Assembly (NCBI RefSeq): GCF_016526145.1
Contig: NZ_JADDUE010000005.1
Location: forward strand, 124,001 to 188,000
Source of the DNA: Saccharopolyspora galaxeae
GTDB lineage: Bacteria; Actinomycetota; Actinomycetes; Mycobacteriales; Pseudonocardiaceae
DNA length: 64,000 nt
Direction: 5' to 3'
In this document: piece after piece, positions 1-64,000 of the stretch
Numbering within the stretch: position 1 is the stretch's first letter
Layout: the number at the start of each line of letters is the position of its first letter
Made by a program: the position numbers and the translations under genes
Notes under the pieces: model-generated
What the model saw: only the letters and a program-made list of their open reading frames with translations
Told to the model about the DNA's origin: nothing
Databases searched by the model: none

Positions 1-174
1 CTGCTCGTCGCCGAGCTCACCGGTGTCCACCCGGCGCAGCGCCTGGCGCTCCATCAGCTGCCGCAGCAACTCGATGATGGTGAGCACGAGTTTGAACAGG
101 TCGCGTTGCACCGACTCGGAATCCGACTCGATCCGGCGCGGCAACTCCCTGGCGTGCGGTTCCTGCTCAGCCAT
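1..174 (-). CDS. gvpK: Gas vesicle protein GvpK (3' part missing)
   Basis: Last visible gene of the leftward gas vesicle operon; the reading frame runs off the window start, so only the first 58 codons are present. The visible part carries the GvpK core: an RIESDSESVQRDL stretch followed by LVLTIIELLRQLMERQALRRV, the hallmark helix of the family. GvpK is a minor structural or accessory protein of the gas vesicle shell assembly. The ATG at 174 overlaps the end of gvpS (stop at 167-169), which indicates translational coupling. Family identity is secure; nothing can be said about the C-terminus. Confidence 0.9.
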   Translation of the reverse strand, partial: MAEQEPHARELPRRIESDSESVQRDLFKLVLTIIELLRQLMERQALRRVDTGELGDEQ

Positions 175-421
175 CACCGGACTCCACACGCGGCGCCAGG
201 CCGGTCATGCCCTCGCTCTCCCGGACCGAGGTGATCAACGCCTGCAACGACACCCGCACCAGGTCGACGCCCGCCAGCGACAGCGTGATGTCCCCGGTGA
301 GCACGACCCCACCGGCCAGCAACCGGTCCAGCAGGTCCACCAGCGCGATCTCCCGCGTGGCCCGCACCGGCGAGCCGCCCGCCTCGGCGAGCGTCCCGAG
401 CTGCGGTTCCGGCCCGGTCAC
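167..421 (-). CDS. gvpS: Gas vesicle protein GvpS (GvpA/J-like small protein)
   Basis: Short (84 residue) GvpA-related protein. After a roughly 25-residue N-terminal segment it has REIALVDLLDRLLAGGVVL and then the beta-hairpin/helix core (GDITLSLAGVDLVRVSLQAL) typical of the GvpA/GvpJ/GvpM/GvpS family. In actinomycete clusters GvpS sits between gvpL and gvpK, exactly as here. The start is a GTG at 419-421 that overlaps the TGA of the upstream gvpL (GTGA overlap), so the two are translationally coupled. It is thought to be a minor shell or nucleation component. Confidence 0.88.
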   Translation of the reverse strand: MTGPEPQLGTLAEAGGSPVRATREIALVDLLDRLLAGGVVLTGDITLSLAGVDLVRVSLQALITSVRESEGMTGLAPRVESGDG

Positions 422-1188
422 CGCGGGCCTCCGGCGTTCTCCTCGTCCTCGAGGGTGGCGAACGAGTACGGCGGCCACGGCCCGGTCAACTCGGCCCGCA
501 GCCCCACCCGGTCGGCCGAGCCGGTCACCGCTCCGGCGAACTCGTCGCCGCGCTCGTCGTCGACCAGGTAAGCGCCGTTGAGCAGCATCCGGCCAGTGTA
601 ACCGGCCAGGTCGCGGTCCTGCGGCGGCAACACCCTGCTGGCACGCGCGAAGGCGGCCAAGTCCGCGTGCAACCGCTCGGCACGGTGCACCGCGTCGGCC
701 CACGAGCGTTCGGAGAACTCGCGACGCCGCCGGGCCCGCTGCAGGTACGCCGCGCCCGGCCGCTCGGATTCCGGTTCCTGCGGCGGTGTTTCCTCGGCGG
801 GCGGATCCGCGTACGCCTTAACGCCCCACTCGGTGCGGCCGGCGACGCGATCCAGCACCGCGCGGAAATGCGCACCGCGCTCGCGCAGCACTTCCCGGAC
901 GCGGTCATCGGACAGGTAGACCGTCGCCAGGCCCAGCGGCGCGATCGGTGTCCGGGCGGCGTCGACCACGCGGTTGTGGGCGCGCGCGGTCTCCTCCAGC
1001 CACCGCACGTCCTCCAGGTGCTCCCGCAGTCCCCGCTCGCCGAAGTCTGCCGCGTCGACCGTGCTCACCAGCGCCGTGATGCCCTCGCCCGGCACGACGC
1101 GCACGGGCTCGCCGCCGATGCCGCTGATGCCTTCCGGCGCGGGCGGCTCGCGGCTGATCGCGTAGAGGTAGGTCATCGGTTCAGTCAC
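418..1188 (-). CDS. gvpL: Gas vesicle protein of the GvpL/GvpF family
   Basis: A 256-residue GvpL/F protein. It begins with the family signature MTYLYAISR (after four extra residues if the GTG at 1188 is used; ATG 1176 is the alternative). It then has a central segment around HLEDVRWLEETARAHNRV and ends in a hydrophobic TGPWPPYSF motif, which is the usual C-terminal GPW(P/A)PYSF of the family. A basic, Pro/Glu-rich linker sits at about residues 125-155. GvpF/L proteins are assembly factors that interact with GvpA. The GTG start is preferred because GAGGAG lies about 8 bases upstream; it overlaps the gvpJ stop. Confidence 0.9.
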   Translation of the reverse strand: MTEPMTYLYAISREPPAPEGISGIGGEPVRVVPGEGITALVSTVDAADFGERGLREHLEDVRWLEETARAHNRVVDAARTPIAPLGLATVYLSDDRVREVLRERGAHFRAVLDRVAGRTEWGVKAYADPPAEETPPQEPESERPGAAYLQRARRRREFSERSWADAVHRAERLHADLAAFARASRVLPPQDRDLAGYTGRMLLNGAYLVDDERGDEFAGAVTGSADRVGLRAELTGPWPPYSFATLEDEENAGGPR

Positions 1189-1537
1189 GGTCGTGCTCCT
1201 CGAGCGCGGCGTCCTCCCCGTCTCGCAGCTTGCGCACCTCGTCGCGCAGTTCGCGGTTTTCAGCCGCGAGCTCGCGGTGCTCCGCCGAGAGCGCCGGATC
1301 CGACTCCCACCAGTTGATGCCCATCTCCCTGGCCCGTTCCACCGAGGCCACCACCAGCCGCAGCTTGATCGTGAGCAGTTCGATGTCCAGCAGGTTCACC
1401 TGCACGTCCCCGGCGATCACGATGCCCTTGTCCAGCACCCGCTCCAGGATGTCGGCGAGGTTCGCGCCGTCCTGCTGCGCGGGCCTGCCGCCGCCGGAGT
1501 GCCAGGCCGGGGCACGAGCGCCGCCGCTGTCGGTCAT
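1181..1537 (-). CDS. gvpJ: Gas vesicle protein GvpJ
   Basis: 118 residues. After a Gly/Gln-rich N-terminus comes a near-consensus GvpJ core: ANLADILERVLDKGIVIAGD, a VNLLDIELLTIKLRLVVASV hairpin/helix, then MGINWWE. The remainder is a charged predicted coiled coil (HRELAAENRELRDEVRKL). GvpJ is a minor shell protein that helps set vesicle shape. The ATG at 1537 has GGAGG about 6 bases upstream. It is followed directly by gvpL, with an overlap. Confidence 0.93.
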   Translation of the reverse strand: MTDSGGARAPAWHSGGGRPAQQDGANLADILERVLDKGIVIAGDVQVNLLDIELLTIKLRLVVASVERAREMGINWWESDPALSAEHRELAAENRELRDEVRKLRDGEDAALEEHDRD

Positions 1538-1599
1538 CGCAGCCTCCGCTCACCGCACTTCGTCCGCGCCGCGGCACCTGCCGCCCGCGGTGGAGCCGC

Positions 1600-1923
1600 T
1601 CACCCTTGGCCCCGCGGATACCGGGCGGTGCGCCGATACCCGACCAGCTCGCCGTTCTCGTCCAGTTCCGCCTCGTAGACCGCGAGGATGTCCGCGGTGG
1701 CGGGCACCCGCCGGATCTCGACGACCTCGACGCCGACGAGCCAGCCGTGCTCGCCGCGCTGCACCGAGGTCGCGCCTTCGGGTTCCTTGCCGATCAGCTC
1801 CCCCAGCTGCGTCAAGGCCAGCCGGGCCGCTTTCGACGCGCGCAACCGTTGCGGCGCGGGGGACTCGTCCTGCGGCGGAGGCCGTCGCGGACGCCCGCCC
1901 CGCTGCTCGCCCGTGCCCGCCAC
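1600..1923 (-). CDS. gvpO: Gas vesicle protein GvpO
   Basis: 107 residues. The first third is Arg/Pro-rich and probably disordered. The conserved GvpO part starts with a helix (AARLALTQLGELIG) and continues with WLVGVEVVEIRRVPATADIL and AVYEAELDENGELVGYRRT, the family's diagnostic strand pair. GvpO is required for vesicle formation in haloarchaea and occurs throughout actinomycete clusters. GTG start at 1923. A 62-base gap separates it from gvpJ and only 6 bases from gvpG, so it belongs to the same transcript. Confidence 0.9.
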   Translation of the reverse strand: MAGTGEQRGGRPRRPPPQDESPAPQRLRASKAARLALTQLGELIGKEPEGATSVQRGEHGWLVGVEVVEIRRVPATADILAVYEAELDENGELVGYRRTARYPRGQG

Positions 1924-1929
1924 CGCGGA

Positions 1930-2181
1930 TCACCGCTGCCCCGCCTGCCTGCGCCGCTGCGCCTGGAACAACCGGGACAGGTAGGCGTCCTGCAGTTCGT
2001 CGCGCTCCTGCTCGGTTATCTCTCCGGCGGCCAGCAGCTCGTCGGCCCGCGCCATGCCGCGCTGGATGGCGCCGAGGTCGTAGTACTCGCGCTCGGCCTG
2101 TTCGCGGATGCGCTCGGCGATCCACGCCACGCCACGCACCGGGGCGATGGGCGCGGTGAGAATTCCGCTCAACAGACCCAT
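1930..2181 (-). CDS. gvpG: Gas vesicle protein GvpG
   Basis: 83 residues with the complete GvpG pattern: MGLLSGILTAPIAPVRGVAW, then EREYYDLGAIQRGM, then helices ending in a QAQRRRQAG tail. GvpG is a small helical accessory protein of vesicle assembly. ATG at 2181 with a strong CCGGAGG upstream. The upstream gvpF stop (2183-2185) is one base away. Confidence 0.93.
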   Translation of the reverse strand: MGLLSGILTAPIAPVRGVAWIAERIREQAEREYYDLGAIQRGMARADELLAAGEITEQERDELQDAYLSRLFQAQRRRQAGQR

Positions 2182-2182
2182 G

Positions 2183-2956
2183 TCAGTCCTCCGGAAGGAA
2201 GTCGTACGGGGCCAACGGCCCCAGCAGCCGCAACCGGACTCGACCGGCGAAGTCCTCGCCGAGTTCGTCGACGGCGCGCTGGAAGTCCTCGATCCGATCG
2301 CGGTCGACCAGCAGCGCGACGCTCAGCGCATCGTCCTGCCCGCTGACCTCGCGCACCGAAGTGGCCGCCGAGTGCGGCGACAGCGCCGCCACCGCGGCTC
2401 CGACGGTCAGCTCCCGCTTGCGCTCCACCGCGGCGCTGACCAGCTCGCCCAACCGGACGCGCGCGGCGTGCCCGGAATCCTCCGGCACGCCCTGCAATTC
2501 CTCGCGCAGGCCGCGGATCTCCGGATCGTCCCCGACGATCTCACGCAGGTGGATCTGGTCGAGATAGCTGCCGTGCAAGGTGAATTCCACGAGACCGTCG
2601 AGTTCGGCGAGGATCGACTCGAAGTCGTCCTGGTTGCCCGCCAGCAGCTCGTTGCGCACCGCCGCCAAGTCCTGCACCACGCCGCCGAAACGCAGCGGCA
2701 GCACGGTGGAATCCGCCGCCACCGCATCCAGCACGCCTTCGTGCGCGAGCAGGTCGTCGCGCAGGCCCAGCGGCCGGTCCAAGTCGACCTCGCTGACCAG
2801 CGCCGCCAACGGGCCGGAACGCACCAGCTGCAAATCGGTTCCGCCCACGGTCGGCAGGTCGTCCGGCACCGGCACCTCGGCGCGCACGATGCCGTAGACG
2901 TAGATGCCCGCGGTGACCGAGGCGCTGCCGGTGTCCGAAGTTCGCTGCGCGGTCAT
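2183..2956 (-). CDS. gvpF: Gas vesicle protein GvpF
   Basis: 257-residue GvpF/L protein. After a short Thr/Ser tail it begins [12 protein letters not shown], has the central [10 protein letters not shown] and [17 protein letters not shown] stretches, and closes with [11 protein letters not shown], the family C-terminus. In structurally studied homologues GvpF binds GvpA and contains two ferredoxin-like domains. ATG at 2956 overlaps the gvpA stop (ATGA), so it is coupled to gvpA. Confidence 0.93.
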
Positions 2957-3369
2957 CGCTCGCGCTCCCTGCCCCGTTCGCGCCGCGGCCGGGCCGGCTC
3001 GCGCTCCGGTTCCTGTTCGGTGCGGATCTCGTCGTACTTGTCCTTGGCCGCGTCCAGCACGCCCTTGGTCTTGCCCTGCGCGCCGCCCTGGGTCACGCCC
3101 TCGGACATGCTCTGCATCAGCTCCGGCAGGTCCTTGCCGCCCTTCTGATCCAGATCGAGGCGGTTGGTCGCCTCCGCGAACCGCAGGTAGGTGTCCACAC
3201 TGGCCACCACGATCCGGGCGTCCACCGTGAGCAGTTCGATGCCCACCAGTGAGACGCGCACGAAAGCGTCGATCACCAAGCCCTTGTCCAGGATCAGTTC
3301 CACGACGTCGGCCAGGTTCCCCGCCGATCCCCGCTCGACGGATCCGCCTTGCGCGTTCGCCACCGTCAC
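2953..3369 (-). CDS. gvpA: Gas vesicle structural protein GvpA
   Basis: 138 residues. The N-terminal half is the GvpA shell fold: [17 protein letters not shown], then [20 protein letters not shown] and a [11 protein letters not shown] helix. This is the main amphipathic protein that forms the gas-permeable, water-excluding vesicle wall. The second half is a charged, low-complexity extension ending in an Arg/Glu repeat, which is longer than the ~70-residue cyanobacterial GvpA but common in actinomycetes. It lies 6 bases downstream of the SRPBCC gene and overlaps gvpF by four bases. Alternative: a GvpJ-like paralogue, but no other GvpA candidate is visible in the cluster. Confidence 0.87.
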
Positions 3370-3375
3370 TTGTGA

Positions 3376-4467
3376 TCACCTGCTTCGGCGCGTGCGCATC
3401 CGGGAACGGCGCGGCGTCGGCGCGGGCTCGTCCTCGTCGTCGCCGTACTCCTCGTCCGAGTAGCGGTCCGCGTAGTCCTCGTCGGTGCGCTCGCGGTACT
3501 CGCCGTCCCCGTACTCGCCACGCCGGTCTTCGTCGTCCCTGTACTCGTCGTCGCGGTATGCATCGTCTTCCGGGTATTCGTCCTCGTCCCGGTCCTCGTC
3601 GCGTCCCGCGCCCTCGGATTGCTCACCTTCGGCCGCCACCGCGTCGTCGTGGCTGCGAACCACCTCGCGGTCGCGGATCTCCCCGCGCCATCCCTCGATC
3701 TCGTCCTGCTCGAGGATGGTGCGCGTCATCATGTGCCGCTTGATGTGCTTGAAGTCCGAACGCACCCGGCGTCCCTGCGCACGCCACAGGTTCGCGGTCT
3801 TCTCGAAGAATCCCTGCGGGTGGTACTCGAGCACCAGCAGGATCCGGGTCAAGGTGGGCGTGAGCTCGTGGAAGGACACCGTGCCGTCCACCGAACCCTT
3901 CGAGCCGGTGGAGGTCCACACGATCCGCGAATCCGGGACCTGCTCCACGATCGTGGACTGCCAGCTGCGGTGCGACAGGAAGATCTGCGCGCGCCAGTTG
4001 ACCTTCTCGTCGGATTCCTGCTCGACGCTTTCGACTTTGCGGGTGAAGCCGGGGAAATCCTCCAGCAGGGTCCACTGGTCGTAGACCACCCGCAGCGGCA
4101 GCCCGACGTCGTTCTGCTCGACGATGTTGACGACCTTGGCGCTGCCGCCCGACGATCCGCCGCCGCCAGCGCCACCGCCGGCGGCCTGCTTCACCGCCTC
4201 GGTGCCCGCGCCGAGCGCCGCCTTCAACGGCCCGCTGCCCTCGGCGAGCTTCTTGCCACCGGTCACCGCGGCCATCAGGCCCGGTCCACCGCCGTCGCCC
4301 GCGTAGTCGGTGAGCCGATCGGTCAGCTGCTCGACCTGCTTGCCCGCCGAGCCCGCGACTCGCTCCACCAGGGCGGTGAGCAGGTCCTGGGCGGCGCTTT
4401 TGAGGTGTTCCAGCGGCTGTGCCTCCGCCCCGGAGCCGGATTCCTGATCGCGCCGGTCAGCCATCAT
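3376..4467 (-). CDS. SRPBCC (polyketide cyclase/START-like) protein of the gvp operon with acidic disordered tail
   Basis: 363 residues from ATG 4467. Residues 1-95 are helical and Gly/Ala-rich. Residues ~105-255 form a SRPBCC domain (VVNIVEQNDVGLPLRVVYDQ, WTLLEDFPGF, then FLSHRSWQSTIVEQV and WTSTGSKGSVDGTVSF). The last ~85 residues are an Asp/Glu/Tyr/Arg low-complexity segment ending in a basic RRSRMRTRRSR tail. A SRPBCC gene is a regular member of streptomycete gas vesicle clusters (gvpZ or gvpQ in some schemes); its role is unknown, with lipid or hydrophobic ligand binding plausible from the fold. It overlaps the preceding gene by 11 bases and precedes gvpA by 6, so it is co-transcribed. 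Confidence 0.82.
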   Translation of the reverse strand: MMADRRDQESGSGAEAQPLEHLKSAAQDLLTALVERVAGSAGKQVEQLTDRLTDYAGDGGGPGLMAAVTGGKKLAEGSGPLKAALGAGTEAVKQAAGGGAGGGGSSGGSAKVVNIVEQNDVGLPLRVVYDQWTLLEDFPGFTRKVESVEQESDEKVNWRAQIFLSHRSWQSTIVEQVPDSRIVWTSTGSKGSVDGTVSFHELTPTLTRILLVLEYHPQGFFEKTANLWRAQGRRVRSDFKHIKRHMMTRTILEQDEIEGWRGEIRDREVVRSHDDAVAAEGEQSEGAGRDEDRDEDEYPEDDAYRDDEYRDDEDRRGEYGDGEYRERTDEDYADRYSDEEYGDDEDEPAPTPRRSRMRTRRSR

Positions 4468-4993
4468 CGCCTCCCCGCCTGCTGCGCGGACGTGCCTCCG
4501 AAGGGCTCCGCGGTGCCTGTTCCGGGCGCGGGCGGTATTGCGCGCGGGAACGCGCCGCCTGCTCCGGCCGCGGGCGCGACGACCGCGCGCGCGGTCGTTC
4601 GGTGCCGGAATCGGGCGCCGACTCGGCAGCCGAGGAAGTCGGATCGGACTCGCGACGCCCGGACTCCTCGCCGGATTCTCCGCCACCGGTGCCGCGCAGC
4701 TTCGCCGCACGTTCGGTCAGGCTGTCGCCGAGCGAATCGATGCGACCGGACAGCGCCGCAGTGGCCGCTTCCTTCGCCGCGTCGGCCAGCCGGCCCCGCA
4801 CGGTTTCGGTTACCGAACTCAGCCCCGGCGAGGACGACAGCACCTTCGCCCCCTGCCGCAACAGCTGTTGCGGGTCGGTGCCGAACCGACGCCCGGCCAG
4901 TACCCCGCCGATGGTGATGGCGAGCTTCATCTTCTTGGTACGCCCGAGGAAGTAGCCCAGCGCCACCGCTGCGGCAACCTGCGTCCGCATCAC
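4457..4993 (-). CDS. Gas-vesicle-cluster hypothetical protein (GvpY-like position)
   Basis: First gene of the gas vesicle operon, 178 residues. It opens with a hydrophobic, helix-forming segment (VAAAVALGYFLGRTKKMKLA, then ITIGGVLAGRRFG), followed by a helical region with VRGRLADAAKEAATAALSGR and an Arg/Pro/Ser-rich, probably disordered C-terminus. Streptomycete gvp clusters carry a comparable small membrane-associated protein of unknown role. GTG at 4993 and ATG at 4990 are both possible; GGAGGAGG lies just upstream. Its stop is inside the SRPBCC gene. Function is not recognised beyond the cluster association. Confidence 0.65.
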   Translation of the reverse strand: MMRTQVAAAVALGYFLGRTKKMKLAITIGGVLAGRRFGTDPQQLLRQGAKVLSSSPGLSSVTETVRGRLADAAKEAATAALSGRIDSLGDSLTERAAKLRGTGGGESGEESGRRESDPTSSAAESAPDSGTERPRARSSRPRPEQAARSRAQYRPRPEQAPRSPSEARPRSRRGGDDG

Positions 4994-5284
4994 CGACCTC
5001 CTCCCGAATCACCGATTCCGCGTCGCGCGCGGCAGATCGTTATCATCCATTTTGGACAGTCACGGGGCCGGACCGCTGCGCGGACACCGGGTTCTTCTCG
5101 ACGGTACTCCCAACGAAGCTCTTCGACATAGGGATCGAGAGCGAATTCCCCGGCACACCAAGCGGATCATCATCGGAAAACGATTCCCCCTGCTGCCGGC
5201 GGATATTCGAGCGGGTTTAGCGATCCCGCCTCGCGGCCAACGCCTGAACCGCACGCGTCCGATCGCCGAAGACGGGGGGATCCG
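4994..5284. promoter_or_regulatory. Divergent intergenic region between gvp operon and SDR gene
   Basis: 291 bases between two divergent starts, relatively AT-rich for this chromosome around 5030-5060 and 5150-5220. It must hold the gas vesicle operon promoter (leftward) and that of the SDR gene (rightward). I see no clear -35/-10 pair and no convincing small gene. GGGGGG at 5274-5279 serves as the SDR ribosome binding site. Confidence 0.5.
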
Positions 5285-6151
5285 ATGACCCGCCAACAGA
5301 CCAGCGTCCCCGCACAGCAGCAGCAACCGCCGGGAGCCACCGGCGAGATGACGCCGCTACCGCGCGACGAGATGCGCGACTACGAGGGACGCGGGCTGCT
5401 GCAGGACAAGCGCGCCCTGATCACCGGCGGCGACTCCGGGATCGGCCGGGCCGTCGCGGCCGCGTTCGCCAAGGAAGGAGCCGACGTCGCGATCGTCTAC
5501 TTCGGTGACTCCGAGGACGACGACGCCCGGCACACCGCCAGACTCGTGACCGCGCAGCAGCGGCGTTGTTCGCTGCACAAAGGAGATCTGGGCTCGCGCT
5601 CGGAGTGCGAACATCTGGTGACCGAAGTGGCCGGAGAGCTCGGCGGGATCGATTTGCTGGTCAACCACGCCGGAACGCAAGCCGTGGAAAGCGATTTCAC
5701 CGAGATCACCGACGAGCAGTTCGACCGCACTTTCAAGGTCAACGTCTACGCGCCGTTCTGGGTGATCCGCGCCGCGCTGCCGCACATGGGCGACGGCGGC
5801 TCGATCATCAACACCGGCTCGGTGAACGGACTTCGCGGCAACAAGTCGATGATGGACTACTCGGCCAGCAAGAGCGCGGTGCACACGCTCACCAAGTCGC
5901 TGGCGCAATCGTTCGCCGGACGCGGGATCCGGGTGAACTGCGTGGCACCCGGTCCGGTGTGGACACCGCTGATCCCGTCGACGATGCCCGCGGAGAAGGT
6001 CGAAGGGTTCGGCGAGCAAGCCCCGATGGGCAGGCGCGGTGAACCGGACGAGATCGCCCCGTCCTACGTGTTCTTCGCCGCGGACCGGCTTTCCAGCTAC
6101 TACACCGGCGAGGTGTTCGCCCCGGTGGGCGGCGAAACCCACCCCGGCTGA
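5285..6151 (+). CDS. SDR oxidoreductase, general-stress glucose/ribitol dehydrogenase type
   Basis: 288 residues; NAD(P)-dependent short-chain dehydrogenase. The cofactor motif TGGDSGIG is at 47-54, NHAG (for the usual NNAG) at 127-130, catalytic Ser at ~179 and the YSASK motif at Y192/K196. The ~40-residue N-terminal extension with PLPRDEMRDYEGRGLL is typical of the YghA/YhdF/GsiB-neighbour stress SDRs rather than the classical 250-residue enzymes. Substrate unknown; these are often induced by osmotic or general stress. Single gene, divergent from the gas vesicle operon. Confidence 0.85.
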   Translation: MTRQQTSVPAQQQQPPGATGEMTPLPRDEMRDYEGRGLLQDKRALITGGDSGIGRAVAAAFAKEGADVAIVYFGDSEDDDARHTARLVTAQQRRCSLHKGDLGSRSECEHLVTEVAGELGGIDLLVNHAGTQAVESDFTEITDEQFDRTFKVNVYAPFWVIRAALPHMGDGGSIINTGSVNGLRGNKSMMDYSASKSAVHTLTKSLAQSFAGRGIRVNCVAPGPVWTPLIPSTMPAEKVEGFGEQAPMGRRGEPDEIAPSYVFFAADRLSSYYTGEVFAPVGGETHPG

Positions 6152-6227
6152 CCGGCCGAAAGCGGCGCGCAGCCAGGCATTCGGGGCGGGCGGCACAGCC
6201 ACCCGCCCCGTGCGCTTCGGCCTCGTC

Positions 6228-6668
6228 TCACCGGCCGGAGCGGAAGGTGAAGCGGACCTTGCCCACCCAGATCTCGTCACCGTCGGAGAGTTCGGCCCGA
6301 TCCACCACGTGCCGGTTCAGGTAGGTGCCGTTGAGCGAACCGGCATCGGCGACGACGAACTGGTCGCCAACGCGGTGGATCTCGGTGTGGTAGCGCGAAA
6401 CCGTGACGTCACCGAGCACGATGTCGCAATCGCGGTGCCTGCCCAGCACGGTGCACGCGCCCGCCAGCGGGAACTCGGAGCCCTTGTCCGCCCCGCGGGC
6501 GACGACCAGCGCGGCCACCTCGCTGCGGGGCCCGCCCTGCTGCGCGGGCACCTCGGCGGTGCCCGGCCGATCGGCCCGCGGCGCGGGCACCTGGACCGTT
6601 CCCGCGGTGTGCTGCCGCTCAGCTTGGTCGAACGGGGTTTTCGGGGCGCCGTACGGGGTTCGGATCAT
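6228..6668 (-). CDS. FHA-domain protein
   Basis: 146 residues from ATG 6668 (AAGGAGA upstream). The N-terminal ~55 residues are Pro/Gln-rich and disordered; the rest is a single forkhead-associated domain with the phosphothreonine-binding signature LGRHRDCDI, VSRYHTEI and SLNGTYLN. It resembles mycobacterial GarA in length and order, but the ETTS phosphorylation motif of GarA is not seen in the N-terminus. So a role in a Ser/Thr kinase signalling circuit is likely, whereas control of 2-oxoglutarate metabolism is not supported. Confidence 0.85.
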   Translation of the reverse strand: MIRTPYGAPKTPFDQAERQHTAGTVQVPAPRADRPGTAEVPAQQGGPRSEVAALVVARGADKGSEFPLAGACTVLGRHRDCDIVLGDVTVSRYHTEIHRVGDQFVVADAGSLNGTYLNRHVVDRAELSDGDEIWVGKVRFTFRSGR

Positions 6669-6930
6669 CGTCGTTCTCCTTGCGCGGACCACTCGGATCG
6701 TGCAGTTCCAGAGTGGCCGCTCGAACGGATTGTTTCACCGGGTACTTGGTCCTGAGCCGGGTGTCATCGGACACACCAGGTCACTGGTCAAGCACGCAAC
6801 GAATCCTCAACGGCGCCGACACCGTGCTTTTGAAGGCCGATCCCCAGCCCGTCACTCACATTTCGTGAGCGGTCGGCGCGAGCGGCAGGCCGCAGGCGCC
6901 TTGCAGTCCCCGGATTTCCGCCGCGGACGC
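6669..6930. other. Non-coding stretch upstream of the FHA gene
   Basis: About 260 bases between the FHA start and the terminator of the secreted-protein gene. It must contain the FHA promoter. No convincing gene on either strand. Confidence 0.4.
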
Positions 6931-6977
6931 GAAAATGGGGGCCGGTCTGCCGCCCCGACCACGGCAGACCGGCCCCC
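6931..6977 (-). terminator. Rho-independent terminator after the small secreted protein gene
   Basis: A perfect 16-bp stem (6937-6952 pairs with 6962-6977, arm GGGGGCCGGTCTGCCG) with a 9-base loop. On the minus strand the stem is followed by ATTTTC, a short U-run, 35 bases after the stop at 7013. Confidence 0.85.
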
Positions 6978-7012
6978 GACCGGCGCTTCCGACTCAACCC
7001 CCCTCGTCCGGG

Positions 7013-7327
7013 CTAAGCCGGATGCGCCTCGCTCACGTGCAGCGGGGTCCCCTGCATGCACGTGGTTGGCGCGCCGGGTTCCGGATGGCCACGCACCACC
7101 AGGTGCGCACCAGGTTTGACCACCGCCGGATCCCCTCCGAGCAACAGGTACGGCGAGCGGCCTTGCGCGGGGAGCACCATGCAGCGGGACTCGACCCCGG
7201 ATTGGACCTTGCCGGTCACCGTGATCTCCCCGCCTGCTCCCGCCGGAGTCGTCGCCCCCAGCATTCCGGCCGTGCACACGAGCAGAAATCCTGTGGCTAC
7301 CCACCGCGATGTCCTCATGCCGCTCAT
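7013..7327 (-). CDS. Small secreted protein of unknown function
   Basis: 104 residues (101 if the second ATG at 7318 is used). Signal peptide: MRTSRW, a hydrophobic FLLVCTAGMLGA core and an Ala-X-Ala-type cleavage region near ATTPAGAGG. The mature ~70 residues look like a small beta (OB-like) domain: EITVTGKVQSGVE, YLLLGGDPAVVKPGAHLVV, ending CMQGTPLHVSEA, with two cysteines that could pair outside the cell. Similar short exported proteins occur in Pseudonocardiaceae; no function is known to me. Followed by a strong terminator. Confidence 0.7.
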   Translation of the reverse strand: MSGMRTSRWVATGFLLVCTAGMLGATTPAGAGGEITVTGKVQSGVESRCMVLPAQGRSPYLLLGGDPAVVKPGAHLVVRGHPEPGAPTTCMQGTPLHVSEAHPA

Positions 7328-7408
7328 TGCACAGGCGCTGCGGCCGGTTCGCCACTTGACCAACCCCCGCCCGCGATGAACCGGGCGTCCGCTCGGATAA
7401 TCGGGTGC

Positions 7409-8125
7409 ATGACGCGCAACTCCGCCCCGGCGCAGCAGACCGCGACGGTGGCCGTCGAGCCGAGCTACCGGCGCTACGGCGCCTGGATCGGGCTGCCGGT
7501 GGCCGGCGGGCTGCTCGGCTGCCTGGTGACGTTGCTGGCCGGTTGGGTCGCCGGGCTGCCGTGGGCGCCGTTCCAAGGGCCGTTCGAGCTGGTGGCCTCG
7601 CTGCCGCAGCCGCACGGCACGCTCGCGGTGGCCGGTTTCGGGATGGTCGCCGGGCTCGGCTTCGCCTCCTACATGGCCACTGATCGGCTCGCGGTGTCGG
7701 TGACGGCCGAGGGCGTGGAGCTGCGCCGCGGGAGGCGGCCCGCGCAGACGATCGACGGGACCTGCGTCCGCACGGCGTTCGCGGGCGGCGCAACGCTGGT
7801 GCTGCTGGACGACGACGGGGACGAACTCGCCCACGAAGCCACCGCCATCCCGGTCCACACGCTGCGCGAGGCTTTCCGGGCGCACGGATACCGGTGGAGC
7901 CAAGGCGACCCGCACGCCGGTGAGTACCGGTTGTGGGCCGAGGACGACCCGGATGTAGGGGTGCGAGCGAACTCGCTGCTGCGGACCCGCAAGCACGCGC
8001 TCGCCAAGCGGCACGGAGCCGAGGCGGCGCAGCTGCGCGCCGAACTCGCCCGCGCCGGATACCTGGTGCACGACCGCAAGAAGCAGCAGTACTGGCGGCC
8101 GCGCCCGAACCGCGCGGACGGCTGA
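7409..8125 (+). CDS. YqeB-like membrane protein with PH-like domain
   Basis: 238 residues. Two membrane helices near the N-terminus (IGLPVAGGLLGCLVTLLAGW at ~28-47 and a second around LAVAGFGMVAGLGFASYMA). They are followed by a cytoplasmic part with a bacterial PH-like segment (LAVSVTAEGVELRRGRR) and a basic C-terminal region rich in Arg/Lys (RKHALAKRHGAEAAQLR). This matches the actinobacterial YqeB family, whose role is unknown. ATG 7409 is chosen because the hydrophobic region starts soon after; longer upstream frames lack a plausible start. Confidence 0.75.
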   Translation: MTRNSAPAQQTATVAVEPSYRRYGAWIGLPVAGGLLGCLVTLLAGWVAGLPWAPFQGPFELVASLPQPHGTLAVAGFGMVAGLGFASYMATDRLAVSVTAEGVELRRGRRPAQTIDGTCVRTAFAGGATLVLLDDDGDELAHEATAIPVHTLREAFRAHGYRWSQGDPHAGEYRLWAEDDPDVGVRANSLLRTRKHALAKRHGAEAAQLRAELARAGYLVHDRKKQQYWRPRPNRADG

Positions 8126-8201
8126 GGCGACCCCGAGCGCTACGCGGCGCGCGAGCGGACCGGCGACTGAGCCGCCGGCCGCTTCGGGCGGGCTCCCGGG
8201 A

Positions 8202-8951
8202 TCAGTCCTCGAACAGCGGGCCGCGGTGCACCTTGTGCTGCGCGGCCTGCGCCACCGGACGCAGCACCAGGCGGTCAACGTTGACGTGCAGCGGCTGCGC
8301 CACCGTCATCTGGATCACCCCGGCGACGTCATCGGCGGTCAGCGGCCGGTCCACGTTCTCGTAGACCGCGTCGGCCTTGTCCTGGTCACCGCGGAAGCGG
8401 TTCACCGAGAACTCGTCGGTGTGCACCATCCCCGGCTGGATCTCGATCACCCGCACCGGGTCGCCCGCCAGCTCCAGCCGCAGCGTCTCGGTCAGCGCGT
8501 GCGCGCCGTGCTTGGCGGCGCTGTAACCGCCGCCGCCCTCGTAGTTCACGTACGCGGCGGTCGAGGTCAGGTTCACGATCGTGCCGCCGCCCCCGGCGCG
8601 CAGCAGCGGCAGCAGCGCCTGGGTCACGTGCAGCACGCCGAGCACGTTGACCGAGAACATCCGCTGCCAGTCCTCGGCGTGGCCCTCGGCGACCGACTCC
8701 GAACCCCACGCGCCACCGGCGTTGTTGATCAGCACGGCGCAGTCGTCCAGCTCGGCGGCGAACGCGGCCACGGAGTCCTTGTCGGTCACGTCCAGCGCCA
8801 GCGCGCGTCCGCCGATCTCGGCGGCCAGCGACTCCAGCCGGTCCTGGCGGCGGGCCGCCACCACCACGTCGTAACCATCCGCTGCCAGCCTGCGGGCGGT
8901 CGCCGCACCGATCCCACTGCTCGCTCCGGTCACCACGGCGGTCTGTGCCAC
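8202..8951 (-). CDS. Classical SDR oxidoreductase (YdfG/serine-dehydrogenase type)
   Basis: 249 residues. TGASSGIG at 8-15, NNAG at 76-79, catalytic Ser ~130, YSAAK with Tyr 143 and Lys 147; after the active site the IQPGMVHTDE loop is typical of YdfG-like 3-hydroxyacid/serine dehydrogenases (NADP preference suggested by AARRQDR). Start is GTG at 8951. Stands alone, convergent with the YqeB-like gene. Substrate cannot be deduced. Confidence 0.85.
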   Translation of the reverse strand: MAQTAVVTGASSGIGAATARRLAADGYDVVVAARRQDRLESLAAEIGGRALALDVTDKDSVAAFAAELDDCAVLINNAGGAWGSESVAEGHAEDWQRMFSVNVLGVLHVTQALLPLLRAGGGGTIVNLTSTAAYVNYEGGGGYSAAKHGAHALTETLRLELAGDPVRVIEIQPGMVHTDEFSVNRFRGDQDKADAVYENVDRPLTADDVAGVIQMTVAQPLHVNVDRLVLRPVAQAAQHKVHRGPLFED

Positions 8952-9154
8952 GTGAACTCCCCTGCTCGACTACCTGCGCGATAACCCTAAGAAACCCGGT
9001 CGGCAGTGGGCCAACCTGGGGGCTCGCGGTCTCCGCGCACCGGTCATTTCGGTCCGAATCCTCCGAAACGCCCCACCCGGCACGCCCGATCCGCTAGCTT
9101 GATCGCAAGTCCTGACCAACGGCGATCCGCGCACCATCCGCAAACTCTTCCTAG

Positions 9155-9790
9155 GTGAGGCCCGCTGTGCTCTACGGCATCGACATCTCCCACCACCAAG
9201 GCGCGTTCGACCTGGCCCGCACCCGGGCGGAAGGGTTCGACTTCGCGTTCTTCAAGGCCACCGAGGGCAGCTCGTTCGTCGACTCCCGGTTCGGCGCCAA
9301 CCTCGAAGCAGGACGCGCCGCCGGGCTGCTGGTGGCCGCGTACCACTACCAGCGCGGCGATTCCAGCGCCGAGGCGCAGACCGCGCACATCACCGCGACC
9401 GTGCCCGCCGACGTGCCGGTGATCCTCGACGTGGAGGACGGCGGAGGCGGGGCCGACCTGTCCCGCGACATCATCGGGCGGCTGGTGGCGGCCGGGTACC
9501 GCTCCCCGCTGCTGTACCTGCCGCGCTGGTACTGGGAGCAGATCGGCTCGCCGGACCTGACCGGGCTGCCCGCGCTGTGGTACTCGCGCTACGCGAGCAA
9601 CGAAGGCGGCTACGCCAGCGAGATCTACGAGCGCTACCGCGACTTCTACGACGCGCAGTGGGGCGGCTACGGCGGCCTGGGTGTGGCCGTCCTGCAGTTC
9701 ACCAGCTCCGCGACCGTGGCCGAGCAGTCCCCGGTGGACGCGAACGCCTTCCGCGGCACCCGCGAGGAGCTCGCGGCCCTGCTCGGCTGA
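9155..9790 (+). CDS. GH25-type lysozyme (muramidase), no signal peptide
   Basis: 211 residues from GTG 9155; a second GTG at 9167 is better placed behind AGGTGAGG and would give 207. Glycoside hydrolase family 25 fold: GIDISHHQG with catalytic Asp at the start, FAFFKATEG, AAYHYQRGD, then the VILDVEDGG strand carrying the acidic catalytic pair, and a C-terminal LQFTSSATV. The enzyme would cleave peptidoglycan between MurNAc and GlcNAc. Unusually, the catalytic domain begins at residue ~6, so no signal peptide or membrane anchor is present. No holin or phage genes are adjacent. Confidence 0.88.
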   Translation: MRPAVLYGIDISHHQGAFDLARTRAEGFDFAFFKATEGSSFVDSRFGANLEAGRAAGLLVAAYHYQRGDSSAEAQTAHITATVPADVPVILDVEDGGGGADLSRDIIGRLVAAGYRSPLLYLPRWYWEQIGSPDLTGLPALWYSRYASNEGGYASEIYERYRDFYDAQWGGYGGLGVAVLQFTSSATVAEQSPVDANAFRGTREELAALLG

Positions 9791-9802
9791 GCCGAAGCCC
9801 TG

Positions 9803-9853
9803 GAGTGAACGGACTGTTGGTCCCAATAGACTGGACGAACAGGCCGTTCACTC
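9803..9853 (+). repeat. 51-bp intergenic palindrome, copy 1
   Basis: Imperfect inverted repeat that begins GAGTGAACGG and ends CCGTTCACTC; 21-base arms differ at two positions around a CAATAGACT loop. The same length and sequence recur at 25644-25694 and, inverted, at 61937-61987. It lies between the convergent lysozyme and arabinosyltransferase genes and could act as a bidirectional terminator. Confidence 0.85.
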
Positions 9854-9903
9854 GGACTGCGCGCGAGCGTCATCCGCCGGGAGCGATCGTCCGTGGAACG
9901 AAC

Positions 9904-9938
9904 GGACCGTTCGCCCAATGCGGATGGGCGAACGGTCC
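9904..9938. terminator. Perfect hairpin related to the 51-bp palindrome core
   Basis: 14-bp perfect stem (9904-9917 with 9925-9938; arm GGACCGTTCGCCCA) and a 7-base loop. The arm is the inner part of the 51-bp palindrome family seen 50 bases away, without the outer GAGTGAAC arms. It lies 37 bases after the stop of the leftward arabinosyltransferase gene, so it is probably its terminator (and also serves the lysozyme gene). Confidence 0.75.
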
Positions 9939-9974
9939 TCTAGCTGCGATCAGTCCGCGCCCTCGCGCGCGGCG

Positions 9975-12900
9975 CTAGTTGTCGCTGCCGGTGCCCGCGT
10001 CCAGCGGCCGGATGTCGTTGCGGTCGTCGGAACTGGGCACGTCGCCGGGCAGCGAGACGGTCCGCGGCAGCGGGCCGGGCGTCCAGGTGCCCCAATGGGT
10101 TTCCTGGTGCGTGCGCATCGCCGCCTCCGCGGGCAGTGCGCTCGGTTCGTACGGGTCGACCGCGTACAGCGTGCCCCAATCGCGGTTGAGGTCGTCCTTC
10201 ATGTACGTCGGCAGTTCCCGCATGCTCGCGGTGACGTTCATCCAGCCGAACGGCCCGCCCTTGTCCGGCGACGACCAGCCCTGGCCGATGGCGCGCACGC
10301 CCGCACCGCCCGCGACGCGGAACCGCGGCATCTCGGCGATGCCGTTGTTCAGACCGGACAGTTGCAGGCAGGGGTGCACGAACGCGGCCGACCAGTCCAC
10401 GAACGTCGGGCTGTCGCCGACCACGTCGGTCATGTTCGTCAGCTGCGGCGCGCGGGGGGCGCTGACCGCCTGCCAGCCGCGCGGGGACACCGACTGGTCC
10501 ACGGCGACGATGCGCATCTTCGTGGTGCCCTCGGCCTTGCCGTCCACGACCAGCCGCTTGTCCCGCCAGTTCGGCCCGCCGGGCTGCAGCAGGTAGCGCC
10601 GGTCGGTGATCTGGAAGCCCTCCGGGCTGTCCTTGCCGAACTCCACCGCCAGCGAGTTGGCCCCGCCTTCGATGCCGGCCATCGCCAGCACGATCGGCAC
10701 TTCACCGCTGGCCGCGCGCTGCGGCACGTCGTACCACTGGGTGCGCAGTTCGCCGGTGCCGCGCTGGGTGTAGCTGCCCCACACCGGAGCGTTGTCCCCG
10801 CCGAACTGGTACGGCGGCTTCCAGTCCGGTTCTTCGGTGGTGGTGCCGTTGCCGGGCGGCAGGCCGGAGCGGTTGAAGCCGGTGAGCTTCGCGTTCAGGT
10901 AGTCCTCGGGCGATTCCTCGCCCTCCAGCCGGTTCGACGGCACCGGCACGTCCGGATCCACCGCCGGAGCCGCCTTCGCCGGCTGCTTGTCGGCGACCTT
11001 GAGCATCCCGGCCTGCGGGTTGGTCTCCGCGTAGACGTAGTCGGACAGCCCGCAGCTGCCGCCGGTCATCGCGTTGATGTTGTCCCCGCCGAGGCTGTAG
11101 CCACCGGCGCGCTTTTCGACCGCCGCGCCGAACGCGGCCAGCTCGCTGAGGATCAGCAACGCGCACAACAGCGACAACGGCGCGGTACCCAGGCGCAGCG
11201 CGCGGCTGCGGTGCTCCACGCCGCCCGGCGGCGCGAGCCGCTTGTCCGCCCGCACGTGCTCGACGAACGCGATGATCGCCGCGATCAGCGCCACCGCAAG
11301 CAGCAGCGTGCTGGCCTCGTAACCGCCGATCTTCGGCGTTTCCTCGGACCAGCGCACTCCCCACCCGGACACGTACCACCAGGCGTTCGGCCCGGTGGCC
11401 GAGAACGCGCAGATCACCATGAGCCCGGAGAAGAACGCCGCCCGGTTGCGCCGCGAGCGCAACACGGTGGTGCTCGTCGCCAACGCGGTCAGCGCGGCCA
11501 GCGCGCCACCGACGGCCGCGAAGATCCCGAAGTGGTGGGTGTGCTTGGTCTGCGTCATCGCCAGCGCCACGAACGACATGCCCGCCACCGCCAGCAGGCG
11601 GCGGCTCGGCCCGAGCGCGGCACCGCGGATCCGGTTGCGCCGCAGCAGCACCACCGCGCAGGTCACCAGGCACAGGATCACCAGCAGCACCGGGAACCGG
11701 CGGGTCAGCGAACCGTCCGGGATCGGGCTGAACAGCATGTTGTAGCGGTTCAGCTCCTGGTACCACTTCTCGCTCGGCCCGAGGTCGATCTTCAGCGAGG
11801 TCGCCTCGGAGATCGTCTGCCAGGTCTGGTCCCACACCAGCAGGTTCAGCACCACGAATCCGGCCGCCGAGATCGGCGCCAGCACCGGTAGCCAGCCGAA
11901 CTCCTTCACCCGCCTGCCCAGCAGCTTCAGCAGCGGTTTCAGCGCGGCCACGAACGGCAGCACGGCGACGATCCCGTGCGGCCCAGCACCGACCGCGAGC
12001 GCTGCCACGACCAGCCCGAGGGCGGCGGGCATCAACCGGCTGGTGGCCACCGCGCGTTCGACCGCGCAGAGCGCGGCCAGCGAGAACACCACGATGACCG
12101 GCTCGGAGCGCAGGCCGTTGTTGTACGGCAGCCAGAACGCGAGGAACACCGCGGCCGCGGCCCAACCCGCGGCCTGGCTGCGGCGGACCTGCTGGCCGAG
12201 CCGGGGCAGCACTTCGCGGCTGATCAGCATCCAGCTCACCAGCGCCATCAGCAGCGCGGGCAGCCGCATCCACGGAATGGCCGTGGAGACCTTCACCCAC
12301 AGCGCGTAGACCTCGTAGAACCAGCCCCACGGAGCTTCCGGGTTGGCGAACCAGCGGTAGTAGTTGCTGATGTAGCCCGCGCTCTCACGCGCTCGTGCGA
12401 TCGCCATCGTGTAGCCGTCGTCGGAGCTCATCGCCCCGATCAGCCACCAGATCAGCAGCGAGCCGATCACCGCGATGTCCGGCAGCGTCGGTTTCCACCA
12501 TCCCGGCTGCACCCAGCGCGGTGGTCGCCGCCCGGCGCGGGTGTCCAGCTTGCGCAGGCACACCACCGAAGCGACGAAGGCCACCAGCGCCAGCGCGATC
12601 ACCGCGAGCTTCAGCGCGGTCGGCGAGCTCTCGAAGCGGTTGTCCACCTGGGCCTCGAACGAGAGCCCGTCGACCTGGTCGGTGCGCGCGTTGAGGTCCG
12701 AGTAGATCCCGGTCAACTGTGGACGGTGATCACCGGCGATGTTGGTGAGCACGTTGTCCCCGACGCGGGCTTTGAACCCGACGGCGTCGGAATGCAGGTC
12801 CAGCGCGCACCCGCCCGCCGGGATCGGCACCGTGTTGATCTGCTTGCCCTGGGTCAGCAGCGTGATCAGGCCGTTGTCGACCTGCAGCGTCAGCCCGGTG

Positions 12901-13334
12901 AGCCTGCCGTAGTCGGAGTCCGGCGGGTTGGTGCTCAGCAGCGTCGCCGGACCGTTGGTGCGCGCGTCGAGGTCCTGCGCGCTCGAGCACGGGATCTGGG
13001 CGTCCAGCCAGACCGGGGAGAACGTGACCAGCGGAGCCGACACCGGCGTGGTGCCGCTGGCGGTGGGCCAGCGCAGCGTGGTGATCTCGTGGGTCACCGG
13101 CAGGAACGGCACGGCCAGCGACAGCACGGTGCCGAGCAGGCCGAACAGCGTCGCCAGCAGCTTCAGCCGCCGCAGCGGCCGGCGCGGGCGGCTCTCGGCG
13201 GCGGCCTCCGAGGGCGGCGCGGAATCCGCCGTCGCCTGATCGGTGTCATCTTTCTCCGCATTGAGCACGCCCGGAGAATAGTCGCCGCCGTTGCGGGCTC
13301 GGCGGAGCATTGGCCGTCGTGTTGGAGGCGCCAC
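9975..13334 (-). CDS. emb: Emb-family arabinosyltransferase (GT53)
   Basis: 1119 residues, the usual Emb size. It transfers arabinofuranose from decaprenylphosphoryl-arabinose to arabinogalactan or lipoarabinomannan outside the membrane. N-terminal helix (LLATLFGLLGTVLSLAVPFL), an extracytoplasmic domain to ~240, about 13 more membrane helices to ~760, then a C-terminal carbohydrate-binding domain with WYDVPQR and NGIAEMPRFRV. The catalytic SSDDGY motif is at 303-308 (Asp 305/306). Relative to M. tuberculosis EmbB, which as I recall it reads DDGYILGMAR, this protein reads DDGYTMAIAR. So the residue equivalent to Met306 is Ile 312. GVL at ~22-24 offers a shorter GTG start. Single Emb gene; no embCAB neighbours. 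Confidence 0.93.
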   Translation of the reverse strand: MAPPTRRPMLRRARNGGDYSPGVLNAEKDDTDQATADSAPPSEAAAESRPRRPLRRLKLLATLFGLLGTVLSLAVPFLPVTHEITTLRWPTASGTTPVSAPLVTFSPVWLDAQIPCSSAQDLDARTNGPATLLSTNPPDSDYGRLTGLTLQVDNGLITLLTQGKQINTVPIPAGGCALDLHSDAVGFKARVGDNVLTNIAGDHRPQLTGIYSDLNARTDQVDGLSFEAQVDNRFESSPTALKLAVIALALVAFVASVVCLRKLDTRAGRRPPRWVQPGWWKPTLPDIAVIGSLLIWWLIGAMSSDDGYTMAIARARESAGYISNYYRWFANPEAPWGWFYEVYALWVKVSTAIPWMRLPALLMALVSWMLISREVLPRLGQQVRRSQAAGWAAAAVFLAFWLPYNNGLRSEPVIVVFSLAALCAVERAVATSRLMPAALGLVVAALAVGAGPHGIVAVLPFVAALKPLLKLLGRRVKEFGWLPVLAPISAAGFVVLNLLVWDQTWQTISEATSLKIDLGPSEKWYQELNRYNMLFSPIPDGSLTRRFPVLLVILCLVTCAVVLLRRNRIRGAALGPSRRLLAVAGMSFVALAMTQTKHTHHFGIFAAVGGALAALTALATSTTVLRSRRNRAAFFSGLMVICAFSATGPNAWWYVSGWGVRWSEETPKIGGYEASTLLLAVALIAAIIAFVEHVRADKRLAPPGGVEHRSRALRLGTAPLSLLCALLILSELAAFGAAVEKRAGGYSLGGDNINAMTGGSCGLSDYVYAETNPQAGMLKVADKQPAKAAPAVDPDVPVPSNRLEGEESPEDYLNAKLTGFNRSGLPPGNGTTTEEPDWKPPYQFGGDNAPVWGSYTQRGTGELRTQWYDVPQRAASGEVPIVLAMAGIEGGANSLAVEFGKDSPEGFQITDRRYLLQPGGPNWRDKRLVVDGKAEGTTKMRIVAVDQSVSPRGWQAVSAPRAPQLTNMTDVVGDSPTFVDWSAAFVHPCLQLSGLNNGIAEMPRFRVAGGAGVRAIGQGWSSPDKGGPFGWMNVTASMRELPTYMKDDLNRDWGTLYAVDPYEPSALPAEAAMRTHQETHWGTWTPGPLPRTVSLPGDVPSSDDRNDIRPLDAGTGSDN

Positions 13335-13616
13335 ACGGCTCGACGAAGCGGCCGCCGGAATCGACGAACGAACTCAGGTTCTTCTCAGTGTCCTGTGATC
13401 AACCGGTGACCGGAATGACGTCGCATCGCAGTTCGATTTCCGGTTTCGCCGGGCTCCGCCCGCGCCGCGGCCAGCCATGATCACCCGGTGTGATGCCGAT
13501 GCGCGCGATCGGCACCGATATCTTCGCCGCGGCTTGTCGGCGTTGCCGCGGGAAAGTCCTGTTTCGCGGCAACACCGGCGATACCGGGCGCGGGGAAATG
13601 CCAGGGCGGCGTTCGT
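13335..13616. other. Non-coding stretch upstream of emb
   Basis: About 280 bases between the emb start and the stop of the leftward molybdopterin enzyme gene. No credible gene; presumably contains the emb promoter. No clear hairpin found for the upstream gene. Confidence 0.4.
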
Positions 13617-15929
13617 TCAGCCGCTCTCGGGCGTTTCCGCGGCGATCCGGGGTGGCCGGTCGTGGTTCAGCGGCGGTGGTTCTTCCTCGAACGGCTCCAC
13701 CTGCACGCGGGTCTGCTGCCCGGCGCAGCCCTGCGACAGCGCCGAGGTCGGCCGGTCGGGGGTGAGCACGTTCGGATTGCCGTGCACGCACCAGGAGCCG
13801 CCGGGCTGCCCCGGGTGGTCCACGGGGTCGTACCAGGCCCCGGTCGCCAGCACCGCGACGCCGGGCAGCACGTCCTCGGTCAGCAGTGCTCCGGCCAGGC
13901 AAGCGCCGCGGTCGTTGAACACGCGCACCACGTCGCCGTCGGCGATGCCGCGTCCGCGCGCCTCGGCCGGGTGCAGGCGCAGCGGCTCGCGGCCCCGGAT
14001 CTTCGACGAGCGGCTGAGCGCGCCGACGTCCCCTTGCCCGTGCAGCCGGGTACGCGGCTGGTGGGCGATCAGCCGCAGCGGCAGGCGCGCGTCGTGCAGA
14101 CCGTCTGCCGGTTCGCGCCACACCGGGTGCCCGGGCACGTCCGGCAGGCCGAATCCGGCGATGGTCGCGGAGCGCAGTTCGATCCGGCCGCTGGGCGTGG
14201 CCAGCGGATGCGCTGACGGGTCCGCGCGGAATTCGGCCAGCGGGGTGGACCGGTCGCGTTGCGGCAGCACGTGTTCGCCCGCCGCCCAGAACTCGGCGAA
14301 CGCCGGCGCCTCGTGGCCCTGCTCCAGCATCCGGTCCCGCCAGTCCGAATAGAGGTGTTCGAGCCATTCCTGCGACGTGCGGCCTTCGGTGAACGCCGCA
14401 CCGGTACCGAGCCGCTCGGCCAGCGCGGCGAAGATGTCGTGGTCGTCGCGGGCCCGCCCGACCGGATCCAGCACCCGGTGCATGGCGATCAGCCTGGTGT
14501 CCCGCCTGCCAGCGCCGATGTCCGCGCGTTCCAGCGTGCTCGTCACCGGCAACACGACATCGGCGTGCCGCGCGGTGGCCGTCCAGTGCGGTTCGTGCAC
14601 GATCACCGTGTCCGGCCGCTGGAACGCCCGCCGCAGCCGGTTGAGGTCCTGGTGGTGGTGGAACGGGTTGCCGCCCGCCCAGTACACCGCGCGGATGTCC
14701 GGGTAGGTCAGCCGCTGCCCGTCGTAGTCGTAGGTCTCGCCGGGGTGCAGCAGCATGTCGGCTATCCGCGCCACCGGGATGAACGTCTCGACCGGGTTGG
14801 TGCCCTGCGCCAACGTCGGCAGCGGCAGCAGCGGGCCGGGGTCGCCGACGTCGCCGCTGGAGCCGTAGCCGTGGCCGAATCCGCCGCCCGGCAGTCCGAT
14901 TCCACCGAGCATCGCCGCCAGCGCCAGGCCCGCGTGCAGCGGCTGTTCGCCGTGCTCGATGCGCTGCAGCGACCAGCTCACCGTCACCAAGGTGCGCCCT
15001 GCGGCCATCCGGCGGGCCAGCGCCCGAATCTCGTCGGCGGGCACGTCGCACAGCCCGGCGGCCCACTCCGCGTCCCGCTCCGGACCGTCCGCGCCGCGCA
15101 GGTAGTCGGCGAACCGGTCGAAGCCGACCGTGCAGCGGGCGAGGAACTCCTCGTCGTGCAACCCCTCGGTGAGCAGCGTGTGCGCGATGCCGAGCATGAG
15201 CGCGACGTCGGTGGCCGGGCGCACCGGCAGCCACTCGGTCCGCGCCGAGTCCGGCAGGTCGCTGCGCAGCGGGCTGACCACCACCAGCTGCACGCCGCGG
15301 GAATCCCAATCGGCCAGCGTCCGCGACGTGCTGTGCTCGGTGACACCGCCCGGGCTGATCTGCACGTTCTTCGGCGGCATACCGCCGAATGCGACGACGA
15401 GGTCGGTGTGCTCGCGGATGGTCTGCCAGCTCTCGCCGCGGTGCAGGTACGTGCCCGCGTCTCCGACCAGGTGCGGCAGCAGCACCGATGAAGTCCCGAA
15501 GCTGTAGGTGTTCCGGGACGCGGTGTAGCCGCCGATGGTGTTCAGGAAGCGGTGCAGCTGGGACTGCGCGTGGTGGAAGCGCCCGGCGCTCGACCAGCCG
15601 TAGGAGCCGCCGTAGATCGCCTCGTTGCCGTGCCGTTCGCGGATCCGGCGCAGCTCGCCCGCGACGAGGTCGAGCGCGGTGTCCCAGTCCACGGAGACGA
15701 ACTCCTCGCGACCGCGTCGATCCGAGGGACCGGCGCCGCCTTCGAGCCAACCGCGCCGGATCGCCGGGCGCTCGACCCTGGTGGCGTGGTGCACCGCGGT
15801 CGCGACGTTGCCCAGCAGCTCGGACGGGGCCGGATCGGCCGGGTGCGGGCCGATCTCCAGCGCGCCGTCCGGGTCGACGCGGGCGCGGTAGGCACCCCAG
15901 TGCGAGGTCGTGGACCGCCAGGAACTCAT
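13617..15929 (-). CDS. Molybdopterin oxidoreductase, BisC/TMAO reductase-like
   Basis: 770 residues of the DMSO-reductase superfamily: MSSWRSTTSHWGAYRARVD, GSYGWSSAGRFHHAQSQLHR, then TYSFGTSSVLLPHLVG, where the Ser after Tyr matches the molybdenum-ligating Ser of DMSO/TMAO/biotin-sulfoxide reductases. VLPVTSTLERADIG and a C-terminal molydopterin-dinucleotide binding domain (LRLIAHQPRTRLHGQ to ALSQGCAGQQTRVQVE) complete it. No N-terminal 4Fe-4S cysteines and no Tat signal, so it is a cytoplasmic BisC-like sulfoxide or N-oxide reductase. ATG 15929 is chosen because the family begins with this tryptophan-containing segment. No membrane or cytochrome partner gene adjacent. Confidence 0.88.
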   Translation of the reverse strand: MSSWRSTTSHWGAYRARVDPDGALEIGPHPADPAPSELLGNVATAVHHATRVERPAIRRGWLEGGAGPSDRRGREEFVSVDWDTALDLVAGELRRIRERHGNEAIYGGSYGWSSAGRFHHAQSQLHRFLNTIGGYTASRNTYSFGTSSVLLPHLVGDAGTYLHRGESWQTIREHTDLVVAFGGMPPKNVQISPGGVTEHSTSRTLADWDSRGVQLVVVSPLRSDLPDSARTEWLPVRPATDVALMLGIAHTLLTEGLHDEEFLARCTVGFDRFADYLRGADGPERDAEWAAGLCDVPADEIRALARRMAAGRTLVTVSWSLQRIEHGEQPLHAGLALAAMLGGIGLPGGGFGHGYGSSGDVGDPGPLLPLPTLAQGTNPVETFIPVARIADMLLHPGETYDYDGQRLTYPDIRAVYWAGGNPFHHHQDLNRLRRAFQRPDTVIVHEPHWTATARHADVVLPVTSTLERADIGAGRRDTRLIAMHRVLDPVGRARDDHDIFAALAERLGTGAAFTEGRTSQEWLEHLYSDWRDRMLEQGHEAPAFAEFWAAGEHVLPQRDRSTPLAEFRADPSAHPLATPSGRIELRSATIAGFGLPDVPGHPVWREPADGLHDARLPLRLIAHQPRTRLHGQGDVGALSRSSKIRGREPLRLHPAEARGRGIADGDVVRVFNDRGACLAGALLTEDVLPGVAVLATGAWYDPVDHPGQPGGSWCVHGNPNVLTPDRPTSALSQGCAGQQTRVQVEPFEEEPPPLNHDRPPRIAAETPESG

Positions 15930-16169
15930 GCCGCCGAATCTAGTTGTGCTCGGTGCGGGGCCGGGCTGGGCCGCGGGTGCCGGTAGGCGCCGGGTCCGCG
16001 GCACGGGACCGGAGGAGCTGGTGCAGAGGCGCTGCCTCGGGCGCGCCGATTCCGGAGCGCCGGCTCGGGGCGCGTTCGATCTTCCGGCGGTTCCGGCGAG
16101 GCGGTGCGGTGACTTCCGGTGCGGCGCCGCGCGGCGCCGTCGCATCGTCAGCCGGTCACGCGCGGAGCG
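15930..16169. other. Short non-coding spacer
   Basis: 240 bases between two leftward genes; very GC-rich. I see no gene. Probably contains the promoter of the molybdopterin enzyme. Confidence 0.35.
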
Positions 16170-18107
16170 TCACGCCTGGTAGAGCCCGTCCAGCTGCTCG
16201 CGGTGGTGCTCGGTCAGCACCTTGCGGCGGATCTTGCGGGTCGGCGTGAGCTCACCGGCCTCCTCGGTCCACTCGTCCGCGGCCAGGCCCCAGGAGCGGA
16301 CGTGCTCCACCCTGGCGAGCTTCGCGTTCGCCGCCCGCACGGCACCGGCGAACTCGGCGCGCAACCGCGGGTCGGTCAGCAGCTGCTCGCGCCCTGCCGC
16401 GGCGAGCCCGCGGGCGCCGGCCCAGCGCGCCAGCTCGTCCGGGTCCGGCATCAGCAGCGCCACCAGGTGCGGGCGGTCGTCGCCGTGCACCATCGCTTGC
16501 CCCACCAGCGGGTGCTCCACCAGCAGCGACTCCACCGCGACCGGGCTGATGTTCTTGCCGCCCGCGGTGACGATCACCTCCTTCTTCCGGCCGGTGATCT
16601 TGAGCTGGCCGTCCGCGGTGAGTCGCCCGAGGTCGCCGGTGCGCAACCAACCGTCCACAGTGAACAGATCGGCGGTCGCCTCCGGCAGGTTGCGGTAGCC
16701 GGACGTGCACAGCGGCCCGCGCAGCAGCACCTCGCCGTCCTCGGCCAGTTCCAGTTCCACGCCCGGCATCGCCGAGCCGACCGTTCCGGACCGGTCGGCG
16801 TCCGCCCGGTGCATCACCGCGGCGCCGCAGGTCTCCGAGAGCCCGTAAACCCCGGTCAACCCGAGCCCGATTCCCGCGAAGAACCGCTCCAGTCCCGGCG
16901 GCAACGGCGCCGCACCGACCGCGCGCACCGCGCACCGGTCCAGCCCCAACGCCGCCGGGATGCGGTGCAGCACCGCGCGATCCGCCAGGCGTGCCAACGC
17001 CTTCCGGCCTCGTGTCGCGTCCGGCTCGGCACCGGCGGTTCCTGCGCGCAACGCCCAGCGGCCGAGGCGAGCGCGCAATCCGCCCTGCTCGGCGAGCTTC
17101 GACTCGATGCCCGCGCGCAGCTTCTCCCAGACCTGCGGGACGCCGAAGAAGATCGTCGGGCGCACTTGCGGGAGCCGCTGCGGCAGTTCCTTGACGCTGG
17201 CGCAGAAGTGCGTACGCCCACCGCAACGCAGCGGCAGGTAGACCGACAGCACCCGCTCGGCCACGTGCGCCAGCGGGAGGTACGACAGGCTCACCACCTG
17301 GTCCGGCAATCCGGCCACCCGGGCCAGAGCCTCGACTTCGTAGAGCAGCGCGCGGTGGCTGAGCCGGACGCCCTTCGAGCGGCCGGTCGTGCCGGAGGTG
17401 TAGATCAGCACCGCGGTGTCCCCCGGGTCCGGCCGGTCGCCAGGTGCTTCGGGCTCCGCGCCGAGTTCCAGGAAGTCCTGCCAGTCCAGCACCCGGCCGC
17501 CGAAACCCGCCGGTGCCGGTGCGCCGGGGACGTCGAGCGCGACGAGCACGTCCAGCTCCGCCTGCTCCCCCGATTCGCCCTGCTCCCCCGATTCGCCCTG
17601 CTCCCCCGATTCGCCCTGCTCCCCCGACTCGCCCTGCTCCCCCGATTCGTCCCGCTCCGCCGACTCACCCAGCTCGGCAGGCTCGCCCAGCACCGCGCCC
17701 CACCGCCGCCAAGCGTCCTCGCCCTCCACGACCGCGAGCTTCGCGCCGGAATCCACCAGCACGTGCCGGATCTGCTCCGGCGCCAGCGTGGAATACAGCG
17801 TCGTGGTCGTCGCGCCCGCAGCCGAAGCGCCCAGGTCCGCCAGCACGTGTTCCGGCCGGTTGCTCGCCATCAGCGCCACCACGTCACCGGAGCCCACCCC
17901 CAGCGAACGCAGCGCCGCTGCCACGCCGAGCACCTGCCCGCGCGCCTGCGACCACGTCCACGTCTGCGACTCGGAGCAGAAGGCCCGCTCGTCCGGGCGA
18001 TCGCGCGCCATGTCGGCGAGCAGGTCCGGCACCGTGCGGCCCGCGATCGCCGCCTCGATCTCCGCGCGTTCGGCCTGCACCGGCGTCATCGGCGCCTCCT
18101 CGCTCAC
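16170..18107 (-). CDS. Long-chain fatty-acid–CoA ligase (FadD15/FAA1 type) with in-frame minisatellite
   Basis: 645 residues. ATP-dependent acyl activation: P-loop-like YTSGTTGRSKGV at ~240-252, the YGLSETCGA motif, GWLRTGDLG, and ITGRKKEVIVTAGGKNISP near the C-terminus, all of the FAA1/FadD15 subgroup. Between the N-terminal ALMASNRPEHV region and WQDFLELG an acidic loop is expanded by repeated GESGEQ hexapeptides (~residues 140-182) encoded by an 18-bp tandem repeat. It is divergent from an AraC-type regulator with an 81-base gap, which suggests control by that regulator. ATG at 18107; a second at 18089. Confidence 0.92.
   Translation of the reverse strand: MSEEAPMTPVQAERAEIEAAIAGRTVPDLLADMARDRPDERAFCSESQTWTWSQARGQVLGVAAALRSLGVGSGDVVALMASNRPEHVLADLGASAAGATTTTLYSTLAPEQIRHVLVDSGAKLAVVEGEDAWRRWGAVLGEPAELGESAERDESGEQGESGEQGESGEQGESGEQGESGEQAELDVLVALDVPGAPAPAGFGGRVLDWQDFLELGAEPEAPGDRPDPGDTAVLIYTSGTTGRSKGVRLSHRALLYEVEALARVAGLPDQVVSLSYLPLAHVAERVLSVYLPLRCGGRTHFCASVKELPQRLPQVRPTIFFGVPQVWEKLRAGIESKLAEQGGLRARLGRWALRAGTAGAEPDATRGRKALARLADRAVLHRIPAALGLDRCAVRAVGAAPLPPGLERFFAGIGLGLTGVYGLSETCGAAVMHRADADRSGTVGSAMPGVELELAEDGEVLLRGPLCTSGYRNLPEATADLFTVDGWLRTGDLGRLTADGQLKITGRKKEVIVTAGGKNISPVAVESLLVEHPLVGQAMVHGDDRPHLVALLMPDPDELARWAGARGLAAAGREQLLTDPRLRAEFAGAVRAANAKLARVEHVRSWGLAADEWTEEAGELTPTRKIRRKVLTEHHREQLDGLYQA
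17562..17687. repeat. 18-bp tandem repeat (minisatellite) inside the acyl-CoA ligase gene
   Basis: Seven 18-bp units head to tail. Units 1-3 are identical (CTGCTCCCCCGATTCGCC), units 4 and 5 differ by one base each, and units 6 and 7 are degenerate. On the coding strand each unit encodes GESGEQ. The unit is a multiple of three, so copy-number change would keep the frame. Confidence 0.95.
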
Positions 18108-18152
18108 ATCCGATCTGTTCCGATCACGTTAAGCCGATCGGCCGTGCGGGCT

Positions 18153-18189
18153 ATGACACCGGCGGTCAAGTGATTGATACTTCCGGCCA
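18153..18189. promoter_or_regulatory. 37-bp element in the ligase/AraC divergent promoter
   Basis: Conserved blocks ATGACA, CGGTCA, GATTGA and TTCCGG start about 9-10 bases apart. The same four blocks with the same spacing recur at 20723-20759 upstream of the MCE gene (28 of 37 positions identical). Candidate binding site of the AraC regulator encoded next to it; it ends at the first base of that gene's ATG. Confidence 0.6.
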
Positions 18190-19271
18190 TGCCGCAACGA
18201 AGCGACACCGCGCAACCCTCCGAGCAGAACACCCGTCCCGCGATCCCGGACCCGGTCGTGCGCGACTGGGACTTCCCGCGCAGCACGACCAGCGCCCAGC
18301 TGCTGACCCGGTTCGCCGCCGCCGAAGGGGTGCCGCCGGAGTCGCTGCTGTACGGCACCGGACTCACCGAGGCGGAGCTGGAGGACCCGAACGGGTCCGT
18401 GGACGCGCACCAGGAGCTGCGGATCGTGCGCAACCTGGTCGCGGCCCTGCCGGACGACCCGGACCTCGGGATGCGGGCGGGGTTGCAGTACCACCTGACC
18501 GCCTACGGCATCCTCGGGTTCGCGTTCATCAGCAGCCCGACCGTGCGGGACGGCATCGCGGTGGCGCTGCGCTACCTGGAGCTGAGCTTCGCGTTCTGCA
18601 TCCCGCGCATCCGGATGCGCGACGGCGCGCTGCGGGTCGAGCTGGACACCGGAGCGATCCCCGCCGATGTGCGCGAGTTTCTGCTCGGGCGGGACCTCTC
18701 GGCGATCTACACGATCATCCGGGAGCTGCTGGACCAGCCGATCCCGCTGCGCGGCGTGCAGCTGTCGATGCCGGAACCGACCGACATCGCGGAGTACGAG
18801 CGGCTTTTCGGCACCGCCCCGCAGTTCGGCAGCTCCGCCGACGTGGTGCTGCTCGATCCGGCGCTGCTGGACCACCCGCTGCCGCAGGCCAACGCGCACA
18901 CCTTGGCGATGTGCGAAGCGCAGTGCCGCGACCTGCTCGCCGAGCGCCGCGAGCGCGCCGGGTTCGCCAAGCACGTCCGCGAACAACTGCTCGCACCGGA
19001 CGGGGTCCGGCTGAGCATGGAGGACGTGGCCCGCAGAATGCACACCACCGCCCGCACGTTGCACCGCCGGTTGCACGCGGAGGGAACGCATTTCCAGGCG
19101 GTGCGCGACGAAGTCCGCTCGGCGCTGGCCGAAGGGATGCTGCGGGACGGGACGCTGTCGGTCGACGACATCGCGATCCGGCTCGGCTACGCCGAAGCGG
19201 CCAGCTTCATCCACGCCTTCAAGCGGTGGACCGGCACCACCCCGATGGCCTACGCGCGCCGCCGGTCGTGA
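18189..19271 (+). CDS. AraC-family transcriptional regulator (ArgR/OruR-like)
   Basis: 360 residues from ATG 18189. N-terminal arabinose-binding-like/effector domain of the OruR type (VPPESLLYGTGLTEAELEDP, ILGFAFISSPTVRDGIAVAL), C-terminal AraC double HTH with VARRMHTTARTLHRRLHAEG and DIAIRLGYAEAASFIHAFKR ending TPMAYARRR. This subgroup often controls fatty-acid, cholesterol or amino-acid catabolism. Divergent from the acyl-CoA ligase, which is its likely target. Ends 15 bases from the stop of the convergent MCE gene. A TTG at 18174 is possible but not favoured. Confidence 0.88.
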   Translation: MPQRSDTAQPSEQNTRPAIPDPVVRDWDFPRSTTSAQLLTRFAAAEGVPPESLLYGTGLTEAELEDPNGSVDAHQELRIVRNLVAALPDDPDLGMRAGLQYHLTAYGILGFAFISSPTVRDGIAVALRYLELSFAFCIPRIRMRDGALRVELDTGAIPADVREFLLGRDLSAIYTIIRELLDQPIPLRGVQLSMPEPTDIAEYERLFGTAPQFGSSADVVLLDPALLDHPLPQANAHTLAMCEAQCRDLLAERRERAGFAKHVREQLLAPDGVRLSMEDVARRMHTTARTLHRRLHAEGTHFQAVRDEVRSALAEGMLRDGTLSVDDIAIRLGYAEAASFIHAFKRWTGTTPMAYARRRS

Positions 19272-19286
19272 ACCGGACCTCGCGGA

Positions 19287-20567
19287 TCAGCGGTATTCCA
19301 CCTCGGCACCGCGCAACACCGGCCCGACCAGCATCGAGCCCCATTGCGGAACCTCGCGCGCGGGCACGCCCATCGACGGCGCCAGGGTGCTCGACACGGC
19401 GTTGCGCTCCTGCGGCGAGTTGATCAGGCCGAGCCCGGAGTCCGGCGTCCCGCCTGCCGCGGGCGGCGTGGAACCGTCCTCGATCGGGCCGTCCGGCGGG
19501 TACTGCGGCCGGGTTCCGGGATAGTCGTAGCAACGCGGCCCGCGCTGGTCGGAGTACTGCGGCTCGTCCTCTCCCGGCTGGTACGCACCGCGGTTCGGCA
19601 CGACTTCCAGTTTGATGTGCGCACCGGGCTCGTCGGTGCCCGCGCCGAAGACCTCGTTGACCCGCGGAACGATCCCGCTGACGCTCTGCAGCAGGCACGG
19701 GTACTGCGGCGAGTACTTGGACAGCACGTCCAGCGTGGGCCGGGAAGTCTCGCCGAACCGGATCAGGTTCTGCCCGTTGGCTTCGAAGAACTTCGTCGCA
19801 TCCCCCGAAGTCGTGGTCAGCTGCGAGGTCAGCGTCCGCAGGTTCTGCTGCTGATCCACCAGCGTCCGCGCCGTGGTCGAGAGATTCCCCAACGCCTGCA
19901 GCACATCCGGCGCCGCCTGCTCGTAGGTCTCCGCGACCCCGACCACCTCGCGCAGATTCGCCTGCAGATCCGGCAACGACGGATTCAACTCAGACACGTA
20001 GGAGTTCAGCCGCGAAATCGTGTCGCCGATCGACCGGCCCCGGCCCTCCAGCGCGTGGTTCAGCGAGTTCAACGTCGTCGCCAGCTCGGCCGGATGGATC
20101 GCCTCCAGCACCGGCATCGTGTCCGACAGAACCTGCTCCAGCTCCACCGAAGCCCGCGTGCGGTCCTGCGAGATCACATCCCCCGCCTGCAACCGGCCCG
20201 CCGGATCCTCGGGCGTGTCCAGCGACACGTACCGCTCACCGAACAACGTCCGCGGCAGCAGCCGCGCCGAAACGTTGGCGGGCAACAACTTCGCCTTGTC
20301 CGGCTCCAATTCCAGGTGCACCGCCGAGCCGTTGCGGGTCGGCTCCACTTCGGACACCCGGCCCACGATCATGCCGTGGGTCTTCACGTCCGAGTCCGGC
20401 AGCAGCTGGTTCCCGGTCGAAGCCGCCTTCAACACCACATCCGTGCTGAAGGTGAACGCGCGCTGATACGTCGCCACCGTCAGGACGATGAACAGCGCCC
20501 CGCACAGCAGCAGCGCTAACCCCAGGATTCTCCGCCGCACCGTAGCGCGGCTGCTCGTGTTGCTCAT
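19287..20567 (-). CDS. Orphan MCE-family protein
   Basis: 426 residues. One N-terminal membrane helix (RRILGLALLLCGALFIVLTV), an MCE/MlaD domain (STDVVLKAASTGNQLLPDSD, VKTHGMIVGRVSEV, LPRTLFGERYVSL) and a long alpha-helical region with predicted coiled coil (LSDTMPVLEAIHPAEL, QQQNLRTLTSQLTTTSG) followed by a Pro-rich tail. MCE proteins build lipid-transport conduits across the envelope, normally as six paralogues with YrbE permeases. Here only one gene is present and no yrbE is adjacent. ATG 20567 fits the expected distance to the helix. Confidence 0.88.
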   Translation of the reverse strand: MSNTSSRATVRRRILGLALLLCGALFIVLTVATYQRAFTFSTDVVLKAASTGNQLLPDSDVKTHGMIVGRVSEVEPTRNGSAVHLELEPDKAKLLPANVSARLLPRTLFGERYVSLDTPEDPAGRLQAGDVISQDRTRASVELEQVLSDTMPVLEAIHPAELATTLNSLNHALEGRGRSIGDTISRLNSYVSELNPSLPDLQANLREVVGVAETYEQAAPDVLQALGNLSTTARTLVDQQQNLRTLTSQLTTTSGDATKFFEANGQNLIRFGETSRPTLDVLSKYSPQYPCLLQSVSGIVPRVNEVFGAGTDEPGAHIKLEVVPNRGAYQPGEDEPQYSDQRGPRCYDYPGTRPQYPPDGPIEDGSTPPAAGGTPDSGLGLINSPQERNAVSSTLAPSMGVPAREVPQWGSMLVGPVLRGAEVEYR

Positions 20568-20722
20568 CCGGACCGCCGTCAGCTCGTACCCCGTCGTACC
20601 GCGGACCTCGCAGCGGGCGTGCGAACGCCACCGCGCCAAGGGCCGCACCGGTCGTCCGCCTTGTGGAGCACGGCGCGACGCCGGACAGACGAGAACGCTA
20701 AGTCGTACGAGTGATCTAGGTC

Positions 20723-20759
20723 ATGACATCGCCGGTCAGTCGATTGAGCTTTCCGGACA
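20723..20759. promoter_or_regulatory. Second copy of the 37-bp element, upstream of the MCE gene
   Basis: Carries ATGACA, CGGTCA, GATTGA and TTCCGG with the same spacing as the copy at 18153-18189. It lies about 155 bases upstream of the MCE start, in the 365-base gap 20568-20932 that is otherwise empty of genes. Suggests that MCE and the acyl-CoA ligase answer to the same regulator. Confidence 0.55.
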
Positions 20760-20932
20760 GATCAGCGTCGGCGAATCGTCCGGACGCGACGACCCCCGCG
20801 GCCGGACGGCTCGCGGACGGATGCGAGTCTCCGCCGCGGTCGAGGACCTGCTGCGGTCGAGCATCGGCCGCGGTCGGGTGCCGGTCGCGGTCGAGCGTAG
20901 GGCGCCGAACCGCACGCACGGCCGGTCTGCGC

Positions 20933-21229
20933 TCAGCGCCGCTCGTCGATTTCCGGGTCGCTGGACTCGGAGGTCGGCATCGGGGTGGCCGCCACGCACG
21001 TCACGCAGGGCATGCAACCGCCCTCCGGGACATCGGCGATGGATTCGGGCCGTAGCGCGAGCCCGCAAGCGGTCCGCGCCACCCCGGCGTCCCAGTCGAC
21101 GGTGGTGATCGCGTGCGCCTCGCGCAGCGAGACGCGGACATGCCTGCGCAGCACCCAAACGCGCTGGTCGGACCCGGTAGCAGCGGGCGCGCGGCGAGGA
21201 CGTGCGGAGCCTTCGGCAACGCTGGGCAT
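20933..21229 (-). CDS. Small Cys-containing hypothetical protein, divergent from DUF397 gene
   Basis: 98 residues. ATG 21229 with GGAGGGAGC a few bases upstream. Contains HAITTVDWDAGVARTACGLA and then GGCMPCVTC, a C-x(n)-C-x2-C-x2-C-like pattern that may bind zinc. Related small proteins with a CG...C..C pattern are common beside XRE/DUF397 loci in Pseudonocardiaceae; none has a known role to me. A similar small Cys-rich gene stands divergently at the second XRE/DUF397 locus (62241-62522). Confidence 0.65.
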   Translation of the reverse strand: MPSVAEGSARPRRAPAATGSDQRVWVLRRHVRVSLREAHAITTVDWDAGVARTACGLALRPESIADVPEGGCMPCVTCVAATPMPTSESSDPEIDERR

Positions 21230-21249
21230 CTTTGCTCCCTCCGTTGTTG

Positions 21250-21276
21250 AGATTAATCCTAGTGAACGATTAATCT
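21250..21276. promoter_or_regulatory. Inverted repeat in the divergent Cys-protein/DUF397 promoter
   Basis: AGATTAATC (21250-21258) and GATTAATCT (21268-21276), nine-base arms with a nine-base spacer, unusually AT-rich for this DNA. Each arm contains the self-complementary GATTAATC. Placed between two divergent starts (21229 and 21308). Likely operator or promoter core for the XRE regulator locus. Confidence 0.6.
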
Positions 21277-21307
21277 TGTTGTCGAGTCGACCCAAGGAGG
21301 GCGCGAG

Positions 21308-21544
21308 GTGCACACCCCGAACGCGACAACGCACACCCCGGACTTCCCCCGGCACGGCTGGATCTCCGCCGGCCGCTGCGGCCCCAACGGCGGCAACTGC
21401 GTCGAGGTGAACGATCTCGGCGCCGGTCGCCCGATCGGAGTCCGGGACAGCAAGAACATCGACGACGGAGTCCTGGTCTTCGATGCCCGCCGGTGGCGGG
21501 CTTTCCTGTCGGCGGCCCGCACCGGGGCGTTCGACCTGCCGTGA
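21308..21544 (+). CDS. DUF397-domain protein
   Basis: 78 residues, GTG start (AAGGAGG upstream at 21294-21300). Contains the DUF397 pattern: W.SAG.CGPNGGNCVEV, then PIGVRDSKN and a C-terminal W..FL helix. DUF397 proteins are small partners of XRE/DUF5753 regulators (WhiJ-, AbaA- and BldB-linked modules in Streptomyces) and are proposed to antagonise or modify them. The XRE gene follows 152 bases downstream. Confidence 0.88.
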   Translation: MHTPNATTHTPDFPRHGWISAGRCGPNGGNCVEVNDLGAGRPIGVRDSKNIDDGVLVFDARRWRAFLSAARTGAFDLP

Positions 21545-21570
21545 TCACCATCGTCCGGTTGCCCCGGGTC

Positions 21571-21588
21571 GATTATTCCCCTGAAGGG
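21571..21588. promoter_or_regulatory. Possible regulator site upstream of the XRE gene
   Basis: GATTATTCCCCTGAAGGG lies 109 bases before the XRE start and resembles GATTAATTCCTCAGGG at 22577-22592 upstream of the methyltransferase and the GATTAATC arms at 21250-21276. Inferred shared operator type; low certainty. Confidence 0.35.
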
Positions 21589-21696
21589 TGAATCTCGGGG
21601 CAATTCAGGCACCGGGCCGGGTGGGCGGTCCCGCCCACCGTCCTCGGCTACCATGATCTGCTTGTCGGGTCAGCGAACGAAGATCGGGGAGTCCGA

Positions 21697-22557
21697 GTGC
21701 CGAGCACGGTGACGTCGCGGCGCAGACAGCTCGGCAACGAGATCCGGCGGGCCCGGATCGCTGCGAGCATGACGCAGCAGGAGGTCGCCGAGCTGCTCGG
21801 GTGCCGCCAGGGCAAGGTCAACAAGATCGAATCCGGCACCGTCGCGGTCAAGCAGGCCGAGCTCAAGTCGATGCTGGAAGCGTTCCAGACCAGCGACACC
21901 GAAGCCGAAGTGATGCTGGAGCTGGCGCGCAGCAGTGCAGGCCAGCGCGGCCAGTGGTCCGGCTACCGCTCGGCGGTGCCGCACTGGTTCCGCACCTTCA
22001 CCGACCTCGAACCGGCCGCCGGGGAGATCCTGAGCTGGCACGGCGAGCGCATTCCCGGTCCGCTGCAGTCCGAGCACTACATGCTCACGCAGTTCAGCGA
22101 GGACCGGGCCACCGACGTGACATCGCTGGTGCGCAACCGGCAGGACCGCAAGCAGGTCTTCGACCTGGACCGCCCGCCGTACTACCGGTTCGTGCTGGGC
22201 GAGGCAGCGTTCCGCCGGATCCCGGGCGGGCCGAACCCGCCGGTGGCGCTGGACCAGGTCGAGCACCTGCTGGAGCTCGGCGAGCGCTATCCGCGGGTGT
22301 TCATCCACGTGCTGCCGTTCGACGTGCGGCTGGCGTTCGTGCCGAACGACTTCACGATGATGCGCTTCTCCGACGCCACCAAGGACTTCGTGTTCATCGA
22401 GCACGCCGCGGGCGGGATCTACCTGGACGACGAGAGCGACTTCGAGCTGTTCGTCGACTCCTGGGACCGGCTGCGCGGCGCCGCGCTCGAGGTCAACGAG
22501 TCGGTGGAGTTCCTGCAGGGGCTGGCCGCGGAGTTCCGCTCGAAGATGTCCTTCTGA
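21697..22557 (+). CDS. XRE-family regulator with DUF5753 domain
   Basis: 286 residues. HTH of the XRE type at ~8-65 (LGNEIRRARIAASMTQQEVA, GCRQGKVNKIESG), then a DUF5753 sensory domain (ILSWHGERIPGPLQSEHYML, VFIHVLPFDVRLAFVPNDFT, FVFIEHAAGGIYLDD). The architecture is that of WhiJ-type actinobacterial regulators. GTG start at 21697. Lies between the DUF397 gene and the SAM methyltransferase, a familiar actinobacterial arrangement. Confidence 0.92.
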   Translation: MPSTVTSRRRQLGNEIRRARIAASMTQQEVAELLGCRQGKVNKIESGTVAVKQAELKSMLEAFQTSDTEAEVMLELARSSAGQRGQWSGYRSAVPHWFRTFTDLEPAAGEILSWHGERIPGPLQSEHYMLTQFSEDRATDVTSLVRNRQDRKQVFDLDRPPYYRFVLGEAAFRRIPGGPNPPVALDQVEHLLELGERYPRVFIHVLPFDVRLAFVPNDFTMMRFSDATKDFVFIEHAAGGIYLDDESDFELFVDSWDRLRGAALEVNESVEFLQGLAAEFRSKMSF

Positions 22558-22576
22558 CCTGGCGCATCACAGTTGG

Positions 22577-22592
22577 GATTAATTCCTCAGGG
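22577..22592. promoter_or_regulatory. Possible regulator site upstream of the SAM methyltransferase
   Basis: GATTAATTCCTCAGGG, 70 bases before the methyltransferase start in an otherwise GC-rich 104-base spacer; similar to the sites at 21250 and 21571. Confidence 0.35.
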
Positions 22593-22661
22593 CGCCCGTC
22601 ACAACCGGCGTCCGGAGGACTACTATGCGTCCCAAGATCACCCGGTCGTGAATGAAGGACC

Positions 22662-23540
22662 ATGCGAATGAGCGATGTGGACGACGACCCGTTCCCCCCG
22701 CAGCAAGCGGACTTGAGCAAGCCCAGCGTCGCGCGGGTCTACGATTATTACCTCGGCGGCGACGCCAACTGGGCGATCGACCGCGCGTTCGGGGAAAGCG
22801 TCCTGGACAAGTACCCGTTGCTGCGCCCGATCGCCATCAACAACCGGCTCTTCCTGCACCGCGCGGTGCGGCGGCTGGTCTCGCAGGGCGTGCACCAGTT
22901 CATCGACATCGGCTCCGGGGTGCCCACGATGGGCAACACGCACTCGGTGGCCGACGAGGTCGAGCCGGGCTCGCGGGTCGTCTACGTCGACCACGAGCCG
23001 GTGGCCGTCGCGCATTCGCAGGTCCTGCTGGAGACCGACGGCGACACCGACCGGCACGCGGTAATCAACGCCGATTTCCGCAACCCGGACAAGCTCTGGC
23101 AGCGCGCCATCGAGACCGGCGTGCTGGACCTGGAGGAGCCGATCGCGGTGCTGCTGATCGCGGTGCTGCACGTCCAGCAACTCGGCCCCGAGGGCACCGA
23201 CATCTCCCCGCAGGTGATGGCCCGCTACCGCGAGCTGCTGCCGCCCGGTTCCTTCCTGGCGATCTCGCAGGTCACCGATGACGGCGTGCTGCCGGAAATG
23301 GACGAGAAGCTGGTCGGCATCAAGGAGATGTACGACCGCTCCACCAGCCCGGTGATCTGGCGTTCGCAGGAGGAGATCCGGTCGTTCTTCGGCGACTTCG
23401 AGATGCTGGCGCCGGGCATGACCTGGACCTCGGAGTGGCACCCGGAGGATCGCAGCCCGAACTACACCCCGGACCTGGACCTCGCGGCGCCGGAAGAGGC
23501 CGCGATCTGGGCGGGCGTGGGCCGCAAGCCGCTGCGCTGA
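22662..23540 (+). CDS. SAM-dependent methyltransferase, DUF574/Methyltransf_19 family
   Basis: 292 residues. Family signatures: SVARVYDYYLGGDANWAIDR, QFIDIGSGVPTMGNTHSVAD (SAM-binding glycine motif), VVYVDHEPVAVAHSQVLL and the YTPDLDLAAPEE tail. Many paralogues exist per actinobacterial genome; substrate is unknown. ATG 22662 or 22668. It follows the XRE/DUF397 pair and probably is part of its regulon. Confidence 0.92.
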   Translation: MRMSDVDDDPFPPQQADLSKPSVARVYDYYLGGDANWAIDRAFGESVLDKYPLLRPIAINNRLFLHRAVRRLVSQGVHQFIDIGSGVPTMGNTHSVADEVEPGSRVVYVDHEPVAVAHSQVLLETDGDTDRHAVINADFRNPDKLWQRAIETGVLDLEEPIAVLLIAVLHVQQLGPEGTDISPQVMARYRELLPPGSFLAISQVTDDGVLPEMDEKLVGIKEMYDRSTSPVIWRSQEEIRSFFGDFEMLAPGMTWTSEWHPEDRSPNYTPDLDLAAPEEAAIWAGVGRKPLR

Positions 23541-23549
23541 TCCGCACCT

Positions 23550-23581
23550 GGGCCGGGGTTCGCAGCGCAGCGCCCCGGCCC
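23550..23581. terminator. Bidirectional hairpin between methyltransferase and binding-protein genes
   Basis: Nine-bp perfect stem GGGCCGGGG/CCCCGGCCC (23550-23558 with 23573-23581), in the 64-base gap between two convergent stops. No U-run. Confidence 0.6.
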
Positions 23582-23604
23582 CTCCGGCGAGCGGAGCGGG
23601 CGGG

Positions 23605-24597
23605 TCAGTAGAGCCCGGTGTCGACGTGTTCGGCGATCGTGAGGTGCTCGCGCAGCACGCCGAACCGCTCGTAGTTGTCGGCGATCTCCTGCAGCTGCCC
23701 GACGACCCGGCCGTCGACCGGTCCGCCGACGCGCTGCTGGCGCTGCGCGACGAGCCCGGCTACCTCCGGCCCGCGGTGGCTGACTTCGCCGTAAACCCGC
23801 GCGTTCGCCGCGGGATTCGCCCGCGCCCACTCCAGAGCCCGGTTGTAGCGGGCGATGAAATCGCGGATGGCCGCGCGGCGCGCCGGGTCGTCCAGCGCTT
23901 CTTGGTAGGCGTTGATGAAGCTGAGCCCGTAGGACAGCCCTCGCGCGTCACGCAGGATGGTGGCGCCTTGCTCCACCTGCGCCGCCGCGGTGTAGGGGTC
24001 CCATGTGGACCAAGCGTCGATCGCCCGGGAACTCAGCGCGGCACTGGCGTTGACCGGCTCGAGGAAGCTGATCCGCACGTCCCGCCCGGAAAGCCCGGCC
24101 TCGCGCAGCGCGTTGAGCAGCAGGTAGTGCCCGACGCTGCCGGGCGTCGTCGGGGACACGGTCCTGCCGCGCAGGTCGGCGACGGTGCTGATCGGCGAGC
24201 CGGGCGGCACCAGGATCGCCTGCCCGAACGAGCGCTGCGCCCGGGTCGCCGAAACGATCTTCAGGTCGGCGCCGGAGCCGAGCGCGTTCAGCGTCGGCGC
24301 GTCGCCTGCGAACCCGATGTCGACGGCGCCGCTGCGCAACGCCTCCAGCAGCGGCGAAGCGGCGGCGAACTGGGACCAGCGCAGCTGGTACGGCACGTCG
24401 CCCAGCACGCCCGCGGCGTCCACAAGGGACTGCTGGATCCCGGCTTGGTCGCCGACGGTCAGCGTGACCTTGCTGAGGTCGACGCTGCCGTCCGCGCGCA
24501 CCGCCGGATCGCCGCCGCACGCCGCGAGGAACATCGGGCTCAGCGCGACCGGCGCGGCGGTCAGCGCGGACAGGAACGAGCGTCGCGAGGTGCTCAT
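23605..24597 (-). CDS. ABC-transporter substrate-binding lipoprotein, aliphatic sulfonate (SsuA/TauA) type
   Basis: 330 residues from ATG 24597 (GGAGGAG upstream). Twin-arginine lipoprotein signal: TSRRSFL, hydrophobic stretch, LAAC lipobox (Cys 27). Mature part is an SsuA/NMT1-like periplasmic-binding fold: VTLTVGDQAG, VDIGFAGDAPTLNALGSG, VADLRGRTVSPTTPGSVGHY, AIDAWSTWDPYTAAAQVEQG. Would bind a sulfonate or similar small organosulfur compound outside the cell. No permease or ATPase gene is adjacent. A Cys-rich leader peptide lies upstream, which supports a sulfur-related role. Confidence 0.88.
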   Translation of the reverse strand: MSTSRRSFLSALTAAPVALSPMFLAACGGDPAVRADGSVDLSKVTLTVGDQAGIQQSLVDAAGVLGDVPYQLRWSQFAAASPLLEALRSGAVDIGFAGDAPTLNALGSGADLKIVSATRAQRSFGQAILVPPGSPISTVADLRGRTVSPTTPGSVGHYLLLNALREAGLSGRDVRISFLEPVNASAALSSRAIDAWSTWDPYTAAAQVEQGATILRDARGLSYGLSFINAYQEALDDPARRAAIRDFIARYNRALEWARANPAANARVYGEVSHRGPEVAGLVAQRQQRVGGPVDGRVVGQLQEIADNYERFGVLREHLTIAEHVDTGLY

Positions 24598-24682
24598 GCA
24601 CTCCTCCGGGGATCGGGCGCGCACGCGCGCCGGCCGCGCCCGAACGGCGGAGCGCGGGATGAGGTGAAGCGGGACCGGGGCG

Positions 24683-24769
24683 TCAGCGCGGACAGCGCGG
24701 ACAGCGCGCGGCGCAGACCCGGGAGAGGTCGACGTGCTCCCGAGTGGTGAGCATCGGCCGGTGCGGCAT
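24683..24769 (-). CDS. Cysteine-rich leader peptide upstream of the sulfonate binding protein
   Basis: 28 codons (23 if the ATG at 24754 is used). The peptide contains LTTREHVDLSRVCAARC and ends with PRCPR: the (T/R)RxHVDLxRV..A.C core is that of the actinobacterial leader peptides found upstream of cysteine and sulfur assimilation operons, where run-on of Cys codons is read as a sensor of Cys-tRNA charging (attenuation). Three Cys codons lie in the last ten. The stop is 86 bases upstream of the SBP start on the same strand. Assignment as an attenuator is by family resemblance; no terminator/antiterminator fold was worked out. Confidence 0.75.
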   Translation of the reverse strand: MPHRPMLTTREHVDLSRVCAARCPRCPR

Positions 24770-24895
24770 GCGAGGACCGTAGGTGCCGGAGATCCCGGGG
24801 TAAACCCGATCCAACGGGTTGGGAATCGGGTGCGCACGCCCGAACGTCCGCTCCCGGCTGGGCGCGGGTGCCGGGACGGCGCATATGGTGGCGCC

Positions 24896-25612
24896 ATGGC
24901 TGAAACGATCACCGCTGAGTTCACCAGCGTCGGTTCCTCCCGCGTGTACCTCGCCCGGCCGGACGACGACGGCGGTGCGGGCATGCTGCTGCTGCCGATG
25001 GTCACCGGTGTCAGCGAGCAGGTGCGGGAGTTCGCCGCGGACCTGGTCGGCACCGGGGTCACCGCGCTGTCCTGGGACCCGTGGCAGGGCCCGAACGCCG
25101 ACGACACCGCGCACGAGAAGCTGTTCGAGCTGATGGGCCGGCTCGACGACGAGACGGTGCTTGCCGAGCTGGAACGCCTGCTCACGCACATGTTCGACGA
25201 ACTCGGCCTGTCCAGGGTCGGTGTCATCGGCTGGTGCATGGGAGGCCGCTTCGCGCTGCTGCTCGGCGGCCGGGACCAGCGGCTGGCGAACGTGGTGGCC
25301 TACCACCCGACGGTGCCGATCCCGCCGGCCGCGAACCACGCGCTGGACGCCGCCGAGCACGCCGCCCGGATCCAGGCGCCGGTGATGATGCTGTACCCGG
25401 GTGCGGACCACCTCGTGCCGCGGGAGAGCTTCGACGCGCTCGATTCCGCGCTCAACGGCCGGGAAACGGGGGCCAGCATCGTGCACAACTACCCGGGTGC
25501 CGATCACGGGTTCAGCGCCCGCGGCAGGCAGGACAAGGAGGTCAACGCGACCGCCTACAAGCTGTCCTGGCCGCAGGCCCTCGATTTCGTGCGCACCACG
25601 ACGCGTCCCTGA
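24896..25612 (+). CDS. Dienelactone hydrolase family protein
   Basis: 238 residues, alpha/beta hydrolase with a Cys nucleophile: GVIGWCMGGRFAL puts it at Cys 114, Asp in YPGADHLVPR and His in GADHGFSARG complete the triad. Consistent with carboxymethylenebutenolidase-type enzymes, though the short family members act on varied esters and lactones. ATG 24896 is the only well placed start. Divergent from the leader peptide/SBP gene. Confidence 0.88.
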   Translation: MAETITAEFTSVGSSRVYLARPDDDGGAGMLLLPMVTGVSEQVREFAADLVGTGVTALSWDPWQGPNADDTAHEKLFELMGRLDDETVLAELERLLTHMFDELGLSRVGVIGWCMGGRFALLLGGRDQRLANVVAYHPTVPIPPAANHALDAAEHAARIQAPVMMLYPGADHLVPRESFDALDSALNGRETGASIVHNYPGADHGFSARGRQDKEVNATAYKLSWPQALDFVRTTTRP

Positions 25613-25643
25613 CTCGCGCACCGCTTCCGACAACGCCGTTTCC

Positions 25644-25694
25644 GAGTGAACGGACCGTTGGTCCCAATAGATCGGGCCAACGGTCCGTTCGCTC
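25644..25694 (+). repeat. 51-bp intergenic palindrome, copy 2
   Basis: Same 51-base length as copy 1: starts GAGTGAACGGACCGTTGG, loop CCCAATAGA, ends CCGTTCGCTC, arms with two mismatches. Lies between the hydrolase stop and the convergent AEC remnant, 32 bases after each. Confidence 0.85.
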
Positions 25695-25726
25695 GGGAAT
25701 TTCGGCGCGCGCGGGAAGAGAGCTCG

Positions 25727-26368
25727 TCAGCCCAGCAGGACGGCGACCACTCCGATCACGGGGGCGGCCAGGATCGTGGAGAGCAGGACCGACTCGCGGG
25801 CCAGCGTCATCGAAGTCTCGTAGCGCGCGGCGTAGGTGAACAGGTTCTGCGCGGCCGGCAGCGCAGAGGTCACCACGACGCCGAACAGCACCGCGCCGCT
25901 CAGGCCGAACACGAGCGCGCCGAGCAGCCACGCCACGGCGGGCTGGCCGACCGACTTCAACGCCACCGACAGGAACACCACGCCCCGCTCCGGGCTGCGG
26001 CCCGGCGGGTTGCTGCCGCGCAGCGAGATCCCGAAGGCCAGCAGCACCGCGGGCACCGCCATCCCGCCGAGCAGCGAGATCGGGTCGAACAGGCCGCCGG
26101 GCACCTGCCAGCCGGTCGCGGCGACCGCGACCCCGCCGAGCGACCCGATCACCACCGGATTACGCAGCGGAGCGGTCAGCCGGGACCACCACGGCCCGCG
26201 CGCGCCGGGGCGGGACAGGTCCAGCACCGCCAGCGCGATCGGCGTGATGACCAGTTGCTGCAGCAGCAGGACCGGCGCGACCAGCGACGCGTCCCCCAGC
26301 ACGTACACCGCGATCGGAATGCCGAGGTTGCCGGAGTTGACGTAGCTGGAGCACAGCGCGCCGATCCG
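25727..26368 (-). pseudogene. 5'-truncated AEC-family (auxin efflux carrier) transporter
   Basis: The intact part encodes the C-terminal ~210 residues of an AEC permease: SSYVNSGNLGIPIAVYVLGD, then several membrane helices ending VLLSTILAAPVIGVVAVLLG. The usual first ~85 residues (the first three helices) are absent: upstream in this frame there is no ATG and a TGA occurs near 26395. A strong site GAGGAGGAAG and an ATG at 26399 are present but are in another frame, in which only MTSDSTVPDT and junk follow. The simplest reading is a deletion that fused a foreign or original start to the middle of the gene. A GTG at 26308 could give a 193-residue product, but it would lack the N-terminal half of the fold. 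Confidence 0.7.
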
Positions 26369-26518
26369 CCGTATCCGGCACTGTCGAATCGGACGTCATG
26401 GGATCTTCCTCCTCGTCGCCGCGGATCTTCTCACCCGGACGCAGGTGGATGGAAATCCTCCGCTTCGCTAACCTGGGTGAGAGTAACCGGACTGTTTCCC
26501 TCCACATAAGGAGCCGGG

Positions 26519-27724
26519 ATGCCCGACCCCGCCGCCTCCCAAGCACCGTCCTTCCCGATGACCCGCGAGTGCCCGTTCCGCCAGCCCGCCGCCTACCAGC
26601 AGCTTCGCGAGCAGGGCCGCCTCGGCAGCGGCCGACTGCCGGACGGCCGCGGGGTCCGGGTGCTGACCAGGCACAAGGACGTCCGGACGATGCTCGCCGA
26701 TCCGCGGTTCAGCTCGGACCGCCGCAATCCGGGTTTCCCGCTCCAGGTCGAACGGCCCAAGGGCGAGCAGTTCCCGAAATCGATGATCTCGATGGACGGA
26801 GCCGAGCACGCCGCCGCGCGCCGGGCGGTACTCGGCGAATTCACCGTCCGGCGGATCAACGCGCTGCTGCCGCGCGTCCAGCAGATCGTCGACGAGCACG
26901 TCGAGGCCATGCTGGCAGGGCCGCCACACGCGGACTTGGTGCGCGAGCTGTCGCTGCCGGTGCCCTCGCTGGTGATCTGCGAACTGCTGGGGGTTCCCTA
27001 CGCGGACCACGACTTCTTCCAGTCCCGCAGCGCCACGCTGCTCAACCGGGACGCGACCCCGCAGCAGCGCGGTTCCGCGATCGGCGATCTGAAGTCCTAT
27101 TTGGACACACTCGTCCGCGGCAAGGTCGCCCAGCCCACCGACGATCTGCTGGGCAGGCAGGTCGCCGCCCAGCGCGCGGCCGGCGAAGTCGACGTCGAGG
27201 CGCTGGTCGCGACGGCGGTGCTGCTGCTGATCGCGGGCCACGAGACCACCGCCAACATGATCTCGCTGGGCACCTTGATGCTGCTGGAGAACCCGGAACG
27301 GCTGGCGGCGATCACCGCGGATCCGGGCAAGACCCCAGGCGCCGTGGAGGAACTGCTGCGCTACTTCACGATCGCGGAGTTCGCGACCTCCCGGGTCGCG
27401 CTGGAGGACGTGGAGATCGGCGGCGGACTGATCCAGGCCGGCGAGGGCGTCATCGGCCTGGCGCTGTCCGGCAACCGGGACGCCGAGGTGTTCGACCGGC
27501 CCGAGGAGCTCGACGTCGAGCGGGGCGCGCGCAACCACCTGGCGTTCGGTTTCGGGCCGCACCAATGCCTCGGGCAGAACCTGGCCCGCGCGGAACTGCG
27601 GATCGTGTTCGACACGCTGTTCCGGCGAATTCCCGGGTTGCGGCTGGACGCCGCGGTGTCCGAGCTACCGTTCAAGAACGATGCGAACATCTTCGGGCTG
27701 CACCGGTTGCCGGTGGCCTGGTAG
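26519..27724 (+). CDS. Cytochrome P450 (CYP105-like)
   Basis: 401 residues, soluble bacterial class I P450. I-helix AGHETT at 239-244, ExxR in EELLR at 277-281, heme loop FGFGPHQCLG with Cys 350. N-terminus MTRECPFRQPAAYQQLREQG and FSSDRRNPGFP are typical of CYP105-type actinomycete enzymes. The 3Fe-4S ferredoxin gene follows 8 bases downstream and supplies electrons. The reductase is not in the window. Substrate unknown. GGAG lies just before the ATG. Confidence 0.95.
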   Translation: MPDPAASQAPSFPMTRECPFRQPAAYQQLREQGRLGSGRLPDGRGVRVLTRHKDVRTMLADPRFSSDRRNPGFPLQVERPKGEQFPKSMISMDGAEHAAARRAVLGEFTVRRINALLPRVQQIVDEHVEAMLAGPPHADLVRELSLPVPSLVICELLGVPYADHDFFQSRSATLLNRDATPQQRGSAIGDLKSYLDTLVRGKVAQPTDDLLGRQVAAQRAAGEVDVEALVATAVLLLIAGHETTANMISLGTLMLLENPERLAAITADPGKTPGAVEELLRYFTIAEFATSRVALEDVEIGGGLIQAGEGVIGLALSGNRDAEVFDRPEELDVERGARNHLAFGFGPHQCLGQNLARAELRIVFDTLFRRIPGLRLDAAVSELPFKNDANIFGLHRLPVAW

Positions 27725-27732
27725 GAGGGAAC

Positions 27733-27930
27733 ATGCGGATCATCGCCGACACGGACCGGTGCGTCGGGGCCGGGCAGTGCGTGCTCACCGAGCCCGACGT
27801 GTTCGACCAGGACGAGGAAGAGGGCACGGTCCTGCTGCTGACCGAACGCACCACCGAGCAGACCGCGGAGGCGGTGCGCACGGCGGTCGACGTGTGTCCC
27901 GCGCAGGCGCTCTCGCTCGAGCAGGACTGA
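27733..27930 (+). CDS. 3Fe-4S ferredoxin, partner of the P450
   Basis: 65 residues. Cluster ligands Cys 10, Cys 16 and Cys 55 (RCVGAGQCVL ... VCPAQAL), with Gly/Ala in place of the second Cys as in P450-linked 3Fe-4S ferredoxins (SuaB/FdxE-like). Strong GGAGG 8 bases after the P450 stop region; the two genes form an operon. Confidence 0.95.
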   Translation: MRIIADTDRCVGAGQCVLTEPDVFDQDEEEGTVLLLTERTTEQTAEAVRTAVDVCPAQALSLEQD

Positions 27931-27992
27931 AGCGGCGGAGGCGGGCCGCGGTGCGGGATGCGTTCCGCACCGCGATTCACCGCTTCATGAGC

Positions 27993-28055
27993 CACTGTGG
28001 ACAGTAATCCGGTTTTGCCGATGTGGCACGGCAAAAACCGGATGAGTCCACTGTG
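27993..28055. terminator. Bidirectional hairpin between ferredoxin and IclR genes
   Basis: Inner arms ATCCGGTTTTGCCG (28007-28020) and CGGCAAAAACCGGAT (28029-28043) pair with one bulged base; outer arms CACTGTGGAC and GTCCACTGTG extend the stem. The U-rich inner strand favours termination in both directions between the convergent genes. Confidence 0.75.
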
Positions 28056-28061
28056 CACGAA

Positions 28062-28862
28062 TCAGCGCCAGGACACCTGCGAGCGCGGCCAGCTGCGGGC
28101 GGCCCGCTCGATCGCGTCCCGGACGCGCAGCAGGTGCCGCACCGCTTCGCGCTCGAACTCCGGCGTCACCCGCGCGGTCGGCACCGAGCAACTGATCGCG
28201 TCCTGGGCGGGCTCGTCGTAGCGCAGCGCCACCCCGATGCAGTGCACCCCGAGGTTGCTTTCGCCGTCCTCCACCGCGTAGCCGCGCTCGCGGGTCGCGG
28301 CCAGGTCCGAGCGCAGTCCGTCGCGGTCCAGCGTGGCCTCGGTGAACATCGGCAGCGGATCCGGTAGCAGCGCGGCCACTTCCGCCGCGTCGCGCTCCGC
28401 CAGCAGCGCTTTGCCCAGCGACGTCGCGCTGGCGGGCAGGCGACGGCCGACGCGGCTGAACGGGCGCAGGTGGTGCTTGGACTCCCGGGTGGCCAGGTAC
28501 ACCACGTCCGCGCCGTCCAGCCGGGCGAAGTGCACCGTCTCGCCGAGTTCGGCGACCAGCTCGTCCAGGTACGGCTTGGTCTCGGCCACCAGCCGGTCAC
28601 CGTCGATGTAGGACGTGCCGACCAGCAGCGCACGCATCCCGATGCCGTAGAGCGAGCCGGTGGCGTCGGTGCGCACCCAGCCGCGCGCCACCAAGGTCTG
28701 CAGCAGCGCGTAGAGGCTGCTGCGCGGAACACCGGTGCGCTCGGCGAGTTCGCGCAGGTTCACCGGCTCCCCTTCCAGGGCGCCGAGCACTTCCAGCACT
28801 TCCACGGTGCGCGCAGCCGACTTGACGTCGCGCACGCCCTTCTGGCCCTCCGCCATGCTCAT
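28062..28862 (-). CDS. IclR-family transcriptional regulator of the glucarate genes
   Basis: 266 residues from ATG 28862. Winged HTH at ~12-65 (LRELAERTGVPRSSLYALLQTL) followed by the IclR effector domain (VETKPYLDELV..., VVYLATRE, LPASATSLGKALLAERD, GVALRYDEPAQDAISCSVPT). Last gene of the leftward glucarate gene group, 118 bases after the transporter. Likely controls that group through the inverted repeat at 32655-32693. An open extension to 28943 exists but lacks family similarity. Confidence 0.88.
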   Translation of the reverse strand: MSMAEGQKGVRDVKSAARTVEVLEVLGALEGEPVNLRELAERTGVPRSSLYALLQTLVARGWVRTDATGSLYGIGMRALLVGTSYIDGDRLVAETKPYLDELVAELGETVHFARLDGADVVYLATRESKHHLRPFSRVGRRLPASATSLGKALLAERDAAEVAALLPDPLPMFTEATLDRDGLRSDLAATRERGYAVEDGESNLGVHCIGVALRYDEPAQDAISCSVPTARVTPEFEREAVRHLLRVRDAIERAARSWPRSQVSWR

Positions 28863-28980
28863 CCCGCACTTCCCGGCGACCGCGAAAACGCCGCCACGGC
28901 GCCCTTTTTCCCGCGCCCGCTTTCCCGCTGCAACCGTACACATCGCCCGGTCCGGGCGGCGCCGACGGGCGCTGCGGCGG

Positions 28981-30306
28981 TCAACAACCGGCCGGGACGG
29001 CGGCGGCGCGATCGCGTCCCCGGCCGATCAGGGTGGCCGAACCCGCCGCGAGCAACGAAGCGACCGACAGCCCGTACAGCCCGATGGTCGTCGAGCCGGT
29101 CGACTGCTCCAGGAATCCGATGACCGTGGGCGCGACGAACCCGCCCAAATTGCCCAGCGAATTCACCAGCGCGATGCCCGGTGCGACGATCCGCCCGTCC
29201 AGGCCCTGCTGGGCGATCGGCCAGAAGATCGACGCCGAGCACTTGAACCCGACCGCGGCCACGCACATCGCCGCCACCCCGAACCACGGACTGCCCAGAG
29301 TGGTCAGGAACGTGCCGATGGCCGCGATGACCAGCGCCGCCGAGACGTACGGCTTGCGGACGCCGGTGCGGTCGGTGAACCGCCCCATGCCGTACATCGC
29401 GGCGATCGCGCACGCCCACGGGATCGCGCTCACCACCCCGACGCCGAAGTCGGGCAGCCCGCGGATGCCGTCGACCAGGCTCGGCAACCAGAACGTGATG
29501 GTGTAGCCGGTCAGCGAAATCGCGAAGAAGATGAAGCACAGCAGCAGAACCTGCGGTTCCAGCAGCAACCGCGCCTTGGACGTGCGCGCTCCGGCGGCTT
29601 GCCGGTTCGCGTCGTCGGCGGCCACCGCGGCCGACAGCGCCGATCTCTCCTGCGCCGAGAGCCACTTGGCCTCGGGGATCCGGGAGACCAGGAAGAACGC
29701 CGCGACGATGCCGATCAGCACCGACAGCGCGCCCTGGGACAGGAACATCCACTTCCAGCCCGCCAGCCCGGCGACCCCGTCCAGTTCCAGCAGGCCGCCG
29801 GTGACCGGCCCGGTGACGACGTAGGCCCCCGCCGAGCCTGCCAGGAAGATCGCCGTCGCCCGCCCGCGGTAGCGGTCCGGCAGCCAGCGGGTGAAGTAGT
29901 ACATGACGCCGGGGAAGAAGCCGGCTTCGGCCACGCCCAGCAGGAACCGCATGAGGTAGAACGTGGCGGGGTTGGTGATGAACGACATCAGGAACACCAC
30001 CACGCCCCAGCTGATCATGATCCGGGTCAGCCAGACCCGCGCGCCGAAGCGCTCCATGAGCATGTTGCTGGGCACTTCGAAGATGGCGTAGGCGACGAAG
30101 AACAGCCCGGCGCCGAGCCCGTAGGCGGCGGCCCCGATGCCCAGGTCGGCCTCCAGGTCCGCGCGCACGAACCCGATGTTCGTGCGGTCCATCTGGTTGA
30201 TGATCAGCATCAGCACCACGAGCGGGATCATGCGGCGGAAGAACTTGCGCACCGCGCTGCGCAGCGCTGGGTCGTCCGCAGTGGACGAAGGCGGCACCGT
30301 CGTCAT
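28981..30306 (-). CDS. MFS transporter, probable D-glucarate permease
   Basis: 441 residues, about 12 membrane helices, of the anion:cation symporter (phthalate/glucarate permease) family: MLIINQMDRTNIGFVRADLE, AIFEVPSNMLMERFGARVWL, then FLLGVAEAGFFPGVMYY and RYRGRATAIFLAGSAGA. Its family plus placement downstream of gudD argue for D-glucarate/galactarate uptake; the substrate is an inference from context. Starts 48 bases after gudD. Confidence 0.85.
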   Translation of the reverse strand: MTTVPPSSTADDPALRSAVRKFFRRMIPLVVLMLIINQMDRTNIGFVRADLEADLGIGAAAYGLGAGLFFVAYAIFEVPSNMLMERFGARVWLTRIMISWGVVVFLMSFITNPATFYLMRFLLGVAEAGFFPGVMYYFTRWLPDRYRGRATAIFLAGSAGAYVVTGPVTGGLLELDGVAGLAGWKWMFLSQGALSVLIGIVAAFFLVSRIPEAKWLSAQERSALSAAVAADDANRQAAGARTSKARLLLEPQVLLLCFIFFAISLTGYTITFWLPSLVDGIRGLPDFGVGVVSAIPWACAIAAMYGMGRFTDRTGVRKPYVSAALVIAAIGTFLTTLGSPWFGVAAMCVAAVGFKCSASIFWPIAQQGLDGRIVAPGIALVNSLGNLGGFVAPTVIGFLEQSTGSTTIGLYGLSVASLLAAGSATLIGRGRDRAAAVPAGC

Positions 30307-30354
30307 TGACGTCTCCGATTTTTCTTGTGCGGCGCGGCCAACCGGCCGCTGGCG

Positions 30355-31665
30355 TTACCAGACGGGGAAGCTCGGCGATGTCCATTCCGGATGGACGCGG
30401 CGCATCGCTGCGGCGTCGTCGCGGCCGCGCACGTCGCTGTCCAGCCAGCGCTGGTGCAGCCGCGCGAGCGAATCGCGGTCCAGCGCCACGCCGAGCCCCG
30501 GGGTGTCGGTGACCTCGACCGCACCGCCGGTGAAGGTGTGCGGGACGGTGATGACGTCCTCGGTCTGCCAAGGCCGGTGCGTGTCGCAGGCGTAGCCGAG
30601 TTCCGGGATCGTCGCGGCCACGTGGGTCATCGCGGCCAGGCTGATGCCGAGGTGCGTGTTGGAGTGCATGGACAGCTCGCGCCCGAAGGTCCGGCACACC
30701 GCCGCCAGGTCCTGGGTGGCGCGCAGCCCGCCCCAGTAGTGGTGGTCGGAGAGCACGACCTGCACCGCGTCGCGGGTGAACGCCTCGGCTACCTCTTCGA
30801 CCGCGGTGACGCACATGTTCGTGGCCAGCGGCAGGCTGGTGCGCTCGGCGACCTCGGCCATCGACGTGGTCCCGGCGGTCGGGTCCTCCAGGTACTCCGC
30901 GACGCCTTCCAGCGCGGCGGCCACTTCCAGGCTCGTCGAGACCGACCACGCCCCGTTCGGGTCCAGCCGCAGCGGCGCGTCCGGGAACGCCTCGCGCAGC
31001 GCGTGGATCGCGGCGACCTCCTGCTTCGGCTCGAACACGCCGCCTTTGAGCTTGAACGAGCGGAACCCGTAGCGGTCGGCGAAGCGCTGCGCCTGCGCGA
31101 CAACGCCCGCCGGGTCGAGCGCGGCGCCCCAGTCGTCGGACGGTTCTCCTTCGCCCGGATGCTCGGCCCAGCGGTAGAACAGGTAACCGCTGTATTCCAC
31201 GCGGTCGCGCACCTTGCCGCCGAGCAGCGCGTGCACCGGCATCCCGGTCTCGTGCCCGAGCGCGTCCAGCATCGCCACCTCGAACGCGGAAACCACGCTG
31301 TGCACCAATTTGTGCTGCGTCCGCGAGCCGCGCAGGCCCTCGGCGACGACGGTGTTGTCCAGCTCGGCGGTCCGCACTTGCGCCGCCGCGGCCGAAACCA
31401 GCCGGAACAGGTCGTTGCGCGCGGTCAGCGGCGCGCCGACCAGCTCGGGCCCGAAGGCCTGGGCGATCTTGAGGTAGTCGGTGTCGCCGTAGGTCTCACC
31501 GATGCCGCTCGCTCCGGAGCCGGTGACGACTTCGACGATCGTGCGCGGCGTGTAGGGCTGGTGCACGCCCTGCACGTTCAGCAGCGGGGGGTCGCTGATC
31601 AGGATGGGGGTGACGCGGACTTCGGCGATGCGTGCCGGGTTCGACATGCTCGTGGAGTTCGACAT
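30355..31665 (-). CDS. gudD: Glucarate dehydratase
   Basis: 436 residues, enolase superfamily, glucarate dehydratase group. KLK catalytic motif in FKLKGGVFEPKQE, metal ligands in LRLDPNGAW, EDPT and NMCVT regions, and the HSNTHLGISLAAMTH segment that carries the catalytic His. Converts D-glucarate to 5-keto-4-deoxy-D-glucarate. Followed by the MFS gene and preceded by kdgD with a 16-base gap, so all are co-transcribed. MSNSTSMSNP start; the second Met is the alternative. Confidence 0.92.
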   Translation of the reverse strand: MSNSTSMSNPARIAEVRVTPILISDPPLLNVQGVHQPYTPRTIVEVVTGSGASGIGETYGDTDYLKIAQAFGPELVGAPLTARNDLFRLVSAAAAQVRTAELDNTVVAEGLRGSRTQHKLVHSVVSAFEVAMLDALGHETGMPVHALLGGKVRDRVEYSGYLFYRWAEHPGEGEPSDDWGAALDPAGVVAQAQRFADRYGFRSFKLKGGVFEPKQEVAAIHALREAFPDAPLRLDPNGAWSVSTSLEVAAALEGVAEYLEDPTAGTTSMAEVAERTSLPLATNMCVTAVEEVAEAFTRDAVQVVLSDHHYWGGLRATQDLAAVCRTFGRELSMHSNTHLGISLAAMTHVAATIPELGYACDTHRPWQTEDVITVPHTFTGGAVEVTDTPGLGVALDRDSLARLHQRWLDSDVRGRDDAAAMRRVHPEWTSPSFPVW

Positions 31666-31681
31666 GCGGGGCCTCCGGAGT

Positions 31682-32638
31682 TCAGGACACGAGCGCGAGG
31701 CCCGTTTCGATCAGGTCGCCGAGCTCGGCGAGGTCGTCGGTGCCGGGATCGGCCAGCGGTGCGCGCACCGGCCCGACGGACAAGCCGCGCAGCCGCGCGC
31801 CCGCCTTGACCAGCGAAACCGCGTATCCGGGCTGGCGGTCCCGCAGCTCCACCAGCGGGTGGTAGAACTCGCGCAGCAGTCGCTCGACGCGCTCGTGCTC
31901 ACCGGCGTGCAACGCGCTCCAGAACGCTTTGGCGATCTCGGGCGCGAAGGCGTGCACGGCCGACGAGTACGGCCCGACACCGATGGCGGCGTAGGAACGC
32001 GCCTGCATCTCGGCGGTGGCCACACCGTTGAAGAACAGGAAGTCCTCCGGCGTGCGCAGCCGGATGCGCTGCAGCCCGTCCAGATCGCCGTGCCCGTCCT
32101 TGAGCCCGATCACGGTGGGGATCTCGGCGATCCGGGCCGCGCTGGCGGCGGTGAACCGGACGTAGTCGCGCTGGTATGCGATCAGCGGCAGCGAGGTGTG
32201 CTCGGCGACCTTGCGGACCTGCTCGACCAGGCCGTGCTGCGGGGCTTTGACCAGGTAGTGCGGCATCAGCAGGCCGCCGTCGGCGCCCGCGTCGACGGCG
32301 CGCTCGGCGAACTGCCGCGCCAGCGCCCAGCCGTAGCCGACACCGGCCAGCACCGGCACCCGGCCGTCGGCGACCTCGACCGCGGTGCGCAGCAGCGCGG
32401 AGTACTCGTCGAGGGTCAGCGAGAAGAACTCACCGGTGCCGCAGGCCACGAAGGCCGCAGCGGGGTCGGCTTCGAGCTGGCCCGCGAAGTACTCCCGGAA
32501 GGCGTCGAGGTCGAGTTCGCCGTCGGCGGTGAAGGGGGTCAGCGGGAAGCAGAGCACCCCGGCGCGCATCCGCGCGTCGAGATGTGCGACGAAGCGGGCG
32601 GTGTCGGGAGGCGGATCCGAAGTCGCGGTCATAACCAC
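31682..32638 (-). CDS. kdgD: 5-dehydro-4-deoxyglucarate dehydratase
   Basis: 318 residues, DHDPS/NAL superfamily. Schiff-base Lys in VIGLKDGHGD, GTGEFFSLTLDEY and LPLIAYQRD are diagnostic for KdgD, which converts 5-keto-4-deoxyglucarate to 2,5-dioxopentanoate with loss of CO2. First gene of the glucarate operon. GTG 32638 and ATG 32632 are both possible starts. The next enzyme (2,5-dioxopentanoate dehydrogenase) is not found in this window. Confidence 0.92.
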   Translation of the reverse strand: MVMTATSDPPPDTARFVAHLDARMRAGVLCFPLTPFTADGELDLDAFREYFAGQLEADPAAAFVACGTGEFFSLTLDEYSALLRTAVEVADGRVPVLAGVGYGWALARQFAERAVDAGADGGLLMPHYLVKAPQHGLVEQVRKVAEHTSLPLIAYQRDYVRFTAASAARIAEIPTVIGLKDGHGDLDGLQRIRLRTPEDFLFFNGVATAEMQARSYAAIGVGPYSSAVHAFAPEIAKAFWSALHAGEHERVERLLREFYHPLVELRDRQPGYAVSLVKAGARLRGLSVGPVRAPLADPGTDDLAELGDLIETGLALVS

Positions 32639-32654
32639 TCATCTTCATATGTAG

Positions 32655-32693
32655 ATGCCGGTTTCTTATGTAGATGACATTAGAAACCGGCAT
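32655..32693. promoter_or_regulatory. Operator-like inverted repeat upstream of the glucarate operon
   Basis: Perfect 12-bp inverted repeat: ATGCCGGTTTCT (32655-32666) and AGAAACCGGCAT (32682-32693) with a 15-base spacer, 17-55 bases before the kdgD start. A direct repeat TATGTAGATG occurs at 32649-32658 and 32668-32677, overlapping it. This is the likely target of the operon's IclR protein. Confidence 0.75.
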
Positions 32694-32780
32694 CCCCCGT
32701 GTCAACGCCTCCCGCGGTCGCGCACCGGCGCGGCGCACCGTCTAGTCCTCAGTGGACAGAACGGGGCGGTCCGGAACGGC

Positions 32781-33410
32781 TCAGCGCTTCCGGAAGCGCG
32801 CCAGCCATGCCGGGACTTCGATGCGGTCGCCGTCGCGGACACCCAGCACGCGGGCCGGTTCCCCGTAGGCGATTCCGGCGTAGCGGCTCGGCTGCACGTA
32901 GTCCACATCCCAGCCATCGGCGAACGCATCGCGGATCTCGTCCTGGCGCACGCTCGGACCGAATTCCGCATTGGCCTCGCCCAGCGCGAGCACGTGGGCA
33001 ACAGCGCCCGGCAGGCAGACCCGGTGCAGCGAACGCGCGTACCGACGCTGATCCGCCGGCCCGAAAACGTGGAACAGGGCGCTGTCGACGACGGTGTCGA
33101 AACGCGGCTCCGGCGGCAGTTCCAGAGCGTTCGCGAGCTCGAAGCGCGGCGTGCAGCCCGCTTCGGCCGCCTTCGCCCGCGCCCGCTCCAGCGCGTTCGC
33201 CGCCGTGTCGACGCCGACCACTTCGTAGCCGAGCAGCGCGAGATGTATCGCGTGCTCTCCCGTCCCGCAACCGGCGTCGAGTATGGTGCCGCCGAACGCG
33301 CCGGAGCGCGCCAGTTCGGCCACGACGGGCTGCGGTTCGCCGATCACCCAGGGCGGATCGCCCTCGGCGTAGCCGCGATCGAACTGCTCAGGCGGGATAG
33401 TTCGCTCCAT
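32781..33410 (-). CDS. Class I SAM-dependent methyltransferase
   Basis: 209 residues. SAM motif I ILDAGCGTGEHAIHLA, motif II EVVGVDTAANALERARAKA, and DTVVDSALFHVFGPADQRRY. The opening FDRGYAEGDPPWVIGEPQP resembles thiopurine/tellurite-type small-molecule methyltransferases. GAGGAG upstream of ATG 33410. Substrate unknown. Confidence 0.85.
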   Translation of the reverse strand: MERTIPPEQFDRGYAEGDPPWVIGEPQPVVAELARSGAFGGTILDAGCGTGEHAIHLALLGYEVVGVDTAANALERARAKAAEAGCTPRFELANALELPPEPRFDTVVDSALFHVFGPADQRRYARSLHRVCLPGAVAHVLALGEANAEFGPSVRQDEIRDAFADGWDVDYVQPSRYAGIAYGEPARVLGVRDGDRIEVPAWLARFRKR

Positions 33411-33648
33411 GTCGCTCCTCGGCCAGGTGCGGAACGGGTGGCCGGCCGGCCGCCCGCCGGTGGGCACCGGACCGCCCGGACAGGGCGGATCGAGTCCGCG
33501 GCGACCCGGTGCCCACCGCCTACGACGCTAGAACTTTCAGTTCGCTCGAAGTCAACGACGCGATCCTGCCGCGAAATCCGGATCTCCGCCTGCCGCGCCC
33601 AGCTATCGCTGCGAATTTTCCCCTGACAGCAAGAAATACGGAGTACAC

Positions 33649-34185
33649 GTGTGCGCACCACCCACCCGGATCGTCGTCACCGGCGGGCCGGGAGCCGGCA
33701 AGACCACGCTGCTCGACGCGCTCGCCGCGGCCGGTCATGCATGCTCGGCCGAGGCCGGTCGCGGCATCATCCGGGACCAGGCCGCTCTCGGCGGCCCCGG
33801 ACTGCCGTGGCGTGATCGGGAGTTGTTCGCCGAGTTGATGCTGTGCTGGGAAATGCGTTCCCACCGCATGGCAACCGGAATCACGTTCTTCGACCACGGA
33901 TTGCCCGACATCATCGGCTACCTGCGCGTCGAAGGACTTGCCGTGCCCGCGCACGTGCACGCCGCGGCGGGAGAATTCCGCTATGCCGCAAGGGTTTTCC
34001 TCGCCCCGCCGTGGCCGGCGATATACCGCACCGACGAGGAGCGCAAACAACCGGCCGAACTGGCCGAGCGGACCTGTGAGGCGGTCGCCGATGCCTACGC
34101 CGAGCACGGCTACGAGCTGGTGGAACTGCCGCGCCTGCCGGTTGCCGAGCGGGCTCGGTTCGTGCTCGACTCGGTCGAGCAGTGA
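33649..34185 (+). CDS. Predicted P-loop ATPase/kinase (AAA_28 type)
   Basis: 178 residues, GTG start. Walker A in VVTGGPGAGKTTLLDAL at ~8-24, followed by an EAGRGIIRDQ segment and FFDHGLPDIIGYLRVEG, typical of the AAA_28 predicted ATPase/NTPase family. Role unknown; possibly a small-molecule kinase. Stands alone; the next gene follows 68 bases downstream. Confidence 0.8.
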   Translation: MCAPPTRIVVTGGPGAGKTTLLDALAAAGHACSAEAGRGIIRDQAALGGPGLPWRDRELFAELMLCWEMRSHRMATGITFFDHGLPDIIGYLRVEGLAVPAHVHAAAGEFRYAARVFLAPPWPAIYRTDEERKQPAELAERTCEAVADAYAEHGYELVELPRLPVAERARFVLDSVEQ

Positions 34186-34253
34186 CCATTGCAATGGTAA
34201 TAATGGTTCTGCTTTGCTGGTCGCAGTCGACCCGCAGGGCGGAGGAGTCCACG

Positions 34254-34637
34254 ATGGCCGAACACCTGATGCTCGTCGTCAGCAACGCCAAACCGGACCG
34301 CGAGCAGGAGTTCAACGACTGGTACAGCGGCAAGCACGTGCTCGACGTGCTGGAGAAGCTCGAAGGGTTCGCCACCGCGCAGCGGTTCGTGCTCGCCGAC
34401 GAACAGGTCGAGGGCGGTTGCCCGCACCGGTACCTGGCGCTGTACCGGATCCCGGAAGGCAGGCTCGCCGAAGCGCAGGAGTGGATCCGCTACCAGCGCA
34501 CCGAGCGGGCGCAGGCGGAGTCCGAGGGGCGCGATCCGCTGGTCGACGTCGCCGAGGTCTTCGACGGCCCGACGCATTCGTGGTTCTTCACCGCGATCAC
34601 CGACGAACTCACCAGCAGCCGCACTCCTCGCAGGTGA
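34254..34637 (+). CDS. Small dimeric alpha-beta barrel-like protein
   Basis: 127 residues from ATG 34254, which has GGAGGAG seven bases upstream; a longer frame to 34182 lacks a proper site. LMLVVSNAKPDREQEFNDWY, HVLDVLEKLEGFATAQRF and YLALYRIPEG resemble ferredoxin-like dimeric alpha-beta barrel (EthD/Dabb) proteins that act as small monooxygenases or lyases. No partner gene; function unknown. Confidence 0.7.
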   Translation: MAEHLMLVVSNAKPDREQEFNDWYSGKHVLDVLEKLEGFATAQRFVLADEQVEGGCPHRYLALYRIPEGRLAEAQEWIRYQRTERAQAESEGRDPLVDVAEVFDGPTHSWFFTAITDELTSSRTPRR

Positions 34638-34852
34638 CCAGCTACACTGCCGGATCCGCGAACACCACGGACTTGCACGAGCGGTCTGGCACGCGACGCG
34701 GGCCGGGACCGCGCAGGAACCGGGCTCGGGTCGCGGCGATGGTGGCGGACTCGGTGCGCACGGTTCGGATCCAGTGGGGGCACCGGTCCTGGGTTCGGTT
34801 CGTCATCGCTGCTCGCAATTCTTGGCGCGGAAACTCTTTCTACAGTGGACGA

Positions 34853-35305
34853 TCAAGCGGCTGATGCGGGCTGTCCGGGCAACATCGCCGCCCGGGCCTC
34901 GCGCAAGTCGGCGAAGGTCGGCAGAGTGGCCGCCAGCCCGGCGGCCGCCAGTGCGTGCTCGACCGTTCGGGTGTTGTTGACGATGCCCAAGGCGATCCCC
35001 CGGTGCCAGGCATGGGCGTGGGCATCCGAAAGCAGTTCCAGGCCGGCGACGGCGAGGAAAGTCAGGTTGCTGAGATCGATCACGATCGCCGCCAACTTGG
35101 TTTGCAGCCGGGGCCAGAGCAACCCGGCCAAGCTCGGCGCCGTCGCGGCGTCCAGCTCTCCGAACGCGCTCAACACCGCCAGGTGCCGGTCCGAAAAATT
35201 CATCCGCAGCAGCAACGTCGGTCGTCTCGTGGCCGCTGTCGTCCCGTCGATGTCGACTTCGGGAGTGGTGACTGGAAGGTCGATGGCAGAACTGCGTGTC
35301 AGCAC
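34853..35305 (-). CDS. STAS-domain anti-sigma factor antagonist
   Basis: 150 residues from GTG 35305, which has AGGAG about seven bases upstream; a longer open frame to 35410 is less likely. STAS fold: LAVLSAFGELDAATAPSLA, then AIVIDLSNLTFLAVAGLELL, where the residue that is phosphorylated in SpoIIAA-like proteins (Ser after FL(D/S)) is replaced by Ala-Val-Ala. So regulation by phosphorylation as in SpoIIAA is doubtful. No anti-sigma gene is adjacent. Confidence 0.75.
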   Translation of the reverse strand: MLTRSSAIDLPVTTPEVDIDGTTAATRRPTLLLRMNFSDRHLAVLSAFGELDAATAPSLAGLLWPRLQTKLAAIVIDLSNLTFLAVAGLELLSDAHAHAWHRGIALGIVNNTRTVEHALAAAGLAATLPTFADLREARAAMLPGQPASAA

Positions 35306-35641
35306 GCGCGTCTCCTGTTCGTCGCGATCACGACTTTTCGCGGTCGCCGGGCCGGTGAGGGGCCGAGAACGATCGAGCCACCGTTCTGAGGGGAAGGGCG
35401 GCGGGAGCAAGTAAGCGGCGTCCTCGTTCGGTGTGCCAGCTACTGCTCAACCAGCCACCATCGACGCTACGGGTCACACGTGCCACTGTCGACCCCGCAG
35501 TCCACCCGGTGGCGAGCGATATTCACCCAAGAACTGGCCACCGCACTGTCGATGCCGAGTGCGTACTCGCGACCCCGCCGCCGCTCCCGAACGCGGTCCG
35601 CGCTGCCGAGCGGATCTCATCGGCCGCCGTCCGCGCCGGGT
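35306..35641. other. 336-base non-coding stretch
   Basis: Between the STAS start and the TerC stop, both leftward. Presumably contains the STAS promoter and the TerC terminator, but I found no clear hairpin or gene. Confidence 0.35.
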
Positions 35642-36832
35642 TCACGGGTGAACGCGGGTGGCCTGATGCTTCGCATGGGCCTGTCGAAGCAGGCTCACCA
35701 GTTCCTGATCGTTCCGGAGCTTCTCGCGGTACTTCTCCGGCAGCGCGCTCAGCTGCCGTTCCCTGGCGAGCATCTTGTCGTAGATCTGCCTGCGAACGGC
35801 GGGATCGGTTTCGTAGCCCTCGTCGAGGTATTCCGCCGCGTGCCGCCGGGCGCCCGAGATGGCGTTCTGCGCGCGACCCTTTTTGCTGACCAGGGAGGCG
35901 ACAGTGGTGACCACCAGCACGCCGAGGATCACGCTCAGCGACAACCCCGTGCTGATCTCGACCACGGGAACCGATCGGCCGCTGTTGATGAACGGCACGT
36001 TGTTCTCGTGCAACGCGTGCAAGACGAGTTTGACGCCGATGAAGGCGAGGACGGTGGCCAGCCCGTAGGACAGGTAGACCAGCCGGTCCAGCAGACCATC
36101 GATCAGGAAGTACAGCTGCCGCAGCCCGAGCAAGGAGAAGGCGGTGGCCGTCAGGACCAGGTAGACGTCCTGGGTCAACCCGAAGATGGCCGGAATGGAG
36201 TCCAGTGCGAACAGGACGTCGGTGGCTCCGATGGCGACCATCACCAGCAGCATCGGGGTCAGTACCCGCTTGCCGTCGACGGTGGTCAGCAGCTTGTCGC
36301 CGTCGAAGGAATCGGAGGTCCGCAGGAACCGCTTGGCCAGCCGGACCGGGAGGTTGTCGGCAGTGCGCTGCTCGGACGTCTGGGGCTTGACCAGGTTCCC
36401 CGCTGTGATCAGCAAGATCAGCCCGAACAGGTAGAACACCCACGCGAAGGTGTTGATCAGTGCGGCGCCGAGGAAGATGAACCCCGTCCGGGCCAGCAGC
36501 GAGAACACGATGCCGAACAGCAGGACCTTCTGCTGGTCCGCCCGCGGGACTTGGAAGCTGGCGAGGATGACCAGGAACACGAACAGGTTGTCGACCGACA
36601 ACGCCTTCTCCGTGACGTAGCCGGCGAAGTACTCGGTGCCCATGACGACACCGCCGAAGATCCACACTCCCAGGCCGAACACGATCGCGATGCCGACGTA
36701 GACGGCCGACCACCCGGCGGCTTCCCGCAACGAGGGCGTGTGCGCCTTGCGCACGTGGAAGAAGTAGTCGAACAGCAGCAGCGCGACGATCCCCGCGATC
36801 GTCAGCGCCCAGACGTAGCCGGGTACGCCCAC
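35642..36832 (-). CDS. TerC-family membrane protein (probable manganese exporter)
   Basis: 396 residues, Alx/TerC type with about 9 membrane helices. Diagnostic segments: EYFAGYVTEKALSVDNLFVF, QQKVLLFGIVFSLLARTGFI, TDVLFALDSIPAIFGLTQD. The acidic residues Asp in SVDN and FALDS are the conserved metal-site residues. Homologues export Mn2+ or load it onto exported enzymes. A cytoplasmic ~75-residue tail rich in Arg/Glu (REKLRNDQELVSLLRQAHAK) is added. No Mn riboswitch consensus was recognised upstream; a desaturase relic is there instead. Confidence 0.92.
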   Translation of the reverse strand: MGVPGYVWALTIAGIVALLLFDYFFHVRKAHTPSLREAAGWSAVYVGIAIVFGLGVWIFGGVVMGTEYFAGYVTEKALSVDNLFVFLVILASFQVPRADQQKVLLFGIVFSLLARTGFIFLGAALINTFAWVFYLFGLILLITAGNLVKPQTSEQRTADNLPVRLAKRFLRTSDSFDGDKLLTTVDGKRVLTPMLLVMVAIGATDVLFALDSIPAIFGLTQDVYLVLTATAFSLLGLRQLYFLIDGLLDRLVYLSYGLATVLAFIGVKLVLHALHENNVPFINSGRSVPVVEISTGLSLSVILGVLVVTTVASLVSKKGRAQNAISGARRHAAEYLDEGYETDPAVRRQIYDKMLARERQLSALPEKYREKLRNDQELVSLLRQAHAKHQATRVHP

Positions 36833-36862
36833 GAATCCACCTCGCTTCCTGTCCAGTGGCGG

Positions 36863-37110
36863 TCAGGTGCTGCGTGCCGTCCGTTTGTGGAGGCGCTGCC
36901 GTGTGGCCCACCGAACTTGGTGCGCCCAGCCGAGCTTCTCGAACACCCGGATCGCGCGGGCGGAGACGTCGAGTCGCCCGCGACCGACACCGTGGCGGGC
37001 GCAGGTCGGAACGCACGGTGGGTGAAGTGACGATCCAGACCGTTCCCCCAGGCGAAGGGGACCGCAGCGCCCAGCGCGAGCAAGGGGCCGACGGTGAACA
37101 ACGTGATCAA
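36863..37110 (-). pseudogene. Relic of a fatty-acid/acyl-CoA desaturase
   Basis: Three pieces of a delta-9-type desaturase can be read. In the frame starting near 37110: LITLFTVGPLLALGAAVPFAWGNG (N-terminal helix), directly joined to RHFTHRAFRPAPA, which in intact enzymes includes the first His box. Then, in another frame: TCARHGVGRGRLDVSARAIR followed by VFEKLGWAHQVRWATRQRL, the usual C-terminus. The intervening ~25 and ~180 residues, including two His boxes, are gone and the frames differ. Non-functional. Lies just upstream of the TerC gene; full-length members are ~300 residues. Confidence 0.7.
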
Positions 37111-37379
37111 GACGATGGCTCCTGACGAATGACGGCCCCCGATGGCCGGGGCCGGCGATTCTCCGGCGTGCGAGGAATCTGCGGGGTGCGGTCGTGGTCA
37201 TGTCGTCCGTCTCGGTCGCTCTAGCGGTGGCTGGCGTGGAATACCCCTCAGCCAGGTGACTCACGCCTGCGGCACCCAGGCCGACGGTGCACGGCAAGGG
37301 GCGGGGGCTGAACGCGGGATCGCGAGTGGGCACCGACGTTGCGAGCCCGTCCCGGCGGCACCGGCGCCGGGCGTATCGG
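37111..37379. other. Non-coding stretch
   Basis: 270 bases between the desaturase relic and the AI-2E gene stop. No gene seen. CCCGATGGCCGGGGCCGGCG near 37138 and the surrounding short GC repeats could form weak hairpins. Confidence 0.35.
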
Positions 37380-38540
37380 TCACCGGGATTCTTCGCTGCC
37401 GGACGCCTGTGCTGATGTCGCGGGGACCTGAGCCTCGTCGGTGTCGGTCGGGTCCGCTGCCACCGTTTCGCCGTGTTCCAGTACCAGGGAGCGAATCGCC
37501 GCGTTGAGAATGGCGGTGATCGGTACCGCCAGCACCGCGCCGACCGCCCCGGCAAGGATGAATCCGGCCGTGATACCGAGGACGATCGCCAGCGGATGCA
37601 GCCGTACGGCGTGACCGAGGATGAGCGGTTGCAGCACGTGCCCTTCGAGCTGCATCACGCCCACCACGATGGCCAGGACGACCAGCGCCGGGAAAGGTCC
37701 CGTGGTGACCAAGGCGACGAGGACCGCAACGGTCCCGGTGACCATCGACCCGACATAGGGCACGAAAGCGCCCAGGAACACCAAGGCCGCCAGGACAGCC
37801 GACAGGGGGACGCCGACGAACGCGGTGCCGATTCCGACACCGGCCGCATCCATCAGGGCCACGGCCGCGGTCGCTCGGATGTAGGCGACCAAGGACGCGA
37901 ACGAACGCAATCCCGCGACGTCGACACGAGCCCTCACGGAACCCGGAACCGTCACCCGAAGCACGAAATCCCAGATCTTGCGCCCGTCTCGCAGGAAGAA
38001 GAAGAGGGTGAACAGCACGAGCAGCAGTCCGGTGAGGAACCCCAGCAAGGTACTCGCGGTACTGAGTGCGCCCGAGGTCAACGTGGCTTCGCTGTTGCGG
38101 ATAGTGGTGGTGAGCCGTTCGAGCCCTTGGTCGAGCTGCCCCTGGCTCAGCTGCAGCGGCCCGTGTTGCAGCCATTGATGGGTGGCCTCGACGCTGTGGC
38201 CGATCTGTTCCTGCAGGCCCGGCAAGCCACGGATCACGGTGGTGACGACAAGGGTGAGCACACCGCCGACCGCGGCCAGCCCACCGACGAGCACCACCGC
38301 TGCTGCCAAGGTGCGCGGCAGGCCCTTACCCACGAGCCATTCCACGCCCGGCGCCAGCAACGCCGCCAGGAGCAACGCAACGGCCGTCGCTGTGACAACC
38401 GCGTAGAGCGTGACGGCCAGCCAGCACACCACCGCCACCACCGCGGCGATGGCCAGCAACCGCCAGCACACCGCGCCCGCGACACGTACTCCTCGCGGAA
38501 CCTCTTCCGCGGCGACGCGCTTCTCGCCGCGCATCTCCAT
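37380..38540 (-). CDS. AI-2E family (PerM/UPF0118) transporter
   Basis: 386 residues from ATG 38540 (ATG 38534 and GTG 38549 are nearby alternatives). About eight membrane helices, with VVTATAVALLLAALLAPGVE at the first pair, LFFFLRDGRKIW in the middle, VPLSAVLAALVFLGAFVPYV and GHVLQPLILGHAVRLHPLAI near the C-terminus, which are family signatures. Members include quorum-signal exporters and Na+/H+ antiporters; substrate here unknown. Acidic Asp/Glu tail. Monocistronic. Confidence 0.88.
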   Translation of the reverse strand: MEMRGEKRVAAEEVPRGVRVAGAVCWRLLAIAAVVAVVCWLAVTLYAVVTATAVALLLAALLAPGVEWLVGKGLPRTLAAAVVLVGGLAAVGGVLTLVVTTVIRGLPGLQEQIGHSVEATHQWLQHGPLQLSQGQLDQGLERLTTTIRNSEATLTSGALSTASTLLGFLTGLLLVLFTLFFFLRDGRKIWDFVLRVTVPGSVRARVDVAGLRSFASLVAYIRATAAVALMDAAGVGIGTAFVGVPLSAVLAALVFLGAFVPYVGSMVTGTVAVLVALVTTGPFPALVVLAIVVGVMQLEGHVLQPLILGHAVRLHPLAIVLGITAGFILAGAVGAVLAVPITAILNAAIRSLVLEHGETVAADPTDTDEAQVPATSAQASGSEESR

Positions 38541-38770
38541 CTCGTTCACATCGCCACTGTCACCGAAACGAGCCGTGGCCAAACATCAACGTCGATGAAA
38601 TCGTCTCATCCCGCCTCGTGCCCAGCTAACACGCTCGCGGCGCGGATCGCCCGCGCGGTGCGATATCACGAGCCTCTGTTGCCGGTTCCGGTTCGGCGCG
38701 GGTGTGCTTTCCAGGCATCCGGATCCGGTGCTCGGTAAGGCGATGCCTGTACTGCCTCCCGGCCGCGGGC
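38541..38770. other. Spacer between AI-2E and DUF2254 genes
   Basis: 230 bases; no gene seen. Presumably holds the AI-2E promoter. No terminator recognised for the DUF2254 gene. Confidence 0.3.
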
Positions 38771-40165
38771 TCATTCTTCGGCAGGATCGGCAAGGCGCTG
38801 GTTCTGCTGAATTTGCTCTTTGATCTGCCGGATGCGCTTGGCACCTTCGGGCAGTTCGGTCCGGTGCATGGCGTGCTGCATGGCGTTGAAGGCGTGTTCG
38901 ATCTCGGAGGTGAATACGTGGTCGAGCGCGGTCGGCAGTACCCGTTGAAGGCGGTCGAAGGCGATGCGCTGGTTGCCGGGCTCCAGCTGGGGCAGTGCCC
39001 GGGACAGGACGGTGACGACGGCACCGCACGTTTGGTGTTGTCCGGACTGCCCGGAGGCGGCGATGACGCTGGTGAGCCCGTCAAGGATCTTCTCGATGAC
39101 CGGGTCCTTATAGACCAGCGGCAGCTCGCCTCCGTGCGCACCGGCGGAGTGCCAGCGTTCCTGCTCTTGAAACGTGATGAGCAGGCTGTGCAGCGTCTCG
39201 ACCGTGATCTGCGCACCTTCCGGGTCCGCGGAAGTGGCCGTGGCCGCCCAGGCCATGTTGGAGAGGTGATCGACGCTGTGGGCCGCGTCGCGGCCTAGGT
39301 CGCGCATGCGACCGAGCCACAGCGCATCGAGGACGGTCCCGGCGAGGCGGTTGCGTTCGGCTTGGTCCTCGGCGCGTACCTCGGCCAGCAGGCCGCCGCG
39401 CACCACGTGATCGCCCATGGACACTTGTAGCTCGACTTCGGCGGTGTCGCTGACCGGGCGCAGGGCCCGGTCCAAGAGGTCGCCGTTGATGTGCACGACA
39501 TAGCCGGCCTGTCCCGAGGTGACCTCGGTGGCCGGCATGTCGGTGAGTTTTGCTTGCGCCCGGCAACGAGCGTGCAGTGGTTGCTGGCCTTTCTGTGCTT
39601 GCACCGCGAGCTGCTGCAACATCCACACCGTCGCACTCGGACGGATCTGGTCGACGGTGCTGTAGACGAACACCAGCAGGCACACGAGCGTGATCGCGGT
39701 CAGCAGCAGGGCCAGTGTTCCCGCCATGATCGCTCCTGCTGGAACCAGGGCCAAGGCCAGCAGGCAGAACACGGTCAGGCCGACGAAGACACCGAAGAAG
39801 ACCTGGTTGAGTCTGCGCCGCAGGAACTGGTCCAGCACTACCGGACTGTAGGTCGCCGACTGGTGCTGCACCGCCATCAGCAGCACGAAGAAGATGATCG
39901 AGATGACTGTGAGCAGACCCGGAGTCACTGTGGACAGCAACGTGGTGGTCGCCTCTGCCGGTACCACCGTCGCCATAGCTTGATACGCCGGCATTGCCCA
40001 TAGCTGCGCGTTGCGATCGAGCACGCTGGCGATTACCGCCAACAGGATTAACACGCCTGTCACCACTGAGGGCACCACCAAGAACTCACGCAGCGCGTAG
40101 GTCACCCGGTTGCGATGACGCGGGCGCGCTCCCGGATTTCCGCCCCGGCCACCGTTGCCAGCCAT
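38771..40165 (-). CDS. DUF2254 membrane protein
   Basis: 464 residues. Four N-terminal membrane helices (REFLVVPSVVTGVLILLAVI, SIIFFVLLMAVQHQS, FGVFVGLTVFCLLALAL, LALLLTAITLVCLLVFVYS), then the DUF2254 cytoplasmic domain with YVVHINGDLLDRALRP, VRGGLLAEVRAED and the SVDHLSNMAWAATATSADPE stretch. Role unknown; often near stress genes. ATG 40165 is preferred to the upstream GTG because AAGGGAG lies just before it. Confidence 0.88.
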   Translation of the reverse strand: MAGNGGRGGNPGARPRHRNRVTYALREFLVVPSVVTGVLILLAVIASVLDRNAQLWAMPAYQAMATVVPAEATTTLLSTVTPGLLTVISIIFFVLLMAVQHQSATYSPVVLDQFLRRRLNQVFFGVFVGLTVFCLLALALVPAGAIMAGTLALLLTAITLVCLLVFVYSTVDQIRPSATVWMLQQLAVQAQKGQQPLHARCRAQAKLTDMPATEVTSGQAGYVVHINGDLLDRALRPVSDTAEVELQVSMGDHVVRGGLLAEVRAEDQAERNRLAGTVLDALWLGRMRDLGRDAAHSVDHLSNMAWAATATSADPEGAQITVETLHSLLITFQEQERWHSAGAHGGELPLVYKDPVIEKILDGLTSVIAASGQSGQHQTCGAVVTVLSRALPQLEPGNQRIAFDRLQRVLPTALDHVFTSEIEHAFNAMQHAMHRTELPEGAKRIRQIKEQIQQNQRLADPAEE

Positions 40166-41436
40166 GTCACTCCCTTCATCATCGTTGGTCACTGCGCCTC
40201 ACGGGACCGGCACGAGCTTTTTCCCGGGGGCGAGCAGCTCCATAGGCGCCGACACGGTGTATCAAGGCCGCACTCCGCAGGGACATGGCCATCGAATCCA
40301 TGATCGAGCTGCGCGGCGAAACCAGCGGATCACCGAGTTTGCCGGGTATTCGGCGACATGAAAACGGCAACCGGGCGACCGCTCGGAAGCCGGACTCGCG
40401 CGGCTCGGTAGTACCGGCTCGCAAGTGCTCCTCCCAGGTCATCGCCTCACCGGTGGTCGGACCGGACGTGCCCCGACCGAGCACCCACGGGAAGCAGCCC
40501 GCCAGGCGCAACGCGGCTGTACGCCCTTGGCCCGTGCGGCGGTGGAACCGCCGCCTGTGCCGCATCTGCGGCAGGGTCCTTCTTTCACGCGTGATCTCTT
40601 GACGTCACCCGACTTACCCTCGATCACGGCTGTTCACACACCGCGGCGACGGACGCGGCCGTGCGTTGCGCCGAGTATCAGACGGTGAGCTAGGTAAAGT
40701 TCGGTCGCGGGGCCTTCCCGCCCGTCCCTGCTCCGGCGTGTCCTGCCGGAAACGCCGGTTCGTGGGCTCCCGCCCTGTTCGCGTGATCAACGTCGTTCGA
40801 GCACGCCGCCGAACTGCGTTGCGTCCCACGGTGCCGGAACACATCGGAAACGACGGCGGGATTCGCGCTCGGCCCGCCAGCTGGGGTCACGGGACCCAAA
40901 TTGTCCGAAGTGGACTTACCGCGGGCAGTCGCTGTGTTTCGTCACCGGCGACGCCGTTCCAGCACCGCGTCCGGGAAATGCCCCGGCGAAGCCGCGGGCG
41001 GGTTCGGAATGGCGTTGGTGATCCGCCGGCTGGCCGCGTACGAACGGCCGCGACCGGGTTCATCGGTGCACGCGGCTTCGCCGGAGCGCGCGAGCGGAAG
41101 CCGGGAATCTACTCGGTCTCGAAACCAAGTGGCAGCGAGCCCTGCAGCACCTGGTCGAAGTCAGCGGGGCGGAGCCAGTACAACTGCATGGTCGCCCCGA
41201 AGTACTTGCTGGCCTCCCCCACCCATTCCAGCACCGCCGCCAGTGCCGCGGCTGCATCGTCGATTTTCCAGCTTCGCGGCACCGACCGATCCGTCACCAG
41301 ACGTGCAGCCATACTCAGCAGCCTGGACAGGCTCCCGCACGGCAACAGTTCGTCGGATCGACGCCGAGACCAGCAGCAGCGCCCGGCTCATCGTGCGCCA
41401 AGACGGGCGTGCGCACCTCCAGCCGCCTTGCCCGTT
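40166..41436. other. Long gene-poor stretch
   Basis: About 1.27 kb without a convincing gene. Several GC-biased open frames exist on both strands, none with recognisable similarity. The one that looks most protein-like is listed separately (41109-41345). No hairpin of note. May be decayed sequence. Confidence 0.5.
41109..41345 (-). CDS. Small hypothetical protein, doubtful
   Basis: 78 codons. The C-terminal half (WKIDDAAAALAAVLEWVGEA, SKYFGATMQLYWLRPADFDQ) has the amphipathic look of real protein, unlike other frames here. No family recognised and no ribosome binding site of note. Might be the 3' fragment of a degraded gene. Confidence 0.3.
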   Translation of the reverse strand: MPCGSLSRLLSMAARLVTDRSVPRSWKIDDAAAALAAVLEWVGEASKYFGATMQLYWLRPADFDQVLQGSLPLGFETE

Positions 41437-41955
41437 TCACTCGACACGGCCGCCGGAAGACGGCCGCGCCTCACCCGAGGACCCCTCGGAACTCTCGTCC
41501 AAGTGCACATCGTTGACCGAAATGTTCACCTCCACCATCTCCATCCCGGTCATCTCCTCGACGCACGAGATGACGTTCCGGCGCACCGACCTCGCCAACT
41601 CCACGATCGAGACCCCGTACTCGACGCTGAGATCGAGGTCCACCGCCGCTTGCTTCTCACCGACCTCTACCCGCACGCCGGATGTCGACGAGGTCGAACC
41701 GCCACCGGGTATGCGCTCGCGCAACGCACCGACGGCGCGTGAGGTTCCACCACCCATGGAATGCACGCCGGACACCTCCCGCGTGGCCATCCCGGCGATC
41801 TTCTGGACCACCGACGCCGCGATGGTCGTCCTGCCTCGCTCCGATGCCTGCGCGGGCTGCGCGGACTCGCCGCTGCCGCGGCTCTGCGGAATCCGAGCCT
41901 CCTGCTCCTGCACCGACGGCCGAACGTCGGCGCGTCCCGAACTACCTTGCGCCAC
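41437..41955 (-). CDS. Asp23/Gls24 family envelope stress protein
   Basis: 172 residues, GTG start with GGAGAGG upstream. Gln/Ser-rich N-terminus, then RTTIAASVVQKIAGMATREV and SGVHSM, the standard Asp23 opening; VEVGEKQAAVDLDLSVEYGV and SIVELARSVRRNVISCVEEM and VEVNISVNDVHLD complete the domain. Asp23 proteins associate with the membrane and envelope stress; actinobacterial copies usually come in clusters with DUF6286 genes, not seen here. Confidence 0.9.
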   Translation of the reverse strand: MAQGSSGRADVRPSVQEQEARIPQSRGSGESAQPAQASERGRTTIAASVVQKIAGMATREVSGVHSMGGGTSRAVGALRERIPGGGSTSSTSGVRVEVGEKQAAVDLDLSVEYGVSIVELARSVRRNVISCVEEMTGMEMVEVNISVNDVHLDESSEGSSGEARPSSGGRVE

Positions 41956-42562
41956 TGCAAATCACCTCTCCGCACACCTCGGCGACCAGGCACCGAATTG
42001 CTCGAACGCTGTTGCCACCGCCGAACCACGCCCACGCCACACCGGGCTCGCGGCACCGGCGCGAGCTATCCGCGGCCGCCGTGCGTGCCCGCGTTCTGGC
42101 TGCGCAACGCGAAACGTCGCCCGGCGATAGCAGCGCTTCCAGTCAGGTACCCGGCTCTTGGGCAGAGGATTCCTGGAGGAAACGGCTCGCCTGGACCGCA
42201 CTGATCCTCCGGAGGGCGAGCTCGGCGGTAGCAGACGCCGGGTGCAGGTCGGAGCACAAGCAGGTCGGCTGCACCGGACAGCGGGCGCAGAGGTGTCTCG
42301 CCGGGGTTTGCGCCGCCGTCGGCTCGACCACCTCGACCGGTCGCGGGCGGCGTGGCGACGGCAAGATCGCGAACGAGGCGTAGTGTTCGTGGTGGTCGTT
42401 GTTTCTGGGTTCGTGTTTGCGCACGCTCGCAGGATGTTGATGCGGGCGAGCTGCTGTCTTTGGTGTTGCTGGAGTTGAGCCGCCGTCTGAGATCCCCGGC
42501 CCGGGATCGTCGCGCGGTGCGGCGGCCCGTGATACTTCCCATCTCTCGAACGGAGACAGCAC
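41956..42562. other. Gene-poor stretch with a WhiB-like relic and cspA leader
   Basis: 607 bases. The leftward strand holds a WhiB-like relic (42143-42370). The right part, ~42390-42562, precedes cspA and probably contains its promoter and a long 5' leader, as usual for cold shock genes. Confidence 0.5.
42143..42370 (-). pseudogene. WhiB-like fragment
   Basis: An open segment without a start contains ARHLCARCPVQPTCLCSDL, which reproduces the Wbl Fe-S spacing C-x2-C-x5-C, preceded by FAILPSP in the place of the LFFP motif. The first ligand Cys (expected ~30 residues upstream) and the GVWGG turn are missing, and the C-terminus does not resemble WhiB. Probably a relic; could instead be a small unrelated protein with a chance match. 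Confidence 0.4.
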
Positions 42563-42766
42563 ATGACGAACGGAACCGTGAAGTGGTTCAACTCGGAGAA
42601 GGGCTTCGGCTTCATCGCCCCTGACGAGGGCGGGCCGGACGTGTTCGTGCACTACTCGGCCATCGACGGCACGGGCTTCCGCAGTCTCGAGGAGAACCAG
42701 CAGGTGAGCTTCGAGGTGACCCAAGGCCCCAAGGGCGCCCAGGCGGAAGTCGTCCGCGCGATCTGA
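42563..42766 (+). CDS. cspA: Cold shock protein
   Basis: 67 residues. RNP-1 and RNP-2 motifs KGFGFI and VFVHYSAI; full CspA-type OB fold that binds single-stranded RNA/DNA. The start codon follows GGAGACAGCAC. A perfect hairpin terminator lies 10 bases after the stop. Confidence 0.97.
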
Positions 42767-42776
42767 AATCACGCTC

Positions 42777-42799
42777 GGTGCCCCGCTTTGCGGGGCACC
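42777..42799 (+). terminator. Hairpin after cspA
   Basis: Perfect 10-bp stem GGTGCCCCGC/GCGGGGCACC around a TTT loop, 10 bases after the cspA stop. No U-run follows. Confidence 0.75.
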
Positions 42800-43060
42800 A
42801 GGGCACCCCCCAACACTGCTCCCGCGTCGCGCGGTCGAGCCGTGTCGATCCCGGGGCAGCGCCTTCGCGCCGGAGCGCGCCACTCGTGCCGAACAGCCCA
42901 CCACGGGCGCACGACATCCCGGCGAGTTTTCTCGCTCGCACACTTTTCCCGCCCGGTAGAGCCGAGTCCGTGACCGTCGCCCCGGCTCCCCGCGGACGTT
43001 CCCGAATCCAGCCACCTGCAGCCGCGACCGCTCGCGCCGGGTCGGCTGAGCCCTCTTATT
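42800..43060. other. Non-coding stretch
   Basis: About 260 bases between the cspA terminator and the STAS gene. No gene; holds the promoter of the STAS/DUF2188 pair. Confidence 0.35.
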
Positions 43061-43077
43061 GCATTGGAGTCCAATGC
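43061..43077. promoter_or_regulatory. Dyad spanning the ribosome binding site and start codon of the STAS-like gene
   Basis: GCATTGGAGTCCAATGC: eight-base arms around one central base. It covers the GGAG Shine-Dalgarno and the ATG at 43074. As DNA it is a good operator; as RNA the one-base loop would prevent a full hairpin. Confidence 0.4.
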
Positions 43078-43415
43078 GGACAACAACCCCCTGTCCCACT
43101 TTCCCAGCCGCTTTCCCGGTAGACGGTGACATCACCGGATCCGGAACATCCGCACTGGCCGAGAGGCTGTGGCTGCACCTGTTGACAGCGCCCCCGAACA
43201 CGGTCCTCGACCTCTCCGCGGCCGGTGACATCGACGACGCGGGCATCGATCTACTTGCCGCCGTGCGCACCTACGCGGCGCATCGCGGGCTGGCGTTCAG
43301 CGTGATCAATGCACGTTTACGGTTGCAGGACCCGTTGCTGGCCGCGGGAGTGCGCACATCGGCGCCGCAGGCCGCGTCCGCACCGGTACCGCTGCACACC
43401 GCGGCGAACGCATGA
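43074..43415 (+). CDS. STAS-like small protein
   Basis: 113 residues from ATG 43074 (GGAG five bases upstream). FPVDGDITGSGTSALAERLW, NTVLDLSAAGDIDDAGIDLL, AAVRTYAAHRGLAFSVINAR reproduce the STAS strand-helix order of anti-sigma antagonists; the position of the regulatory Ser is Asp-Asp here. The ATG of the next gene overlaps its stop, so the two are coupled. Confidence 0.65.
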   Translation: MRTTTPCPTFPAAFPVDGDITGSGTSALAERLWLHLLTAPPNTVLDLSAAGDIDDAGIDLLAAVRTYAAHRGLAFSVINARLRLQDPLLAAGVRTSAPQAASAPVPLHTAANA

Positions 43416-43591
43416 GCCGGCACACCAGGTACGTCTCCCGCACGCTGTCCGACGATGCGTGGCAGATCACCGATGCCGAAGGCCAGCACACCGCCCGGCT
43501 CACCGGCACCGAGAAAGACGCCATCGCACGCGCCCATCGCCAACTCGCCTCCCACGGCGGCGGCAACGTGCTGGTCACCGACCTCGAATGA
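43412..43591 (+). CDS. DUF2188-like small protein
   Basis: 59 residues, overlapping the previous stop (ATGA). SRHTRYVSRTLSDDAWQITD, TGTEKDAIARAHRQL and GGNVLVTDLE follow the DUF2188 pattern (W.V....G, TK.EAI..AR). Function unknown. Too short to be noticed by length alone, but the coupling and pattern support it. Confidence 0.65.
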   Translation: MSRHTRYVSRTLSDDAWQITDAEGQHTARLTGTEKDAIARAHRQLASHGGGNVLVTDLE

Positions 43592-43833
43592 CAGCATGCC
43601 CGGGCACTACCGCGAGCGCATCGATGTTGTGCAAGACGGGGCCTGTCGGTCCACGACGGCTGACCAAGTTCCTTCGGAACTGCGCAGCAGCACGCCACGA
43701 CGCGCCTCGATCAGAGAACCGCAGCATGGGCGCAGTCCGGTGCGGACGTTCGCCTGTACCTGCTGGAACGGGAATCAGCCATCGATGACGCGGAAATGGG
43801 TGCGGTCCCGGCCGCGGGACTAGCATCGGGGTC
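43592..43833. other. Spacer upstream of the LLM oxidoreductase
   Basis: 242 bases; no gene seen. No Cys-leader peptide like those at 24.7 and 59.3 kb was found here. Confidence 0.35.
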
Positions 43834-44721
43834 ATGGCTAAGATCGACTTCAGTTCCCGCGTCGGCGTGTGGTGGACCAGCGACGCCTGGCCGGTCCGCG
43901 ACGTCCAGGCGCACGCCCGCGAGATCGAGCAGCTGGGCTACGGCTCGCTGTTCTACGGCGAAGCGGCGGGCAAGGAATCGCTGACCCAGGCGGCGGCGCT
44001 GCTGGGCGCCACCGAACGGCTCGCGGTCGGCACCGGCATCGCCAACGTGCACGCCCGCGATGCGCTGGCGGCCGAGGCAGGCAGCCGGACGCTGAGCGCG
44101 CTGCACCCCGGCCGGTTCGTGCTCGGGCTCGGCGTCAGCCACGGCCCGCTGGTGGACAACACCTACGGCCGCTACGCCAAACCGCTGGCGACCATGCGGG
44201 ACTACCTGCAGAAGATGGACTCGGTTTCGGACAAGATCGAGCCCGGTGCGCCGCGACCGGCGAAGCTGCTGGCCGCGCTCGGGCCGAAGATGATCGAGCT
44301 GTCCGGCTCCGCGGCCGACGGCGCGCACCCGTACCTGATCACCCCGGAGCAGACCGCGCGCACCCGCGAACTGCTCGGGCCGGACAAGTGGATCGTCAGC
44401 GAGCAGGCCGTTGCGCTGACCACCGACCGCGAGACCGGGCTGCGCCGCGCGCACAACCACCTGGACATGTACTCGCGGCTGCCGAACTACCGGAATTCCT
44501 GGCTGCGGCAAGGCTTCGACGAGTCGGACGTGGTGGTCGGCGGCTCGGACAAGCTCGCCGACGGGGTCGTGGCGATGGGCGACACCGCCGTCATCGCCGA
44601 ACGGGTGCGGCAGCACTTCGAGGCCGGGGCCGACCACGTGGTGATCCAGGTGCTCGGCGACAGCCTCAGCGACGACCCGTTGCCCGCGCTGCGCGAACTC
44701 GCCCCGGCGCTGCTGGGCTGA
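43834..44721 (+). CDS. LLM-class F420-dependent oxidoreductase
   Basis: 295 residues, luciferase-like TIM barrel. VGVWWTSDAWPVRDVQAHAR, LGYGSLFYGEAAGKESLTQA, RLAVGTGIANVHARDALAAE and FVLGLGVSHGPLVDN are signatures of the TIGR03620-type F420 group found in mycobacteria and Pseudonocardiales. Cofactor assignment is by family. Substrate unknown. Confidence 0.88.
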   Translation: MAKIDFSSRVGVWWTSDAWPVRDVQAHAREIEQLGYGSLFYGEAAGKESLTQAAALLGATERLAVGTGIANVHARDALAAEAGSRTLSALHPGRFVLGLGVSHGPLVDNTYGRYAKPLATMRDYLQKMDSVSDKIEPGAPRPAKLLAALGPKMIELSGSAADGAHPYLITPEQTARTRELLGPDKWIVSEQAVALTTDRETGLRRAHNHLDMYSRLPNYRNSWLRQGFDESDVVVGGSDKLADGVVAMGDTAVIAERVRQHFEAGADHVVIQVLGDSLSDDPLPALRELAPALLG

Positions 44722-44808
44722 GCGTCGAGCCGTGCCCGGCGCCGATCGCTCGAGCGGCCGGTTCGCCGGCAAGCGCGGGCTCTGCGCCGCAGCGCAGCCA
44801 GGTGCCGG

Positions 44809-45825
44809 ATGCGGTCGGCGGCGCTGCGGCGGAGACTGCGTGCGCACTCGACCCCGACGACAGGAAGCCCGTTGCACACCGGTTCCGAACGACACCGGAT
44901 CGGCCCGCGGGTCCCCCGCGAGTGGTCGGTCTCCGGCAGCGGTGGTCCGCGTCCGTTCACCTCGTGGGTCGCCTACCGGACGCCGGACCGGTCGAGATAC
45001 CTGTGGGAGTCGCGGCACGGCCGCAAGGGGGCGGGGCCGGTCACCGCGACCGGCCGCGCCGCCCCGCACGTGCCGGTGGGCGCGCCGATCCCGAACCCGT
45101 GGCTGCGGTTCTGGGCCCCGCAGCGAATGGCCTGGTGGATCGCCGTCGCGTTCATGATCGGCTCGGTGTTGTTCGTCGCCGGGGCCGCCGGATCGCTGAT
45201 GCCGGAGGTGTTCGGCGGCCAGCACGCGATGGCCATCTACGCCGAGTCCTGCTACTTCCTGGGCGCGCTGCTCTACACCGTCAGCATCTACGGGCAGCTG
45301 TTCGAGAGCCTCAACTCCGACGACGAGGTCGGCATCGACCGCACCACGCACGCCCCGAGCCGCTACCGGTGGTTCGGGTTCGAGCCGCGGCGGTTGTCGT
45401 TCTGGACACCGTTCGTGCTGCTGATCGGCTCGCTGGTGTTCAACTACGAGACGATCTTCGCACTGGGAGCGAAAGCCGAGCTGCTGCCCGCGGCCGGGTT
45501 GTGGTGGACGAGCCTGCTCGGCAGCGTGCTGTTCCTGGTGTCCAGCGTGCTGCAGCTCGCCGAGGCCGGGCACGGCTACCTGAGCTTCGAGCCGCGGGAC
45601 GTGTCCTGGTGGGTCGGTGTGCTGTTCGTGCTCGGTTCCGTCGGGTTCATCGTGGGGTCGCTGCCCGGTTTCCCGGACGTCGGGCTGCCCACCGCGGAAG
45701 CGCCGCAAGGCGCGATCATCGTCAAGCTCGGCTTCCTGGCCGGGGGTGCGGCGTTCCTCGCCGGTAGCTACCTGATGCTGCCCGAGCTGTTCCTGCAGTT
45801 GCGCTCGCAGGGCCGTTCTCGGTGA
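44809..45825 (+). CDS. Multi-spanning membrane protein, YrhK-like repeats
   Basis: 338 residues. The first ~100 residues are hydrophilic and may be mis-started; from WWIAVAFMIGSVLFVAGAAG onward there are six helices in two similar halves (FWTPFVLLIGSLVFNYETIF, WWTSLLGSVLFLVSSVLQL, WWVGVLFVLGSVGFIVGS). The W..G..F..GS..F pattern resembles YrhK domains. Function not known. A shorter start at GTG/ATG near 45040-45130 cannot be excluded. Confidence 0.65.
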   Translation: MRSAALRRRLRAHSTPTTGSPLHTGSERHRIGPRVPREWSVSGSGGPRPFTSWVAYRTPDRSRYLWESRHGRKGAGPVTATGRAAPHVPVGAPIPNPWLRFWAPQRMAWWIAVAFMIGSVLFVAGAAGSLMPEVFGGQHAMAIYAESCYFLGALLYTVSIYGQLFESLNSDDEVGIDRTTHAPSRYRWFGFEPRRLSFWTPFVLLIGSLVFNYETIFALGAKAELLPAAGLWWTSLLGSVLFLVSSVLQLAEAGHGYLSFEPRDVSWWVGVLFVLGSVGFIVGSLPGFPDVGLPTAEAPQGAIIVKLGFLAGGAAFLAGSYLMLPELFLQLRSQGRSR

Positions 45826-45920
45826 AGTGTCGTGAACCTGCGCTGGATCTGCATCCACGTGATCGGTCACTGCGCGCACGCCGACCTCATCCGGGAGCGC
45901 ATCGACGGCCGCACCGGGGA

Positions 45921-46637
45921 TCACCACGGCACGGAGCTGCCGTCCCAGGAGAAGAACCGGCCCGTGGGGCCGTCCGCCGGTAGCCAAGCCAGCCGGACCG
46001 CCTCCGGCGCGACCTCCGCGGGGTCTCCGTCGGAACCGGCCGCCCTGGCGTTCAGGTCGGTCGCCCGCAGTCCCGGGGCGAGCGCGTTGACCTTGAACCC
46101 CTCCCCCGCCAGCGCCTGCGCGTAGAAGACGGTCAGCGCGTTGAGCGCGGCTTTCGACGAGCGGTATGCGGCCCCGTCGCCCCCGCTGACGCTGAACCCG
46201 TGATCGGGGTCGGTGCTCCAGGCCAACGATCCGGTCCCGCTGGAGATGTTGACGATGCGCGGCTGCGGCGACCGGCGCAGCGCGGGCAGGAAGGCGTTGG
46301 TGACGGCGAGGACGCCGTGCACGTTCGTCTCGTAGGTCCGCCGGAACTCCTCGATCCCGGTCTCCTGCGGCGGCGCGAGCGACGGCGCTATCCCCGCGTT
46401 GTTGACCAGCACGTCCAGCCGGTCGAGTTGCGCCGCGGCCCGGCCGATTGCGTCGCCGTCGGTCACGTCCAGCACCAGCGGGCGGGCTCCGCGGCCGATC
46501 TCCTCCGCGGCGCGCCGTCCGCGCTCGGCGTCCCGGGAGCCGACGTGCACCGCGCAGCCCTGCTGAGCGAGCAGCCGGGCGATTTCCTTGCCGATGCCCT
46601 TGTTGGCACCGGTGACGAGTGCTGTGCGATCGTTCAT
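45921..46637 (-). CDS. SDR oxidoreductase, carbonyl-reductase type
   Basis: 238 residues. TGANKGIG at 9-16, NNAG at 79-82, Ser ~132, YRSSK with Tyr 158 and Lys 162, SRDAERG indicates NADPH preference. The long insert before the Tyr (SLAWSTDPDHGFSVSGG) and ANKGIGKEIA are typical of plant/actinobacterial carbonyl reductase-like SDRs. Divergent from the MmyB-type regulator, which probably controls it. Confidence 0.88.
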   Translation of the reverse strand: MNDRTALVTGANKGIGKEIARLLAQQGCAVHVGSRDAERGRRAAEEIGRGARPLVLDVTDGDAIGRAAAQLDRLDVLVNNAGIAPSLAPPQETGIEEFRRTYETNVHGVLAVTNAFLPALRRSPQPRIVNISSGTGSLAWSTDPDHGFSVSGGDGAAYRSSKAALNALTVFYAQALAGEGFKVNALAPGLRATDLNARAAGSDGDPAEVAPEAVRLAWLPADGPTGRFFSWDGSSVPW

Positions 46638-46669
46638 GCCCCGAGGGTTCCCCGGCAGCGAGCAGCCTG

Positions 46670-46692
46670 CCAGGGACGAGTCGTACCAGGGA
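46670..46692. promoter_or_regulatory. Direct repeat between the SDR and MmyB-type regulator
   Basis: CCAGGGA at 46670-46676 and again at 46686-46692, 16 bases apart (about 1.5 helical turns), within the 63-base gap between the divergent starts. Candidate operator of the adjacent regulator. Confidence 0.4.
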
Positions 46693-46700
46693 GATCAGCT

Positions 46701-47510
46701 ATGCCCCGGCGGGAACTGGCCCGCTTCCTGCGCGCCCGCCGCGAGCGGCTGCGCCCGCAGGAGTTCGGTCTGCCCGCGGTCGCGGACCGGCGGACACCCG
46801 GGCTGCGGCGCGAAGAGGTCGCCGAGCTCGCGCACATCTCGGTCGACCACTACGTCCGGCTGGAGCAGGCGCGCGGCTCCCGCCCGTCGGCGCGCGTGCT
46901 CGATGCGCTGGCGCATTCGCTGCGGCTGACGCAGGCCGAACGCAGCCACTTGTTCCGGCTCGCCGATATGAGCGCGCCGCCCGGCAGCAGCGTCGCGCGG
47001 CAGGTCCGTCCGCACGTGGCGCAGCTGCTGCGGCGGCTGCCGGAGACCGCCGCGATCGTCACCGACGCCGGTTACGGGGTCGTCAGCTGGAACCCGCTGG
47101 CGCGGGAACTGCTCGGCGGAGATCCCGGCGATGCGGCGAACCTGGCCCGGCGCCGCTTCCTCGGCGGCGGACGGCTGCACGAGAGTTCCGGCTCAGCGGA
47201 GTTCGGCGACATCGTGGTCGCCCGGCTGCGCCGGGCGGCGGACCGCTACCCGCACGACCCGTCCCTCGCCGCACTGCTGGCCGAGCTCGACGCGGGAAGC
47301 GAGGAGTTCCGGCGCATCTGGGAGACCCGCCCGGTGCATGCTCCCGGGCACCGGACCAAGATCGTCGACCACCCGGTGGCGGGTGAGCTGCGGTTGAACT
47401 GCGACGTGCTGCTCGTTCCCGAAGACGATCAGGAAGTCGTGCTGATCACGGCCGATCCCGGTTCGCGTTCGGCGCGGCGGCTGCGCGGTCTGGCATCGCG
47501 AGCTGCGTGA
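46701..47510 (+). CDS. XRE regulator with MmyB-like ligand domain
   Basis: 269 residues. HTH at ~5-80 (FLRARRERLRPQEFGL, TPGLRREEVAELAHISVDHY, RLEQARGSRPSARVLDALAH) followed by the MmyB-type PAS-like domain (VTDAGYGVVSWNPLARELLG, IWETRPVHAPGHRTKIVDHP). Regulators of this family usually control an adjacent divergent SDR, here 45921-46637. ATG 46701 is behind GGGAG. Confidence 0.92.
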   Translation: MPRRELARFLRARRERLRPQEFGLPAVADRRTPGLRREEVAELAHISVDHYVRLEQARGSRPSARVLDALAHSLRLTQAERSHLFRLADMSAPPGSSVARQVRPHVAQLLRRLPETAAIVTDAGYGVVSWNPLARELLGGDPGDAANLARRRFLGGGRLHESSGSAEFGDIVVARLRRAADRYPHDPSLAALLAELDAGSEEFRRIWETRPVHAPGHRTKIVDHPVAGELRLNCDVLLVPEDDQEVVLITADPGSRSARRLRGLASRAA

Positions 47511-47561
47511 ACCGCCCTGGGGTGGTTCGCGAGCGGCGACCAGCCGCTCCGCGAAACCGCC

Positions 47562-48935
47562 TCACCGGCCGGTTCCGGACAGTTCGAGCTCCTCGAGGCT
47601 GCGGTTCGTCGTCTCCCGCACGCACAAGACCGTGAACACGATTGCCACTGCCGCGAACCCGGCGAAGATCCCGAACACCGCGCCGGCGCCGAACACCAGC
47701 AGCACCGGGAACAGCTGCGAGACCGCGAGGTTCGCGGACCAGTTCACGAACGAACCCGCGCCGACGCCGACCGAGCGCACTCGCAGCGGGAACTGCTCGG
47801 GCAGCAGCACCCACATCAACGGGCCCCAGCTCAGCGAGTACGCGACCTTGAACACCGCCAGGCACAGCAGCGCACCGACCGATCCGGCGAGGCTTTCCAG
47901 CAGCGCGAAGCCGAACAGCACCGCCAGCACCGCCATGCTCAGCAGCATCACCGCGCCGCCGGCCAGCAGCAGGCGGCGTCGCCCGAACCGGTCCACCACC
48001 CGCACCGTCACCAGTGTGGTCACAATGGACAGTGCGCCGAGCCCGACGCTGTTGAGCAGCGAGGCGCTGTCGCCGAAACCGGCCGCGTGCAGGATCGTCG
48101 GCGCGTAGTAGACGATCGTGTTGATCCCGATGAGCTGCTGCAACAGCGCGAGCCCGACCGCGATCAGCAGCGGCTTGCGCATCGCGGGTGCGAACAGCTC
48201 GCGCCACCGTCCCGCGCGTTGTTCGCTCTTGCCGGATTCGACCGCGCGCTGCACGTCGGCGACGACCTCGTCGGCCTCGGCCGGGTCGAGCTGGCGGGCC
48301 AGCACCCTGCGTGCCTCGTCGATGCGGCCGCGCGAGACCAGCCAGCGCGGCGTTTCCGGTGAGCGCCAGACGCCGTAGAGCAGCAGCGCCGAGGGCAGCA
48401 GGGCGATGCCGACCATCCAGCGCCAGGCCGCCCACGGCGAGAGCAGGAAGCTCGCCAGGTACGCCGCGAAGATGCCGATCGCGATCATCAGCTGGTTCAG
48501 CGTGGCGATGCCGCCGCGGTTGCGCGTCGGCGCCAGTTCCGAGAGGTACGTCGGTACCACGACCGAGGCGATTCCCACCGCCAGTCCGCCCAGCACGCGC
48601 GCGCCGACCAGGACACCGACGTTCGGCGCGAAGGCCATGCCGAGCGCGGCGACGCCGAAGACCACCGCCGCCACCTGCAGCACGCCGCGCCGCCCCCAGC
48701 GCTCGGCCAAGCTGCCCGCGACGATGCTGCCCGCGATGGCGCCCAGCATCAGCGAGCTGACCACCAGCCCTTGCAGCCAGGGCGACAGATTCATCTCCCG
48801 CTTGATGAACAGCAGCGCGCCCGCTGCGATGCCCTGGTCGTACCCGGCGAGGATGCCGCCGAAGGCGCCGAAGAAGAACACCGAGCGCGCCGCGGCGCCG
48901 GACGAACTCGCGGAAGTGCTTGGGGAGGCCGACAT
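47562..48935 (-). CDS. Sugar porter family MFS transporter
   Basis: 457 residues, 12 helices. GYDQGIAAGALLFI, ERWGRRGVLQ, then PTYLSELAPTRNRGGIATLN, PETPRWLVSRGR, QQLIGINTIVYYAPTI and PEQFPLRVRSVGVG give every sugar-porter signature (XylE/GalP group). Divergent from a ROK regulator, so a monosaccharide or glycoside is likely. Confidence 0.93.
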   Translation of the reverse strand: MSASPSTSASSSGAAARSVFFFGAFGGILAGYDQGIAAGALLFIKREMNLSPWLQGLVVSSLMLGAIAGSIVAGSLAERWGRRGVLQVAAVVFGVAALGMAFAPNVGVLVGARVLGGLAVGIASVVVPTYLSELAPTRNRGGIATLNQLMIAIGIFAAYLASFLLSPWAAWRWMVGIALLPSALLLYGVWRSPETPRWLVSRGRIDEARRVLARQLDPAEADEVVADVQRAVESGKSEQRAGRWRELFAPAMRKPLLIAVGLALLQQLIGINTIVYYAPTILHAAGFGDSASLLNSVGLGALSIVTTLVTVRVVDRFGRRRLLLAGGAVMLLSMAVLAVLFGFALLESLAGSVGALLCLAVFKVAYSLSWGPLMWVLLPEQFPLRVRSVGVGAGSFVNWSANLAVSQLFPVLLVFGAGAVFGIFAGFAAVAIVFTVLCVRETTNRSLEELELSGTGR

Positions 48936-49080
48936 TCCGTCATCTCCGCTCCGGGCAGGCGGGTGGGTTGCGAGGCAGCTTCGCAGCGGCCCCGAATTCC
49001 GTCAATGCTCCGTCAGAACCAGTGCGCATTAATGACGAGCCGTTGTCGTAATTCGCGCCGCCGGAGTAAGCTGCGCTGCC

Positions 49081-50292
49081 ATGAGCGATGCCGCCACCCC
49101 GCCCACCGCGCTGCACCGGTTGCGCCAGAGCAACGCGGAGCGGGTGCTGGACTGCCTGCGCAGGCACGGGCGACTGAGCCGGGCGGAGATCGCCGAGCAC
49201 AGCGGACTTTCCCGCACCACGCTGTCGACCATCCTCAGTGGACTCCTGCGGCGCGGTACCGTCGTGCAGGAGGAAGGGCGACCGCAGAACCGGCGCGGCC
49301 GCCCGACCGCGCTGCTGACGCTGAACCCGTCCGCCGGGCAGTACGCCGGAGTGGAACTCGGACGCCACCGGCTGCGCATGGTGATCGCCGACGCCGCGCA
49401 CCAGGTGCAGGCTCGGGAGGAACTTCCCTACGGTGCGGCGCGCAGCGCGGGCGCGCGGCTGGCGCTGGCCGAACGCTCGCTGCGGGACCTGGCGGCTCGG
49501 CACGGCATCACGCTGGATGCGCTGACCGGCATCGGCGTGGGCTCCACCGGCCCGGGTGAGGCCGTTTCCGCCCCCGCGAGCGGACTCGCGGAAAGCGTCC
49601 GGGCCGGACGCGCGCGAGTCGCCGACCGGCTCGCGCGGGCGTTCGGGGTGCGGGTCGACGCGGACAACAACTCCCGGCTCACCGCGCTGGCCGAAGCTAC
49701 CCGCTCCGGCGCGGGCGGGGATCTGCTCTACGTGCACTTCTCGCACGGCGTCGGGGGCGGCCTGATCATCGGCGGGCAACTGGTGCGCGGAGTCGGTGGC
49801 GTGGCCGCCGAGGTCGGGCACCTGTGCGTAGATCCCGGCGGGGCGGCCTGCTGGTGCGGCGGGCACGGCTGCCTGGAGCTGCACGCCTCGGTTCCCGCGC
49901 TGCTGCGCACGACCGGGCACCGGAATTGGGCGGTGCTGCGCGACGCGCTCGAACGGGGGCGCGCGGCGGAGCAGGAGGCGGTGCGCGCGGCAGGTGCGCA
50001 CGCGGGCAATGCGCTCGCCGCGATGTGCACGGCGGTGAACCCGGGGCGCATCGTGCTGGGCGGCGAACTCACCGATCTCGGTGAGGCTTTTCAGCGCCCG
50101 TTGCGGGACGCCCTCGCCGGTCGCGGCATGCGGGCGCTGCGCCGGATCGACATCAGCACGTCGACCGTCGCGCCTTGGGGCGGCGCGCTGGGCGGGCTGG
50201 CGTTGGCACTGCGCGAATCCCCGCTGCTGGCGCGCTACCCGGTGCCCGCGGACGCCGACGGCGACCCCGATGCGGCCGCCGGAGCGCAGTGA
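49081..50292 (+). CDS. ROK-family transcriptional repressor
   Basis: 403 residues. N-terminal winged HTH (RLRQSNAERVLDCLRRHGRL, SRAEIAEHSGLSRTTLSTIL), then ROK kinase-like domain with GIGVGSTGPG, DADNNSR, SHGVGGGLIIGG, EVGHL and the zinc motif CWCGGHGCLE. Typical NagC/Mlc/XylR repressor that senses a sugar. Divergent from the MFS gene and 96 bases upstream of the sulfatase, so it may control both. Confidence 0.93.
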   Translation: MSDAATPPTALHRLRQSNAERVLDCLRRHGRLSRAEIAEHSGLSRTTLSTILSGLLRRGTVVQEEGRPQNRRGRPTALLTLNPSAGQYAGVELGRHRLRMVIADAAHQVQAREELPYGAARSAGARLALAERSLRDLAARHGITLDALTGIGVGSTGPGEAVSAPASGLAESVRAGRARVADRLARAFGVRVDADNNSRLTALAEATRSGAGGDLLYVHFSHGVGGGLIIGGQLVRGVGGVAAEVGHLCVDPGGAACWCGGHGCLELHASVPALLRTTGHRNWAVLRDALERGRAAEQEAVRAAGAHAGNALAAMCTAVNPGRIVLGGELTDLGEAFQRPLRDALAGRGMRALRRIDISTSTVAPWGGALGGLALALRESPLLARYPVPADADGDPDAAAGAQ

Positions 50293-50328
50293 CCATTGCG
50301 GACCCATCGACCGTCCACTGCGGACCAA

Positions 50329-50366
50329 CGATCGTCCGGACAGGAACCGATCGTCCGGCAAGGAAC
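50329..50366. promoter_or_regulatory. Tandem 19-bp repeat upstream of the sulfatase
   Basis: CGATCGTCCGGACAGGAAC followed directly by CGATCGTCCGGCAAGGAAC (two mismatches), 22 bases before the sulfatase start. Candidate operator, possibly of the upstream ROK repressor. Confidence 0.5.
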
Positions 50367-50387
50367 CAACGACCGCGAGGAGCCGGC

Positions 50388-51857
50388 GTGCCGCGCAACA
50401 TGCTGTTCTTGATGACCGACCAGCACCGCACCGACACCTTGGGCTGCTACGGCAACCCGCGGGCGCACACCCCGAACCTGGACGCGCTGGCAGCCGACGG
50501 CACCCGGTTCGGCAACTTCTTCACCCCGACCGCGATCTGCACGCCCGCCCGCGCGAGCCTGCTGACCGGCTACGCGCCGTTCCGGCACAAGCTGCTGGCC
50601 AACTACGAGCGCAACGTGGGCTACCTGGAGGACCTCTCCCCCGGCCAGTTCACCTTCGCCGAACGGCTCGCCGAGCGCGGCTACAACCTGGGGCTGCTGG
50701 GCAAGTGGCACGGCGGGGTGCAGCGCTCGGCGGCGGACTACGGTTTCCAGGGGCCGGACCTGCAAGGCTGGCACAACCCCGTGGACCACCCGGACTACCT
50801 GTCCTATTTGGACGAGCACGGGCTCCCGCCCTACTCGATCCGCGACGAGGTGCGCGGCACCGCGCCCAACGGCAACCCCGGCAACCTGCTGGCCGCGCGG
50901 CTGGACCAGCCGGTGGAGGCGACGTTCGAGCACTACCTGGCGACCCGGACGATCGAGATGCTGCAGCGGTTCGCAGCCGCGGAGTCCCACGACGGCACAC
51001 CGTTCTTCCTGGCCACGCACTTCTTCGGCCCGCACCTGCCGTACCTGCTGCCGGACTCCTACTACGACATGTTCGACCCGGACGAGATCGAACTGCCCGC
51101 ATCGGTGCAGGAGACCTTCGAGGGCAAGCCGCCGGTGCAGCGCAACTACAGCGACCACTGGGCGTTCGACACGATGCCCGCCGAGGTCAGCCGCAAGCTC
51201 ATCGCCGTGTACTGGGGCTACGTGACGCTCATCGACGAGCAGATCGGGCGGATCCGGCGGGCGCTGGACGAGCTGGGCCTCGCCGAGGAGACCTCGATCT
51301 TCTTCACCGCCGACCACGGCGAGTTCACCGGCTCGCACCGGCTGCACGACAAGGGCCCGGCGATGTACGACGACATCTACCGCATTCCGGGGCTGCTGCG
51401 GGTCCCCGGCGAGCCTGCCGGGCAGGTGCGCGACGAGTTCGCCGGGCTCACCGATCTCACCGCCACCATCCTCGACCTCGCCGGCGAGGATCCCGCGCCC
51501 GCGGTCGACGGCCGCAGCCTGCTGCCGCTGGTGCGCGGCGAGGACGTGGCGTGGCGGCAGGAGCTGGTGGCCGAGTACCACGGCCACCACTTCCCGTACC
51601 CGCAGCGGATGCTGCGGGACGAGCGCTACAAGCTGGTGGTCAACCCGGAATCCCGCAACGAGCTCTACGACCTGCGCACCGATCCGGACGAGCTGCACAA
51701 CCGCTACGAGCAACCGGAGCTGCGCTCGGTGCGGGACGCGATGCTGCACCGCCTCTACGTGCTGCTGCGCGAGCGCGGCGACAACTTCTACCACTGGATG
51801 ACCAGCATGTACCCGGTCGGCGAGCTGGACCACGACCCCACGCTGAGTTCGTTCTGA
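50388..51857 (+). CDS. Type I sulfatase
   Basis: 489 residues, GTG start with CGAGGAG upstream. FLMTDQHRTDTLGCYG with metal-binding Asp, then CTPARASLLTG, the C-x-P-x-R motif whose Cys (residue 51) is converted to formylglycine. FTADHGEFTGSHRLHDKG completes the metal/substrate site. No signal peptide, so cytoplasmic. No formylglycine-generating enzyme gene in the window. Hydrolyses sulfate esters, possibly of sulfated sugars, in keeping with the ROK/MFS neighbours. Confidence 0.92.
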   Translation: MPRNMLFLMTDQHRTDTLGCYGNPRAHTPNLDALAADGTRFGNFFTPTAICTPARASLLTGYAPFRHKLLANYERNVGYLEDLSPGQFTFAERLAERGYNLGLLGKWHGGVQRSAADYGFQGPDLQGWHNPVDHPDYLSYLDEHGLPPYSIRDEVRGTAPNGNPGNLLAARLDQPVEATFEHYLATRTIEMLQRFAAAESHDGTPFFLATHFFGPHLPYLLPDSYYDMFDPDEIELPASVQETFEGKPPVQRNYSDHWAFDTMPAEVSRKLIAVYWGYVTLIDEQIGRIRRALDELGLAEETSIFFTADHGEFTGSHRLHDKGPAMYDDIYRIPGLLRVPGEPAGQVRDEFAGLTDLTATILDLAGEDPAPAVDGRSLLPLVRGEDVAWRQELVAEYHGHHFPYPQRMLRDERYKLVVNPESRNELYDLRTDPDELHNRYEQPELRSVRDAMLHRLYVLLRERGDNFYHWMTSMYPVGELDHDPTLSSF

Positions 51858-51910
51858 CGGGCGTGACCTTCCGCCGGGCCGGGTAAGCGGGCGGCGGGGA
51901 GGAGGCGCCG

Positions 51911-52732
51911 ATGGTGATGGCCGAACGGACCGTGGTCGCGGGCGTCGACGGTTCCGAAGCGTCCGCCCGCGCCGCGATGTGGGCGGCCGACGACGCAGCC
52001 CGCCAGCCCGCGTCGATGCAGCTGGTGCTGGCCTACCGCGCGGCCGGGCACCAGCGGGATGCCGAGCGGCTGGTGCGCGAGCTGGCCGGTCGCTGCCGGG
52101 CCGACCAGCCGGGCCTGCACGTCGGGAACGAGGCGGTGCCGCGCGACCCGGCCGACGAGCTGCTGGAGCGGTCGGCCACGGCTTCGACGGTGGTCGTGGG
52201 CTCGCGCGGGCACGGCGCCATCCGGGACGTGCTGCTCGGTTCGGTGAGCGCGGCGGTGGCCACGCAGGCCCGCTGCCCGGTGGTCGTGGTCCGCGGACAA
52301 GTGGTCTCCGGAGCCGTGGTGGTCGGCATCGGTCCGTTCAGGTCCAGCGCGCCTGCCGTGGAGTTCGCCTTCGCCGCGGCCCAGCGGCACGCGACGGAAG
52401 TCCTCGCGGTGCAGGCGATCCCGGACGCCTACCTGCTACCGGGCATCGCGCTCGACGAGCGCCGGCAAGAGGTCCAGGAGCAAGCCGAATCCCGGGTCGC
52501 CGAACTGCTCGACGACTGCGCCGGGCGCTATCCGGACGTGCCGGTTCGGCGGGTCACCACCGACCAGCACCCCGTGGAGGCGTTGTGCGAGCAGGCCCAG
52601 CACGGCCGGATGGTGGTCGTCGGGCGGCGCGAGCGGAGTTCGGCGGTCACGCGGCTCGGATCGACCGCGCTGGGCACGTTGCACCACTCGCCCTGCCCGG
52701 TCGCGGTGGTGCCGCAGGAAGTCGCGCAGTAG
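51911..52732 (+). CDS. Tandem universal stress protein
   Basis: 273 residues, two UspA domains (~1-137 and ~140-273). The first has an intact ATP-binding tail GSRGHGAIRDVLLGSVS (G-x2-G-x9-G-S); the second is degenerate (GRRERSSAVTRLGSTA). MRKK-type actinobacterial Usp of the hypoxia/dormancy kind. Followed convergently by the APH/P-loop gene. Confidence 0.9.
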   Translation: MVMAERTVVAGVDGSEASARAAMWAADDAARQPASMQLVLAYRAAGHQRDAERLVRELAGRCRADQPGLHVGNEAVPRDPADELLERSATASTVVVGSRGHGAIRDVLLGSVSAAVATQARCPVVVVRGQVVSGAVVVGIGPFRSSAPAVEFAFAAAQRHATEVLAVQAIPDAYLLPGIALDERRQEVQEQAESRVAELLDDCAGRYPDVPVRRVTTDQHPVEALCEQAQHGRMVVVGRRERSSAVTRLGSTALGTLHHSPCPVAVVPQEVAQ

Positions 52733-52754
52733 CGGGCGGGTGCGGTTCGGGGCG

Positions 52755-54203
52755 TCAGTCGTTGACGGGCGCAGGCTGCGCGGGCGGTGACTCGACGTAC
52801 CGGCGAGCCGCGGCGACTGCACCGCCCGCGGCACCGGAGGTGTCCACCTCGACCGCTTCCGGCCAGTGTGCGAACCGGCTGCGCATCTCGTCGGCGACCG
52901 CCCCGGTGGCTTCCGACGGGTCGTCCCGGCGCGCGTCGATCCGCTGCCGCGCGAGGTCCGCGGGCGCAGCGCAGCGGATCTCGACGATGTCGGCGAACGT
53001 CTCGCGGGCGACCTCCCGCGCGTGCTCGCGCTCGCGTGCGCTGCTCCAGCTCGCGTCCAGCAGCACCAGTTCGCCGCGTTGCAGCAGGAGCTTCGCCCGG
53101 TGCGCCATCCGCCGGTACGTCTCGTGGACCTGCGAAGGCTCGTAGCGGCCGGTGCCGTAGCCGTCCGCGGGCTCTCCAGCGAGCTCGGCCCGAATCTCGT
53201 CGGTGCGCAGCAGCGAGGCGCCGAGCCGGTCGCCGAGCCCGCGCGCCAGCGTCGACTTGCCGGTCCCCGGCGGCCCGCCGACCAGCACCAGCCGCGACCG
53301 CGCGGCCAGCAGATGCCGTTGCGCGATGCCCGCTAGCCGCGCCGCCAGCTCGGCCTGATCCGCCACGCCCTGCTCGTGGCGCAGGCACGCGACCTTCGCC
53401 CGCACGAACGCCCGGTACGCGACGTAGTGCCGTGCCAGCGAGTCGGGGAACGCCCCGCCTGCGTACTCGCCGTAGCGGGCCAGGAAGAACTCGCCGAGCC
53501 CGGCGGCCCCGAGCCGTTCCAGGTCCATCGCCAGGAACGCCGCGTCGTCGAGCCCGTCGACGTGCCGCAGCTCGTCGTCGAACTCCAGGCAGTCCAGGAT
53601 CCGCGGCCCGTCGTCGAGCAAGTACACGTCGTCGGCCTGCAGGTCGCCGTGACCGTCCACGACGGCACCGCGGCGCGCTCGGTCCGCGAACAGCTCCGCG
53701 CGGCCGTCCACGTAGCGCAACGCGAGCCGTTCGATGAGCTCCAGCTGCTCGGCGTCCAGCACGTCACCGGCGAACCGGCGCGCGCCGTCGAGGTTGTCCA
53801 CCCAGCGCCGCCGCAGCGCATCCTTGCCGCCGGCCGCGGAGATCCGCGGCCCGGTATCGGCGCTGCTGTGGAACGACGCCAGCGCCCTGGCCAGCCGGGT
53901 GAGCCCGGGCCGCACCTCGGCACCGGCTGCGACCAGCGAGGACAAGCTGCTGCCCGCGGGCATCCGGCGCATCACGACCATCCAGTCGCAGGTTCGCCCG
54001 TCCTCGCCGCTGATCCGCAGCAGGTCCAGGTAGACGTCCGGAGCGAGCCGCCGGTTCAGCTCCACTTCGCGGCGGCAGGCGCGCTCCCGCTCCCGCACCG
54101 AGCGGAAGTCCAGGAACCCGAAGTCGACCGGCTTCTTGACCTTGTAGGCGCGGTCGCCGCAGAACACGACCACGGCGGTGTGACTCTCGGCCAGCTCCGC
54201 CAT
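52755..54203 (-). CDS. Fused APH-like kinase and P-loop NTPase
   Basis: 482 residues. N-terminal half is an aminoglycoside-phosphotransferase-like fold (VVVFCGDRAYKVKKPVDFGF, WMVVMRRMPAGSSL) with Brenner motif HGDLQADDVYLL at 185-196, where the usual Asn is Asp. C-terminal half is a P-loop kinase with GGPPGTGKSTLARGLG at 309-324 and LLRTDEIRAEL. Homologues of this fusion are common in actinobacteria and are part of the mycobacterial dormancy regulon; substrate unknown. Confidence 0.9.
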   Translation of the reverse strand: MAELAESHTAVVVFCGDRAYKVKKPVDFGFLDFRSVRERERACRREVELNRRLAPDVYLDLLRISGEDGRTCDWMVVMRRMPAGSSLSSLVAAGAEVRPGLTRLARALASFHSSADTGPRISAAGGKDALRRRWVDNLDGARRFAGDVLDAEQLELIERLALRYVDGRAELFADRARRGAVVDGHGDLQADDVYLLDDGPRILDCLEFDDELRHVDGLDDAAFLAMDLERLGAAGLGEFFLARYGEYAGGAFPDSLARHYVAYRAFVRAKVACLRHEQGVADQAELAARLAGIAQRHLLAARSRLVLVGGPPGTGKSTLARGLGDRLGASLLRTDEIRAELAGEPADGYGTGRYEPSQVHETYRRMAHRAKLLLQRGELVLLDASWSSAREREHAREVARETFADIVEIRCAAPADLARQRIDARRDDPSEATGAVADEMRSRFAHWPEAVEVDTSGAAGGAVAAARRYVESPPAQPAPVND

Positions 54204-54420
54204 GCCCGCTCAGGTCCCGGCCGCGCGGCGCGGACCCGGCGGCTGCGGCGACCGGGGCGGTTCGGGTGGATATGCCGCCATGACACCTCCAACGGACCTT
54301 GCCGACCACGAACGGATACCCGCACCCTGGGGATCACATGCGCGGTGGGGCTTTGGCCTCTCACCACGGGATCCGCGCGGCAGGCAGGATGGAACCGGCA
54401 TCCGGAGGAGGGAGGGACCA

Positions 54421-54675
54421 GTGCACAGCCACGAACGGCGGGAGCTCGCCGAGATCGAGAACCGGCTCGCCCTCGATGATCCGGAGTGGTTCCGGCAGTT
54501 CTCCGGAACACCACCGGTCCGCGGGGCGCAGCGGCTGCGCATCGCGGCCGCCCTGTTCACGAGCGTGCTCGCGGTCGCCGCCGTGCTGGTCGCGGACGCG
54601 GTCGGGTTCGCGTTGTGCTCGGTGCTTGCCGCCATGCTGTTCGCCTTCCGGAGTTGGCCGATCCACTCCGATTGA
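54421..54675 (+). CDS. DUF3040 membrane protein
   Basis: 84 residues from GTG 54421, with GGAGGAGGGAGG upstream. HERRELAEIENRLALDDPEW at the N-terminus and two short membrane helices (IAAALFTSVLAVAAVLV, FALCSVLAAMLFAF) are the DUF3040 pattern. Function unknown. Precedes the convergent Rv1733c-like gene. Confidence 0.85.
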   Translation: MHSHERRELAEIENRLALDDPEWFRQFSGTPPVRGAQRLRIAAALFTSVLAVAAVLVADAVGFALCSVLAAMLFAFRSWPIHSD

Positions 54676-54735
54676 GCCTTCTCCGAGCCTTTTTCCCGGC
54701 GGTGTCGGCAGCGGGGCTGCACCGGCGCGCCCGGC

Positions 54736-55365
54736 TCACCCCTTGCTCGTCGGTCCGCGCCACCGCGGTCCGACCACTTCCCACTCCCGCTCCCAAGCGC
54801 GGCGGGCGCGGGCGTCGGTGAGGGCCCGCACCGCCAGCAGCGCCGCCCCGCACAGCACCACACCACCCCCGGCGAGCAGCACCGCGACGCTGATCGCCGA
54901 GGCCAGCGCCCGGTCGGTGCTCAACGGCGGTTGTACGGGCCGGGCCGTCTCGTCGATCCACACCGTCACGGAGTCGCCGGCCGCACGGGGCGAGTCGACG
55001 TCGATCAGCGCGGTCCGGGTGCCGCCGCCCGGGTCCTGCCAGCCCGCCATCGCCTCGAACCGGATGTCGCGCACCTGCGGGTGGCGGGCGAGCACCCGCA
55101 TCCGCGGCGGTTCGAGCAGCTGCGCGGTGACCTCCCGCCGGGTCGCGGCCTGCTCGGCGGCGTCGGCGAGCAGCCGCTGGTGCGTTCCGTGGCCGATGGC
55201 GGCGGCGACCGGCAGCACTGCCAGCGCGAGCACCATGAGCCCGGCCATCAGCGCGGCCGCGCAGCGGTCGCCGCGCCGGCGCAGCGGGTTCGGCTCCCGG
55301 CTCAACGCCCGCGCGATCCACCGCAACTGCTCGGTAATCGGCCCGGTCGCCACCATGTTCACCAT
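54736..55365 (-). CDS. Rv1733c-like membrane protein
   Basis: 209 residues from ATG 55365. Topology of the mycobacterial DosR-regulon antigen Rv1733c: an N-terminal REPNPLRRRGDR segment, a membrane helix (AALMAGLMVLALAVLPVAAA), an extracytoplasmic part with VTVWIDETARPVQPP, a second helix (AISVAVLLAGGGVVLCGAALL) and a cytoplasmic WEREWEVVGPRW end. Role unknown. Confidence 0.88.
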   Translation of the reverse strand: MVNMVATGPITEQLRWIARALSREPNPLRRRGDRCAAALMAGLMVLALAVLPVAAAIGHGTHQRLLADAAEQAATRREVTAQLLEPPRMRVLARHPQVRDIRFEAMAGWQDPGGGTRTALIDVDSPRAAGDSVTVWIDETARPVQPPLSTDRALASAISVAVLLAGGGVVLCGAALLAVRALTDARARRAWEREWEVVGPRWRGPTSKG

Positions 55366-55501
55366 CTCGGCCCAAGGATCACCGCCCGCCGCGCTCGGGA
55401 CAAAGAGCAGTTGTTCCCGAGCGCAGGGCACGACCTTGGCCGCGGGCGCGCGGAAGGGCTAGGTTCCGGCGGTCGGAACACCGCGATCTTGGGGAGTGCA
55501 C

Positions 55502-56254
55502 ATGTCGTCTCGGGTCGGGATCGTCAAGCTCGCCACCGCCGCCGCGCTCGGCGCGACGCTGGCAGGCGGGGCGGGCGCCCTGGGCGCGCAGCGGACCGCC
55601 GCGCCGGAGCCGGACAACCTCGGGCAGGCGAAGCAGGCCGTGCAGGAGTACTACGGCGACCGCGAGGACGCCGCGGGCGAGCACCACGCCTCCCCCGGCA
55701 GCGCCTGGGACGTCGACACCGACCGGGAGGTGACCGGCGCGCGGGCGTACCTGCAGCGCCGCCTCGCCGAAGGCGTGCCGAACCCGGCGATCGTGCTGGA
55801 CGTGGACGACACCTCGGAGGTGACCTACGGCTGGGAGGCCGGGCGGGACTTCGGTTTCGACGAGGCCGCGCAGCGCGAAGCCATCGAGAAGGGCGTGTTC
55901 GAGCCGATCGGGCACACCCGCGAACTGGCGCAGTGGGCCGCGGGGCACGGCGTGCGGGTCTACTTCATCACCGGCCGCGGGGAGAGCCTCCAGGACGCTT
56001 CGCTGCGCAACCTCGCCGGGGAAGGGTTCCCGAGCCCGGCCGGGGCGTTCTTCAAACCGGAGACGCACGCCCCGGACTACCTGCCGTGCGGGCTGGACTG
56101 CAGCACCGTGGAGTACAAGTCGGGCACCCGCGCGCACCTGGAATCGCAGGGCGCGCACATCGTGCTCAACATCGGCGACCAGCACAGCGACCTGCAGGGC
56201 GGGCACGCCGACAAACCGGTGAAGCTGCCGAACCCGATGTACTACCTGCCCTGA
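55502..56254 (+). CDS. Secreted HAD-type acid phosphatase
   Basis: 250 residues. Signal peptide/anchor (VGIVKLATAAALGATLAGGA). HAD motif I AIVLDVDDTS (Asp 100, Asp 102), motif II VYFITGRGE, and the YKSGTRAHLESQG ... LNIGDQHSDL motif III/IV of class B/C plant-VSP-like acid phosphatases. Releases phosphate outside the cell. Divergent from the Rv1733c-like gene. Confidence 0.88.
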   Translation: MSSRVGIVKLATAAALGATLAGGAGALGAQRTAAPEPDNLGQAKQAVQEYYGDREDAAGEHHASPGSAWDVDTDREVTGARAYLQRRLAEGVPNPAIVLDVDDTSEVTYGWEAGRDFGFDEAAQREAIEKGVFEPIGHTRELAQWAAGHGVRVYFITGRGESLQDASLRNLAGEGFPSPAGAFFKPETHAPDYLPCGLDCSTVEYKSGTRAHLESQGAHIVLNIGDQHSDLQGGHADKPVKLPNPMYYLP

Positions 56255-56281
56255 GCGGGCGCGGATCAGGTTCTGTCGGAT

Positions 56282-56299
56282 AAGCGGCGGCAGCCGCTT
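56282..56299 (+). terminator. Hairpin after the acid phosphatase gene
   Basis: AAGCGGC/GCCGCTT stem, 7 bp, with GGCA loop, 27 bases after the stop. No U-run. Confidence 0.45.
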
Positions 56300-56336
56300 G
56301 CGGTCTCCCAGGACTTAGCCGGACCACCGGCGGGTT

Positions 56337-56421
56337 CTCAGACGTCTTCTGGCGAGGAAAGCTCCGACGCCGCGTGGGGACCTACGTCAGGAGGAGATCC
56401 CGGAGCCAGCAGACGTCTGAG
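56337..56421. repeat. Long inverted repeat between convergent genes
   Basis: Arms CTCAGACGTCTTCTGG (56337-56352) and CCAGCAGACGTCTGAG (56406-56421) match at 15 of 16 positions; the 53-base interior contains further purine-rich runs (GAGGAAAG, GGAGGAGAT). Lies between the acid phosphatase and the leftward spermidine-synthase-like gene. Terminator or structured RNA; undecided. Confidence 0.6.
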
Positions 56422-56448
56422 GTTCCGCCACCCGACCAGCTACCCAGA

Positions 56449-57141
56449 TCAATTCCTCAACAACTCCTGGTGCGCGGGGTGCCGGGCCAGGTAGACGACG
56501 TCCGGTTCACCCCGCGCGACCGGGGTTTCGTGCACCGCGACCTCCCGGAAGGCGTTGCGCAGCGCCGCCTCGAACGCGGCCGACCGGTTCGCGCTCCAGA
56601 ACGCGACGGCACCCGGATCGCCGAGGCGTTCGCCGAGCCGCGCGAGCCGGGATCGGCCGTAGAGCGCGCCGTTCTCGGGCGTGGTGAGCCATTCCGGCCC
56701 GTTGTCGGTGTCCAGGCAGACCGCGTCCAGCGGCCCGTCGTCGCGGTCGAGCCATGCCGCGATGTCGCCGTGCACGATCCGGACGCGGGGATCGGCGGTG
56801 TTGCGCTCGGTGCGTTCCGGCAGGTAGGTGCGGTTCCATTCGATGACCTGGCGGTGGATCTCCACCACGATGATCTCGGCGGGAACCGGTGAGGCCACCG
56901 CCGCCGCCAACGAGAACCCGAAGCCGAGACCGCCGATGACCAAGCGCGCCCCGGGCGGCGCGACCGCGAGCACCCGCTCGACCATCGCCCGTTCCGAGCG
57001 GCCGTCGCGGGTGTCCATCAGGAACATGCCGCCGCTGATCAGTTCCAGTTCGGCGCCGCAGCGGCGCAGCACGAGCTCGCCGAGGCCGGTGCGGCTGCGT
57101 TCGAGCACCTGCGGTCGATCGTCGGGCTCGTCGTCGGTCAT
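56449..57141 (-). CDS. Spermidine-synthase-like protein
   Basis: 230 residues. SAM-type Rossmann fold of the spermine/spermidine synthase group: LVIGGLGFGFSLAAAV, EIIVVEIHRQVIEWNRTYL, VHGDIAAWL, DAVCLDTDNGPEW. Lacks an N-terminal membrane part. Substrate and whether it is a true aminopropyltransferase are unclear; many actinobacterial relatives are of unknown role. Confidence 0.8.
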   Translation of the reverse strand: MTDDEPDDRPQVLERSRTGLGELVLRRCGAELELISGGMFLMDTRDGRSERAMVERVLAVAPPGARLVIGGLGFGFSLAAAVASPVPAEIIVVEIHRQVIEWNRTYLPERTERNTADPRVRIVHGDIAAWLDRDDGPLDAVCLDTDNGPEWLTTPENGALYGRSRLARLGERLGDPGAVAFWSANRSAAFEAALRNAFREVAVHETPVARGEPDVVYLARHPAHQELLRN

Positions 57142-57448
57142 CCGGTCACCTCGTGCGGGTTCGGTCCACCTTCGGTTCGGGTGCGCGCCGCAGCGCGTTC
57201 ACCGCCAGGTTACCGCCGCACGGGCTCGATGATCACCCGCGAATTCCGCACCGCGATCTTGCGGGCGATCAGAACGGTCGGAGAATCTGATCACTTTTCG
57301 CACCTCCCGCTTCCCGAACTGGGATCACCGGTTCCCCCGATCGGTGTTCCGACACTGCGCGAACCTCCACACATCGCGATTAGTATCGCTTCCGGATTTC
57401 TTTGATCGACCGATCGAATGATCGCAGTGCGCCAGTCGGAGGGATCTC
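57142..57448. other. Divergent intergenic region
   Basis: 307 bases between the spermidine-synthase-like and L,D-transpeptidase starts. The right half is AT-richer (GATTAGTATCGCTTCCGG near 57380) and probably holds the transpeptidase promoter. No gene. Confidence 0.4.
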
Positions 57449-58636
57449 ATGCCGATTCCCGCGTCGCCTCGCCGCCGTGCCCGATTCATGCCGCTGCTCG
57501 CGGCGCTGATCGGCGTGCTGGTCCTCGCAGGTTGCAGTGCCACCGCACCGCCGAAGCGGGTTCCCGCGCCTGCGCTCACGATCGAACCGGCGAACGCCAC
57601 CGCCATCAGCCCGCGGACTCCGATCACGGTCCGGGTCGCCCACGGCACGCTCACCGACGTCACCGTGACCAACACCGAAAAGGGCAGCGCCGTGCGCGGC
57701 GAACTCAGCCCGGACGGGAAGACCTGGCGCAGCACCGAACCGCTCGGTTACGCCGCGCACTACGACGTGCTCGCGCACGCGCGCGGCGCCGACGGCAAAC
57801 CGGCCGAGCAGCGCGGCGCGGTCGGCACCGTCGAGCCGGCCGAGAAGTTCGAGGCCAACCTGATCCCGTCGCCGGACGCCGTGGGAGACGACGGCATCGG
57901 CGTCGGCCAGCCGATCGTCTTCCAGTTCACCAAGCCGGTGCAGGACAAGGCAGCGATCGAACGGACGCTGGAGGTGCACAGCGATCCGGTCCAGCCGGGA
58001 GCCTGGCACTGGATCGACGACGAGAACGTGCACTACCGCCCGAAGGAGTTCTGGAAGCCGGGAACCACGATCCACGCCAGCGCCAACGTCTACGGCGCGG
58101 ATCTGGGCGGCGGCGTGCTCGGCGGCTCGGACACCGCGCACACCTACCGGGTGCACGACGCGATGATCGCCAGGGCGGACGGGAAGTCCAACCAGATGCA
58201 GATCTTCCGCAACGGCGCGCTGATCAACACGATGCCGATCTCGATGGGCAAGAAGTCCTCGCCGACGCACGCGGGCACGCACGTCGTCTCGGAGAAGCGC
58301 GAAAGCATGATCATGGACTCGTGCACCTACGGGGTGTGCGACAAGAGCGATCCGGACTATTACCGGATGCGCGAGCGCTGGTCGGTGCGGGTCTCCAACA
58401 GCGGCGAGTTCGTGCACGAGAACCCGGCGAGCGTGGGCAGCCAGGGCAGCTCGAACGTCTCGCACGGCTGTATCAACCTCAACGGCGAGAACGCCCGATG
58501 GTTCTTCCGCAACTTCGGGTACGGCGACGTGGTCGAGGTGACCAATTCCGGCGGGCCGGAGCTGCCGGTGTGGGACCGCTACGGCGACTGGTCGATGGAC
58601 TGGCAGCAGTGGCAGCAGGGCAGCGCGCTGAAGTAG
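57449..58636 (+). CDS. L,D-transpeptidase lipoprotein
   Basis: 395 residues. Lipobox LAGC (Cys 29). Two Ig-like domains follow (ITVRVAHGTLTDVTVTNT; IVFQFTKPVQDKAAIERTL, HYRPKEFWKPG) and then a YkuD catalytic domain with SHGCINL (Cys 341, His 339) and an extra Trp-rich tail (DWSMDWQQWQQGS). Same order as mycobacterial LdtB. Forms 3-3 peptidoglycan cross-links at the outer membrane face. Confidence 0.95.
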   Translation: MPIPASPRRRARFMPLLAALIGVLVLAGCSATAPPKRVPAPALTIEPANATAISPRTPITVRVAHGTLTDVTVTNTEKGSAVRGELSPDGKTWRSTEPLGYAAHYDVLAHARGADGKPAEQRGAVGTVEPAEKFEANLIPSPDAVGDDGIGVGQPIVFQFTKPVQDKAAIERTLEVHSDPVQPGAWHWIDDENVHYRPKEFWKPGTTIHASANVYGADLGGGVLGGSDTAHTYRVHDAMIARADGKSNQMQIFRNGALINTMPISMGKKSSPTHAGTHVVSEKRESMIMDSCTYGVCDKSDPDYYRMRERWSVRVSNSGEFVHENPASVGSQGSSNVSHGCINLNGENARWFFRNFGYGDVVEVTNSGGPELPVWDRYGDWSMDWQQWQQGSALK

Positions 58637-58645
58637 CGCGCAGCC

Positions 58646-59140
58646 GTGCAGACTTTCCTGCCTTACTCGGACTTCGCGGCGAGCGCGCGGGTGCTCGACC
58701 GGCGCAGGCTCGGCAAGCAGCGGGTGGAGGCGTTGCAGGTGCTGCGCGCCTTGACCGTCTCCGGCTACGGCTGGCGACGGCACCCGGCGGTGCTGATGTG
58801 GTGCGGCTACGAAGAAGCGCTGACCTGCTACGGGCTCGTGGTGTGCGGGGTGTGGCAGGCCGGTGGCCGCGGTGACACCTGCGAGCCGAGCCTGCGCGCG
58901 GACTTCGCGGTCGCCACGGGCCGCGATGCGGTGCGCACGCAGGCCGAACTCGCCGAGGCCGGTGAGCTGCCGCCGTGGCTCGGCCGGGCCGAGCTGCATC
59001 GCAGTCATCGATCCGCGCTGCTGCGCAAAGATCCCGAGCACTACGGCCGGTACTTCTCCGACGCCGATCCCGAGCTGCCTTACCTGTGGCCGTCATCGGA
59101 CCGCCCGGAACGGCCCGAGGAGCAGCGCGTATCTCGGTGA
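58646..59140 (+). CDS. MSMEG_6728-family protein
   Basis: 164 residues, GTG start 9 bases after the transpeptidase stop. MQTFLPYSDFAASARVLDRR, RLGKQRVEALQVLRALT, HPAVLMWCGYEEALTCYG and HRSALLRKDPEHYGRYF match the conserved MSMEG_6728 group, which is distantly related to pyrimidine-dimer glycosylase-like proteins. Function unproven. Confidence 0.8.
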   Translation: MQTFLPYSDFAASARVLDRRRLGKQRVEALQVLRALTVSGYGWRRHPAVLMWCGYEEALTCYGLVVCGVWQAGGRGDTCEPSLRADFAVATGRDAVRTQAELAEAGELPPWLGRAELHRSHRSALLRKDPEHYGRYFSDADPELPYLWPSSDRPERPEEQRVSR

Positions 59141-59256
59141 TTCGGGCGCCGTCTCGTCGGTTGGGAAGCTTGGCACCGCGCCCGCCGCACGGCCTACCGT
59201 GATCCGACCTGGCGATTTCCTTGGCACGATGGCGTTTTCCCGGGAGGGAGGCTGCG

Positions 59257-59631
59257 ATGCGCGCGGCCGCGGGTTTCCGCGCCGTCCGGCGGCGCCACGT
59301 CGACCTGCTGCGGGTGATCAGCGCGCGGTGTCCGGGCACTCCCGCCACCGCCACGTTCCCGCAAGCAGGAGAGGAATTCCCATGCCCGGCACACACCTCG
59401 CCGTCGCGCTGGACGGCGCGGGCTGGCACCCGGCGGCTTGGCGCGATCCGAGCGCCACGCCGGAAAAGCTGTTCACCGCGCCCTATTGGGCCGCGCTGGC
59501 CCGCACCGCGGAGCGCGGGCTGCTCGATTTCGTCACCGTCGAGGACGGTCTCGGCTTGCAGTCCGAGGACCACCTCGAGCCCGGTGACCGGCGCACCGAC
59601 CGGGTCCGCGGCAGGCTCGACGCGCAACTGA
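59257..59631 (+). CDS. HVDL-type leader peptide upstream of LLM monooxygenases, without an early stop
   Basis: Begins with a good site (GGGAGGGAGG before ATG 59257). Residues 12-25 read RRRHVDLLRVISARC, the same core as the 24.7 kb leader and as actinobacterial sulfur leader peptides. Instead of ending soon after the Cys, the frame stays open for 125 codons to 59631, overlapping the first 250 bases of the monooxygenase gene, which is in another frame. So either the stop has been lost, or leader translation normally runs into and interferes with the structural gene. Only the first ~25 codons look functional. Confidence 0.55.
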   Translation: MRAAAGFRAVRRRHVDLLRVISARCPGTPATATFPQAGEEFPCPAHTSPSRWTARAGTRRLGAIRAPRRKSCSPRPIGPRWPAPRSAGCSISSPSRTVSACSPRTTSSPVTGAPTGSAAGSTRN

Positions 59632-60584
59632 TCGCTTCGTTCCTCGCGCCGCTGACCTCGCGGATCGGGCTGGTTCCGACGGTGACGAGCACGCACACCG
59701 AGCCGTTCCACGTGGCCTCGGCGATCGCCACGCTCGATCACGACAGCCTCGGCCGCGGCGGCTGGCGGGTGCAGACCTCGGCCCGCGCCGACGAGGCCGC
59801 GCACTTCGGGCGGCGCAGCCTGCCGCCGATCCGCCGCGAGGCGCTCGATTCGCCCGCGGTGCAGGAGGCCATTGCGGACCTGTTCGCCGAGGCCGCCGAC
59901 GCGGTCGAGGTGGTGCGGCGGCTCTGGGACAGCTGGGAGGACGACGCGGAGATCCGCGACGCGGCCACGAACCGCTTTCTGGACCGGGAAAAGCTGCACC
60001 ACATCGACTTCACCGGCCGGTTCTTCTCGGTGCGCGGGCCGGGGATCGTGCCGCGGCCGCCGCAGGGCCAGCCGCTGGTGGTCGCGCTCGCGCACCGCGA
60101 ACTCGCCTACGAGTTCGCCGCGCGCTCGGCCGACGTCGTGTTCGTGACTCCGCAGGAAACCGCCGACATCGCGGGAATCCTGTCCGAAGTGCGCGCGGCG
60201 GAGCGAAAGGTCGGCCGCGACGGGGAACCGCTGCGGGTGCTGGCGGACGTGGTGGTCGCGCTCGACGCCGACGCCCCGGCCGCGCGGCGGCGGCTGGCGC
60301 GGCTCGACGAACTCGCCGGTGAGCCGTTGCGCTCGGACGCCGCGGTGTTCTCCGGCGATGCTCCGCAACTGGCGGATCTGCTGGAGGAATGGCGAATCGC
60401 GGGCATCGAAGGTTTCCGCCTGCGCCCCGCGGTGCTGCCGATCGACCTGGACGCGATCGTCGACCGGCTGGTGCCGGAGCTGCACCGGCGCGGGAGCTTC
60501 CGCACCGGCTACGGCGCGAAGAACCTGCGCGAACGCTTCGGCCTGCCCCGGCAGTCCAGCCGCTACGCCGTGGAGGTGGCGTGA
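59382..60584 (+). CDS. LLM-class flavin-dependent monooxygenase
   Basis: 400 residues, ATG 59382 with AGGAGAGG upstream. Luciferase-like fold: LAVALDGAGWHPAAWRDP, LLDFVTVEDGLGLQ, RIGLVPTVTSTHTEPFHVAS, LDHDSLGRGGWRVQTSAR. Belongs to the NtaA/DmoA-like FMN group. With the partner gene and the Cys-leader, a role in releasing sulfur from organosulfur compounds is plausible. Stop overlaps the start of the next gene by one base (TGATG). Confidence 0.85.
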   Translation: MPGTHLAVALDGAGWHPAAWRDPSATPEKLFTAPYWAALARTAERGLLDFVTVEDGLGLQSEDHLEPGDRRTDRVRGRLDAQLIASFLAPLTSRIGLVPTVTSTHTEPFHVASAIATLDHDSLGRGGWRVQTSARADEAAHFGRRSLPPIRREALDSPAVQEAIADLFAEAADAVEVVRRLWDSWEDDAEIRDAATNRFLDREKLHHIDFTGRFFSVRGPGIVPRPPQGQPLVVALAHRELAYEFAARSADVVFVTPQETADIAGILSEVRAAERKVGRDGEPLRVLADVVVALDADAPAARRRLARLDELAGEPLRSDAAVFSGDAPQLADLLEEWRIAGIEGFRLRPAVLPIDLDAIVDRLVPELHRRGSFRTGYGAKNLRERFGLPRQSSRYAVEVA

Positions 60585-61924
60585 TGAGCAAGCAGATCAT
60601 CCTGGGCGCGTACTTCCCGGGCGTCAACCACGACACGGTGTGGAGCGATCCGGCTTCCGGCAGCCACATCGACTTCGAGTCCTACGCGCACTGGGCCGAA
60701 ACGGCCGAGCGCGGCAAGCTGGACCTGCTGTTCCTGGCCGAGGGGCTGCGGTTGCGCACCCGCGGCGGACAGGTCTTCGACCAGGACGTGGTGGGACGGC
60801 CGGACACGTTCACGGTGCTGTCCTCGCTGGCCGCGATCACCGAGCACATCGGACTCGCGGGCACCATCAACTCGACGTTCAACGAGCCCTACGAGCTGGC
60901 GCGCAAGTTCGCCACGCTGGACCTGCTCTCCGGCGGCCGGGCCGCGTGGAACGTGGTGACCAGCTTCGACGCCGACACCGGGGAGAACTTCCGGCGCGGC
61001 GGGTTCCTGCACCGCTCGCAGCGCTACGAGCGGGCCGGGGAAACGCTCGAAGCGGTGCGCAGGCTGTGGGACTCGTGGGGTTCGGAGGCCGTCGTCGCCG
61101 ATCGGGACGCGGGGCGGTTCCTGCGCGACGAGCACGTGGGCGACTTCGAGTTCCGCGGCGAGCAGTTCGACATCGCCGGGCGGTTCTCCACTCCCCGCCC
61201 GCCGCAGGGTCATCCGGTCATCTTGCAGGCCGGGGAGTCGCCCGCCGGGCGGGATTTCGCCGCCCGGCACTCGGATGCGATCTTCTCGCGGTACCAGGAG
61301 TTCGACCAGGCGCGCGAGTTCTACGCCGACGTCAAGGCTCGGGTCGCCAAGGCGGGCCGGGAGCCTTCGCAGGTCAAGATCCTGCCATCGGCGGGCGTCA
61401 TCCTCGGCGACACCGCAGCCGAGGCCCGCGACCGGCACGCCGATGTGCGCAGCCGCCAGGTCGACCCGTTCACCGCGATCGTGCTGGCCGAGACGATCTG
61501 GAACCGGGACCTGTCCGAGTTCGACCCGGACGGCCCGGTGCCGGATGTGGATCCGACGCCGGAAGCTCCCAAGTGGATTCGCGGCCGCGCACCGCTGTCG
61601 CAGGATCCGCAGGCCACCGCCGAGTCTTGGCGCGCGCTCGGCAAGGCCGAAGGATTGTCCCTGCGGGAGGTCGTCACGAAGGTCTTCGACCGCGCGGTGT
61701 TCGTCGGCACGCCCGATCACGTCGCCACCGAGATCGACCGCTACGTGCAGGCCGACGCGGTGGACGGTTTCATCCTCGGCTCGCACGTCAGCCCGTCCGG
61801 GCTGGACGAGGTCGTGGACCGCGTGGTCCCGCTGCTGCAGGAGCGCGGTGTGTTCCGCACCGAATACACCGGCACGACGCTGCGGGAGAACCTGGGCGCC
61901 GGAGCCCCCGGTCGGGTGGAGTGA
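60584..61924 (+). CDS. NtaA/SnaA/DszA-family FMN-dependent monooxygenase
   Basis: 446 residues. GAYFPGVNHDTVWSDPASGS, KLDLLFLAEGLRLR, GLAGTINSTFNEPYELARKF, TLDLLSGGRAAWNVVTS and GRFLRDEHVGDFEFRGEQF are signatures of the TIGR03860-type family that includes DszA (sulfone monooxygenase) and NtaA. Needs an FMN reductase, not in the window. Translationally coupled to the previous LLM gene. Confidence 0.9.
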   Translation: MSKQIILGAYFPGVNHDTVWSDPASGSHIDFESYAHWAETAERGKLDLLFLAEGLRLRTRGGQVFDQDVVGRPDTFTVLSSLAAITEHIGLAGTINSTFNEPYELARKFATLDLLSGGRAAWNVVTSFDADTGENFRRGGFLHRSQRYERAGETLEAVRRLWDSWGSEAVVADRDAGRFLRDEHVGDFEFRGEQFDIAGRFSTPRPPQGHPVILQAGESPAGRDFAARHSDAIFSRYQEFDQAREFYADVKARVAKAGREPSQVKILPSAGVILGDTAAEARDRHADVRSRQVDPFTAIVLAETIWNRDLSEFDPDGPVPDVDPTPEAPKWIRGRAPLSQDPQATAESWRALGKAEGLSLREVVTKVFDRAVFVGTPDHVATEIDRYVQADAVDGFILGSHVSPSGLDEVVDRVVPLLQERGVFRTEYTGTTLRENLGAGAPGRVE

Positions 61925-61936
61925 GCGGTTCGCTTG

Positions 61937-61987
61937 GAGTGAACGGAACTTTCGCCCAATCTATTGGGACCAACGGTCCGTTCACTC
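61937..61987 (-). repeat. 51-bp intergenic palindrome, copy 3 (inverted orientation)
   Basis: GAGTGAACGGAACTTTCGCC..., ending CGGTCCGTTCACTC; the loop CTATTGGGA is the reverse complement of the CCCAATAGA loop of copies 1 and 2. 13 bases after the monooxygenase stop. Confidence 0.85.
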
Positions 61988-62179
61988 CTTGAGTCCGCGC
62001 GGGTTCCGGCTAGGGGTGACCGGCCGGTGCCCTTGGGGGAGGGATCGGAGTGCAGGCACCGGCCGGTCGGTCCGCGCGGGGTCGGGGATACCGCCGCGCG
62101 GGTCACCGCCTCCGGGGGTGAGGCGGAGTCGAGGTGGGGCTTCGCGTCGACGTGAATTCGGCCGCGGCAGCGCGCTGAT
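61988..62179. other. Non-coding stretch
   Basis: About 190 bases after the third palindrome; contains GACCGGCCGGTGCC and CACCGGCCGGTC near 62018-62067, which can pair as a hairpin. No gene. Confidence 0.45.
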
Positions 62180-62253
62180 GTTCAGGGCGCTGACGTTCCG
62201 GGCGCCACCGTTCCGGGCGTCCCGTTCAGGGCACCGCCGTTCAGGGCGTCCGC
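62180..62253. repeat. 15-bp tandem repeat
   Basis: Five units of 14-15 bases, each GTTC(A/C)GGGC(G/A)nnnnn (62180, 62195, 62210, 62224, 62239), plus a partial sixth. Mostly beyond the 3' end of the leftward Cys-rich gene. Confidence 0.8.
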
Positions 62254-62522
62254 GTTCGGCCGGGCCGCGGGTCGCCCGGGTTTTCGCGCGCTAGCTCGGC
62301 TTCGGCCGCCGCGCACAGCGAGCGGCCCAGTTCGCCCGCCGCGGGCTCGGTACGCCGCAGATGAACGGGACCGCGCACGTAGTGGCCGCAGAGGCATCGC
62401 AGGGATCCGAAAGCACACCGGACGACACAATGCCATTCCGCGTCTCGCGGTCCGGTGGCCCAAGCGCGCGGCTCGACGGGTGCGGCGGCACCGGGCCGTG
62501 CGAAATCCTCGCCATGGAGCAT
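62241..62522 (-). CDS. Small Cys-rich hypothetical protein, divergent from the XRE gene
   Basis: 93 residues from ATG 62522. EWHCVVRCAFGSLRCLCGHY has four Cys and a His that could bind a metal; the rest is charged and helical (ELGRSLCAAAEAELARENPG). Not recognised as a family. Same orientation and place relative to an XRE gene as the Cys-containing protein at 20933-21229, though the sequences are only loosely alike. Confidence 0.55.
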   Translation of the reverse strand: MLHGEDFARPGAAAPVEPRAWATGPRDAEWHCVVRCAFGSLRCLCGHYVRGPVHLRRTEPAAGELGRSLCAAAEAELARENPGDPRPGRTRTP

Positions 62523-62801
62523 GATTTCTTCGCCCTCGCACACGTTGCGCACCGCCGTTCCGCAACACCGATCGACCCACGCGTGCACTGTCCACACAGG
62601 ACACTTGCGGTGTCGGCGTCGACCTGCTGCTCCGCGCTTCTTCCGAACGCGACAGTGACCCGGTTGCTCACGCACAGCTCTTTCTCGGTACGTTCCGTAG
62701 TGATCTACACTGACCATCGCTGGATTGCGATTGCTAGCACGCTACTAGCCGCAGGTCGGATTGCGCGATCACTCGAACGGATGGAAGAGGTAGGGCCGGA
62801 C
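62523..62801. other. Divergent intergenic region
   Basis: About 280 bases between the Cys-rich and XRE starts. AT-richer near 62690-62740 (GTAGTGATCTACACTGACC), where TAGTGATCTACACT may be a promoter or operator. No gene. Confidence 0.4.
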
Positions 62802-63641
62802 ATGGCGAACGCTCGACAGTTGAGGCTTGCGCGCCTCCTCCGCGAGTTCCGGGAGAAGGCCGGCGTCGATCAGCAGCAGGTGGCCAAGCATCTGGGCATT
62901 CATCGCAGTGCGATCGGCCACTGGGAAATGGCGCGGTCCCGGCCCAGCAAGGAGAAGCTGGAGCAGCTGCTCGACGCCTACGGCGTGGACGACGAAGAAC
63001 GACTGCACGTCGAGCAGATGCGCGCGGACAGCAACAAGAGCGGCTGGTGGACGCTGCACAAGCTGCCGTCGACGTTCGAGCCGTACGTCGGCTTCGAGGC
63101 GGACGCGGTCGAGGCCTTCAACTTCGAGATCACCATGATCCCGGGACTGCTGCAAACCCGCGAATACTCCCGCGCACTACACCGAACGGCCCGGACGCCG
63201 TTGAGTCCGCTGGTCGTCGAGAACCACGTCGATGCCCGCGCGCGACGGCAGGAACGGCTCGACGAGGACGACCCGCTCGTCCTGCACGTGGTGATCGCAG
63301 AGGAAGCGTTCCTCCGCACCATGGGCAGCGAACGGGTCATGGCCGAACAGGTCGATCACTTGATCGCCATGTCGAAGCGGGAGAACATCCGCATCCATCT
63401 GTTGCCGCTGAACGCAGCCGACCATACGACGCTGCAATGCGGCTTCTCGGTGCTCCGGTTCCCGCAGCACGGCGACGTCGCGTTCGTCGATTCACCGCTG
63501 GCGGGTCACATCGTGGACGGCTCCGAACAGACGGGTGAGCTGAATCGGCTCTTCGGGCAGTTCCAGCAGGCTGCCTTGGGCGCAGCTGAAAGTCGTTCAT
63601 ATCTGGCTACACTCCGGTCGCGGTACGAGACCGATGCCTGA
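62802..63641 (+). CDS. XRE-family regulator with DUF5753 domain, second copy
   Basis: 279 residues from ATG 62802. HTH at ~1-65 (ARLLREFREKAGVDQQQVAK, HLGIHRSAIGHWEMARSRPS), DUF5753 domain with YVGFEADAVEAFNFEITMIP, GLLQTREYSRALHR, VVIAEEAFLR and IHLLPLNAADHTTLQCGFSV. Same architecture as 21697-22557 but divergent in sequence. Followed 11 bases later by a DUF397 gene. Confidence 0.93.
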   Translation: MANARQLRLARLLREFREKAGVDQQQVAKHLGIHRSAIGHWEMARSRPSKEKLEQLLDAYGVDDEERLHVEQMRADSNKSGWWTLHKLPSTFEPYVGFEADAVEAFNFEITMIPGLLQTREYSRALHRTARTPLSPLVVENHVDARARRQERLDEDDPLVLHVVIAEEAFLRTMGSERVMAEQVDHLIAMSKRENIRIHLLPLNAADHTTLQCGFSVLRFPQHGDVAFVDSPLAGHIVDGSEQTGELNRLFGQFQQAALGAAESRSYLATLRSRYETDA

Positions 63642-63652
63642 AGGAGACGACT

Positions 63653-63841
63653 GTGACCTACACATGGAAGAAATCTTCGCGCAGCGCCCCGTCCGAGCAG
63701 TGCGTGGAGACCTCGCCCGCGCCACAGGGTGCGGCGATCCGTGATTCCAAGCTCGGTGACGACTCGCCGATCCTCGCGCTGAGCGGCCGCCAGTTCATCG
63801 CCTTCACGAACGCGGTGAAGGACGACCGCTTCCGGGACTGA
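63653..63841 (+). CDS. DUF397-domain protein, second copy
   Basis: 62 residues, GTG start after GGAGACGACT. TWKKSSRSAPSEQCVETSPA and AAIRDSKLGDDSPIL then FIAFTNAVKD follow the DUF397 consensus (W.KSSRS....CVE.A..... RDSK). Typical partner of the preceding XRE gene and co-transcribed with it. Confidence 0.93.
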   Translation: MTYTWKKSSRSAPSEQCVETSPAPQGAAIRDSKLGDDSPILALSGRQFIAFTNAVKDDRFRD

Positions 63842-63863
63842 CCGCAGTTCGAGCCCATCCGGA

Positions 63864-63890
63864 ATCCCCGGCGCGTCGAGCGCCGGGGAT
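63864..63890 (+). terminator. Terminator after the second XRE/DUF397 pair
   Basis: Perfect 11-bp stem ATCCCCGGCGC/GCGCCGGGGAT with GTCGA loop, followed by CCTTTAT. 22 bases after the DUF397 stop. The final 110 bases of the window hold no recognisable gene. Confidence 0.85.
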
Positions 63891-64000
63891 CCTTTATGTG
63901 CAAGCTAGCGGCACATCACTCACGTGCTACTGTCTCGCGATCAGACTGCAAGGCGGGCCGATCCGGCAGTACGAACCGGCCCGCCTCCCGCGAGGAGGCG

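Follow-up and report, generated by a model that had tools for sequence, protein, structure and literature searches.

An HVDL-type leader frame in front of a separated sulfonate-binding protein gene of Saccharopolyspora, a candidate for coupling the gene to cysteine supply

In the genome of Saccharopolyspora galaxeae, a frame of 28 codons lies shortly before a gene for a predicted sulfonate-binding lipoprotein (SBP), which raises the question whether this frame is a genuine leader peptide and whether it links the gene behind it to the supply of cysteine. The initial annotation of the window (the whole stretch of 64,000 nucleotides that was analyzed) described the frame as a Cys-rich leader on the same strand as the SBP gene, with three Cys within its last ten residues. 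Translation of the minus strand at 24683-24769 confirms the frame, the strand and the 3 Cys within the final ten residues of the 28 aa peptide, MPHRPMLTTREHVDLSRVCAARCPRCPR. The close spacing of leader and gene stands as well, but not the distance of 86 bases: the gap between the leader stop and the SBP start codon (24597) measures 85 nt. The features of the leader and the gene are as follows.

24683..24769, minus strand: leader peptide ORF, MPHRPMLTTREHVDLSRVCAARCPRCPR and a stop codon (translation; present before the ortholog in 6/6 genus genomes)
24701..24736, minus strand: conserved core, HVDLSRVCAARC (112 leaders; residue and codon tables for 73)
24701..24703, minus strand: invariant Cys codon at core position 12, UGU (UGU in 88/112 leaders)
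24689..24706, minus strand: tandem duplication, CGCTGTCCG twice, origin of the third Cys codon (one copy in genome G001)
24601..24607, minus strand: Shine-Dalgarno (SD) sequence GGAGGAG of the SBP gene (direct reading)
23605..24597, minus strand: gene for an SsuA-type sulfonate-binding lipoprotein (profile matches)

The SBP belongs to the SsuA_fam family TIGR01728, whose cut-off of 163.5 bits it passes with 165.4; by direct reading, its residues 24-27, LAAC, are lipobox-like, and an SRRSFL motif is present too. The neighbors of the gene, on the opposite strand, encode an S-adenosyl methyltransferase (PF04672) and a dienelactone-hydrolase-type protein (PF01738).

Conservation of the small frame among relatives, on which the initial annotation had staked its reading, was found throughout the genus: all six Saccharopolyspora genomes, two of which represent one species, possess an SBP ortholog, and a leader precedes each. 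The 23-residue stretch that begins at the start and ends with the conserved Cys reads MPHRPMLTTREHVDLSRVCAARC in the window copy and in G001, the second genome of the same species, and MPQRPMLTTR(D/G)HVDLSRV(S/A)SALC in the four other species. Relative to the four other species, the window copy has 3-6 silent codon changes and 5 replacements, compared to 1-3 silent and 0-2 replacement differences among the four; the peptide on the branch of the window species thus compared shows no sign of strong constraint. The number of Cys residues varies as well, with three in the window copy, two in G001 and one in each of the four other species. A second copy of CGCTGTCCG, missing in G001, supplies the window copy with its third Cys; the Cys residues occupy core positions 8, 12 and 15, none of them adjacent. 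What is conserved, as judged from the aligned peptides, is one Cys in a constant position, 11 residues past the core His. Thus, Cys-richness does not hold as the defining trait, nor did the leader inherit it, because the four other species carry a single Cys and the third Cys results from the repeat of CGCTGTCCG.

We then compared the peptides with the NCBIfam models of leader peptides. Peptides of the family NF042934 (cis_reg_atten, 'putative leader peptide') typically come from a short ORF that precedes a gene on its own strand, and the window frame shows this arrangement in front of the SBP gene. The proposed assignment to the HVDL type is borne out by the match of the core and by the three distinct ortholog peptides of the four other species, which pass the NF042934 cut-off of 27 with 32.2-34.5 bits; the window copy itself stays below it, at 19.9 bits (E 4e-4). 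The window copy shares the HVDLxRVxSxxC-type core of this family, but its core has drifted, with Ser9 replaced by Ala, Leu11 by Arg and an additional Cys at position 8; by sequence, it is a diverged relative of the NF042934 members and, by the cut-off, not a member. The G001 peptide (20.3), the leader of the ssuC gene in this genome (22.8) and the second leader in the window (22.4) are below the same cut-off. Against NF042936 (Ms4527A) the window copy reaches 21.7 bits, short of the cut-off of 45, and Ms5788A (NF042933) is absent from the matches listed for it. In a six-frame search of the genome with NF042934, the window leader alone is modest (E 0.021), and at E values up to 10 matches appear in 10/14 control genomes as well (9/14 for NF042936). 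At E<=0.001, the NF042934 search yields 10 places in this genome and 0 in the 14 controls. Because the core precedes the ortholog in 6/6 genus genomes, and because of these matches, which are lacking in the controls, the small frame is real, beyond chance. At E<=1e-4, matches were found in 57/60 genomes of the bacterial family (55 of them above the cut-off) and at E<=1e-5 in 11/198 genomes across the phylum, this genome counted, with 0/14 controls in both cases. Over the sample, the core mostly follows the pattern [HYA]-[VI]-D-[LF]-x-R-x-x-[SG]-x-x-C, and most of the leaders have a single Cys.

The same search places the frame in a larger set within its own genome, so that what seemed an isolated small frame becomes one among 17 leader-like loci. 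Sixteen of these come from NF042934 (16 retained of 21 matches, six of the 16 above the cut-off; the five weak matches L021-L025, with E 1.9 or more, were left out as non-leaders) and one from NF042936. Seven of the 17, with E above 0.001, were kept on context, that is, the core, a short frame and the downstream gene; one of the loci (L031) has no core Arg, and this locus and L016 have no early stop. The claim that such leaders precede sulfur genes agrees with the downstream genes, which at about 11/17 loci fall into named sulfur families; these gene calls are approximate because the starts were picked by a script, partly on the SD score (at L005, an internal start was chosen). The families are two SsuA-type SBPs, sulfite reductase, TauD, cysteine dioxygenase, an SsuC-like permease, O-acetylhomoserine/O-acetylserine sulfhydrylase, TauE, the dimethylsulfone monooxygenase SfnG, the FMN reductase SsuE, and a DUF4395 protein whose gene adjoins a sulfurtransferase-like gene. 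The second SsuA-type SBP gene behind a leader is followed by an alkanesulfonate-monooxygenase-like gene, and two further luciferase-like monooxygenases and one FMN reductase behind leaders fit desulfonation. Three leaders precede genes that are not clearly related to sulfur, namely those for a dicarboxylate-type symporter, an MFS transporter and a secreted protein with no Pfam match. The window contains another HVDL leader of its own, at 59278-59331 on the plus strand (RAVRRRHVDLLRVISARC, with UGU), before a gene that starts at 59382. In the four other species, this second leader has a stop 13-14 codons past the first core residue and then a luciferase-like monooxygenase gene; in the genome of the window and in G001 that stop is lost and the frame overlaps the start of the gene.

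If the conserved Cys matters to the leader, its codon may be telling, and we examined it in 112 leaders, 17 from this genome, 68 from the bacterial family (among the matches listed, with 40 further places of that list included) and 27 from outside the family. Duplicates (L026-L030, L032-L035) were left out and near-identical pairs such as L058/L061 and L068/L089 retained; L064, a same-species copy of L005, is excluded from this count and included in the 73-leader tables and in a 70-leader promoter count; 13/86 leaders outside the first core pattern were taken back in for the 112. The Cys 11 residues past the first core residue is encoded by UGU in 88 leaders and by UGC in 24, and UGU accounts for 79/102 once identical peptides are removed. 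By contrast, UGU makes up 9/213 Cys codons in the genes downstream of the same loci, 14/75 of the other Cys codons of the same leaders, and 5/100 in the script-picked coding regions of the window. The presence of Cys is inherent in the search, whereas the choice of UGU over UGC is independent of it; kinship among the leaders causes statistics to overstate their independence, and the 17 loci of one genome, 16 of which have UGU, are the cleaner sample. The fractions elsewhere are 45/68 in the bacterial family (among the matches listed) and 27/27 outside it. UGU is not universal, given that 23/68 family leaders, among the matches listed, carry UGC. Within these, UGC is confined to leaders of sulfite reductase (14/17, counting L054, which was assigned by 73% identity to the L006 protein) and TauE (9/9), as opposed to 0/42 of the others; in the S. 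galaxeae genome, the UGC leader is the one before sulfite reductase, and the TauE leader has UGU. Outside the bacterial family, the sulfite-reductase leaders have UGU in 4/4 cases. Nor is the codon effect confined to Cys, because the Asp at core position 3 also has a T-ended codon more often (43/112) than the background (142/2151).

The other core residues are written with several synonymous codons, AGC, TCC, TCG and AGT for Ser, CTG, CTC, CTT and TTG for Leu, and CGC, CGG and CGT for Arg, which speaks for selection on the peptide. Core residues that stay constant while codons vary, together with the single Cys of most sampled leaders, would also fit an arrest peptide, in which the nascent chain itself serves, inside the exit tunnel, as the sensor for cysteine or a sulfur metabolite, and TnaC is described as a precedent for such a peptide. 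Decoding of the Cys codon is favored instead by the bias toward UGU and by the additional Cys codons that some lineages have, and we consider an arrest peptide rather improbable.

If a ribosome is to reach this codon, the leader needs a start, and the sequence before it contains the following elements.

24776..24781, minus strand: -10-like TACGGT, 6 nt before the leader ATG (alignment; TANNNT in 6/6 genus genomes)
24799..24804, minus strand: -35-like TTTACC, its first T 35 nt before the leader ATG (direct reading)
24800..24826, minus strand: conserved, partly palindromic block, ATTCCCAACC(C/T)GTTGGAT(C/T)GGGTTTAC (alignment of six genus genomes)

A scan of 24500-24950 for consensus sigma-70 promoters gave no site. 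Among related leaders, TTGAC is located 35-38 nt before the candidate ATG or GTG in 15/69, compared to 0.4 expected (eight of the 15 are in this genome; 16/70 when one same-species duplicate is counted). An SD-like sequence precedes the leader start in 0/16 of the TTGAC-bearing leaders and the downstream gene in 16/16, those downstream starts having been picked partly by SD. A strict test for TANNNT gave a weak signal, with 9/72 leaders at 11-13 nt against 0-5 at shifted positions. The spacing of the elements fits a leaderless transcript. The block at 24800-24826 ranks with the best conserved DNA of the region in the six genus genomes and possibly combines an operator with the promoter. Its conservation would agree with control of the gene by a transcription factor bound to this palindromic block, the small frame being incidental; the leader frame is, however, conserved past the block, and similar frames occur at 16 other places in the genome, which renders this explanation very unlikely. 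In two orthologs of the genus, a 16-base stretch around the end of the block resembles sequence that precedes the ssuC leader in this genome, with 15/16 identities shown for one ortholog and an equal score for the other.

The RNA between leader and gene is the next place where regulation could reside. The terminator and antiterminator helices that had been proposed for it do not materialize on folding: no terminator-like site is found in 24500-24950, and the leader region is not more stable than shuffled sequences (z 0.22), so that a terminator/antiterminator switch was rejected. The intrinsic terminator with a competing hairpin that distinguishes classical transcription attenuators was not found at this locus. 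The six genus sequences are too similar for judging a consensus RNA structure; for 14 sulfite-reductase leaders, the consensus comprises 12 pairs, four of them double-changed, with a folding term of -6.1 and a slightly unfavorable covariation term. A search of the whole window with Rfam gave no match at the curated thresholds, and in 24500-24950 a single chance-level match to a CRISPR repeat (E 1.7).

Translation attenuation, whereby structure in the mRNA masks the ribosome-binding site (RBS) of the SBP gene until a ribosome stalled at the Cys codons unmasks it, has been reported for related leaders of cysteine genes in M. smegmatis (PMC13236596), and the SD of the SBP gene, read directly, is strong. 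At the loci examined here, however, the cost of opening the RBS equals that of shuffled sequences (10.05 vs 9.79 for 58/72 leader-gene pairs, p 0.88; 11.8 vs 11.9 for the window leader), a stalled ribosome adds no opening in the same 58 pairs (p 0.70), and none of eight duplex tests of pairing between leader and RBS on 62 pairs is significant (lowest p 0.06). Sequestration and unmasking of the RBS, for which these computed opening energies and duplexes give no signal, was therefore rejected as the design sought in these calculations, which are blind to pseudoknots and locus-specific designs; as an explanation of the locus, translation attenuation appears somewhat unlikely.

What does distinguish the RNA past the leader stop is its composition.

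24623..24682, minus strand: C-rich RNA past the leader stop, C 0.50, G 0.32 (composition)

Over 57 pairs, the excess of C over G (C minus G) past the leader stop is 0.203, and the corresponding values are 0.045 within the genes and 0.017 ahead of the promoter; nine pairs of this genome have a mean of 0.159 (p 0.0017). The value is 0.012 before 24 genes of the window whose 5' region is free, some of which may themselves be under leader control. At the window locus the excess is modest, 0.18 vs 0.10 upstream of the promoter (C 0.45, G 0.35 there). The tract is possibly a Rho-loading region, C-richness alone being no proof.

Taken together, these features make it likely that a leaderless uORF of the HVDL type couples the SBP gene to cysteine supply through a pause at UGU. 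The transcript would begin with the leader AUG itself, its first base being the A at 24769. Under a shortage of Cys-tRNA, the ribosome would pause while the rare UGU (24701-24703) occupies the A site; the upper exit tunnel would then hold the conserved RxHVDLxRV segment. A pause this few codons before the stop would place the ribosome so that it shields the start of the C-rich, G-poor RNA, and the shielded RNA would escape Rho-dependent termination. With plentiful cysteine, the ribosome would terminate and depart, and expression would drop. Less likely, the pause would act by opening the RBS of the SBP gene. The geometry would be like that of tnaC of Escherichia coli, where Rho-accessible RNA follows the leader. 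The likeness is one of operation only, a pause near the leader end, since tnaC is described as responding to free Trp by arrest and its sequence is unrelated.

The gene under this putative control appears to be one half of a divided transporter. At C30:355-359.6 kb, a leader, YVDFARVSSALC, precedes genes for an SsuC-like permease, an SsuB-like ATPase, an alkanesulfonate-monooxygenase-like protein and a hydrolase-like protein; the best NCBIfam matches, to SsuC, SsuB and alkanesulfonate monooxygenase, are each below cut-off. This operon contains none of the genome's four SBP matches, and the window SBP gene is located ~210 kb from it, each with its own leader. In G023, G009 and G054, three genomes of two other genera, the SBP ortholog is within the operon run, which follows a single HVDL-type leader that has UGU; in the 10 kb examined of G082, nothing but the SBP, the monooxygenase and a piece of a hydrolase was found. 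Outside the genus, a leader within 900 nt before the SBP ortholog was found in 0/4 cases. Because the SBP sits in a leader-ssuC-ssuB operon in these three genomes, it appears to have left the operon in Saccharopolyspora, in agreement with the earlier reading as a split transporter. Both halves would respond together, because the separated ssuC-ssuB operon carries a leader of the same kind; the separate leaders suggest shared control that survived the break-up of the operon. A second SsuA (C21) is a candidate alternative partner for the permease. A joint duplication of the SBP gene and the ssuC promoter and leader was considered and not adopted, since the ortholog leaders are near the ssuC leaders and others are equally near, which is suggestive only.

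The description of the SBP gene as standing alone applies to the species of the window, in both genomes of which no monooxygenase gene was found within ~1.5 kb after it, but not to the four other species, where a luciferase-like monooxygenase gene comes next. That difference, the loss of consensus residues, the score below the cut-off, replacement differences as numerous as silent ones on this branch and the missing stop of the other leader in the window could mean that the window copy is a decaying remnant without regulation. Nevertheless, the promoter-like elements, the start codon, HVDLxRV and UGU are intact, and identical in G001, and the added Cys codons would be expected to raise the sensitivity to Cys, not to lower it. 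Decay is therefore quite unlikely in our view, and coupling to cysteine through the UGU pause is preferred for the window copy as well.

The HVDL leader type is already known, and the reading as a cysteine leader is right in kind, with the response to cysteine predicted. In mycobacteria, related leaders respond to cysteine, as reported in PMC9094748 and PMC13236596. The frame shares with the mycobacterial polycysteine leaderless uORFs Ms5788A and Ms4527A the core and the Cys codons near the stop; unlike these, it has no consecutive run of Cys (and one Cys in 4/6 genus genomes), its target is a sulfonate-binding protein, and the mRNA structure hiding the RBS was not found in the computed folds. 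The -35/-10-like elements, among which no consensus promoter was found, have a spacing that would fit a leaderless start. Before mycobacterial cysA2 (Rv0815), a leaderless, Cys-rich small ORF has been reported to be occupied by ribosomes, and regulation was proposed (PMC4633059); it is likewise a Cys uORF before a sulfur gene, but has clustered Cys codons. For candidate leaders of cys operons in Mycobacterium, Propionibacterium and Bifidobacterium, Rho was proposed in a prediction that its source calls weak (PMC1262725); these leaders, as described there, share the Cys codons near the stop and have no conserved terminator hairpin, and differ in their runs of Cys codons and their place before cys/cbs operons. 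The uORFC-8-2 before cysS of Rhodobacterales is a Cys-codon uORF too, in other bacteria, with two tandem Cys codons, predominantly UGC, and an intrinsic terminator (PMC8632094). None of the eight leader peptides listed for S. lividans is called Cys-dependent in that list (PMC8079986). The open-access literature searched yielded nothing on the UGU bias or on HVDL leaders before sulfonate genes, and no description of the C-rich tract or of the conserved UGU codon was found in it; a key source, Canestrari 2020, is outside this coverage and reportedly deals with polycysteine leaders and translation attenuation in M. smegmatis.

With UGU in 79% of the leaders at one position, compared to 4% downstream, the hypothesis that one codon senses cysteine in a leader with no polycysteine run becomes testable, and the natural alleles with 1, 2 and 3 Cys provide a ready-made dose series. 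It is possible, and we propose this tentatively, that HVDL leaders in general are single-codon Cys sensors assisted by the nascent chain and hypersensitive at UGU, that the choice between UGU and UGC sets a hierarchy in which scavenging of sulfonates and sulfones and sulfite reductase respond at different cysteine levels, and that the mycobacterial polycysteine leaders are a lineage-specific elaboration of an older single-codon device. The kinship suspected between polycysteine and HVDL leaders finds support in one polycysteine peptide with AVDLCRVAGCCCCCCSC (L127), which passes the cut-offs of both NF042933, that is, Ms5788A (56.3, cut-off 45), and NF042934 (44.5, cut-off 27); therefore, the two kinds of leaders are one family by sequence, in which the polycysteine run may be the lineage-specific elaboration. 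This leader precedes a DUF4395 gene, as does leader L013 of the S. galaxeae genome. The polycysteine leaders L127-L129 (AVDLCRVAGCCC...) have the core in common with the single-Cys HVDL leaders. Another leader subfamily, VRLWRRVHMDL(V/L)RYAGCVCRPS(C/F), was observed in the same class, in another order (L135, L136, L139, L140, L141 and L144).
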